Shown piece by piece: positions 1 to 33,333 of a DNA stretch of 33,333 bases. The position numbers and the translations under genes are program-made. Source of the stretch: Gemmobacter aquatilis (GTDB lineage Bacteria > Pseudomonadota > Alphaproteobacteria > Rhodobacterales > Rhodobacteraceae); NCBI RefSeq assembly GCF_900110025.1, contig NZ_FOCE01000018.1:1-33333 (forward strand), given 5' to 3'. Numbering within the stretch: the first letter of the stretch is position 1; each line of letters begins with the position of its first letter. The notes under the pieces are model-generated. The model did not search any database. It had not been told where the DNA came from and was given only the letters and a program-made list of their open reading frames with translations.

Positions 1-59
1 GACTTCTGTTCAGAAGCGCCCCGCCCGACAACGCGGGCGAGGCTGGACATGATACCCAT
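1..59 (-). CDS. Possible 5' end of a gene cut by the window edge
   Basis: An open frame starts at an ATG at 59 (or a second in-frame ATG at 50) and runs off the left edge without a stop. The 19 visible codons give MGIMSSLARVVGRGASEQK. It lies downstream of the integrase on the same strand, 75 bases after its stop. Short, basic starts of this style occur in phage portal proteins, but 19 residues cannot establish that. No strong Shine-Dalgarno is visible. It may be the next gene of the element that carries the integrase, or chance. Confidence 0.3.
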   Translation of the reverse strand, partial: MGIMSSLARVVGRGASEQK

Positions 60-96
60 GGGGAACTCGTTAACTGCACTACGGTATCATAATACC
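50..96. promoter_or_regulatory. Small palindromes between integrase and left-edge frame
   Basis: TGATACC (50-56) and GGTATCA (83-89) form an inverted pair. GTTAAC (69-74) lies between them, and GGTAT-cata-ATACC (83-96) is a second, tighter palindrome. They sit upstream of the left-edge reading frame and downstream of the integrase stop. They could be operator sites or recombination-protein sites; nothing here decides which. Confidence 0.25.
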
Positions 97-134
97 ACAG
101 CGCAGAATCCGCCCGCAAGGGTTTTGTTATAGTA

Positions 135-1934
135 TCACGCCGCCAGATGATCCAAGTTCAGGCCGGGGTAGGCAATCGCGTTCACCAGTTCCACCCGCTG
201 TTCCAGCATCCCTTGCGGCATGATCCCATATTTCCCGGTTGTCGTCGGCTCTGCATGTCCAAGGATGAAGCCGAATTGCTGGTCAAGGTGGCCCGCCCGC
301 CGCAGCGCATCGGCAGCCCCATGACGGAAGGAATAGAGCGACAGGCCCCGGCCTTCTTTCAGGCCGATCCGGATCATGTAGCGCCCGAACTCGCGCGACA
401 CATCCGCCATCATCTGCCCGCGCACATTGCGCACCGCACCGGGGAACAGCGCGGGGCCGCCCTCTTTCACGCGGGTCTCATGGTATGTGAGGAAGCCAAG
501 GCGGATCAGTTCTGGATGCACCGGCACCACCCGCATGGAACCGGCGGTCTTCACCGATTTGCCCGCAGCGGTTTCGTCGCCTTCGGTCGTAATGTGCATG
601 ATCCAGTGCCCATGCTGTTGCCGAACATCGTTCACCGCAAGCTGGCCGATCTCGCCGGGCCGGGCACCAGAGAACAGCATAATCAGCGGCACCCAATAGC
701 GGTGATCGCGGATCAGCACATCACCGGGCTTGGCAACATTGCGCCATTCGGTCGCGCTCTTGCAGCCGGTGAACCAAGGCGAGGTGAACAGGGTTTGAAG
801 CTGGTCGCTGGTGAAGGGCAAGGTCGCGGTCTTGCGTTCCTTCTTCAACATCATCTTTTCGGTCGGGTTCTCGCCAATATAGGCGTTATCCACCGCCCAT
901 GACAGGAAGGCCCCGAGGCTGGACAGATAGCGGTTCACCGTGCGGTCAGACAGCGTAGGCTTGCCGATCTGTTCATTCGCCCGGATGATCTGGTGAAAGG
1001 TCATCCCGGCGAAGGCTTTGGTTTCCGTGGCCTTGACCGGGTAATCTTGCAGAAGCTGTTTCCACTCGCGCACTTCAACCTTGCTGATCTTCGCAATCGG
1101 GAAGCTGGCCCCCACCAGATCAACAAAGGTGCCAATGTCGCGGCGGCACTGGTCCAGCCGATCCTGCGCCACACCGTTCGGATTCTCGCGGGCGAACTTT
1201 TCGAACACATCCATGATCGTTTCGCCCGGCTTCGCAGTTTCGCGGCGCGGGCCAACGGCAGGCTTCACCAGCGGGTCACGCGGCTGGCCCGAGTAATCGC
1301 CCCGATCCCGTTCAAGGCTGCGTTCCAGCGCCTCAGCCTCGGCCCGCATCATGTGCCGGGCAAGGCTGATCCATTCCGGCGTTCCACGGTTCACCAGAAG
1401 GCGGTTCGCTTTCAGATAGGCGTCAACCTCATGGGCGATCAGCGCGGTTTCGCCCTTTGCCAAATGCTGCCGCAGATCGGCCAGCTTTACCTTCCTGTGT
1501 TCGGATGACACATCCGCCATGCGCTGCGCCACCATCAGGTCAAGGCCTGCGTCCAGCACCTGCAACGGGTCAAGGCCGCTGATGTCGTCGCGTTCGATCC
1601 GGGCGATAGCCTCGGCCTTCGCCGCCTGCACCTCGGCTTCCCCCGGCAGGGCTGCGCGGGCCTGATCGTCGCGGGCAAGGCTGCCGGTGTATTGATCCCA
1701 AACCGCGTGTTCGCGGTCAGCAGGCACCAGCACCCGCCGGGCGCGCATGTCTTCAAACTCGCGGTGCCAGTTCGTGATGACCGGGTGCAGGCGGCGCTTG
1801 GCCTCGGCCAGATCAGAGGTTCCAAGCGCCTTCACCAGTTCCTTCCGTCCTATGACTTTCACCAGATCAAGGGGAACTCTGATCCTCGCGGAATAGGCGG
1901 CACCGCGCCGGAAAAGGTAACTTGGAAGGGCCAT
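135..1934 (-). CDS. Tyrosine recombinase / phage-type integrase (DUF6538 type)
   Basis: A 599-aa site-specific integrase that would insert and excise a mobile element through a covalent 3'-phosphotyrosine intermediate. The N-terminus (about 1-60) resembles the DUF6538 domain found on alphaproteobacterial integrases. A SAM-like core-binding domain lies around 240-355 and the catalytic domain around 370-590. Visible catalytic residues are R425 in SGARPGEIGQL, a lysine near 459-462, R537 in SLYSFRHGA (the usual first His of the HxxR box is Ser), H560 in LGH and the nucleophile Y569. The ATG at 1934 has only a weak ribosome site. It is transcribed away from aroB toward the left edge, so the rest of the element most likely lies to the left of the window. 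It is distinct from the housekeeping xerD at 5745. Confidence 0.93.
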   Translation of the reverse strand: MALPSYLFRRGAAYSARIRVPLDLVKVIGRKELVKALGTSDLAEAKRRLHPVITNWHREFEDMRARRVLVPADREHAVWDQYTGSLARDDQARAALPGEAEVQAAKAEAIARIERDDISGLDPLQVLDAGLDLMVAQRMADVSSEHRKVKLADLRQHLAKGETALIAHEVDAYLKANRLLVNRGTPEWISLARHMMRAEAEALERSLERDRGDYSGQPRDPLVKPAVGPRRETAKPGETIMDVFEKFARENPNGVAQDRLDQCRRDIGTFVDLVGASFPIAKISKVEVREWKQLLQDYPVKATETKAFAGMTFHQIIRANEQIGKPTLSDRTVNRYLSSLGAFLSWAVDNAYIGENPTEKMMLKKERKTATLPFTSDQLQTLFTSPWFTGCKSATEWRNVAKPGDVLIRDHRYWVPLIMLFSGARPGEIGQLAVNDVRQQHGHWIMHITTEGDETAAGKSVKTAGSMRVVPVHPELIRLGFLTYHETRVKEGGPALFPGAVRNVRGQMMADVSREFGRYMIRIGLKEGRGLSLYSFRHGAADALRRAGHLDQQFGFILGHAEPTTTGKYGIMPQGMLEQRVELVNAIAYPGLNLDHLAA

Positions 1935-1958
1935 GACTGCACCATGTGGAAGGGTCGC

Positions 1959-1981
1959 GTGTTACAGTCATGTGTTACAGT
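1959..1981. repeat. Direct repeat upstream of the integrase
   Basis: GTGTTACAGT occurs at 1959-1968 and again at 1972-1981, separated by CAT (period 13). It lies 25 bases upstream of the integrase start. Position and spacing suit integrase arm-type sites or an operator for an integrase regulator; this role is inferred. Confidence 0.45.
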
Positions 1982-2167
1982 TCAAAGCTGGATAGTCAAT
2001 AAACACCATATACTTACGAGAAAATAAGGGCTTGGAAAAAGTTGGATTAATGTCCTAGCGCCCCAGCCAATATCATCTTAGCATGGGTACACGCCGCGCA
2101 TATGGCCAACCCTTTTCAGGCCAGTCCCCAAAAGGACCAGCGCGGAATTGCCCCCGCGCGGTCAGGT
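1982..2167. other. Integrase to aroB intergenic region, probable right end of the left element
   Basis: No convincing gene is present. It starts relatively AT-rich near the integrase and becomes GC-rich toward aroB, as expected for a junction between foreign and chromosomal DNA. The element's right attachment site should lie here, but the partner copy is outside the window. A short hairpin (GCGCGG 2140-2145 with CCGCGC 2154-2159) lies just past the aroB stop and could be a weak terminator. No tRNA or tmRNA piece was recognised. Confidence 0.35.
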
Positions 2168-3283
2168 TCACCCCTTGCGGGAGAGCGCTTCGGCCAGAAG
2201 GCCGGTGACGATCTCGGCGGGCACCTGATCGGTGACGAAGGCCTCACCGATGCCGCGGGCGAGGATGAAGCGCAGCTTGCCATCAAGCACCTTCTTGTCC
2301 TGCGCCATCAGCGCCATCAGCGCCTCGGCACCCGGCAGGTCGCCCGGGATGTCGGCGATGTCCACCTTCATCCCCATGGCGCGCAGATGGGCGCGCACGC
2401 GGCTCGGCGCCTCCTGGCTGCACAGGCCCAGCCGTTGGCTGAGTTCGAACGCCAGCGCGCAGCCGATGGCCACGCCCTCGCCATGCAGCAGCCGGTCACT
2501 ATACCCCGTGGCTTTTTCCAGCGCGTGGCAGAAGGTGTGGCCCAGGTTCAGCAGCGCGCGGTCCCCCTCTTCCGTCTCGTCGCGCACCACGATTTCGGCC
2601 TTCATCTCGACAGACCGGCGCACGGCATACTGCCGTTTCACCGGGTCGCGGGCTAGATCGGGGCCGTTGACCTCCAGCCAGTCGAAGAAAGCCGCGTCGC
2701 CCAGCAGGCCGTATTTCACCACCTCGCCATAGCCGGCGAGAAAATCGCGGGTGGGAAGCGTTTCCAGCAGTGCAATGTCGGCCAGCACCAGCGCAGGCTG
2801 GTGGAAGGCGCCGACAAGGTTCTTGCCCTGCGCGGTGTTGATGCCGGTCTTGCCACCGACCGAACTGTCCACCTGTGCCAGAAGCGTGGTCGGGATCTGC
2901 ACGAAGCGCACCCCGCGCCGCAGCACGGCGGCGGCAAAGCCCACCAGATCGCCGATCACGCCGCCACCAAAGGCCACGACGACATCGCGCCGCTCCACCT
3001 TCTGCTCCAGCAGCCATTCCACAGTGCGGGCGAATTGCGGCCAGCCCTTGGTCGACTCGCCGGGCGGCAGGGCAAGGCTGACCATCGTGATCCCCTCGGC
3101 CACCAGCGCCGCCTCCAACGCGGCCAGATGCCGGGCCGCGACGGTTTCATCGGTCACCACAGCCACGCGCTTGCGGCGCAGCAGCGGTGCGATTTCGGCC
3201 CCGGCCCTGCCCAGCAGCCCCACTCCGATACGCACCTCATAGGCGCGCGCGTCCAGCGCCACCGGCACCACATCCATCGTCAT
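2168..3283 (-). CDS. aroB: 3-dehydroquinate synthase
   Basis: A 371-aa cytosolic enzyme that converts DAHP to 3-dehydroquinate, the second step of the shikimate pathway, using NAD and a divalent metal. Visible signatures are the nucleotide-binding GGGVIGD (106-112), DSSVGGKTGIN (139-149), and metal ligands E187 (GYGEVVKYG), H249 (NLGHT) and H267 (LHGEG). Length is typical. It starts 3 bases after the aroK stop, so the two are almost certainly co-transcribed and translationally coupled, the usual aroKB arrangement. No missing residues noticed. Confidence 0.97.
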   Translation of the reverse strand: MTMDVVPVALDARAYEVRIGVGLLGRAGAEIAPLLRRKRVAVVTDETVAARHLAALEAALVAEGITMVSLALPPGESTKGWPQFARTVEWLLEQKVERRDVVVAFGGGVIGDLVGFAAAVLRRGVRFVQIPTTLLAQVDSSVGGKTGINTAQGKNLVGAFHQPALVLADIALLETLPTRDFLAGYGEVVKYGLLGDAAFFDWLEVNGPDLARDPVKRQYAVRRSVEMKAEIVVRDETEEGDRALLNLGHTFCHALEKATGYSDRLLHGEGVAIGCALAFELSQRLGLCSQEAPSRVRAHLRAMGMKVDIADIPGDLPGAEALMALMAQDKKVLDGKLRFILARGIGEAFVTDQVPAEIVTGLLAEALSRKG

Positions 3284-3286
3284 TGC

Positions 3287-3832
3287 TCAGATCCTTTCCA
3301 GCACGTCGTCGCGCCCGCGCAACGCCTCGATCACCCGCAGCGCCATCTGTTCGACCGACAGGTCGGGAGCGGCGTCAACTGTCAGGTCGGCTTTTGCGTA
3401 ATGCGGCACCCGCGCCTCATATAGCAGGCGCAGCGTCTCGCGCGGGTTTTCGGTGCGCAACAAGGGGCGCGTGGTCTTGTGGCGAACCCTGTGCCACAGC
3501 AATTCCAGATCGGCGCGCAGCCAGACCGAGATGCCCTGCCCCGCAATCGTCGCCCGGTTCACTTCGGACAGAAACGCCCCGCCGCCGGTGGACAACACGC
3601 AAGGCTCGCCCTTCACCAACCGCGACAGAACCTCGGTTTCGCGGGCACGAAAGAACGGCTCGCCATCGCGTTCGAAGATTTCGGCGATGCTGCGTTGTGC
3701 GGCCTTGACGATTTCTTCGTCGGAATCCCGGAACGGAACTCCCAATGTGCGCGCCAGCGCGGTGCCCACCGCCGTCTTGCCCGCCCCCATCATTCCAACC
3801 AGCACGACCGTCTTTTTCAGCCGCTCCGTCAC
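3287..3832 (-). CDS. aroK: Shikimate kinase
   Basis: A 181-aa kinase that phosphorylates shikimate at O3 with ATP, step five of the shikimate pathway. The P-loop GMMGAGKT is at residues 13-20, the DSD motif at 36-38, the FFRARE and TGGG substrate-binding segments follow, and the RPLL lid motif is present. The frame stays open upstream to 4114, but that extension is low-complexity and unlike any kinase. The GTG at 3832 gives the family's normal length and has a purine-rich AAAGG immediately before it. First gene of aroK-aroB, divergent from the 44-aa peptide gene at 4016. Confidence 0.93.
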   Translation of the reverse strand: MTERLKKTVVLVGMMGAGKTAVGTALARTLGVPFRDSDEEIVKAAQRSIAEIFERDGEPFFRARETEVLSRLVKGEPCVLSTGGGAFLSEVNRATIAGQGISVWLRADLELLWHRVRHKTTRPLLRTENPRETLRLLYEARVPHYAKADLTVDAAPDLSVEQMALRVIEALRGRDDVLERI

Positions 3833-3962
3833 CCTTTGTTCCCCCGCCGAGGCACATATCCGGCGATGCAATGCCGGTTGTGCGAACTTTTGTCCCTGAA
3901 TGGCGTGAACTCGCGGCAATTGCCATATATATTCTTCCGGATACTCCGCAGCGGCCTTGGCT

Positions 3963-3982
3963 TTGCCGCGCCGTCGCGGCAA
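3963..3982. repeat. Hairpin in the aroK / 4016 divergent region
   Basis: TTGCCGCG (3963-3970) and CGCGGCAA (3975-3982) make a perfect 8-bp stem with a CCGT loop, 33 bases before the ATG at 4016. It has no T-tract, so it is more likely an operator or leader structure than a terminator. Confidence 0.35.
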
Positions 3983-4015
3983 GAAACGGGCAGAACATGA
4001 GGGACGCAAGACAGC

Positions 4016-4150
4016 ATGGGCCGGATCATCAAACTTCTTCTTCTTCTGGCGATTCTGGGGCTGATCGGGCTGACCGGTTATGCCTATCTCGCGGATCTCA
4101 GCCCGGAACGGCATGACGTGACCTTGCCGGTGACGCTGGATGCAAACTGA
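4016..4150 (+). CDS. Small single-pass membrane peptide (44 aa)
   Basis: Reads MGRIIKLLLLLAILGLIGLT and continues to a short soluble tail ending LPVTLDAN: a basic N-terminus, one hydrophobic helix (about 4-25), then about 20 polar residues probably facing the periplasm. Its last codons overlap the start of the next gene at 4140 by 11 bases, which implies translational coupling and supports a real gene despite its size. Function is unknown. It may anchor or assist the 533-aa exported product, or simply be a membrane-inserted leader of that operon. Confidence 0.7.
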   Translation: MGRIIKLLLLLAILGLIGLTGYAYLADLSPERHDVTLPVTLDAN

Positions 4151-5741
4151 TTACAGGCGCAGGTTCCCGCTTTCGGCGCTGAGCCTGCTGGCCTGCCTGT
4201 GCGGCACAGGGGCTGCGGCGGATGAGCCGCTGTCGGCCATCGATTGGTTGTCGAAATCGGTGGCGGTTCCGGCGGCGGCGCCGTCTCTGGGGCCAGTTCC
4301 CAGTTCCACCCCCAATCCCGCACCAAAAACGGACGAGCCTGCGGTGACCAAGGGTGCCCTGCCGGGGGCCGTTACGGTCACGGTGCTGGGGGCGCCCTCG
4401 CTGGACGGGGTGGGGTTGCTGCCTGCCGCCCGCACAGGATTGCCACGTGCACTTTGGGGCCTGTCAAAGACCGAGGACATCGCGCTGCGGCTTACACGCG
4501 AGCAGACCGATACCCTGCCCGCGCTGCAGGGCCTGCTGATTACCCTGCTGCTGGCCGAGGCCGATCCGCCGGTGGACAGTGGCGGGCGCGGTTTGTTGTT
4601 GCTGGCGCGGATCGACAAGCTGTTGTCGATGGGCGCATTGGATCAGGCGGCGGCACTGACCGAGATTGCGGGCAATGCCTCGCCCGAGTTGTTCCGGCGC
4701 CGTTTCGACATCGCGCTGCTGACCGGGCAGGAAGATCTGGCCTGCGCCGAAATGCAATCCGCACCGCATCTGGCCCCGACGCTGACCGCGCGCATCTTCT
4801 GTCTGGCCCGCGCGGGCGACTGGAACGCGGCGGCGCTGACACTGGAAAGCGCGCAGGCGCTGCAGCAGGTTCCGGCAGAGCAGGAAGCGTTACTGGAACG
4901 CTTCCTTGATCCCGAACTGGCCGATGGCGCCGAACCCCTGCCCCCGCCTGCCCTGCCGACCCCGCTGATCTGGCGCATGTACGAGGCGATCGGCGAACCG
5001 CTGGCAACCGCCCATCTGCCGCTGGCCTTTGCCCATGCCGAATTGCGCCCTCAATCGGGGTGGAAAGCCCAGATCGAGGCAGCAGAACGTCTGGCGCGCG
5101 CCGGGGCGATCACACCGAATCTGCTGCTGGGGATCTATACGGATCGCCAACCGGCTGCATCGGGTGGGGTTTGGGATCGCGTGGCAGCATTTCAGGATTT
5201 TGACGCAGCCGTGACTTCGGGTGACCGTGAAGCGGTGCTGCGCACGCTGGAACCCGCATGGGACGCCATGCGCGCGGTCGAGCTGGAAAACGCTTTCGCA
5301 GCGCTGTTCGGCGAGCGGCTTGCCGCGATGGAACTGCCCGATGCGCAAGGGGTGCTGGCCCTGCGTATGGCGCTGCTGTCACCGCAATATGAACATGCGG
5401 CGCGCAGCCACCTTGCAAATGGCCCGGCGGATAATCCGCAAGAGGCCTTTCTGCTGGGTCTGGCGCAGGGAAACATTCAGGGGCTGATCCCGCCCGACAG
5501 CATGGCGCGGGCCGTCGCCCCCGCCTTCCTGACCCCCGTCACCACAGACGAGGCGCAGTTGCTGTTGGCGGAACATCGCATTGGCGAGGCGCTGATGCTG
5601 GCCATAGATGGCGTGGCGCGCGGCGTGCAGGGCGATCCGCGCGGCGTCGCCGAAGGGTTGTCGCTGCTGCGCAAGCTGGGGCTGGAAGACATTGCCCGCC
5701 GCACCGCGCTGGAACTGCTGCTGCTGGAACGGCGGGGCTGA
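4140..5741 (+). CDS. Exported alpha-helical repeat-like protein, unknown function
   Basis: 533 aa. A Sec signal peptide is visible (about 1-27: basic start, SALSLLACLCGTGAAA core, Ala-rich cleavage site), followed by a Pro-rich linker (about 45-70). The rest is Ala/Leu-rich with repeated helix-pair character such as LLARIDKLLSMGALDQAAAL and ARIFCLARAGDWNAAAL, which suggests TPR- or Sel1-like solenoid repeats without a clean consensus. No catalytic motif was recognised. It lies between the 44-aa peptide (11-base overlap) and xerD (3-base gap), so it is probably in one operon with both. I would call it a conserved hypothetical periplasmic protein; a scaffold role is only a guess. Confidence 0.85.
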   Translation: MQTDYRRRFPLSALSLLACLCGTGAAADEPLSAIDWLSKSVAVPAAAPSLGPVPSSTPNPAPKTDEPAVTKGALPGAVTVTVLGAPSLDGVGLLPAARTGLPRALWGLSKTEDIALRLTREQTDTLPALQGLLITLLLAEADPPVDSGGRGLLLLARIDKLLSMGALDQAAALTEIAGNASPELFRRRFDIALLTGQEDLACAEMQSAPHLAPTLTARIFCLARAGDWNAAALTLESAQALQQVPAEQEALLERFLDPELADGAEPLPPPALPTPLIWRMYEAIGEPLATAHLPLAFAHAELRPQSGWKAQIEAAERLARAGAITPNLLLGIYTDRQPAASGGVWDRVAAFQDFDAAVTSGDREAVLRTLEPAWDAMRAVELENAFAALFGERLAAMELPDAQGVLALRMALLSPQYEHAARSHLANGPADNPQEAFLLGLAQGNIQGLIPPDSMARAVAPAFLTPVTTDEAQLLLAEHRIGEALMLAIDGVARGVQGDPRGVAEGLSLLRKLGLEDIARRTALELLLLERRG

Positions 5742-5744
5742 GCT

Positions 5745-6695
5745 ATGGCCGCCGAGGCGCTGATGCACCGCTGGATCACCACCTTTCTTGACGCACAGGC
5801 AGCCGAGCGGGACGCGGCACGCAATACCCGCCTTGCCTATGGCCGCGACCTGCTGGATTTCGCGGGCTGGCTGGCGCAGCGGCAGCTTGATTTCACCGGC
5901 GCCGACCGACAGGCGGTCGAGGATTATCTGGTGTTCTGCGATGCGCAGGGCCTGTCAAAGGCTACTCGCGCCCGGCGCCTGTCGGCGATCCGTCAGCTTT
6001 ACCGCTTCGCGCATGAGGAAGGCTGGCGTGCCGACAATCCGGCGCTGCGGCTGAAAGGCCCCGGCCAGGATCAGCGCCTGCCCATCGTGCTCAGCGAGGA
6101 GGAGGTGGACCGCCTGCTGGAGGCCGCCCGCGACAAGGGCCGCTCGCTGGACGATCAGGTGCGCAACCGCGCACTGATGGAACTGCTTTATGCCACGGGG
6201 ATGCGGGTATCGGAGCTGGTGGAACTGCCGGTCGCAGCGGCGCGCGGCGATCCGCAGATGATTCTGGTGCGCGGCAAGGGTGGCAAGGAACGCATGGTGC
6301 CGCTGTCGCCCCCGGCGCGCGAGGCGCTGGCAGCTTGGCTGCCCCGTCGTGACCGCGCAGATGAGGCTGACCGCAAGGCGGGTGGGCCCGGCTCGAAATA
6401 CCTGTTTCCCAGCCGGGGCGCCGGGGGGCATCTGACGCGCAACCATTTCTATGTGCTGATCAAGCAGATCGCGGTTCTGGCCGGCGTCTCGCCCGCCAAG
6501 GTGACTCCGCACACGCTGCGCCATGCCTTCGCCACCCATCTGCTGGCCCATGGCGCCGATCTGCGGGTGATCCAGACGCTGCTGGGCCATGCCGATGTGG
6601 CCACAACAGAAATCTATACCCATGTGCTGGACGATCACCTGAAGACCCTCGTGCTTGACCATCATCCGCTTGCCAAAAGGACCGATCCCGAATGA
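5745..6695 (+). CDS. xerD: Tyrosine recombinase XerD
   Basis: 316 aa (310 if translation begins at the ATG at 5763, which has a GAGG five bases upstream). XerD works with XerC at dif to resolve chromosome dimers, under FtsK control. The N-terminal SAM-like domain spans about 8-95. Catalytic residues are seen in GMRVSEL (Arg), GKGGKER (Lys), HTLRHAFATHLL (HxxR), LLGHADVATT (His) and IYTHV (nucleophile Tyr). The length and short N-terminus are those of chromosomal Xer proteins, not phage integrases. Its stop overlaps the next start (ATGA at 6692). Confidence 0.94.
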   Translation: MAAEALMHRWITTFLDAQAAERDAARNTRLAYGRDLLDFAGWLAQRQLDFTGADRQAVEDYLVFCDAQGLSKATRARRLSAIRQLYRFAHEEGWRADNPALRLKGPGQDQRLPIVLSEEEVDRLLEAARDKGRSLDDQVRNRALMELLYATGMRVSELVELPVAAARGDPQMILVRGKGGKERMVPLSPPAREALAAWLPRRDRADEADRKAGGPGSKYLFPSRGAGGHLTRNHFYVLIKQIAVLAGVSPAKVTPHTLRHAFATHLLAHGADLRVIQTLLGHADVATTEIYTHVLDDHLKTLVLDHHPLAKRTDPE

Positions 6696-8005
6696 CGCCC
6701 GAAACCGCCCCGCTGCTCGATACCGCCGCGCTGCTGACGGGGGCGGCCATTCTGCTGTTGCTGGTTCTGTCGGCCTTCTTTTCGGGGTCGGAAACCGCAC
6801 TGACCGCCGCCTCGCGCGGCAAGCTGAAGGCGCAGGCGGATAAGGGCTCGCTCGGCGCACAATCTGCCATGCGAGTGACCGAAGACAACGAGCGGATGAT
6901 CGGCGCGCTGCTGCTGGGCAACAATATCGTCAACATCCTGTCGACCGCGCTGGCCACCGCGCTGTTCACCCGCCTGTTGGGCAATGGCGGCGTGGCCATG
7001 GCGACGGTGGTGATGACGGTGCTGGTGCTGGTGTTCGGCGAGGTGCTGCCCAAGACCCTGTCGATCACCTATCCCGAGCCTGTGGCGGTCAAGGTCGCCC
7101 CGGTGGTGCGCATTCTGATCGCCGTCTTTTCGCCGGTTGTCATGCTGGTGCGGCTGCTGGTGCGCGGTATCCTGCGCCTGTTCGGCGTGAAATCCAATCC
7201 CGAGGGCCGGATGCTGGCCATGCGCGAGGAAATCGTCGGGGCCATTTCGCTGGGCCATAGCGAAGGCGCGATGGAGAAGGAAGACCGCGACCGGCTGCTG
7301 GGCGCACTGCATCTGGGTGAACGCACCGTGGAAGAGGTGATGCTGCACCGGCGCGAGATCGAGATGGTCGATGCCGATCTGGCCGCCGATGCGATCCTGA
7401 CACAGGTGCTCAACTCGCCCCATACCCGCCTGCCCGTCTATCGCGGCGATGCCGAAAACATCATCGGCGTTATACATGCCAAGGATCTGCTGCGCGAGGT
7501 GGAACGCCTGCTGCGTGGGCCAGAGGGCGCGCCGGGCCAGTTGGCCGATCTGGACGTGATGAAAGTGGCGATGAAGCCGTATTTCGTGCCCGAAACCACC
7601 ACGCTGGATGAACAGATGCGCGAGTTTCTGAAACGGCGCACCCATTTCGCGCTGGTGGTGGATGAATACGGTGCACTGCAGGGGTTGATCACGCTGGAAG
7701 ACATTCTGGAAGAAATCGTCGGCGACATCACCGATGAATTCGACGTGGTTCAAAAGAATGGTGTGCTGAAACACGACGCCAGCGGCGATTTCATCGTCGA
7801 TGGTGCCATGACGATCCGCGACCTGAACCGCGCCACCGACTGGGGCTTGCCGGATGACGAGGCGAACACCATCGCCGGGCTGGTGATCCACGAGGCGCAG
7901 ATGATCCCGAATGAAGGCCAAGCCTTCTCGTTCCACGGCTTCCGGTTCGAGGTTGCGGCGAAACGCGAAAACCGGCTGACGCGGCTGAAGATCCGCCCGC
8001 TGTAA
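6692..8005 (+). CDS. HlyC/CorC-family membrane protein with CBS pair
   Basis: 437 aa. The N-terminal part (about 1-190) is a DUF21/CNNM-type membrane domain with several hydrophobic helices, including the FFSGSETALTAASRGKL segment. Two CBS domains follow (about 215-350), then a C-terminal CorC_HlyC domain (about 360-437) with the DEANTIAGLV motif. This family is linked to Mg/Co efflux or membrane-ion homeostasis; nucleotide binding at the CBS pair usually regulates transport. The name hemolysin is historical. It is translationally coupled to xerD by ATGA and converges on the CAP-RTX gene with only three bases between the stops. Confidence 0.93.
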   Translation: MTPETAPLLDTAALLTGAAILLLLVLSAFFSGSETALTAASRGKLKAQADKGSLGAQSAMRVTEDNERMIGALLLGNNIVNILSTALATALFTRLLGNGGVAMATVVMTVLVLVFGEVLPKTLSITYPEPVAVKVAPVVRILIAVFSPVVMLVRLLVRGILRLFGVKSNPEGRMLAMREEIVGAISLGHSEGAMEKEDRDRLLGALHLGERTVEEVMLHRREIEMVDADLAADAILTQVLNSPHTRLPVYRGDAENIIGVIHAKDLLREVERLLRGPEGAPGQLADLDVMKVAMKPYFVPETTTLDEQMREFLKRRTHFALVVDEYGALQGLITLEDILEEIVGDITDEFDVVQKNGVLKHDASGDFIVDGAMTIRDLNRATDWGLPDDEANTIAGLVIHEAQMIPNEGQAFSFHGFRFEVAAKRENRLTRLKIRPL

Positions 8006-8008
8006 CGC

Positions 8009-9346
8009 TCAGAAGATCTCGATCGCGGCGGCAAGGGCGGCAAGTTTCGTCAGGCCGCTCAACTGGATTGCATCGCCATCGCCGAAATCCAGCAAGATGC
8101 CTGCATCGTTCACGGTGCCGAATTTGTCGATCACCTGGCGGGCCGTCAGGGTGCCCGTCCAGAGCGCATCGTCCAGTTGCAGCATGTCGCCGGACGCGGC
8201 GTCGAAATCGGCGATGCGGATGCGGCTGCCGCCCAATGCGAACACGAAATCATCCGCCCCGCCGCCGCCAGTCAGCTTGTCGCGCCCGCCGCCGCCGTTC
8301 AGGATGTCATTCCCCAGACCGCCATCGAGATCATCATTGCCGCCGCCGCCCAGCAGGTTGTCGCCCCCCGCATCGCCGCGGATCACGTCATCGCCACCTG
8401 CCCCGACCAGCCGGTCATTTCCGCCCCCGCCCGACAGCCTGTTGGCCCCGGAATTGCCGGTCAGCACATTGGCCACCTCGCTGCCGGTCAGTGCGATATC
8501 GGCGATGCCAAGCGCACTGGCATTGGCGATCCCGCTGATCAGGCTGACATTGCCGGACACGCGCAGCAAAGTGCCGTCAACGAGATCCACCTTCACATTG
8601 CCTGCCGAAAGATCCACCTCGACCTTGCTCGCCAAGGGGCCACGCCCGAAGATCGCCGTCACGGTCGTGCCCGCCTCTGCCGCAAGCGCATAGCCGCCGG
8701 CATTCAGGCTTTCGCCTTCGATCCCATTCAGGATCCGCATGGCAAGCCCGGCCCGACCCTCGCCGATCGAATAGAAGTTATCCCCATCCTTGTCATCATA
8801 GACAACGCCCGTCACATAGGCGGTCTTTGCGGAATAGGCGAAGTTCTGCACCTCGACGGACACGTCATAGTTGGTGCGATTCTGGGTGAACACACCCTGC
8901 ATTTCGGCAACGCCGACCACCCGCAGGTTGGTCAGCAGCATTTCCGCCCGGTGCAATGCGCTGTTCATCACGGCTTTGTGGTGTTCTTCGATAAGCTGCG
9001 CCAGCGTGAAGCCCCGATAGCTCATCAACGAGAGATTTTCACCCCAAACATCTGTCTTCAAATAGAATGTCGGATACCCCGCATCAACCATACGGTCACC
9101 AGCATCACTGCCGCCTCTGCCGGTATGCGAGAAAATATCTGCCGAAAGGATCCAGCTTGCATGGCTCTCGGCAGAATCGCCCAGCACTTCCATCGGCGCC
9201 AGCGCCTGTTTCGGCGCCGCGGTGATCGTCCCTGCGGCCAGCCCCTCATTCAGACCAATCCGATAGGCCGCAGCCTCTGCTGCCGGATCCAGCCGGGCGC
9301 GATTGATCAGTTCGATCGCATATTGCTCTGCCGCTGAAATTGCCAT
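8009..9346 (-). CDS. Secreted CAP/SCP-domain protein with RTX repeats
   Basis: 445 aa with no Sec signal, as expected for a type I secretion substrate. The N-terminal CAP domain (about 5-150) shows H74 in IFSHTG, E103 in WGENL and H132 in NSALHRAEML. A beta-rich segment follows (about 175-260, with VYDDKDGDNFYSIGEG like an SdrD B-type Ca site). About eight glycine-rich nonapeptide RTX repeats occupy roughly 288-370, where calcium would fold the protein after export. The hydrophobic C-terminal tail (ending AAIEIF) fits a type I export signal. Start is supported by GGGAGG five bases before the ATG. No ABC transporter or membrane fusion protein is encoded nearby, so it must use one from elsewhere. 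Confidence 0.9.
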   Translation of the reverse strand: MAISAAEQYAIELINRARLDPAAEAAAYRIGLNEGLAAGTITAAPKQALAPMEVLGDSAESHASWILSADIFSHTGRGGSDAGDRMVDAGYPTFYLKTDVWGENLSLMSYRGFTLAQLIEEHHKAVMNSALHRAEMLLTNLRVVGVAEMQGVFTQNRTNYDVSVEVQNFAYSAKTAYVTGVVYDDKDGDNFYSIGEGRAGLAMRILNGIEGESLNAGGYALAAEAGTTVTAIFGRGPLASKVEVDLSAGNVKVDLVDGTLLRVSGNVSLISGIANASALGIADIALTGSEVANVLTGNSGANRLSGGGGNDRLVGAGGDDVIRGDAGGDNLLGGGGNDDLDGGLGNDILNGGGGRDKLTGGGGADDFVFALGGSRIRIADFDAASGDMLQLDDALWTGTLTARQVIDKFGTVNDAGILLDFGDGDAIQLSGLTKLAALAAAIEIF

Positions 9347-9381
9347 CGTGCCCTCCCGCCGTCGTCCGCGCGTCTCGGCCG

Positions 9382-9387
9382 ATTATA
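9382..9387 (-). promoter_or_regulatory. Candidate -10 element for the CAP-RTX gene
   Basis: Read on the minus strand this is an exact TATAAT, about 36 bases before the ATG at 9346 and preceded by a T-run. No good -35 box sits 17 bases upstream, so it may be an extended or activated promoter. Confidence 0.35.
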
Positions 9388-9453
9388 AAAAAACTCACGC
9401 CAGAATTAAGGCGCGACCTTGGCATATGGCATCAATTTCGTGACATTACCGGA

Positions 9454-10995
9454 TCAGCGCTTGCGAAACAGGCTGCCAAGCACCCCACGCACGATAGCCT
9501 GCCCCGCAGTGGAGCCGAGCTGGCGGGCAAAGCTCTTGGTGAAGGCTTCGGTGGCAGAATCGCTGCGGCGGCTGGTCGTGCGTGGTGCCGGGGCCGCACG
9601 GTCCACCTTGCCATCATAGCGCCGCGCCTTGTTGAACTCCTGCTCCGCCCTAGGTGCCGGATCTTCTGCCGCAGCTTCGCGCGCGGCAGCGTCGGCGCGG
9701 GCGCGAAGTTTCTCATAGGCCGAGTCACGGTCGATCACTGCCTCATAACGGCCCCTGAGCGGCGAAGCTGCAATAAGCCTCGTCCGTTCCTCGGGCGAGA
9801 TCGGGCCAAGACGCGAGGCGGGCGGGCGGATCAACGTGCGTTCCACCATGCCCGGAATCCCCTTGGCCTCGAGAAACGAAGTGACAGCCTCGCCGGTGCC
9901 CACATCGCGTATCGCGTCTTCCGTCGCAAAGCGCGGGTTGTCACGGTAGGTCTGCGCGGCCATGCGCAGGTCTTTCTGATCGCGCGCGGTAAAAGCGCGC
10001 AGCGCATGCTGCACCCGGTTGCCCAACTGGCCCAGAATGTTTTCGGGCACATCCGCCGGGTTCTGCGTGATGAAATACACCCCCACGCCCTTCGACCGGA
10101 TCAGCCGCGCCACCTGTTCCACCTTGTCCACCAGCGCCTTGGGGGCATCGTCGAACAGCAGATGCGCCTCGTCGAAAAAGAATACCAGCTTGGGCTTTTC
10201 GGGGTCACCCACCTCGGGCAGTTCCTCGAACAGTTCCGACAGCAGCCACAGCAGGAAAGTGGCATACAGCCGCGGATTCTGCATCAGCTTGTCGGCGGCC
10301 AGCAGGTTCACCCGCCCACGGCCCGCCGCATCCACCAGCATCAGATCGGCAAGCGCCAGGGCCGGTTCGCCAAACAGTTGCTCGCCACCCTGATTCTCCA
10401 GCACCAGCAACCGCCGCTGGATCGCCCCAATGGAACTGGTGGAAACCAGCCCATACCGCGTTGAAATCGCCTGTGCATTCTCGCCGATGAACACCAGCAT
10501 GGCCTGCAGGTCTTTCAGATCCAGCAGTGGCAGCGCTTCTTCGTCAGCCAGACGGAAAGCGACATTCAGCACGCCTTCCTGCGGCTCGCTCAGATCTAGC
10601 ATCCGTGCCAGCAACAACGGGCCCATTTCCGAAACGGTGGTGCGGATCGGGTGGCCCTGTTCGCCGAACAGATCCCAGTATGTCACCGGGCAAGCCTCAT
10701 AGTGCAGGTCCAGCCCGATTGTCGCGGCACGTTTGGTGAAGGCTTCATGCAGCTTGCCCTCGGCAGAGCCTGCGATCCCCATCCCCGCCAGATCGCCTTT
10801 CACATCCGAAAGCACCACCGGCACACCTGCCGCTGAAAACCCTTCGGCCAGAACCTGCAGTGTCACCGTCTTGCCAGTGCCTGTCGCCCCGGCAATCAGC
10901 CCGTGACGATTGCCATAGCGGAGCAGAAGGTTCTGCGGCACCCCATATCCATCGCCGCCGCCGCCCACGAAAATCACACCCTGATCGCTGCTCAC
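9454..10995 (-). CDS. HerA-like ATPase of the DUF853/YjgR family
   Basis: 513 aa from the GTG at 10995, which has GGAGG six bases upstream; an ATG at 11013 and a longer open frame exist but lack such a site. Walker A GATGTGKT is at residues 36-43 and a Walker [12 protein letters not shown] lies mid-protein, followed by a sensor-like [14 protein letters not shown] and the conserved [15 protein letters not shown]. The fold is that of HerA/FtsK hexameric ATPases. Cellular role is not established; members are usually annotated as helicase HerA-like. The C-terminus is a basic, disordered tail. Single gene, divergent from the small RNA candidate and the ialB-like gene. Confidence 0.9.
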
Positions 10996-11174
10996 ACCCG
11001 CCCTCCACCGCATATTTGCCCCGAAAATACAGTGTTCATCGCTTTGCGCCAGCCTTGTCGTCATACCCCGCCGCGTCTTGCCGCACGGGATACGAGACCT
11101 CGCTGTTGACTGACCACGCCCGGCAGCCACGCATTTTTCAGGGGGTGTTGCGGCAGCGCAGCATGAAAATCCAG

Positions 11175-11203
11175 TTGACCTGCAAAGCATGTCGCCGTAG
11201 CGT
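11175..11203 (+). promoter_or_regulatory. Candidate promoter for an orphan small RNA
   Basis: TTGACC (11175-11180), a 17-base spacer and TAGCGT (11198-11203) resemble a sigma70 promoter. The -10 is poor (three of six matches). It would start transcription near 11209, just ahead of two hairpins. Confidence 0.3.
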
Positions 11204-11208
11204 CACGA

Positions 11209-11281
11209 ACAATGAAGTCGGCCAGTCCGACAGGGAGCAAAAAAGACAGCAAAAAGGGCCGGAACCACGGCCCTTTTTGTT
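11209..11281 (+). ncRNA. Candidate small RNA ending in a strong terminator
   Basis: About 70 bases containing a hairpin GTCGG-ccagt-CCGAC (11217-11231), a purine-rich linker (GGGAGCAAAAAAGACAGC) and a perfect 11-bp terminator hairpin. It lies between two divergently transcribed genes (10995 leftward, 11406 rightward), where neither needs a terminator. The reading frame from 11163 crosses the terminator and codes nothing recognisable. No known RNA family was recognised; the single-stranded G/A-rich linker could pair with C/U-rich mRNA targets. Confidence 0.4.
11251..11278 (+). terminator. Rho-independent terminator, 11-bp stem, bidirectional
   Basis: AAAAAGGGCCG (11251-11261) pairs perfectly with CGGCCCTTTTT (11268-11278) around a GAACCA loop, and T-rich GTTTATTT follows. 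On the other strand a T-run is also present, so it could stop transcripts in both directions. Confidence 0.85.
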
Positions 11282-11405
11282 TATTTCCGCTCAGGATGCG
11301 GCTCAGACGGTCCTTTCCACCTTTGCGTGATTGCAGCAATTTCGCGACTGACTTGGCGCAAACCGCATGTTAAGTGGCAGCCATATCATTCGAGGACCTA
11401 TCGCC

Positions 11406-12032
11406 ATGTCGATAAACGATGTCACCAAAGCCCTTGCGCTTTCCCTGATCCTGGGTTTTGCAACCAGCGCGGCTGCGCAGGAAGCCACCACGCCCCCCGC
11501 TGCCCCGTCAGCCGAGGCACCTGCCGCGGAAACCCCGGCGGCGGCTCCGGCACAACCTGCCGCTCCGGCTGACGGGGTGGGCTCTGTCTATGTCAAATCC
11601 ACCCATGACAGCTGGGAACTGCGTTGCGTGAAAGCCGGGGAAGGCAAGGCCGATCCCTGCCAGATCTATCAGCTTCTGAAAGATGCCCAAGGCAACTCGG
11701 TGGCCGAAATCGGAATTTTCCCGCTGCCGGCAGGGGCTGAGGCCGCAGCCGGCGCCACCCTCATCACCCCGCTGGAAACCCTTCTGACCGAAAACGTCGT
11801 GCTGCAGATCGACGCCCAGAAAGCCCGCGTCTACCCGTTCAGCTGGTGTGACCGCGGCGGCTGCGTGGCCCGTGTGGGCTTCACCGCAGAAGACATCGCC
11901 AGCCTGAAAAAGGGCAACAAGATGACGATGAGCATTGTGCCGATTGCGAAGCCGGATCAAAAGGTTACGCTCGACATTTCGCTCAAGGGCTTCACTGCCG
12001 GCTTTGATGCCCTGCCGATTCCGGCCAAGTAA
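11406..12032 (+). CDS. IalB-family (invasion-associated locus B) exported protein
   Basis: 208 aa from the ATG at 11406, which has GAGG about ten bases upstream; an upstream in-frame start at 11367 has no signal-like beginning. A Sec signal peptide covers about 1-24 (core ALALSLILGFATSAAAQ), then an Ala/Pro-rich linker (about 25-60), then the IalB domain. Four cysteines (in WELRC, DPC, SWC and GGC) probably form two disulfides in the periplasm. The family is named for a Bartonella erythrocyte-invasion locus but is common in free-living Rhodobacterales, where its job is unknown, so a virulence role should not be assumed. Confidence 0.9.
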   Translation: MSINDVTKALALSLILGFATSAAAQEATTPPAAPSAEAPAAETPAAAPAQPAAPADGVGSVYVKSTHDSWELRCVKAGEGKADPCQIYQLLKDAQGNSVAEIGIFPLPAGAEAAAGATLITPLETLLTENVVLQIDAQKARVYPFSWCDRGGCVARVGFTAEDIASLKKGNKMTMSIVPIAKPDQKVTLDISLKGFTAGFDALPIPAK

Positions 12033-12053
12033 GACCGCTGAGATCTGAAACAG

Positions 12054-12079
12054 CGCCGCGCCCCCCAAAGGGCGCGGCG
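12054..12079. terminator. Hairpin between convergent ialB-like and ketoacyl synthase genes
   Basis: CGCCGCGCCC (12054-12063) and GGGCGCGGCG (12070-12079) form a perfect 10-bp stem with a CCCAAA loop. No U-tract follows on either strand, but its place between two convergent stops suggests it limits read-through both ways. Confidence 0.6.
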
Positions 12080-12086
12080 GTTCGCA

Positions 12087-13298
12087 TTATGGCGCCCGGC
12101 GCAGCGCCAGCACGGCGTTCAAGCCGCCAAAGGCAAAGGCGTTCGACAGCGCCACCTCGACCCGCGCCTGCCGCGCCACATTGGGCACCACATCGAGCGC
12201 ACATTCCGGGTCGGGTTCTTCATACCCGATTGTCGGCGCAATCACCCCGTCGCGCAGCGCCATGATGCAGGCCAGCAGTTCCACCGCGCCGGTGCCGCCG
12301 ATCAGATGCCCATGCATCGACTTTGTGGACGAGATCATCAGCCGGTCGGCATGGGGTCCGAACACATCCGCCACCGCAGCACATTCCGTCTTGTCATTGG
12401 CCGCCGTGCCTGTGCCATGGGCGTTGATATATCCCACACCCTCGGGGTTCAGATGCGCATCGCGCAGCGCCCCCGAAATCGCCCGCGCCGCGCCCTGTTT
12501 CGACGGCATCACGATATCCGACGCGTCCGAGGTCATGGCGAAGCCGACCACCTCGGCCAGAATCTCTGCGCCGCGGCGTTTGGCCTGTTCATATTCCTCG
12601 AACACGAACACCGCCGCGCCCTCGCCCTGCACCATGCCGTTACGGTTCAGGCTGAACGGGCGGCAGGCGTCTTTCGACATGACGCGCAGTCCTTCCCACG
12701 CCTTGATGCCGCCGAAGCAGAGCATGGATTCCGACCCGCCGGTCACCATCGCCCGGCACATGCCAGACCGGACCATATGGAACGCCTGCCCCATCGCATG
12801 GTTGGAACTGGCACAGGCCGTGGAGACGGTGAAGGTTGGCCCTTTCAGGTTGAACTCCATCGAGACATGGCTCGCTGCGGCATTGTTCATCAGCTTGGGC
12901 ACGACAAAGGGGTGAACGCGGTTCTTCCCCTCTTCATAGACGGTGCGATAATTGTCGTCCCAGGTGTTCACGCCGCCCGCCGCCGTACCCAGCACGACGC
13001 CCGCCTCATAGCCCAGATGCCCGTCGAAATCGAGGCCGGACTGCGCAATCGCCTGCCGCGCGGCAAGCAGAGTGAACTGCGTAAATTTATCATACAAAAC
13101 AATCTGCTGCCGGTTGAAGTTCACCTCTGGATCCCAGTTGTGAACCTGCCCGCCGATGCGGATCGTCAAGCGTTCGCTGTCGCGGATGTCCAACTCGGTG
13201 ATGCCGCAACGCCCTTCGCGAAACGCCTCGAGCGTGCCTTTCACATCATGGGCCAGCGCGTTGATCGTGCCTGCGCCGGTGATGACGACGCGCTTCAT
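12087..13298 (-). CDS. Beta-ketoacyl-ACP synthase, KAS II/FabF-like
   Basis: 403 aa. Condenses malonyl-ACP with an acyl thioester. The catalytic set is complete: C162 in VSTACASS, H294 in NAHGTGT, K326 in SSTKSMHG and H331 in HGHLIGGTGAVE. Its start overlaps the stop of the preceding acyl carrier protein gene (ATGA), so the two are coupled. The pairing with that ACP and lpxD, instead of the main fab genes, suggests a dedicated chain-lengthening pair for a special acyl chain, possibly for lipid A. The sequence alone does not separate this from an accessory fabF. Confidence 0.9.
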   Translation of the reverse strand: MKRVVITGAGTINALAHDVKGTLEAFREGRCGITELDIRDSERLTIRIGGQVHNWDPEVNFNRQQIVLYDKFTQFTLLAARQAIAQSGLDFDGHLGYEAGVVLGTAAGGVNTWDDNYRTVYEEGKNRVHPFVVPKLMNNAAASHVSMEFNLKGPTFTVSTACASSNHAMGQAFHMVRSGMCRAMVTGGSESMLCFGGIKAWEGLRVMSKDACRPFSLNRNGMVQGEGAAVFVFEEYEQAKRRGAEILAEVVGFAMTSDASDIVMPSKQGAARAISGALRDAHLNPEGVGYINAHGTGTAANDKTECAAVADVFGPHADRLMISSTKSMHGHLIGGTGAVELLACIMALRDGVIAPTIGYEEPDPECALDVVPNVARQARVEVALSNAFAFGGLNAVLALRRAP

Positions 13299-13561
13299 GC
13301 CGCCTGCTCAGACACCAGACCTTCGACCGCCGTCACGATGGCCGCCACCGAAGAGATGTCGAAACCCGATTTGTCAGGCGCATTGGCGTTGAACGGCACC
13401 GAAATGTCGAACGCCTCTTCAATGGCAAAGATGCTTTCCACCAGACCGAGGCTGTCCAGCCCCAGATCGTCCAGCGTGTCTTCCATCCGAATATCCGAGA
13501 CATCCATCACCGCCTGTTCGGCGAGGATGGCAATCACCCGGTCTTTCACTGTCTGTGTCAT
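13295..13561 (-). CDS. Acyl carrier protein, specialised
   Basis: 88 aa, acidic. The phosphopantetheine attachment motif DDLGLDSLGLVE is present with Ser37 as the modified residue. The third-helix region is longer than in housekeeping AcpP and includes a polar stretch NANAPDKSGFDI, like divergent ACPs such as AcpXL that carry special acyl chains. A GGGGG precedes the ATG by five bases, just after a CCCC-gaaa-GGGG hairpin. Coupled to the ketoacyl synthase. AcpXL itself is only a possible match, so no symbol is given. Confidence 0.9.
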   Translation of the reverse strand: MTQTVKDRVIAILAEQAVMDVSDIRMEDTLDDLGLDSLGLVESIFAIEEAFDISVPFNANAPDKSGFDISSVAAIVTAVEGLVSEQAA

Positions 13562-13603
13562 GCAAACCCCCTGAGCCCCTTTCGGGGAAGTTATGGCGTC
13601 ATC

Positions 13604-14683
13604 TCACAGTTTTGAAACAAGTTTCTGAAGCTCGGCTACCGTCGCCGCAAGACGCGGCAGGCGGCGCAGGGCCTTGTTGATCTCCATCTGCGTTTCCATC
13701 TTCACCGCCGGGTTGCCAAGGATCACTCGGCTTGCCGGCACGTTGGAGAAGATCTTGGTGCCGCCGCCCGCAATCACATCATCCCCGATGAAGATATTGT
13801 CGCTGACGCCGACCTGCCCGGCCAATACCACCCGGTCGCCGATCCGGGTCGAACCGGCCACACCCACCTGCCCGCAGAGCAGACAATCGCGGCCCACCTG
13901 CACATTGTGGCCAAGCTGCACAAGGTTGTCGATCTTGGTGCCCGACCCCACGCGCGTGTCGCGGATCGTGCCACGGTCTACGGTGGCATTGGCGCCGATT
14001 TCCACATCATCTCCGATGGTTACAGAACCAAGTGAATGTATGCGGGTCCAGCTTTGCTGGCGGATCTCGTCGCGCTGGCCCAGCGTGCCGCGAATCTCTT
14101 CGACGCCCGATTTCTCGGGCGTGACGAAGGAAAACCCGTCGCCCCCGATCACCGCTCCGGGCTGGGCGATGAAACGGTCGCCAATGGTCACGCCCGGCCC
14201 GATGCGCACGCCCTGCAGAATCATGGCATCCGCGCCCAGACTGGCGCCTTCGGCAATGCTGACATGGCTGGCAATGCGCGCACCCGACCCGATGCGCACG
14301 CCTGCGCCGATCACCACGAAGGGGCCGATGGCCGCGCCCTCACCGATCTCGGCGCCGGGGTCGATCACCGCCATCGGGTGGATGCCCGATGCAATCTGCG
14401 GCCCGGGGTCCAGCATCTGCGAAAGGCCCGCCATGGCCACGCGCGACCGGGGCGCAAAGATTGCCGCCTCCAGCCCCAGCGCCTGCCAGTCGGCGCCCTG
14501 CCAGACCATCGCCGCGCGCGCGCGGCCCTTGGCAAGGCCATCAGCATATTTCGGGTCCATCGCCAGCGCCAGATCCTGGGGCCCGGCCATCTGCGGCTCT
14601 GCCGCGCGGCTGACGGTCAGATCAAGATTTCCCATCGCCTCTGCGCCAAGGGCTGCGGCAATATCGCGGATCGTATGGGCCAT
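13604..14683 (-). CDS. lpxD: UDP-3-O-(3-hydroxyacyl)glucosamine N-acyltransferase
   Basis: 359 aa. Adds the 3-hydroxyacyl chain from ACP to the 2-amino group of UDP-3-O-acyl-glucosamine, third step of lipid A synthesis. The N-terminal uridine-binding domain spans about 1-100. A left-handed beta-helix of hexapeptide repeats ([16 protein letters not shown] and onward) fills about 100-320, and a C-terminal helix covers the last 30 residues. Catalytic His is H259 in [11 protein letters not shown]. Start has GAGG five bases upstream. In most bacteria lpxD sits with fabZ-lpxA; here it is with an L,D-transpeptidase, an ACP and a KAS. Confidence 0.95.
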
Positions 14684-14701
14684 GGCGTCCTCGCATCAGA
14701 C

Positions 14702-14718
14702 AGGCGCAACACGCGCCT
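14702..14718. repeat. Hairpin between L,D-transpeptidase and lpxD
   Basis: AGGCGC (14702-14707) pairs with GCGCCT (14713-14718) around a 5-base loop in the 44-base gap. No T-tract; it could stabilise a processed end or have no role. Confidence 0.3.
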
Positions 14719-14727
14719 TGCCCTGAT

Positions 14728-16326
14728 TTAGCCCTGTTGCCCGCCCGGCACCACCCCGGCCTCCATCAAGGCGTCATAGATCAGCGCATCCCGGCCATAG
14801 ACATCGCGACGATAGTTCATCTGGCCCTTGGCACCGGGGAATGCGGTGAAATAGACGATATGCACCGGCACATGCACATCCAGCTTGATCGCCTGCTCCT
14901 GCCCGCTGTCCAACGCCTTCTGGAACTGGCCACGCGGATCATCGCTTTGCACTTCCAGCAGAGCATGGGCGAAATCGAAGGGATCCCCCAGCCGGATACA
15001 CCCATGGCTGAAAGCCCGCACCTCACGCGCAAACAGAGATTTCGACGGCGTATCATGCAGATAGATGTTCCACTTGTTGGGGAACATGAACTTCACCAGC
15101 CCCAGCGCATTGCCATCCGAGGGCGGCTGGCGCATCGAGAACGGAAAATTGGCCGCCGTGTATTTGCCGAAGTTGATCTTGCCGCGATCAATCACCCGGC
15201 CCTTGCTGTCCACGATCTTCAGATGCCCCGCTGCGTTGGGATTCTTCTTCAGCAGCGGCAGATATTCCTTGGTGGTGATGGATCGCGGCACCGACCAGCT
15301 CGGGTTCACCACGATATATTCCATCTCGTCCGAGAATTCCGGGCTGCGGGTTTCCGGCGCGTTCTTGCCCACGACCGAACGGGTGGTGAAGGTTTCCTTG
15401 CCGTCGTCTATAATACGGGCGCTGAAATCGGTCAGGTTCACCCAGATATGCCGGTGCCCACGGTCGATATTGATCCAGCGCTCCCGCTCCATCGCCACGA
15501 GGATGGACTTGAGTCGGTCCTGCGGCGCCACGTTCAATTCGGCCAATGTGCTTTCATCAAGAACGCCGTCAGCCTCCAGCCCATGGGCAAGCTGGAATTG
15601 CTGAACGGCCTTCTGCACCTCGCCATCGTAATCGCGCGTGGCCGAGCGGCGCAGGTACCCCATGGCAACCAGCCGGTCGCGCAGCGCCACCACCTCTGCC
15701 CCACTGGCGCCGGGCTTCAGTTTCGCCGTCAACACTGGCCCCCAGCCGCCTTGCGCGATCTGCCGCTCCAGCCCGATGCGCGCCTTCATCAGTTGCGCAT
15801 AGGCGGGGGCTTTCGGCGCCAGCCCGGCGAGAAAGGCCCCGAGGTCGCCATTTTCCAGCACGGCAAACATCTGCTCCACAGGCAGACGCGGCAATTCGCG
15901 CACGATGGTCGGATCTACCTTCGAGGGCGTCAGCACACCGGAATGCAAATCCTGCGCATAGTCGAGGAAGGCGCGGGTCATCCGCACATCCAGCCGCCCC
16001 CGGTCGCCCTCGGTGCGGGCGGCGCGAAAGGCATCGGCCAACGCCACCGCATCATAGCGCTGCACGGGCAATCCGTGATCGGCGGCATGGGACAAGGCGG
16101 TCAGCAGAAGGTTGCGCCGTTCGGCCTGATCTGGCGCGGTCCACAGAGGCGCATAGCCGTTCTGTGCGTAATAGGCGGCAATCGCGCTATCCGGCGCGGC
16201 GGCGGCGGCAATGGATTGCGTGAACGGGCTGATCTGCGCCTCCACCGGCGGGGCGACCAGAAAAGAGGCCAGGACCAGCGCAAGCAGAGGCGACATCTTC
16301 GGGCGGAATCCGGGTGCTGCGGGCAT
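14728..16326 (-). CDS. L,D-transpeptidase, YcbB/LdtD-like
   Basis: 532 aa. Makes 3-3 cross-links in peptidoglycan or attaches proteins to it. Signal peptide or anchor at about 11-30 (LLALVLASFLVAPPVEA). A helical scaffold region covers about 40-200, a PG_binding_1 domain about 205-265, and the YkuD catalytic domain about 290-460 with H424, H441 and nucleophile C443 in FSHGCIRLGDP. The ATG at 16326 has GAGG six bases upstream; M11 is an alternative. Its stop is 44 bases before lpxD on the same strand, so lpxD may share its transcript. Divergent from the DUF882 gene. Confidence 0.93.
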   Translation of the reverse strand: MPAAPGFRPKMSPLLALVLASFLVAPPVEAQISPFTQSIAAAAAPDSAIAAYYAQNGYAPLWTAPDQAERRNLLLTALSHAADHGLPVQRYDAVALADAFRAARTEGDRGRLDVRMTRAFLDYAQDLHSGVLTPSKVDPTIVRELPRLPVEQMFAVLENGDLGAFLAGLAPKAPAYAQLMKARIGLERQIAQGGWGPVLTAKLKPGASGAEVVALRDRLVAMGYLRRSATRDYDGEVQKAVQQFQLAHGLEADGVLDESTLAELNVAPQDRLKSILVAMERERWINIDRGHRHIWVNLTDFSARIIDDGKETFTTRSVVGKNAPETRSPEFSDEMEYIVVNPSWSVPRSITTKEYLPLLKKNPNAAGHLKIVDSKGRVIDRGKINFGKYTAANFPFSMRQPPSDGNALGLVKFMFPNKWNIYLHDTPSKSLFAREVRAFSHGCIRLGDPFDFAHALLEVQSDDPRGQFQKALDSGQEQAIKLDVHVPVHIVYFTAFPGAKGQMNYRRDVYGRDALIYDALMEAGVVPGGQQG

Positions 16327-16647
16327 CTGAAACCTCTGAAAATCAGCTTTTCCAAGATTTCAGGGATTTCGGGCGCCGAGTCCATTCACCTCATCGTCCT
16401 TGCGGCAGAAAACCCACGCTGCAAGGGCATTTTTGTCGCATTTATGCAACGCGGCTGGAAATTGCTGAACGGTTCCCGAAAAATCCCGCCGTTCAGCAAT
16501 TATTCGCCGATCTGCGCTTCACTGGCCTTCTGCGGCGAAACTTGCCCTTCTGTTACGAATCGTCCTGTGCCATAAAGTTTATGCACTTGGGGATAAGGGC
16601 AGAAACCGCAGACACATGCGGCAGAAGACTGAGGGACAGGCTTTCCG
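16327..16647. promoter_or_regulatory. Divergent promoter region with large inverted repeat
   Basis: 321 bases without a gene, holding the promoters of the L,D-transpeptidase (leftward) and DUF882 gene (rightward). The notable content is an inverted repeat with 13-bp arms at 16460-16472 and 16489-16501. No confident -35/-10 pair could be chosen. Confidence 0.5.
16460..16501. repeat. Perfect inverted repeat, 13-bp arms, 16-base spacer
   Basis: AATTGCTGAACGG (16460-16472) is the exact reverse complement of CCGTTCAGCAATT (16489-16501). The spacer TTCCCGAAAAATCCCG is not palindromic. It lies midway between divergent starts, with no T-tract. Candidate two-site operator for both envelope genes, or an extragenic palindrome. 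Confidence 0.65.
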
Positions 16648-17217
16648 ATGAGCAAATCAACACAATCCGTGATCTCACGGCGTGGCATTCTGGGTGTGTT
16701 CGCTGCGACGGCTGTTGTTGCAGCGCCGACCTATTCCAATGCGTTCGGGCTGTTGCGGGGGGCGGGCGATGTGCGCCGCGTCCGCATGTATTCGGGCCGT
16801 ACCGGCGAAAGCATGGATACGATCTACTGGGTCGAAGGCAAATACATCAAGGAAGTGCTCACCGAGGTGAATCACTTCATGCGCGACTGGCGCACGGACC
16901 AGAGCAAGACGATGGACCCGCGCACGCTGGACATCATGGCCGCTTCACATCGGCTGCTGGATGTGTCGGAACCTTTCATGCTGCTGTCGGGCTATCGCAG
17001 CCCGCAGACCAACGCGATGCTGCGGTCCAAATCGGGCGGCGTTGCCAAACATTCTCTGCACATGGTGGGCCAGGCAGCGGACCTGAGGCTGAAATCGCGC
17101 TCGGTCGGCCAGATGGCCCGCGCAGCCGAGGCTTGCGCCTCTGGCGGGGTTGGCCGCTATTCCGGGTCGAATTTCGTGCATATGGATTGCGGTCCGGTGC
17201 GCCACTGGGGCGGCTGA
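16648..17217 (+). CDS. Tat-exported DUF882 / YcbK-like M15-type peptidase
   Basis: 189 aa. A twin-arginine signal is visible (SRRGILGVFAATAVVAAP, R11-R12), so the protein is probably exported folded with its metal. The domain (about 40-189) carries the zinc-site pattern of the M15/VanY-like group: H138 and D145 in SLHMVGQAADL and H178 in FVHMD. Related proteins are predicted peptidoglycan peptidases. Its divergent pairing with an L,D-transpeptidase fits a cut-and-cross-link pair in wall remodelling, which is inference. A strong terminator follows directly. Confidence 0.92.
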   Translation: MSKSTQSVISRRGILGVFAATAVVAAPTYSNAFGLLRGAGDVRRVRMYSGRTGESMDTIYWVEGKYIKEVLTEVNHFMRDWRTDQSKTMDPRTLDIMAASHRLLDVSEPFMLLSGYRSPQTNAMLRSKSGGVAKHSLHMVGQAADLRLKSRSVGQMARAAEACASGGVGRYSGSNFVHMDCGPVRHWGG

Positions 17218-17237
17218 TCGTTACAAACCAGCGAAAC

Positions 17238-17263
17238 AAAGGGCGCCTGCTGGCGCCCTTTTT
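17238..17263. terminator. Terminator after DUF882, overlapping the rlmE stop
   Basis: AAAGGGCGCC (17238-17247) and GGCGCCCTTT (17252-17261) form a 10-bp stem with a TGCT loop, giving five Ts on the plus strand. A-rich sequence on the left makes it usable for leftward rlmE transcripts too. Its last base touches the rlmE stop codon. Confidence 0.85.
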
Positions 17264-18009
17264 CATTCAGCGTCCGGTTCTTGCCCAGTTTCGGCAGCCC
17301 GGCCCCGAAAGCCCATCGCCACCACGAATTTCTCGGAACTGTCAGACCGGCTGGCCGGGGGTTTGACATTGGCAACCTTCTTGAAGTTCCGCTTCAACAT
17401 GGCATTCATCTCGTTTTCCGCCCCGCCCGCCAGAACCTTGGCGACAAAGGTGCCATCTTCGGCCAGCACGTCAAAGGCAAAGGCCAGCGCCGCCTCGACC
17501 AGAGCGATGATACGCAGGTGATCGGTGCCCTTGTGCCCCGAGGCGGCGGCAGCCATGTCGCTCATCACCACATCAGCCTCGCCGCCCAGCCAGCCCTTGA
17601 CCAGCGCATCGGCATCGTTCGACAGGAAGTCGAGCTGATGGATCTCGGCCCCGGCGATCGGCTCCACCTCTTGCAGGTCCACGCCCAGCACAGTGCCAAC
17701 CGGCTTTTTCGGGTTCTGGCCAAGCGCGTTCACCCGCTCCACCGCCACCTGGCACCAGCCGCCCGGCGCGCAGCCCAGATCGACGACCCGCGCACCGGGC
17801 TTCAGAAAGCCATAGCGTTCGTCCAGTTCCAGAATCTTGTAGGCGGCACGACCACGAAAGCCCTCGCGCTTGGCGCGCTGGACATAGGGGTCGTTCAACT
17901 GCCGCTCCAGCCACAGCGTGGACGAGAGCTTGCGCCCTTTGGCGGTCTTCACCCGCACGCGCAGTTCGCGCTGGCCGCGGCCAGAGGTGTTCTTGGGCGG
18001 TGTCGTCAT
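17263..18009 (-). CDS. rlmE: 23S rRNA 2'-O-methyltransferase RlmE (FtsJ)
   Basis: 248 aa. Methylates U2552 (E. coli numbering) of 23S rRNA with SAM during late 50S assembly. The SAM motif is [11 protein letters not shown] (76-86). The catalytic K-D-K-E set is visible: K58 in RAAYKILE, D151 in VMSDMAA, K191 in FVAKVLAGG and E226 in DSSEKFVV. It is longer than the E. coli protein (about 209 aa), with extra basic and acidic tails at both ends. The start overlaps the ppx/gppA stop by four bases. Confidence 0.95.
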
Positions 18010-19145
18010 GCGTAAGGTCCATCTTCCAGAACGCCATCGGCGCTCATCTGAGCATATAGCAGCCCCTCGCGCAGACCGCGATCCGCAACCGACAGACGGT
18101 CGGTCGGCCAGATGCGCATCAACGCCTGCAGAATCGCCGCGCCCGACATGATCAGGGCGTGCCGGTCGCGCCCGATGCGCGGATCGGTGCGGCGGCCCTC
18201 GGGGCCAAGGGAAAGGTAGTCGCGGATCACCGAGTCGATCTGGTCTGACGACATGCGCAGCCCGTCCACCTTGGTGCGGTCATAGCGGCGCAGCCCCAGA
18301 AAGCTGGCCGCAACCGTGGTCACCGTGCCGGAGGTGCCGATGATCTGGAACCCCGCGCGCGGGTTGTCGGCATTATAGGGCGAGAAACTGGCGAGGTTTT
18401 CCTCGAAGAACCAGCTCATCAGCGCAAAGCGCGCTGCATCATCATCGACATCGCCGAACTGATCCTTCAGCGTCGCGACGCCCAGCGGCACGGAGATCCA
18501 GTCCACCACCCGCGCGGCGGGCAAATCGCCATGCGCGGTGAAGCCGGCATGCAGCCGCATGATGGCGCGCGGGCGATCTTCGGGCGGCACTGCCGACAGG
18601 TCGATCCAGACCAGTTCGGTCGAGCCACCGCCAATATCGACAACCAGCAACTGTTCGGTGCGTGGCGACACCAGTGGCGCGCAGGAAATCACCGCCAGTC
18701 GCGCTTCTTCTTCCGGCGCGATGATCTCCAGCGCCAGCCCGGTCTCGCGCCGCACCTGCCGCATGAAATCGCGGGCATTGCGGGCGCGGCGGCAGGCCTC
18801 GGTCGCAACCAGACGCATCCGGGTGACACCGTGCTTTTCGATCTTCTTCTGACAGATGCGCAGTGCCTGAATCGTGCGCCCCATCGAGGCACGCGACAAC
18901 CGGCCCGAGGCTTCCAGCCCCACGCCCAACTGGACAGTTTTCGAGAAACTGTCCACGACCTGAAACTGACTGCCCCGCGGTTGGGCAATCAGCATCCGGC
19001 AACTGTTCGTGCCCAGATCAAGTGCCGCATAAAGATGCGGACCCGCCGGGCTTTGGCGAGGGGGAGACGGTTCGACCGCGCCCGCCCCGACGGGGGCAAA
19101 CATCTGCGGGATCGCGTCCTCCCCTCGGGGACGCTCGGGCGTCAT
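18006..19145 (-). CDS. Exopolyphosphatase / pppGpp phosphohydrolase family
   Basis: 379 aa from the ATG at 19145, which has GGAGG seven bases upstream. Ppx/GppA members split terminal phosphate from polyphosphate or convert pppGpp to ppGpp. ASKHA-fold motifs are visible: [14 protein letters not shown] near residue 42, [17 protein letters not shown] mid-protein and [16 protein letters not shown] later. It lacks the long C-terminal HD-like domain of E. coli Ppx (513 aa), as is common in alphaproteobacteria. The first 35 residues are Pro-rich and probably disordered. Co-transcribed with rlmE. Which substrate it prefers cannot be read from sequence. Confidence 0.9.
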
Positions 19146-19425
19146 GCTGCGCCCTCCATAGGTGGTTATCCCCAAACTAGTGCCTCTCCCCCCCTCGCGC
19201 AAGCGCCGATCCCGGGCCTGCCGTGCCACAGCCTGCAAGATGAGAAAAACTCATGCAGGACATGTATCTTTTTCCGATAGATCCCCCTCCCGCGCCCGGC
19301 GCGGGCCAGCTAGAAGGGCGGCATCACAGCGCTGTCGCTCCCTGTCTGCTGAATGTCGAAAACCGACACCGGGCGGGCACGGGCGACGCATAGAACGGAT
19401 CCATCGTCACAGGGGGAATCAGCCG
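19146..19425. promoter_or_regulatory. Divergent region between ppx/gppA and the one-carbon cluster
   Basis: 280 bases with no credible gene. It should hold the promoter of the 19426-24592 cluster and that of ppx/gppA. A compact GC palindrome (CCCGCGCC 19289-19296, GGCGCGGG 19298-19305) lies inside. No cobalamin riboswitch core was recognised, although one might be expected for a corrinoid cluster. Confidence 0.35.
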
Positions 19426-19728
19426 GTGCCAGAAGTTACCATCGTCTATTGGCGCGACATTCCGGCCCAGGTCATCGTGGGCAAGGGCCGCCGCGCCGCG
19501 AAGGTGCAGTTGCCGGAACGCTTTGAACAGGCCATCGACCGCTGTGCCATGAAGGTGGGGGCCAAGGATGCCGACGCCTATCTGGCAGAGTGGAGCAAGG
19601 CCCCCCCCTATGAGGTCGAGGGCGAGGCGGAAGAGGTCGCAAAGACCGAGGCCGCCCGTCTGGATGCCACCTATGACACCGCGCGCCTGAAAGCGCTGAT
19701 CGAATCCGAGGGCCGGGCCGTCTCCTGA
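19426..19728 (+). CDS. Small protein of the 'virulence factor' family (PF13769-like)
   Basis: 100 aa from a GTG at 19426 with GGGGGAA eight bases upstream. It opens PEVTIVYWRDIPAQVIVGKG, the recognisable start of a family that databases label virulence factor, then a helical acidic middle. In Rhodobacterales I recall this small protein beside methylenetetrahydrofolate reductase and corrinoid-linked methyltransferase genes, as here. A role as accessory to the methyl-transfer pathway is more likely than virulence; its biochemical function is unknown. First gene of the cluster, 36 bases before the next. Confidence 0.8.
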   Translation: MPEVTIVYWRDIPAQVIVGKGRRAAKVQLPERFEQAIDRCAMKVGAKDADAYLAEWSKAPPYEVEGEAEEVAKTEAARLDATYDTARLKALIESEGRAVS

Positions 19729-19764
19729 CCGGAGCGCCCTGCCCCATTGCCGAGGAGCCGCCCC

Positions 19765-20682
19765 ATGGCGCTGTTCAACTTCCGCCGCGACACCACGCCC
19801 GCCACGCCGGATGCCGAGCTGGAGGCGTTCCTCAGCGGCTATTCCATCGAGGTGATGCCCCGCACCGCCGAAAAGGTCGAGGATTTCCGCGCGCTGCTGC
19901 CCAAGGGCACCCGCGTCTACATCGCCCATATCGAGGGCACGCCGATTGCCGAGATGGTGGCAACCGCCAAGCGCCTGGCTCTTGAAGGCTTTCCGGTGAT
20001 GCCGCATTTCCCGGCCCGCATCATCCCGGATCGCGCCACGCTGGCCGACTGGCTTGCCCGCTACAAAGGCGAGGCTGGCGTCGATCAGGCGCTGCTGCTG
20101 GGCGGCGGCGTCAACACCCCGGCGGGTGAATTCGACAGTTCGATGCAGTTGATCGAAACCGGGCTGTTCGACGGGTTCAAGCGGCTGCATGTGGCAGGCC
20201 ACCCCGAGGGCAACCGCGACATCGACAAGGACGGCTCTGACCGGATCGTGATGCAGGCGCTGAAGTGGAAACAGGCGTTTTCCGAACGGACAGACGCAAA
20301 AATGGCCATCGCCACCCAGTTCTGTTTCGAGGCAGAGCCAGTGATCGCCTGGGTCAATGCGCTGAACGCCGCCGAGGTGAAGCTTCCGGTGCATATCGGG
20401 GTGGCAGGCCCGGCCAAGCTGCAGACGCTGATCAAATTCGCCATTTCCTGCGGTGTCGGCGCCTCGCTGCGCGTGCTGCAAAAGCGGGCGATGGATGTGA
20501 CCAAGCTGCTGGTGCCCTACGAGCCGACCGAGTTCGTCTCGGCTTTGGCCGCGCACAAGGCACAGAACCCGGATTTTGGCATCGAATCCGTTCACTTCTT
20601 CCCCCTCGGCGGCATCAAGACCAATGCCACCTGGGCCACCGACCATGGCGGCGCCGCGGGCGTTCCGTCCCATCAGGCATAA
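19765..20682 (+). CDS. Methylenetetrahydrofolate reductase-like protein
   Basis: 305 aa from an ATG with AGGAG seven bases upstream. Reads as a TIM-barrel flavoprotein of the MetF family. Visible segments are TRVYIAHIEGTPIAEMVATA, FPVMPHFPARII, LLLGGGVNTPAG and LPVHIGVAGPA, matching barrel strands that bind FAD and folate. It is clearly diverged from the biosynthetic metF, so no symbol is used. In the company of a methyl-folate methyltransferase and a corrinoid activator, it probably runs methyl-THF to methylene-THF during methyl-group oxidation, but direction is inference. Confidence 0.85.
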   Translation: MALFNFRRDTTPATPDAELEAFLSGYSIEVMPRTAEKVEDFRALLPKGTRVYIAHIEGTPIAEMVATAKRLALEGFPVMPHFPARIIPDRATLADWLARYKGEAGVDQALLLGGGVNTPAGEFDSSMQLIETGLFDGFKRLHVAGHPEGNRDIDKDGSDRIVMQALKWKQAFSERTDAKMAIATQFCFEAEPVIAWVNALNAAEVKLPVHIGVAGPAKLQTLIKFAISCGVGASLRVLQKRAMDVTKLLVPYEPTEFVSALAAHKAQNPDFGIESVHFFPLGGIKTNATWATDHGGAAGVPSHQA

Positions 20683-20692
20683 GGATCAGACC

Positions 20693-21673
20693 ATGACCCG
20701 GACCGTAATCGAATCGAAAACCAAGACCGTCATCATCGGCTTTGACGAACCCTTCTGCGTGATCGGCGAACGCATCAACCCGACCGGCCGCAAGAAGCTG
20801 GCGGCCGAGCTGGAGATGGGCAATTTTGAAACCGTGCTGAAAGACGCGCTGGAACAGGTCGCCTGCGGGGCGAATGTGCTGGATGTGAACTCGGGCGCCG
20901 TCTTCACCAACAAGATGGCCGAAGACCCGCGCTATGCCGACAACAACTTCGTCGAACCGCCGCTGATGCGCGCGCTGATCGAAGCGATTCAAGGCGTGGT
21001 CGATGTGCCGCTCTGCATCGACAGCTCGGTGCCTGCTGCGCTGGAAGCGGGCCTTGCCGCCTGTGAGGGGCGTCCGCTGCTGAACTCGGTCACCGGCGAG
21101 GAAGAGCGTCTGGAGCTGGTGCTGCCGCTGGTGAAAAAATACAACGTGCCGGTGGTGGCGATTTCCAACGACGACACCGGCATCTCGCCCGACCCGGATG
21201 TGCGCTTTGCGGTGGCGAAAAAGATCGTGCAGCGCGCCGCCGATTTCGGCATCCCGGCGCATGACATCGTGGTGGACCCGCTGGTCATGCCGGTGGGCGC
21301 CATGTCCAGCGCCGGGCAGCAGGTGTTCGCGCTGGTGCGCCGCCTGCGGGATGAACTGGGCGTGAATACCACCTGTGGCGCCTCGAACATCTCGTTCGGC
21401 CTGCCGCAGCGCCATGGCATCAACGCAGCCTTCCTGCCGATGGCGATCGGCGCAGGCATGACCTCGGCCATCATGAACCCGGTGCGTCAGGTGGAAATGG
21501 AGGCGATCCGTGCCGCCAACATGCTGATGAACCACGATGCCAATGGCGGCGAATGGATCCGCTTCTCCAAGGTGATCGAGGCGGTGGAGGCCGGGGCGAG
21601 CTTTGCCGAAGCAAGTGCTGCGCAATCCTCGGCTACGTCGGGCCGCCGCGGTGGGCGCCGCTCGCGCGGCTGA
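20693..21673 (+). CDS. Methyltetrahydrofolate:corrinoid methyltransferase-like protein
   Basis: 326 aa from the ATG at 20693 (AAGGA just upstream). A pterin-binding TIM barrel of the MetH/AcsE/MtgA group: FCVIGERINPTGRKKL near the N-terminus, ANVLDVNSG, VPLCIDSS, VVAISNDDTG and CGASNISFGLPQRHGIN are visible. It would move a methyl group between a corrinoid protein and tetrahydrofolate. The Ser/Arg-rich C-terminal tail (last about 20 residues) is likely disordered. Ten bases separate it from the reductase, so they are one operon. The corrinoid partner is not encoded in the window. Confidence 0.88.
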   Translation: MTRTVIESKTKTVIIGFDEPFCVIGERINPTGRKKLAAELEMGNFETVLKDALEQVACGANVLDVNSGAVFTNKMAEDPRYADNNFVEPPLMRALIEAIQGVVDVPLCIDSSVPAALEAGLAACEGRPLLNSVTGEEERLELVLPLVKKYNVPVVAISNDDTGISPDPDVRFAVAKKIVQRAADFGIPAHDIVVDPLVMPVGAMSSAGQQVFALVRRLRDELGVNTTCGASNISFGLPQRHGINAAFLPMAIGAGMTSAIMNPVRQVEMEAIRAANMLMNHDANGGEWIRFSKVIEAVEAGASFAEASAAQSSATSGRRGGRRSRG

Positions 21674-21689
21674 TAACCGTTTTTTAACT

Positions 21690-21713
21690 ATGGGAGGGCT
21701 ACGGTCCTCCCAT
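21690..21713 (+). promoter_or_regulatory. Hairpin that buries a start codon
   Basis: ATGGGAGG (21690-21697) and CCTCCCAT (21706-21713) pair perfectly around an 8-base loop. The ATG of the next gene begins at 21712, so its first two bases lie in the stem, and the only GGGAGG ribosome-binding sequence is locked in the other arm, about 16 bases away. Folding would hide both. Possible translational control; an unusual arrangement. Confidence 0.5.
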
Positions 21714-21939
21714 GACGCAGATCTCCCGCACCACCGCCCCCCAGCCCTGGATCGACCTGATCTTTGCCGCGAAATCGGCGCAAGGCGGTGTGATCCGCCG
21801 CAGCATCGGCTGGGTCGATCGGGAAATCGGGCGGGACCGCTTTCTTTACGAGGTGCGCCGCCGCGGCTTCCATCTGATCATGGCGGGCGACCAGTTCGTG
21901 ATCGTCTGCGACCCACGCCCGATCCAGATCGTGTTCTGA
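21712..21939 (+). CDS. Conserved small protein, unknown function (75 aa)
   Basis: A compact 75-aa soluble protein with a Trp-Ile start (PQPWIDLIFAAKSAQGG), a basic centre (VRRRGFHLIMAGDQFVIVC) and an Ile/Val-rich end. I recall similar short proteins in Rhodobacteraceae, some carrying an implausible phosphoribosylanthranilate isomerase label; it is far too short for that enzyme. It lies in line with the one-carbon genes, 38 bases after the methyltransferase. Its start codon is embedded in a hairpin and its stop touches the first palindrome of the downstream array. Confidence 0.7.
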   Translation: MTQISRTTAPQPWIDLIFAAKSAQGGVIRRSIGWVDREIGRDRFLYEVRRRGFHLIMAGDQFVIVCDPRPIQIVF

Positions 21940-22039
21940 CTGATTTCCTGCGAAAATCAGTGTTCTCGCGTTTTCTGCGAAAACTCGCCAAAAGATCTTT
22001 CGCAGAAAGATCGCCGGTTTGATTCTTCGCAGAAGAATC
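21939..22039. repeat. Array of four short palindromes with about 27-bp spacing
   Basis: Four hairpins share the core TTCTGCGAA or its complement TTCGCAGAA. Unit 1: 21939-21961, 10-bp arms with one mismatch around TGC. Unit 2: GTTTTC-tgc-GAAAAC, 21970-21984. Unit 3: GATCTTTC-gca-GAAAGATC, 21994-22012. Unit 4: GATTCTTC-gca-GAAGAATC, 22021-22039. Centres fall at 21950, 21977, 22003 and 22030. Units 1-2 have TGC loops and 3-4 GCA loops, so the array is itself roughly dyad-symmetric. Arms differ between units while staying self-complementary. It follows a stop codon; no T-tract. Confidence 0.85.
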
Positions 22040-22148
22040 GATCTTGTAACCCACAAGGACGCAACCGGGGCGCAATCTGCCGCGAACAGGCATTGCAGCC
22101 CGCCTGCCGCAGCCTAGAAATGCTCAGGCGGCCAGAATGGGGACAGGG

Positions 22149-22559
22149 ATGACACGCCCGGTATCGGTAAATATGGCAGATCGTCCCGAAGACACATGGG
22201 ATGATCCGGCCAGAGGCACGCTCCGGTGGAAGACGCTGATCTCCGCCGGGCTGACCCCCAGCGAAAGCCTTGTCTGCGGTGTGGCGCTGATGCGACAGGG
22301 CGAGCACTTCGCCCTGCATCACCATGCCGAGCCTGAAATCTATTTCGGGCTGGAGGGCGAAGGCACAGTGATGATCGACGGCATCCCGCACCGCCTCGCC
22401 CCTGGCATCGCCCTTTACATCCCGGGCAATGCCATTCATGGCGTGCCCGAAACGCAAGAGCCGTTGCGCTGGTTCTACACCTTCGCCCGCAACTCTTTTG
22501 ACGACATCGACTATCACTTCGAACCCGTTCAACCGGGCCCGGACAAGAGGCAGACATGA
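22149..22559 (+). CDS. Single-domain cupin protein
   Basis: 136 aa from the ATG at 22149 (GGGG six bases upstream; 22137 is an alternative giving 140 aa). A one-domain cupin with a complete metal site: H57, H59 and E63 in the first motif (GEHFALHHHAEPEIYFGLEG) and H97 in the second (IPGNAIHGVPE). Such cupins include DMSP lyases (DddW/DddQ/DddL) and many small dioxygenase- or isomerase-like enzymes. The DMSP lyase idea is attractive beside a C1 pathway, but no lyase-specific residue can be claimed. Its stop overlaps the RACo start (ATGA), so it works in the same operon. Confidence 0.85.
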   Translation: MTRPVSVNMADRPEDTWDDPARGTLRWKTLISAGLTPSESLVCGVALMRQGEHFALHHHAEPEIYFGLEGEGTVMIDGIPHRLAPGIALYIPGNAIHGVPETQEPLRWFYTFARNSFDDIDYHFEPVQPGPDKRQT

Positions 22560-24592
22560 CAGAAGACGCGCTGGTGATCTTTACTCCCTCGGGCAAACGC
22601 GGACGTTTCCCGCTTGGCACCCCGGTGCTGACCGCCGCCCGGCAACTCGGCGTCGATCTCGACAGCGTTTGTGGCGGGCGGGGCATCTGTTCCAAATGCC
22701 AGATCTCGCCCGGCTACGGCGAATTTCCCAAATTCGGCATCCATGTCGATGACGAGGCGCTGACGGAATGGAATGCCGTCGAGGAGCGCTACAAGTCCAA
22801 GCGCGGCATGCTGGATGGGCGGCGGCTGGGCTGTCAGGCCCAGGTGATGGGCGATGTGGTGATCGACGTGCCGCCCGAAAGTCAGGTGCACAAGCAGGTC
22901 ATCCGCAAATCGGCGACCCAGCGCGACATCGTGATGGATCCGGCCACCCGGCTTTTGTACATCGAAGTTGCCGAGCCGGACATGGAAGAACCCTCGGGCG
23001 ATTTCGAACGGGTGGTGCAGGCGCTGCGCGAGCAATGGCAGGTAGACGCGGTGGAGGCCGATCTGGCGCTTCTGCGCCGGTTGCAGCCGGTGCTGCGCAA
23101 GGGGGCGTGGAAGATCACCGTGGCGCTGCACAAGGGCAACCACGATGCCCGCCACCGCATCCTTGAAATCTGGCCGGGCTTCCATGAGGGCGGGATCTAC
23201 GGGCTGGCCATCGACCTTGGGTCCACCACCATCGCGGCGCATCTGTGCGATCTGCGCGACGGCGCGGTTCTCGCCTCCTCTGGCCTGATGAACCCTCAGA
23301 TCCGCTTTGGCGAGGATCTGATGTCGCGCGTCAGCTATGCGATGATGAACCCCGGCGGCGATGTGGAGATGACGCGCACGGTACGCGAGGCGATCAATGC
23401 GCTGGCCGCCACCATTGCCGCCGAAGCCCATGTCGCCGAAGCCGATATTTTCGAACTGGTCTTCGTCTGCAACCCGGTGATGCACCACCTGCTGCTGGGC
23501 ATCGACCCGGTGGAGCTGGGTCAGGCCCCCTTCGCGCTGGCCACCTCGGGCAGCCTGTCCCTGCCCGCCCGCGATCTGGATCTGACCCATGTCAGCCGCG
23601 CGGCGCAGGTCTATGTGCTGCCCTGCATCGCGGGCCATGTCGGCGCCGATGCCGCCGCCGTGGCGCTGAGCGAGGCGCCCGACCAATCCGAAGACATGGT
23701 GCTGATCGTCGATGTCGGCACCAATGCCGAGATTCTGCTGGGCAACAAGACCCGCGTTCTGGCCTGTTCCAGCCCTACCGGCCCGGCCTTTGAAGGCGCG
23801 CAGATCAGTTCCGGCCAGCGTGCCGCCCCCGGCGCCATCGAACGGGTGGAGATCGACGCTGTCACCAAGGAGCCGCGTTTCAAGGTGATCGGCTGTGATC
23901 TGTGGTCCGACGATCCGGGCTTCGCCAAGGCGACCGAGGCCAGCGGCATCACCGGCATCTGCGGCTCGGGCATCATCGAGGCGGTGGCCGAGATGCGCAT
24001 GGCGGCAATCGTCGATGGCTCTGGCCTGATCGGCAGCGCCGATCAGGTGGGCACGCCGCGCTGCCGGGCCGAAGGCCGCACCAACAGCTATCTGCTGCAT
24101 GACGGCGCTGCCGAGGGCGGGCCGGTGATCTTTGTCACCCAGACCGACATCCGCGCCATCCAGTTGGCGAAATCGGCGCTTTACGCCGGGGCGCGGCTGC
24201 TGATGGATACGATGGGGATCGACAAGGTGGAGCGGATCACCCTTGCCGGGGCCTTTGGCGCCCATATCAGCCCGAAACACGCCATGGTGCTGGGCATGAT
24301 CCCCGATGCGCCGCTGGAAAATGTCACCAGCGCGGGCAATGCCGCGGGCACCGGCGCGCGCATCGCGCTGTGCAACCGCGCCGCCCGCGATGCCATCGAG
24401 GCGACGGTTCACAACATCCACAAGGTCGAAACCGCCATCGAGCCGCGCTTTCAGGAGCATTTCGTCAATGCCAATGCGATCCCCCATGCGGTGGACCTGT
24501 TTCCGCATCTGGCAGGGATCGCAGATCTGCCGCAGGTCAGCTACAACACCTCCGGGGCCGGATCGGAAGGGCGCCGTCGCCGCAAGGGGTGA
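22556..24592 (+). CDS. Reductive activator of corrinoid proteins (RACo-like, ferredoxin plus ASKHA)
   Basis: 678 aa. The N-terminal [2Fe-2S] ferredoxin domain (about 1-100) has C39, C45 and C48 in SVCGGRGICSKCQI and a fourth, C93, in RLGCQAQV. A linker region (about 100-210) leads to the DUF4445/ASKHA domain with IDLGSTTIAAHLCD, VLIVDVGTNAEILLGN and GSGIIEAVAEM motifs for ATP. Such proteins use ATP to drive electron transfer that returns Co(II) to the active Co(I) state in corrinoid methyltransferase systems. It is a normal full length. Its presence implies a corrinoid methyltransferase that is not in the window. Confidence 0.9.
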   Translation: MTEDALVIFTPSGKRGRFPLGTPVLTAARQLGVDLDSVCGGRGICSKCQISPGYGEFPKFGIHVDDEALTEWNAVEERYKSKRGMLDGRRLGCQAQVMGDVVIDVPPESQVHKQVIRKSATQRDIVMDPATRLLYIEVAEPDMEEPSGDFERVVQALREQWQVDAVEADLALLRRLQPVLRKGAWKITVALHKGNHDARHRILEIWPGFHEGGIYGLAIDLGSTTIAAHLCDLRDGAVLASSGLMNPQIRFGEDLMSRVSYAMMNPGGDVEMTRTVREAINALAATIAAEAHVAEADIFELVFVCNPVMHHLLLGIDPVELGQAPFALATSGSLSLPARDLDLTHVSRAAQVYVLPCIAGHVGADAAAVALSEAPDQSEDMVLIVDVGTNAEILLGNKTRVLACSSPTGPAFEGAQISSGQRAAPGAIERVEIDAVTKEPRFKVIGCDLWSDDPGFAKATEASGITGICGSGIIEAVAEMRMAAIVDGSGLIGSADQVGTPRCRAEGRTNSYLLHDGAAEGGPVIFVTQTDIRAIQLAKSALYAGARLLMDTMGIDKVERITLAGAFGAHISPKHAMVLGMIPDAPLENVTSAGNAAGTGARIALCNRAARDAIEATVHNIHKVETAIEPRFQEHFVNANAIPHAVDLFPHLAGIADLPQVSYNTSGAGSEGRRRRKG

Positions 24593-24622
24593 CTTCTGCA
24601 ACCCGTGCCCTAAGTCCTGCCC

Positions 24623-25174
24623 ATGACCGAGGATCCGATTGCAGATCTGCTGCTCCGCATCGCCGCGCAGGACCGCGCGGCGTTCCGCGCGCTTTATGGT
24701 GCCACCTCCGCGAAACTTATGGGGGTGTTGCTGCGTATGTTGAAACGCAAATCCGAGGCGGAGGATGCCTTGCAGGAGGTCTACACACGCATCTGGCTGC
24801 GCGCGGCGCGGTTCGATCCGGCGCGCGGGCGCGGGATGACCTGGGTCATCGCCGTGACCCGCAACCTTGCCATCGACAGGTTGCGCGCCCGGCCTGACGA
24901 AGAGGCCGATGGCGATGCCATCGACATTCTGCCCGACACCGCGCCGCGCGCCGAAAACCGGCTGGTTGCCCTAGGCGAGGCGCGGCGCATCGTCGAATGT
25001 TTCGCCACGCTGGAGCCTGCCAAGGCCGCCGCCCTGAAAGGCGCCTATCTCGACGGGCTGTCCTATACTGATCTGGCGCAGCGCCATGACGTGCCGCTGA
25101 ACACCCTGCGTACCTGGCTGCGGCGCGGCCTTCTGGCGCTGCGCAACTGCATGGGCGGGGAGGCCACGGCATGA
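24623..25174 (+). CDS. ECF sigma factor, SigK-like
   Basis: 183 aa. Sigma region 2 (about 10-78) includes RAAFRALYGATSAKLMGVLL and the DALQEVYTRIW core-binding helix; region 4 (about 122-175) has the helix-turn-helix YLDGLSYTDLAQRHDVPLNTLRTW. The order and wording match the group with an RskA-type anti-sigma. No clear Shine-Dalgarno precedes the ATG, and no copy of the candidate downstream ECF promoter was seen upstream, so auto-activation is not evident. Overlaps the anti-sigma gene by four bases. Confidence 0.93.
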   Translation: MTEDPIADLLLRIAAQDRAAFRALYGATSAKLMGVLLRMLKRKSEAEDALQEVYTRIWLRAARFDPARGRGMTWVIAVTRNLAIDRLRARPDEEADGDAIDILPDTAPRAENRLVALGEARRIVECFATLEPAKAAALKGAYLDGLSYTDLAQRHDVPLNTLRTWLRRGLLALRNCMGGEATA

Positions 25175-25800
25175 CCCCGGATGACGATCTGGCACTTGCG
25201 GGCGAATATGTGCTGGGCACCCTGCCTTTGGCCGAACGCCTCGCATTCGAGACCCGGCTAAAGGCCGAACCCGCCTTGCAGGCGCTGGTTTCCGATTGGG
25301 AAAACCGGCTGGCCGAGCTGAATGATGCCTATGCCGAAGCGCCCGCCCCCGATCTGCTGCCCCGCATCGAGGCGCGACTGTTCCCGGTGGCGGCGCGCCC
25401 GCGCAGGCGCTGGTTTGCCTGGCTTGGCGGGGTGGCCACGGCTGCGGCCTTGGGCATCGCCACGCTGGCGCTGCTGCCGCCTGCCGTGCCGCCGGTGATT
25501 GCCACGCTGGGCGCCGAAAACTCGGCGCTGCGCTTTGATGTGCACCATGATGGGCAGCGCCTGATCGCGCAACAGGTGGCCGGGGCTCCGGCAGCGGTAG
25601 ATCGCAGTTACGAGCTTTGGGTCATCGCGCCCGGTGCTGCCCCGGTGGCGCTTGGCTTGATCGAACCCGAGGGCCTGACACTCACCTATCCCGCACCGCC
25701 GCCCGGCTGGGTGCTGGCCGTTTCGGTTGAACCGCTGGGCGGCGCGCCGGAGGGCGTGCCGACCGGGCCGATCGTCGCCACGGCAGAAATTTCGCTGTGA
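25171..25800 (+). CDS. Anti-sigma factor, RskA family
   Basis: 209 aa. A cytoplasmic anti-sigma domain (about 1-65, opening LALAGEYVLGTLPLAERLAF), a basic stretch ARPRRR, one transmembrane helix (about 82-103) and a periplasmic RskA_C domain (about 105-209). It would hold the sigma factor at the membrane until a periplasmic signal triggers proteolysis. The N-terminal domain lacks the HxxxCxxC zinc motif of ZAS-type anti-sigmas. ATGA overlap couples its synthesis to that of the sigma factor. Confidence 0.92.
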   Translation: MTPDDDLALAGEYVLGTLPLAERLAFETRLKAEPALQALVSDWENRLAELNDAYAEAPAPDLLPRIEARLFPVAARPRRRWFAWLGGVATAAALGIATLALLPPAVPPVIATLGAENSALRFDVHHDGQRLIAQQVAGAPAAVDRSYELWVIAPGAAPVALGLIEPEGLTLTYPAPPPGWVLAVSVEPLGGAPEGVPTGPIVATAEISL

Positions 25801-25818
25801 CGCGGTAAACTTGGATCA

Positions 25819-25849
25819 CGGCGGCGTGAGTGCTGAAACTTCGCCGCCG
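25819..25849. repeat. Inverted repeat after the anti-sigma gene
   Basis: CGGCGGCG (25819-25826) and CGCCGCCG (25842-25849) form an 8-bp stem with a 15-base loop. The loop contains the candidate -35 of the next gene, so folding or protein binding here could affect that promoter. No T-tract follows. Confidence 0.45.
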
Positions 25850-25863
25850 CGACCTCCGTAACT
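25835..25863 (+). promoter_or_regulatory. Candidate ECF-type promoter for the fasciclin gene
   Basis: GAAACT (25835-25840), a 17-base spacer and GTAACT (25858-25863), 49 bases before the ATG. The AAC in the -35 and a GTAA-type -10 are usual features of ECF promoters, and no sigma70-like pair is visible. It would let the adjacent sigma factor drive the fasciclin gene. Confidence 0.4.
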
Positions 25864-25911
25864 TCTGGTGTTCAGGCGGGGATGGCCCGCCTTGCTACAA
25901 GGGAGTTACCG

Positions 25912-26457
25912 ATGAAGACCATGCGCATGGCCACTGCCATTCTCGCCCTGTCCACCGTCGCCGCGTTTGCGGAAAATCCGATGGTCGGCGGTGCCCCGAT
26001 GTACGAGACGAAAAACATCGTCGAAAATGCCGTGAACTCGGCCGATCACACCACGCTGGTCGCGGCGGTGCAGGCCGCCGGTCTGGTGGAAACCCTGTCG
26101 GGCGCCGGTCCCTTCACCGTCTTCGCCCCGACCAATGAAGCCTTCGCCAAGCTGCCCGCCGGCACCGTGGACACCCTGCTGAAGCCGGAAAACAAGGATC
26201 AGCTGACCAAGATCCTGACCTGCCACGTCGTGGCCGCCAATGCGATGTCGGATGCCATCGGCAAGATGATCGCCGATGATGCCGGGATGCACCCGGTGAA
26301 AACCGTGGGCGGCTGCGAATTTACCGCGATGATGGACGGCGACAAGATCCAGATCAAGGACGGTCAGGGCAATGTCGCCACCGTCACCATCGCCGACGTG
26401 AAGCAATCGAACGGCGTGATCCACGTCATCGACACGGTGCTGTTGCCCGCCATGTAA
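25912..26457 (+). CDS. Exported fasciclin (FAS1) domain protein
   Basis: 181 aa from the ATG at 25912 with GGGAG six bases upstream; an in-frame start at 25882 would break the signal peptide. Sec signal about 1-20 ([17 protein letters not shown]). One FAS1 domain fills about 35-180, with the H1 and H2 boxes [19 protein letters not shown] and [17 protein letters not shown]1 proteins mediate adhesion or matrix contacts; in bacteria many are stress- or sigma-regulated. Downstream of an ECF sigma and RskA-type anti-sigma, it is the likely regulon member. Strong terminator follows. Confidence 0.92.
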
Positions 26458-26510
26458 GCGTCACGCGTTCCGACGGCGGGGCCCAAGCCCCCACTTGCCC
26501 CGCTTCCGGC

Positions 26511-26541
26511 AGAGCCGCATCCCATGGGTGCGGCTCTTGTC
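26511..26541 (+). terminator. Rho-independent terminator after the fasciclin gene
   Basis: AGAGCCGCA (26511-26519) pairs with TGCGGCTCT (26529-26537), with partial extension by CCC/GGG inside the loop. TGTCTTTT follows. Confidence 0.75.
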
Positions 26542-26599
26542 TTTTCGCGCGATCTTCCCTCTTGACGACCCGCCGCGCCTCGCTTACCTCAGGCCTCAC

Positions 26600-26673
26600 G
26601 CGGGTGTAGCTCAATGGTAGAGCCGCAGCTTCCCAAGCTGATGACGAGGGTTCGATTCCCTTCACCCGCTCCA
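26600..26673 (+). tRNA. tRNA-Gly (anticodon CCC)
   Basis: 74 bases with encoded CCA. Acceptor stem GCGGGTG/CACCCGC, D-arm GCTCAATGGTAGAGC, anticodon loop TTCCCAA giving CCC (reads GGG), T-arm AGGGTTCGATTCCCT. The top anticodon-stem pair is a G-A mismatch. The 3' end is intact and is a frequent insertion point for integrative elements; accessory DNA starts right after it. Confidence 0.96.
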
Positions 26674-26981
26674 GCAAAATCATGCATAATAAATTGATAT
26701 TGCACGGGAATTTCCGGACCGTAAGAGCAATTTCTGCGCATCATAATTCAGAACATTTGGACAACACTGGACGATTTCTGCCATAGAATCCCAAAGAGTC
26801 CCGAAGAAATCCCCGAAGGATGTTCTAGATTCGCCCCCGGCTGATCAAACCAGGGGCTTCCCGCCACACGAATGCTGGTCCAAGCCGGTGCACGGCGCGG
26901 ACCAGTCATGGGAACCGGCTCAGATGACTGGTTGTTCATCTCCCCCGTGAGCAACCGCAGCCCCTGCGGCGCGCAACTTTT
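26674..26981. other. Hairpin-rich region after the tRNA, candidate attachment zone
   Basis: 308 bases without a gene. Contents in order: an AT-rich stretch; three imperfect 10-11-base repeats at 26789-26820 (TCCCAAAGAG, TCCCGAAGAAA, TCCCCGAAGGA) like integrase arm sites; a hairpin 26834-26856 (CCCCCGG/CCAGGGG); a two-part stem 26875-26905 (CTGGTCC/GGACCAG with inner GCCG/CGGC); an 8-bp stem 26902-26931 (CCAGTCAT/ATGACTGG) that shares CCAG with the previous one and so excludes it; and CCGCAG/CTGCGG (26955-26969). It could be an attachment region or a structured RNA. Confidence 0.45.
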
Positions 26982-27545
26982 TCAATGGACAACGTAATCC
27001 GGCGAGTTGTTGGGGGTCGCGCCAAGCTGCCATTTGCTGATCGCAGTGGGCAGGGATGCGGGTAGATGCCGCGCAATGAGGAAGGTGCACTCCTCAAGGG
27101 CATGAGCAAAATAAAGGGGCTCCATTTCCGCACCATCCAGCATGATCCCGGAGATGAAGCGCAGCTTTGCGAGTGCCTCTGCCATGGAAACCGGAGAAGC
27201 TTCCAGAATGGCGTGCTCTACCATGGCCATGCGTATCCGGCAGGCCTCGACCTTGAGGTCAAGCTCTTTGAGTTCGGTCATGACCTGAGGCTCAACAGAC
27301 AGAAGCGCCGAGCGGATCGACCCGGGTAAACGCCCAGGTACGACTTTCACAATCTGCTCACAGTACTCGCGGAACTGGTCGAATGTCAGATCTGACAAGT
27401 CGCGGTGAAGGTCATCGTTTGCATGAGCGGGCGCGGGATTCCGGCCGAGTGAGCGCGAGAGCACTTCCTGCCTCTCAACGACGGCTTCGCATTGCGCCTC
27501 AACCTCAAGATAGTTCAGGAACATTTCGATGATGTTCGCAGCCAT
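26982..27545 (-). CDS. Helical protein of unknown function (187 aa)
   Basis: Start is well supported: GGGAG five bases before the ATG. Nearly all alpha-helical by composition, with heptad-like stretches such as FLNYLEVEAQCEAVVERQEVL and LKELDLKVEACRIRMAMVEHA (partial quotes), no signal peptide and no membrane helix. No family was recognised. It is transcribed divergently from the RTX gene, with 203 AT-rich bases between, so the two may share control. It lies in accessory DNA between the tRNA and the phage lysis genes. Confidence 0.7.
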   Translation of the reverse strand: MAANIIEMFLNYLEVEAQCEAVVERQEVLSRSLGRNPAPAHANDDLHRDLSDLTFDQFREYCEQIVKVVPGRLPGSIRSALLSVEPQVMTELKELDLKVEACRIRMAMVEHAILEASPVSMAEALAKLRFISGIMLDGAEMEPLYFAHALEECTFLIARHLPASLPTAISKWQLGATPNNSPDYVVH

Positions 27546-27748
27546 TATTTCTCCCTTCGAAGACGCTGGAGGTGATCAAGTCTGATAGATCTGTGATGCC
27601 ATAAATTGATTAAAAATTTCTGAAATTGTACTCGATACCATGAAAAGTCTAGAATCTTCAAGTTTACGGAGAATCGCTTCACGAGTTAACTTTTCGTTTC
27701 TCGATTTGGCGGACCATCAGAACATAACTGTTTCTTGGGGTGAACCAG
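27546..27748. promoter_or_regulatory. AT-rich divergent promoter region in the island
   Basis: About 200 bases, clearly richer in A and T than the chromosomal genes. It should contain promoters for the helical protein (leftward) and RTX protein (rightward). Several TA-rich stretches could be -10 boxes; none stands out. Confidence 0.35.
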
Positions 27749-29203
27749 ATGGCCGTCATTAATGGAACAACGCAAACAGAGAGCATCAGAGGTGACTCTG
27801 GCAATAACACAATTTACGGTGGCGGCGGTCACGATACTTTGATCGGGAATAGCGGGAGCGATCACATCGTTGCGGTCGGTTCGGGTGGGATGTTGGTTGG
27901 CTTTAACGGCGATGACAAAATCGAAGCCACCAAGCGCAACTATGGTCAATACCACATCTATGGTGGCAGCGGCGATGACCTGATTGAGATGAGCCTCGAA
28001 AATCGCGCCACGTGGGGACCCCAGGGCTTCCACGTCTATGGAGGAGAGGGCCGCGACATCTTTAACTTCAATGAATCGGAAAAGCTGGCCGAGACTTTGC
28101 TCAGCAGGATTGATGACTTTCAATATGGCGTCGATGTGCTGAAAATCGATGGAAATATCATCAACCTGTTCAACCTGCCGAAATCGATGAAGGTAATCGA
28201 GTTTCAGGGACAGCAATGGCTGGTCGCAGGGCAAGCCATCATCGGGCTGGAGGGCGCCAGGATCATCGGGCCCGGATTGGATGAACCGCACTTTCCCGCC
28301 CTGCCCGACGATATCCTGATGCGCCCCAACGTGGGTTATGAAAACCCATTCAACTTCGTTCCGATTGCAGGGATGCATCACGGCAACCTGATCGAGTCCA
28401 TGCCCTCCATGCAGGGCGGGCACAGTGGACACGAAATCTTGTCGGACGATGCGCAAATTCACGGCACCGACATGGACGATTATATTTCCGCCTACACGAC
28501 AAGCAGCGTGATTCATGGGATGGCCGGAAACGACACGGTCAACGCGGGTCAGGGGCGAGATTCCGTGTTTGGCGATGCAGGTGCTGACCAGCTCGCCGGA
28601 GGTGTCGATAATGACGTTGTGAGCGGCAACGGGGGCAACGACATTCTGTATGGTGGCGGTGAGAACGACAATGTCTCTGGCGGCGGAGGCAATGACCGTA
28701 TTCTCGGCGGCCCGGACCAAGACAAGCTTCTGGGCGGTACTGGCTCGGACAACATTTTGGCTGGAAGTGGCAACGACATTTTGTACGGGGGTGCTGGCAA
28801 CGATCACTGTGACGGAGAGTTGGGCAACGATGCCCTCTACGGGGGAGACGGCACTGACACCGTACGCGGAGGTGCCGGAACAGACACAGTGCTCGGCGGC
28901 ACAGGTGCAGACACGTTCGTCTTCCACAAAGGAGATCTTGCAGTTTGGCTTAAGCTCGATGGATCCACCGAGGACAAACTGGATCAACTGGACATCATCC
29001 GTGACTTTACGATTGGTGAAGACAGGATATCTTTTGCAGGCCGGAGCACACCAATTGTGATTGATGATATCAGAGCTTGGGCGACAGATTTTCATGGTGA
29101 TGATGTCTACATCATTATGCTCAAGTCGACGGGTGAACGACTGATCATCGAGACCGATGCAAGCTGGCATCAGATCATCACGGAAGATAACTTCTTGTTT
29201 TAG
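27749..29203 (+). CDS. RTX calcium-binding protein (type I secretion substrate)
   Basis: 484 aa from the ATG at 27749, eight bases after GGGG; an in-frame GTG at 27740 is the alternative. There is no Sec signal. Two RTX blocks flank a unique middle: a short one (about 12-80: GGGGHDTLIG, GFNGDDKIEA, GGSGDDLIEM) and a long one (about 255-392, around fifteen nonapeptides). The middle (about 85-250) has a His-rich stretch but no enzyme motif. The C-terminal 90 residues end ITEDNFLF, a typical type I export end. No transporter is nearby. The start of this island differs in composition from the backbone, so horizontal gain is likely. Confidence 0.9.
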   Translation: MAVINGTTQTESIRGDSGNNTIYGGGGHDTLIGNSGSDHIVAVGSGGMLVGFNGDDKIEATKRNYGQYHIYGGSGDDLIEMSLENRATWGPQGFHVYGGEGRDIFNFNESEKLAETLLSRIDDFQYGVDVLKIDGNIINLFNLPKSMKVIEFQGQQWLVAGQAIIGLEGARIIGPGLDEPHFPALPDDILMRPNVGYENPFNFVPIAGMHHGNLIESMPSMQGGHSGHEILSDDAQIHGTDMDDYISAYTTSSVIHGMAGNDTVNAGQGRDSVFGDAGADQLAGGVDNDVVSGNGGNDILYGGGENDNVSGGGGNDRILGGPDQDKLLGGTGSDNILAGSGNDILYGGAGNDHCDGELGNDALYGGDGTDTVRGGAGTDTVLGGTGADTFVFHKGDLAVWLKLDGSTEDKLDQLDIIRDFTIGEDRISFAGRSTPIVIDDIRAWATDFHGDDVYIIMLKSTGERLIIETDASWHQIITEDNFLF

Positions 29204-29217
29204 ACGCACCTGCCCTC

Positions 29218-29249
29218 GCGTGCCATGCTGCGAAAAAGACGTGGCACGC
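29218..29249. terminator. Inverted repeat between convergent RTX and minus-strand genes
   Basis: GCGTGCCA (29218-29225) and TGGCACGC (29242-29249) form a perfect 8-bp stem around a 16-base loop, 15 bases after the RTX stop and before the stop of the gene at 29259. No strong T-tract; a bidirectional stop point is likely. Confidence 0.5.
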
Positions 29250-29258
29250 TCCTGCTCT

Positions 29259-29747
29259 CTAATCAGCATTTGGTATCACATATCGGTAGGTTTGAGATCC
29301 CTTTACGACGTCTCTATAGTAATCGAGTGCTTCGAGTTGATCTAATCTGATACTCAACGTTTCCATGAGAAATTCTTCTCCTGGTCCTTTGAATACCATG
29401 ACATGGCTTTGGGCTTTTCCCGGCCATAGTGCCGGGTTGAGTTCCTCATAGTTCTTGGACCCGGCTACCCCTGGAAGGCTGTATGCGTTTTTTGGTTCTG
29501 CAGTTGTGACAGATCTGAAGCGAACTGCAGCAAGCGGTACGACTCCGGTGTTTGTCATATCACACTCGATGCCAACCCTATCGCCGACGCACAAATCCTC
29601 CCTGATGCGGCAATTCGATATCTCCAAGGGTACACTCGTTGCACTGACCCCGACACTAAACAACAATGCAATCCAACCCACTTCTGTCATCTCCAGAGGT
29701 TTGCACAAGTTTGCGAGTTGTACTCCGCCTGCTACGGGTCTATGCAC
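29259..29747 (-). CDS. Probable exported beta-rich protein, unknown (162 aa)
   Basis: A GTG at 29747 has AGGA five bases upstream; the ATG at 29690 (143 aa) places the hydrophobic segment at the very N-terminus but has its GGAG touching the ATG. The segment VGWIALLFSVGVSATS looks like a signal peptide. The mature part begins with three cysteines (SNCRIREDLC, IECDMTNTG) and reads as beta-strands with an Ig-like feel (CDMTNTGVVPLAAVRF). No family recognised. It follows the 58-aa gene by 44 bases on the same strand and converges on the RTX gene. Confidence 0.6.
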   Translation of the reverse strand: MHRPVAGGVQLANLCKPLEMTEVGWIALLFSVGVSATSVPLEISNCRIREDLCVGDRVGIECDMTNTGVVPLAAVRFRSVTTAEPKNAYSLPGVAGSKNYEELNPALWPGKAQSHVMVFKGPGEEFLMETLSIRLDQLEALDYYRDVVKGSQTYRYVIPNAD

Positions 29748-29791
29748 ACAAATCCTGTTGAATATTATCCAAGGGGTAGGAAATCCAAAAT

Positions 29792-29968
29792 CTACATAGA
29801 CGGCCTATGGTCTTGGTTTCCACGCACTGCATCGAAGTCGATGGAGACGTTCCGACGGCACATGTTATTGATCAAGACCGAAAGCAGATGCGAACGTTCA
29901 GCTTCACAAGATGCGCGTTCCGCACAGGCAGCAATTGAGAATGAAATTAACAGTTCGTCTTCGGGCAT
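29792..29968 (-). CDS. Small protein of unknown function (58 aa)
   Basis: ATG at 29968 preceded by GGAGG (9-base spacing), a strong ribosome site on this strand. It opens MPEDELLISFSIAACAERAS, mostly helical, with three cysteines and a polar C-terminal half (SIDFDAVRGNQDHRPSM). No family recognised. It is co-directional with the exported protein gene 44 bases downstream, so the two may form a unit. Short length keeps this uncertain. Confidence 0.5.
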   Translation of the reverse strand: MPEDELLISFSIAACAERASCEAERSHLLSVLINNMCRRNVSIDFDAVRGNQDHRPSM

Positions 29969-30309
29969 TCTGCACCACCTCCACCTTAGATTGCAGAATC
30001 ACGTTATGCCGAGGCGAGTTAATGGCCAGTTAACATTGAGTAAGTATGGCGCGACACCGAAGCCAAGTCGGTTTGAGCGTTCCCGTCAGCTCTGTCGTGT
30101 TGACTCGTAGCGGCAGTACACCGGACGACCAAGTCTACAACACGACTGATGCACTCTCTGGATGCCTGGGTATCCCCACGGCTCTCTGCCAAAATTGCTG
30201 CATTCAGTGCACATAAAATTAGCGGATTTTCGATAACCTATACTCCATAAATTGAACATTTATCCACATATGTCGAAACAGTTAATAAATCCTTAAGGAT
30301 GATGATTAC
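29969..30309. other. AT-rich gap between unknown island genes and lysis genes
   Basis: About 340 bases with no supported gene on either strand. The right half (from about 30200) is strikingly AT-rich (TTATCCACATATGTCG, TTAATAAATCC). It probably contains the promoter of the minus-strand pair. A plus-strand frame that crosses this area overlaps the 58-aa gene and has no ribosome site. Confidence 0.4.
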
Positions 30310-30338
30310 CCCCCGGCTGATCAGACCGGGGGATTTTT
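30310..30338 (+). terminator. Rho-independent terminator at the phage/island border
   Basis: CCCCCGG (30310-30316) and CCGGGGG (30326-30332) form a 7-bp stem with a 9-base loop CTGATCAGA, then A and five Ts on the plus strand. It faces the lysis genes, which run the other way. Its core nearly repeats the hairpin at 26834-26856. Confidence 0.75.
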
Positions 30339-30408
30339 CACCGCGCTCAGCAGATACCCAAGCCTGGGTGCGGGCCAGCTCGGCCAGCCGCCCGATTGCG
30401 CAGGGCAG

Positions 30409-30585
30409 TCAGCGCGCCTTGTCACGCTGGCGGCTTGCCCAGAGCGCAGCCAGTACCGCACCGACAGCCAGCGCGGCCTCAATGAGGGGTTGCTGCAAAT
30501 CAGCGGGAATCCAGCCCTTTGCGACGGCATAAGCCAGCGCGGGCGGCAGAACGTGGCGCGCAATACGGGCGACTTCGGTTTGCAT
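30409..30585 (-). CDS. Small holin-like membrane protein (58 aa, Pam3-gp28-like)
   Basis: ATG at 30585 with AAAGGA nine bases upstream, three bases after the amidase stop. It begins MQTEVARIARHVLPPALAYA and contains two hydrophobic segments (about 13-24 and 35-52, the latter LIEAALAVGAVLAALWAS) separated by a short polar turn, then a basic tail RQRDKAR. Size, topology and place next to an endolysin match tiny putative phage holins of the Pam3-gp28 type. It would make membrane holes for lysis. A longer overlapping frame (30321-30563) is its shadow. Confidence 0.75.
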   Translation of the reverse strand: MQTEVARIARHVLPPALAYAVAKGWIPADLQQPLIEAALAVGAVLAALWASRQRDKAR

Positions 30586-30588
30586 GGA

Positions 30589-31134
30589 TCAGAGTCCTTT
30601 CAGATAGGCCAGACAGGCCCCATGGATGGCCCGTGCGAGGGCCGAGAAATTGCGGGTGGCTGCGTCACAGTCGCCGGGATTGCTGCCGAAATACGGCTCC
30701 AGCAGCACGGCAGGCGGTCGCCCGGCGTGCAGACTGAGGCCGCCACGGTCATTTTTGCTGCGCGCAATGATGCCGCGATCTCGCAGGCCGAGCGCCTGCA
30801 CCATGGCGGGCTGGATCAGCCCCGCCAGACGGCGCGACCCGACGGACCCGCTGGTCAGCGTTTCGGTGCCGGTGGCATTCGCCGGGCCGCCGTTGAAGTG
30901 CAGCTCCACCGATGCCAGCGCCCCCTTGGCGCTCAGAGCCGAATAGGTCTCGCGGATCTCGGCGCTGTAGGGGCGACCTGCCGGGCGGCGGAATATCTCG
31001 TAAATACCCGGCCCGCTGTCGCGGATGGCGGCAGCCAGGTCGGCGCACCAGTCGTATTCGGTGCGCTGGTCTGTCACCCGGACAGCCCCCTGCGACCGGA
31101 CGTTGTGCCCGATCACCAAGGCGATCTTGGTCAT
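30589..31134 (-). CDS. N-acetylmuramoyl-L-alanine amidase, phage endolysin
   Basis: 181 aa from the ATG at 31134 with GGAG six bases upstream; an ATG at 31146 lies four codons earlier. An Amidase_3 domain fills the protein: zinc ligands H10 (LVIGHN), E26 (RTEYDW) and H79 (VELHFNGG), catalytic E146 (VLLEPYFGSN). No signal peptide and no wall-binding domain, typical of a phage endolysin that needs a holin to reach the wall. Immediately followed by the 58-aa holin gene. A terminator hairpin stands directly upstream of its start. Confidence 0.92.
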   Translation of the reverse strand: MTKIALVIGHNVRSQGAVRVTDQRTEYDWCADLAAAIRDSGPGIYEIFRRPAGRPYSAEIRETYSALSAKGALASVELHFNGGPANATGTETLTSGSVGSRRLAGLIQPAMVQALGLRDRGIIARSKNDRGGLSLHAGRPPAVLLEPYFGSNPGDCDAATRNFSALARAIHGACLAYLKGL

Positions 31135-31147
31135 CTTTCTCTCCATG

Positions 31148-31172
31148 AAAAAAGCCCCGCACGAGGCGGGGC
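31148..31172 (-). terminator. Rho-independent terminator just upstream of the amidase
   Basis: Read leftward: GCCCCGC, CTCGT loop, GCGGGGC, then six Ts. The T-tract ends only about 13 bases before the amidase ATG, so any transcript arriving from the right would be stopped or attenuated there. A second stem (AAGGCGC 31182-31188 / GCGCCTT 31200-31206) lies next to it. Confidence 0.8.
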
Positions 31173-31275
31173 GGATGCAGAAAGGCGCCCCGAGCGGGAG
31201 CGCCTTGGTTCAGTAGGACATCAGGCCATTCGCGGCCTGAGAATCCCTGAATACACACTTATATGCACGGTCAGC

Positions 31276-31304
31276 TTGACGGCCCGGCCAGACATGTGTA
31301 TATA
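31276..31304 (+). promoter_or_regulatory. Strong sigma70-like promoter for hicAB
   Basis: TTGACG (31276-31281), 17-base spacer, TATATA (31299-31304), 21 bases before the hicA ATG; close to consensus. The overlapping ATGTGTATATAT region is a likely HicB operator. Confidence 0.65.
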
Positions 31305-31325
31305 TTTACCCACAAAGGAGGGGCG

Positions 31326-31514
31326 ATGGAGCTTGAGACAAACTCCCGAAAGCTCTTGAAGGTTCTGAAAGACGCAGGGTTCGAGGAAGTGTCCAAGCGC
31401 GGATCACACCTCAAACTTCGGAAAGGGGATCGAACCGTGATCCTGCCGCACCCGAAGAAAGACCTGCCGCTCGGAACCGTGAGGAGCATCTATGAACAGG
31501 CGGGGCTGATCTAG
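31326..31514 (+). CDS. hicA: HicA-type mRNA interferase toxin
   Basis: 62 aa. The dsRBD-like fold of HicA with the catalytic His28 in RGSHLKLRKG and the following PHPKKDLPLGTVRSIYEQAGL signature. Cleaves mRNA and slows growth when not bound by HicB. Unusually strong ribosome site: AAAGGAGG four bases before the ATG. Toxin-first order is normal for hicAB. It sits on the plus strand inside a minus-strand phage lysis module, with its own promoter, so it probably is a cargo gene pair and not a lysis gene. Confidence 0.92.
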   Translation: MELETNSRKLLKVLKDAGFEEVSKRGSHLKLRKGDRTVILPHPKKDLPLGTVRSIYEQAGLI

Positions 31515-31566
31515 CCCCGCCCACCATCGCCCCTTCACAACAACCACAGGCGCAGAAAGGAACACC

Positions 31567-31971
31567 ATGCGTTACTTCACCGCCATCATTCACCAGGACG
31601 GGGGCAGCGCCTACGGCCTGACCTTTCCCGATCTGCCCGGCTGCTTTGCCGCCGCCGACAGCTGGGATGGCATCCCTGCCGCCGCCACCGAAGCCATCGA
31701 CCTGTGGTTCGAGGATATGCCGGACGTGGTTCCCGCCTCGCTCGAAGCAATCCGCCACCGCCCGGATGTGGCCGAGGCTTTGGCATCTGGCGCAGTCCTG
31801 ATGCCTGTGCCCTATATCCCGGCAGATACCGCGATGGAGCGGGTCAACGTCTCGATGGAGCGCGCGTTGCTGCGCGCCATTGATGAAACCGCCAAGGCGC
31901 GGAAGATGACGCGATCCTCGTTTCTGGCATCTGCAGCGCGGCGCGAACTGGTCGGGACGGCGAGCCGATAA
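31567..31971 (+). CDS. hicB: HicB-type antitoxin
   Basis: 134 aa. The N-terminal RNase H-like HicB fold (about 1-70) shows YGLTFPDLPGCFAAADSWD, and the C-terminal ribbon-helix-helix (about 90-130: RVNVSMERALLRAIDETAKA) binds DNA for autoregulation. It neutralises HicA by covering its active site. AAGGA precedes the ATG by five bases; 52 bases separate it from hicA. Its 3' end nearly meets the end of the convergent holin gene (26 bases). Confidence 0.92.
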   Translation: MRYFTAIIHQDGGSAYGLTFPDLPGCFAAADSWDGIPAAATEAIDLWFEDMPDVVPASLEAIRHRPDVAEALASGAVLMPVPYIPADTAMERVNVSMERALLRAIDETAKARKMTRSSFLASAARRELVGTASR

Positions 31972-31997
31972 ACGCAGCGCCACCGACTTCCGCCCGG

Positions 31998-32324
31998 TCA
32001 GCGCTTGGCCTTGCCGATTGTGCTTTCAACGATGTCCCGCGCGCCGCGCGGGCCGAGGTATGACAGCACGGCCACCACCCCCGTTGTAACCTGCGGTGAC
32101 AGGCCGAGATATTGCGCCAGAGACTCGGCCACCAGCGCCATGGCAACAGCGGTCGGCACCTCCCAGATCAGGTGCCAGCCGATCCATGGCCGCCGCCCGG
32201 CACGTGCTTCGCCGCTGTGATAAACCAGCCTGCCGAGCACTGCCGCAAGAAGTGTGGTCGCAGCCGCGCCCCACAGCGCCCGCAGCGCGTCAATCAGGCC
32301 AGACGTGGGTGGTGTATCCATCAT
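31998..32324 (-). CDS. Phage holin, LydA / holin superfamily III-like
   Basis: 108 aa from the ATG at 32324 (32321 and a TTG at 32336 are alternatives; ribosome site weak). Three hydrophobic segments can be seen: LWGAAATTLLAAVLGRLV, VPTAVAMALVAESLAQYL and TGVVAVLSYLGP. The phrase WEVPTAVAMALVAESLA with SYLGPRGARDIVE is the pattern of LydA-like holins. It would control timing of membrane opening. Separated from the amidase-holin pair by the inserted hicAB genes. A second holin-like protein is encoded at 30409, so one may act as an antiholin. Confidence 0.8.
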   Translation of the reverse strand: MMDTPPTSGLIDALRALWGAAATTLLAAVLGRLVYHSGEARAGRRPWIGWHLIWEVPTAVAMALVAESLAQYLGLSPQVTTGVVAVLSYLGPRGARDIVESTIGKAKR

Positions 32325-32337
32325 GTTTCCACGCAAG

Positions 32338-32359
32338 AAAAAGCCCGCGCAATGCAGGC
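32338..32359 (-). terminator. Terminator just upstream of the LydA-like holin
   Basis: Read leftward: GCCTGC, ATTGC loop, GCGGGC (one G-T pair), then five Ts, ending 14 bases before the holin ATG. Same arrangement as the hairpin in front of the amidase. Confidence 0.55.
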
Positions 32360-32423
32360 GGATTTGTCAGTTCGTTTTGCCACCATCTGAGAACACGCGG
32401 CACATTGGACACTCAGGCCAGAT

Positions 32424-32442
32424 GTTAACCATTTGTTAACCA
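32424..32442. repeat. Paired GTTAACCA sites with 11-bp spacing
   Basis: GTTAACCA at 32424-32431 and 32435-32442, start-to-start 11 bp, about one helical turn, 40-58 bases before the ATG at 32482. Looks like a tandem operator for a dimeric regulator. Confidence 0.45.
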
Positions 32443-32481
32443 CTCGCCCCCAGATTGAATTGAGGATTCGGAGACAAGCCA

Positions 32482-32670
32482 ATGAACCTGCGCCTCTCAC
32501 ACCCGCCCATCGCTGATTTTGTGGATGACTTCATGGCACTTTGGCCCGAGGTCGGCCCCCTGCCGCAGCATGAGACAAGTTCGGGTGCCAAAAAGGCACC
32601 CGAGAAATTCCCTATCAGCCTGTTCCGCCGCCAATCAGTGCAGCTCACAAAACTGCCTGGCCGCCCTTGA
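32482..32670 (+). CDS. Possible small protein on the opposite strand (62 aa)
   Basis: GGAG stands eight bases before the ATG. It begins MNLRLSHPPIADFVDDFMAL, with an acidic N-terminal half and a basic C-terminal half; no family, signal or membrane helix. An in-gene hairpin (32581-32603) covers codons for SGAKKAPEK. It lies alone on the plus strand in the 378-base gap between two minus-strand phage genes, like hicAB, so it may be a phage cargo or regulatory gene. Could also be non-coding. Confidence 0.35.
   Translation: MNLRLSHPPIADFVDDFMALWPEVGPLPQHETSSGAKKAPEKFPISLFRRQSVQLTKLPGRP
32581..32603. repeat. Perfect 9-bp hairpin with A5 loop
   Basis: TCGGGTGCC (32581-32589), AAAAA, GGCACCCGA (32595-32603). 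Very stable. It could end a transcript or form an RNA stem within the possible small gene; there is no external T-tract. Confidence 0.5.
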
Positions 32671-32702
32671 AGCACATACCGGCGGACTAAATTTTCGCCC
32701 CT

Positions 32703-32846
32703 CTACCGCGCGCACAGACCAACCATGTCACACCACAGCCAGACAGACTGCGGCTCGCCGAGCTTTGCGAGGCCGATGGAGGCCGCCACGCCACCGCAGG
32801 CGATGAGGACAGCGAGAATAAACGGCACGATCCCTTCATTCTTCAC
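32703..32846 (-). CDS. Tiny phage membrane protein (47 aa)
   Basis: A GTG at 32846 overlaps the stop of the upstream gene (GTGA), with GGAG eight bases before it. It begins MKNEGIVPFILAVLIACGGV: one hydrophobic helix (about 6-27) followed by KLGEPQSVWLWCDMVGLCAR, an amphipathic Trp/Cys tail. Function unknown. Its place after an assembly-type gene and before the holin suggests a phage lysis or membrane accessory such as a spanin-like or antiholin peptide, but no motif supports a specific call. Confidence 0.65.
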   Translation of the reverse strand: MKNEGIVPFILAVLIACGGVAASIGLAKLGEPQSVWLWCDMVGLCAR

Positions 32847-33250
32847 AGCAGGCGCTCCATCGCCGCGTCCACCTCCCCCACCGTGTCCGCCGCTTCCACC
32901 GCCGCGGCCGTGCCCAGCCGCAGCGCCTCGAGCTGGGCGGCGGCCTGGCGCCACAGATCTGCCATGCCCAGCCAGATCTGCGCCAGTTGCCAGGCGTCGG
33001 GGGCGGTGATGCCGATCTCGGCGGCGAGCAGCGGATAGGTGGCGGGGTCGGGCGCGGGGTCGGCGATGTAGCGGGCGGCCTCGGCTTCCTTGGCCATGTA
33101 GATCATCTGCTGGCCGGGCAGCGTGGTGATCATGGTGGCGCGGGCGGCGCTGATCCGGGCGGTGATCTCGGTGCGGGCTTGCGCCTTGGCCTCGGCCAGC
33201 GCCTCGGTCGCGCGGGTTTCGGGGGATTTCATCAGGGTCCAGTCGATCAT
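32843..33250 (-). CDS. Phage tail/virion assembly-type protein
   Basis: 135 aa, helical. The segments EITARISAARATMITTLPGQQ and MIYMAKEAEAARYIAD, and the YPLLAAEIGIT-AWQLAQIWLGMA stretch, recall the conserved helical C-terminal region of phage tail-fibre assembly and DUF4376-like virion proteins in alphaproteobacterial prophages. Start overlaps the previous stop (ATGA at 33247-33250), and its stop overlaps the next start (GTGA): a tightly coupled phage operon read leftward. Exact role is inferred. Confidence 0.6.
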   Translation of the reverse strand: MIDWTLMKSPETRATEALAEAKAQARTEITARISAARATMITTLPGQQMIYMAKEAEAARYIADPAPDPATYPLLAAEIGITAPDAWQLAQIWLGMADLWRQAAAQLEALRLGTAAAVEAADTVGEVDAAMERLL

Positions 33251-33333
33251 GCGACCACCTCCGGGGTATAGCTGGGCAGGGCCACCGGGCCGTCTTCGGT
33301 GACATGGATCGGGGCGGGATGGATCACCACCTC
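33247..33333 (-). CDS. 3' end of a phage structural gene, cut by the window edge
   Basis: The last 28 codons are visible, ending EDGPVALPSYTPEVVA and a stop that overlaps the next start. The rest lies to the right of the window. Its place above the assembly-type gene suggests a tail or fibre protein; the visible part has no decisive motif. Confidence 0.6.
   Translation of the reverse strand, partial: EVVIHPAPIHVTEDGPVALPSYTPEVVA

Follow-up and report, generated by a model that had tools for sequence, protein, structure and literature searches.

A probable untagged REP-like family of 3′-end hairpins in Rhodobacteraceae and its four-unit array behind a small gene of Gemmobacter aquatilis

REP-like repeats are old puzzles, and their known partner is the RAYT transposase. 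In the broad sense of the criteria given in part of the RepRanger paper (PMC12306157), such a repeat is extragenic and usually transcribed, is a short palindrome (14–40 nt in E. coli) with a common consensus, and occurs in many copies; a passage of PMC2817692 describes the palindromic features of REPs as preserved through sequence changes. CGTC REPs, as presented in a portion of PMC3733652, are palindromic, mostly alphaproteobacterial and have no dedicated transposase. Here we analyse a regular array of hairpins in the window, by which we mean the whole 33,333-nucleotide stretch of contig NZ_FOCE01000018.1 of Gemmobacter aquatilis, and compare it with these systems.

Direct reading of the letters confirmed four hairpins at 21940–22039. 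Their centres lie at 21950, 21977, 22003 and 22030, in steps of 27, 26 and 27, which agrees with the spacing of about 27 bp in a first-pass annotation of this DNA. That annotation had also assigned a nine-base core to all four hairpins; the core, TTCTGCGAA, is exact in units 2–4, but unit 1 has one change (TCCTGCGAA). Unit 1 (CTGATTTCCTGCGAAAATCAG; 21940–21960, plus strand) begins right at the end of the stop codon of a small gene and has the imperfect core, a 7-bp stem with arms CTGATTT/AAATCAG, and a 7-nt loop. Unit 2 (GTTTTCTGCGAAAAC; 21970–21984, plus strand) reads GTTTTC-TGC-GAAAAC, with a mismatch at the next outward pair. Unit 3 (GATCTTTCGCAGAAAGATC; 21994–22012, minus strand) has the arms GATCTTTC/GAAAGATC, and unit 4 (GATTCTTCGCAGAAGAATC; 22021–22039, minus strand) has the arms GATTCTTC/GAAGAATC; these two units are the ones whose arms had been quoted as different yet complementary. 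The flip of the loop halfway through the array was likewise borne out, with the core on the plus strand in units 1 and 2 and on the minus strand in units 3 and 4 (++−−). A similar rate of the core in shuffled sequence had been named as a refuting result, as had a lack of copies and of conserved arm pairing in relatives, and neither was obtained. TTCTGCGAA occurs three times in the window, compared with a shuffled mean of 0.37, and 0 of 100 shuffles reach three. The RNA folding z-score for 21935–22050 is −3.25, with none of 200 shuffles equally stable. In the minimum-energy RNA fold (−37 kcal/mol), the first half of the array pairs with the second; the local hairpins alone give −32.5 kcal/mol. 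The Rfam 15 covariance models gave no match over the array at gathering score and, at E values up to 1, a single sub-threshold match, which lies inside the small gene; elsewhere in the window, an Rfam match marks a tRNA gene at 26600–26670. A search of a plasmid collection returned three weak partial matches.

The array is a member of a dispersed extragenic repeat family of Rhodobacteraceae, which was one of the possibilities raised at the outset. In the 3.96-Mb genome that contains the window (G000), the pattern TTYCTGCGRAA has 51 sites, compared with 3 for the reversed pattern. The corresponding counts are 31 versus 3 in the sister genome G008 and 8 to 16 versus 3 to 7 in nine other genomes of the genus. 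Of the 51 G000 sites, 41 continue the pairing beyond the 11-mer by three or more arm pairs and 10 by two or fewer. The units are palindromes of about 19–21 nt that share one core and have stems of 6 to 15 bp, and their arms take the forms GATT, GAAT, GAGT, GATC, TGAT and others. Outward pairing of these varied arms is kept in 175 of 204 cells, as against a shuffled mean of 117 and a maximum of 135 in 2,000 shuffles. Template-switch repair of palindromes in DNA could keep arm pairing in this way without any reader. A search for copies in the genome and its relatives, as the first-pass annotation had proposed, found them: GANTTTTCTGCGAAAANTC is present in 33 of 295 sampled genera, with high numbers in a few (54 in G111, 32 in G000, 26 in G104, 19 in G250 and 18 in G308). 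Among the matches listed (80 named of at least 119), all titles are Rhodobacteraceae or Rhodobacterales except one titled Exiguobacterium. The record CP059262.1 (loci L078 and L109), titled Exiguobacterium profundum, bears hairpins of the Rhodobacteraceae type, and its name may be wrong. We found no description of these repeats in searches of the open PMC library, where the matches for three sequence spellings look unrelated, judged by title.

At least two further genomes share the ++−− arrangement. Pairs of cores on the same strand occur in 7 of the 295 genera. Eighteen such pairs are found in G125, in which six complete ++−− arrays were tabulated and further arrays have three exact cores. 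Core spacing in the six complete arrays is 25–28/23–25/25–28, compared with 27/24/27 in the window. The window and all six of these arrays have the inner stems G(C/T)GTTTTC and GATCTTTC; the outer stems differ with pairing kept, and are irregular only in units 1 and 2 of the window and in one unit of L287. Unlike the inner stems and the spacing, the short stretches that separate the units are not conserved between the window and the G125 arrays. In CP059262.1, two arrays have this layout but a shorter middle step of 17–18. The array of the window also stands behind the orthologous small gene in genus g116, with core spacing of 27/24/27 in both.

Related genera have similar stems with other loops. 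The pattern ATTTTTCN{1,6}GAAAAAT is present in 27 of 34 chosen genomes, and its reversed control gave 0 matches. The loop is TGC in 18 of the 21 ATTTTTC...GAAAAAT sites of G000, TT/AA in 10 of 17 sites of G120, and GAC/GTC in 9 of the 13 listed sites (of 25) in G005, which belongs to the same genus as G000. G155 and G266 mix several loops, and a genome-specific loop is therefore a tendency rather than a rule. The orthologous sites L235/L031 and L253/L036 of sister genomes share one stem but have the loop turned round (CTGCG versus CGCAG), as though an inversion of the palindrome had taken place.

The units lie preferentially at gene ends. Among 43 units with a stem of at least 7 bp (40 fetched G000 loci plus the window), 41 are intergenic according to a purpose-made codon-usage caller; the two 'inside' units, in L061, may reflect a miscall. 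Nineteen of the 41 are between convergent genes, 22 between tandem genes and none between divergent genes, a placement expected for 26% under random intergenic placement in the same loci. Moreover, 66% of the units in the G000 loci are within 15 nt of a stop codon, versus 19% under random placement. The 40 loci were selected through the core, and these context counts are therefore valid for that core only. In loci from other Rhodobacteraceae, 8 of 157 units are between divergent genes, all of them in the two arrays of CP059262.1. Copies stand at dozens of other genes, and the hairpin-bearing genes include those that we take, from their protein starts, to be gcvH, guaA, efp, rplT, glyA and aroA, housekeeping genes among them. 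Locus L069 has two TGC units (2521–2583) and then a third with the loop TAC (about 2605–2621), at steps of ~40 nt; the gene downstream of them presumably resembles rpsD.

Stop-proximal first units are 27 sense and 4 antisense in G000, and 9 sense and 17 antisense in G008 (Fisher p = 7 × 10⁻⁵). A comparison of 41 G000 loci with 27 G008 loci found only five genes that are followed by units in both; the G008 loci were taken at that genome's own sites, and this count is therefore less than a full orthology comparison. AT-rich hairpins are found behind guaA in 1 of 30 genera and behind rplT in 1 of 30, and stems of any composition, mostly GC-rich, in 7 of 30 and 15 of 30, respectively, as read in the best 30 of 61 genera, a set that differs from the small-gene genera. 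The rplT hairpin of G000 overlaps the stop codon and is missed by the rplT count, and guaA of G000 is followed by a three-unit version of the array. We regard the hairpins behind guaA and rplT, unlike those behind the small gene described next, as lineage-specific.

The array in the window is the 3′ module of the gene directly upstream (21712–21939, plus strand), our candidate partner gene, which encodes a 75-aa basic protein with no Pfam or NCBIfam match at an E value of 0.001. Homologues were compared in 30 genera, the best-scoring of the 122 genera with the gene. One or more stems of at least 7 bp occur within 110 nt of the stop in 29 of the 30 (two or more in 25), compared with 77 of 3,000 shuffled flanks. 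In the thirtieth homologue (G202, L315), the stop is lost and the frame extends into the hairpin region, with the hairpin visible from the facing gene. Other gene ends in the small-gene loci have a stem within 60 nt in 18 of 70 cases, mostly a facing neighbour at the same hairpins or GC-rich; for gene ends in comparison loci, the counts are 0 of 9 (cupin), 0 of 12 (RAYT) and 4 of 30 (window, all four GC-rich). In G125, the small gene is followed by an orthologous ++−− array, and in G008 by two hairpins. The loops behind the gene vary by genus (TGC, GCC, GAC, TT and others), and the TTC/GAA clamps are mostly kept.

An MTase homologue is upstream of the small gene in 15 of the 30 loci and RACo is downstream in 13, and none of the four neighbour genes is within the fetched 1.5 kb in 15, a count to be read with the short loci L290 and L295, in which neighbours may be missed. 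Hairpins are present in both groups and therefore accompany the small gene, not the operon. The cupin gene of the window is preceded by four regularly spaced palindromes, and a multi-site operator of the cupin–RACo operon had been among the readings offered for the array. A core-like match is absent, however, from four of the five best cupin orthologue loci of the genus (examined for the core only), and the single match in the fifth (L225) falls within a called gene some 650 bp upstream. As the hairpins also persist behind the small gene where neither cupin nor RACo is near, and copies are found at dozens of other genes, the operator was rejected as extremely improbable. At 22077–22120 of the window, upstream of the cupin gene, is the stretch CTGCCGCGAACAGGCATTG...CAGCCTAGAAA, and a similar stretch was seen by eye before the cupin orthologues L221 and L222; the operon may therefore have its own conserved leader or promoter, separate from the array.

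The small gene occurs in 122 of the 295 sampled genomes. In raw counts that ignore kinship and were made for the small gene alone, without a control gene, it is present in 33 of 34 genomes with at least five hairpins (Fisher p = 3 × 10⁻¹³), in 29 of 29 with at least seven, in 31 of 33 with TGC-loop hairpins and, a weaker association, in 64 of 97 with at least one. Of the 122 gene-bearing genomes, 89 hold fewer than five hairpins of the searched pattern. Upstream of the gene in the window is a CtrA-like box, ATAA-N7-TTAA (21673–21687, plus strand), with one mismatch to the consensus TTAA-N7-TTAA, which was taken from parts of PMC4287350 and PMC7232146. Allowing up to one mismatch, this consensus is found upstream of 21 of 28 homologues (exact in 8), compared with 2 of 65 other genes; other spacer lengths are found upstream of 0–3 of 28, and at two mismatches the box is no longer distinct from other spacers. 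From this motif we predict a CtrA-controlled promoter for the small gene. Just 5′ of the ATG, at 21692–21711, is GGGAGG-GCTACGGT-CCTCCC, which could hide a ribosome-binding site. The small gene was also considered as a mobile cassette flanked by hairpins, a reading that was rejected, as only 7 of 28 homologues have a hairpin of at least 7 bp in the 110 nt upstream, mostly GC-rich. Structure searches with the small protein gave matches (R3H, SepF, ribosomal S8 and others) that are all weak and in the common range, and a winged-helix reading of the element order in the predicted model was dropped for want of backing from these searches. No residue of the small protein was associated with the TGC loop beyond chance (permutation p = 0.31). 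Overall, the earlier interpretation is partly supported; its third reading, a processed RNA, is conceivable. The CtrA-like box, the association of the array with the small gene and the loop differences between genomes are newly seen here.

Set against the broad REP criteria, the family is extragenic (41 of the 43 units whose stem reaches 7 bp), consists of short palindromes with stems of 6 to 15 bp and one core, and has many copies (51 core sites in 3.96 Mb, of which 41 are extended by three or more arm pairs). Judged by sequence, the array can be classed as a REP-like repeat in the broad sense and as a new variant that lacks a tag, and an untagged REP-like 3′-end hairpin family in Rhodobacteraceae is very probably the right description. 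Like GTAG-type REPs and BIMEs with RAYT, the family has short extragenic palindromes, many copies, inverted pairs, clusters and species-specific forms. It differs from RAYT REPs in its AT-rich stems, its TTC-TGC-GAA core and its ++−− arrays at steps of ~27 nt. At the feet of the 43 units, on the two sides, GTAG was found 1 and 0 times, GTGG 0 and 2 times and CGTC 0 and 1 times; no more than 4 of the 43 have direct repeats of 2 nt at the feet, and 0 of 43 have them at 5 nt. Y1_Tnp (PF01797) has no match at an E value of 0.001 in G000 or eight other hairpin-bearing genomes, and is present in 1 of 20 genomes scanned (G001). With no Y1_Tnp match in these nine genomes and feet that generally lack GTAG and CGTC, mobilization by RAYT was rejected. 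The likeness to CGTC-tagged REPs is that of palindromic repeats without a dedicated transposase, and the text of PMC3733652 contains none of eight terms looked up for the group studied here.

The explanation that we rate highest, although it falls a little short of probable, is that of a four-unit REP-like 3′-end array that serves as the small gene's 3′ module and whose hairpins are read by a trans-acting factor. The hairpins would act as stem-loops, either at mRNA 3′ ends or in extruded or single-stranded DNA, and the factor would read the loop plus the clamp (TTC-NNN-GAA here). In its doubled form, the ++−− array may offer a site for denser binding, or it may be a version that works in both directions. 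The best candidate reader would be the small basic protein itself, which could regulate its own transcript by way of the hairpins at the 3′ end and label the ends of other genes; we put this role forward only tentatively. Loop orientation is biased in G000 and leans the opposite way in G008; a simple RNA-loop reader would not predict this antisense lean, and neither it nor the residue-versus-loop result helped the case for the small protein. A full two-part system, in which a CtrA-controlled 75-aa nucleic-acid-binding protein would be paired with a genome-specific 3′-end hairpin code, with feedback on its own message, loops that shift at many sites from lineage to lineage and ++−− arrays as the strongest sites, seems unlikely.

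The hairpins could instead be neutral or selfish REP-like repeats that are spread by some enzyme and gather where they are least harmful, at gene ends, the small gene being an old favoured site. REPs usually avoid 5′ regions, and the lineage-specific hairpins at guaA and rplT, the overlap of only five genes between the G000 and G008 loci and the similar inner stems of the six complete G125 arrays fit such a spread. It is harder to reconcile with the absence of a Y1 transposase match from G000 and the eight other hairpin-bearing genomes, with feet that have no tag or common direct repeat, with unconserved spacers between units whose inner stems and spacing are conserved, and with hairpins behind one gene in 29 of 30 genera, and we consider it somewhat doubtful. 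Plain 3′-end structures, that is, transcription terminators or mRNA exonuclease blocks with no specific reader, would also place stable local hairpins behind stops and between convergent genes, as intrinsic terminators commonly do. The hairpins here differ from intrinsic terminators, however, in that their core is common to unrelated genes, and an intrinsic terminator was rejected because a U-tract (four or more T among the 8 nt that follow) is absent as a rule, being found after 1 of 31 units in G000 and 0 of 26 in G008. The 3′ arm in the commonest forms is A-rich, the reverse of a canonical terminator, and ordinary GC-rich hairpins with T-runs come after some units (L034, L039 and L051). Plain structures would not need a fixed loop, yet TGC is the loop at most ATTTTTC...GAAAAAT sites of G000, and this alternative, too, seems improbable.

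The genome-specific spelling of a dispersed short motif recalls the dialects of Neisseriaceae DNA uptake sequences (PMC3630211). Loops that differ between genomes and a CtrA-like box before the partner gene would suit species-specific DNA recognition marks of this kind, tied to a CtrA-controlled competence or gene transfer agent (GTA) programme; in Dinoroseobacter shibae, according to passages of PMC7232146, competence and GTA genes are under CtrA control. By contrast with uptake sequences, each unit here is itself a palindrome, and the units are confined to gene ends. Known uptake sequences are far more copious than these hairpins, of which there are about 50 copies in 4 Mb, and such marks are very unlikely.

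The family described here has no tag and no RAYT match, keeps its inner stems and spacing, and shifts its loops between genomes. In 29 of the 30 genera sampled, its hairpins follow the same small gene, which is therefore a concrete candidate partner that is directly testable. Should the protein prove to read the hairpins, gene ends in a widespread bacterial family would be under a new kind of control.
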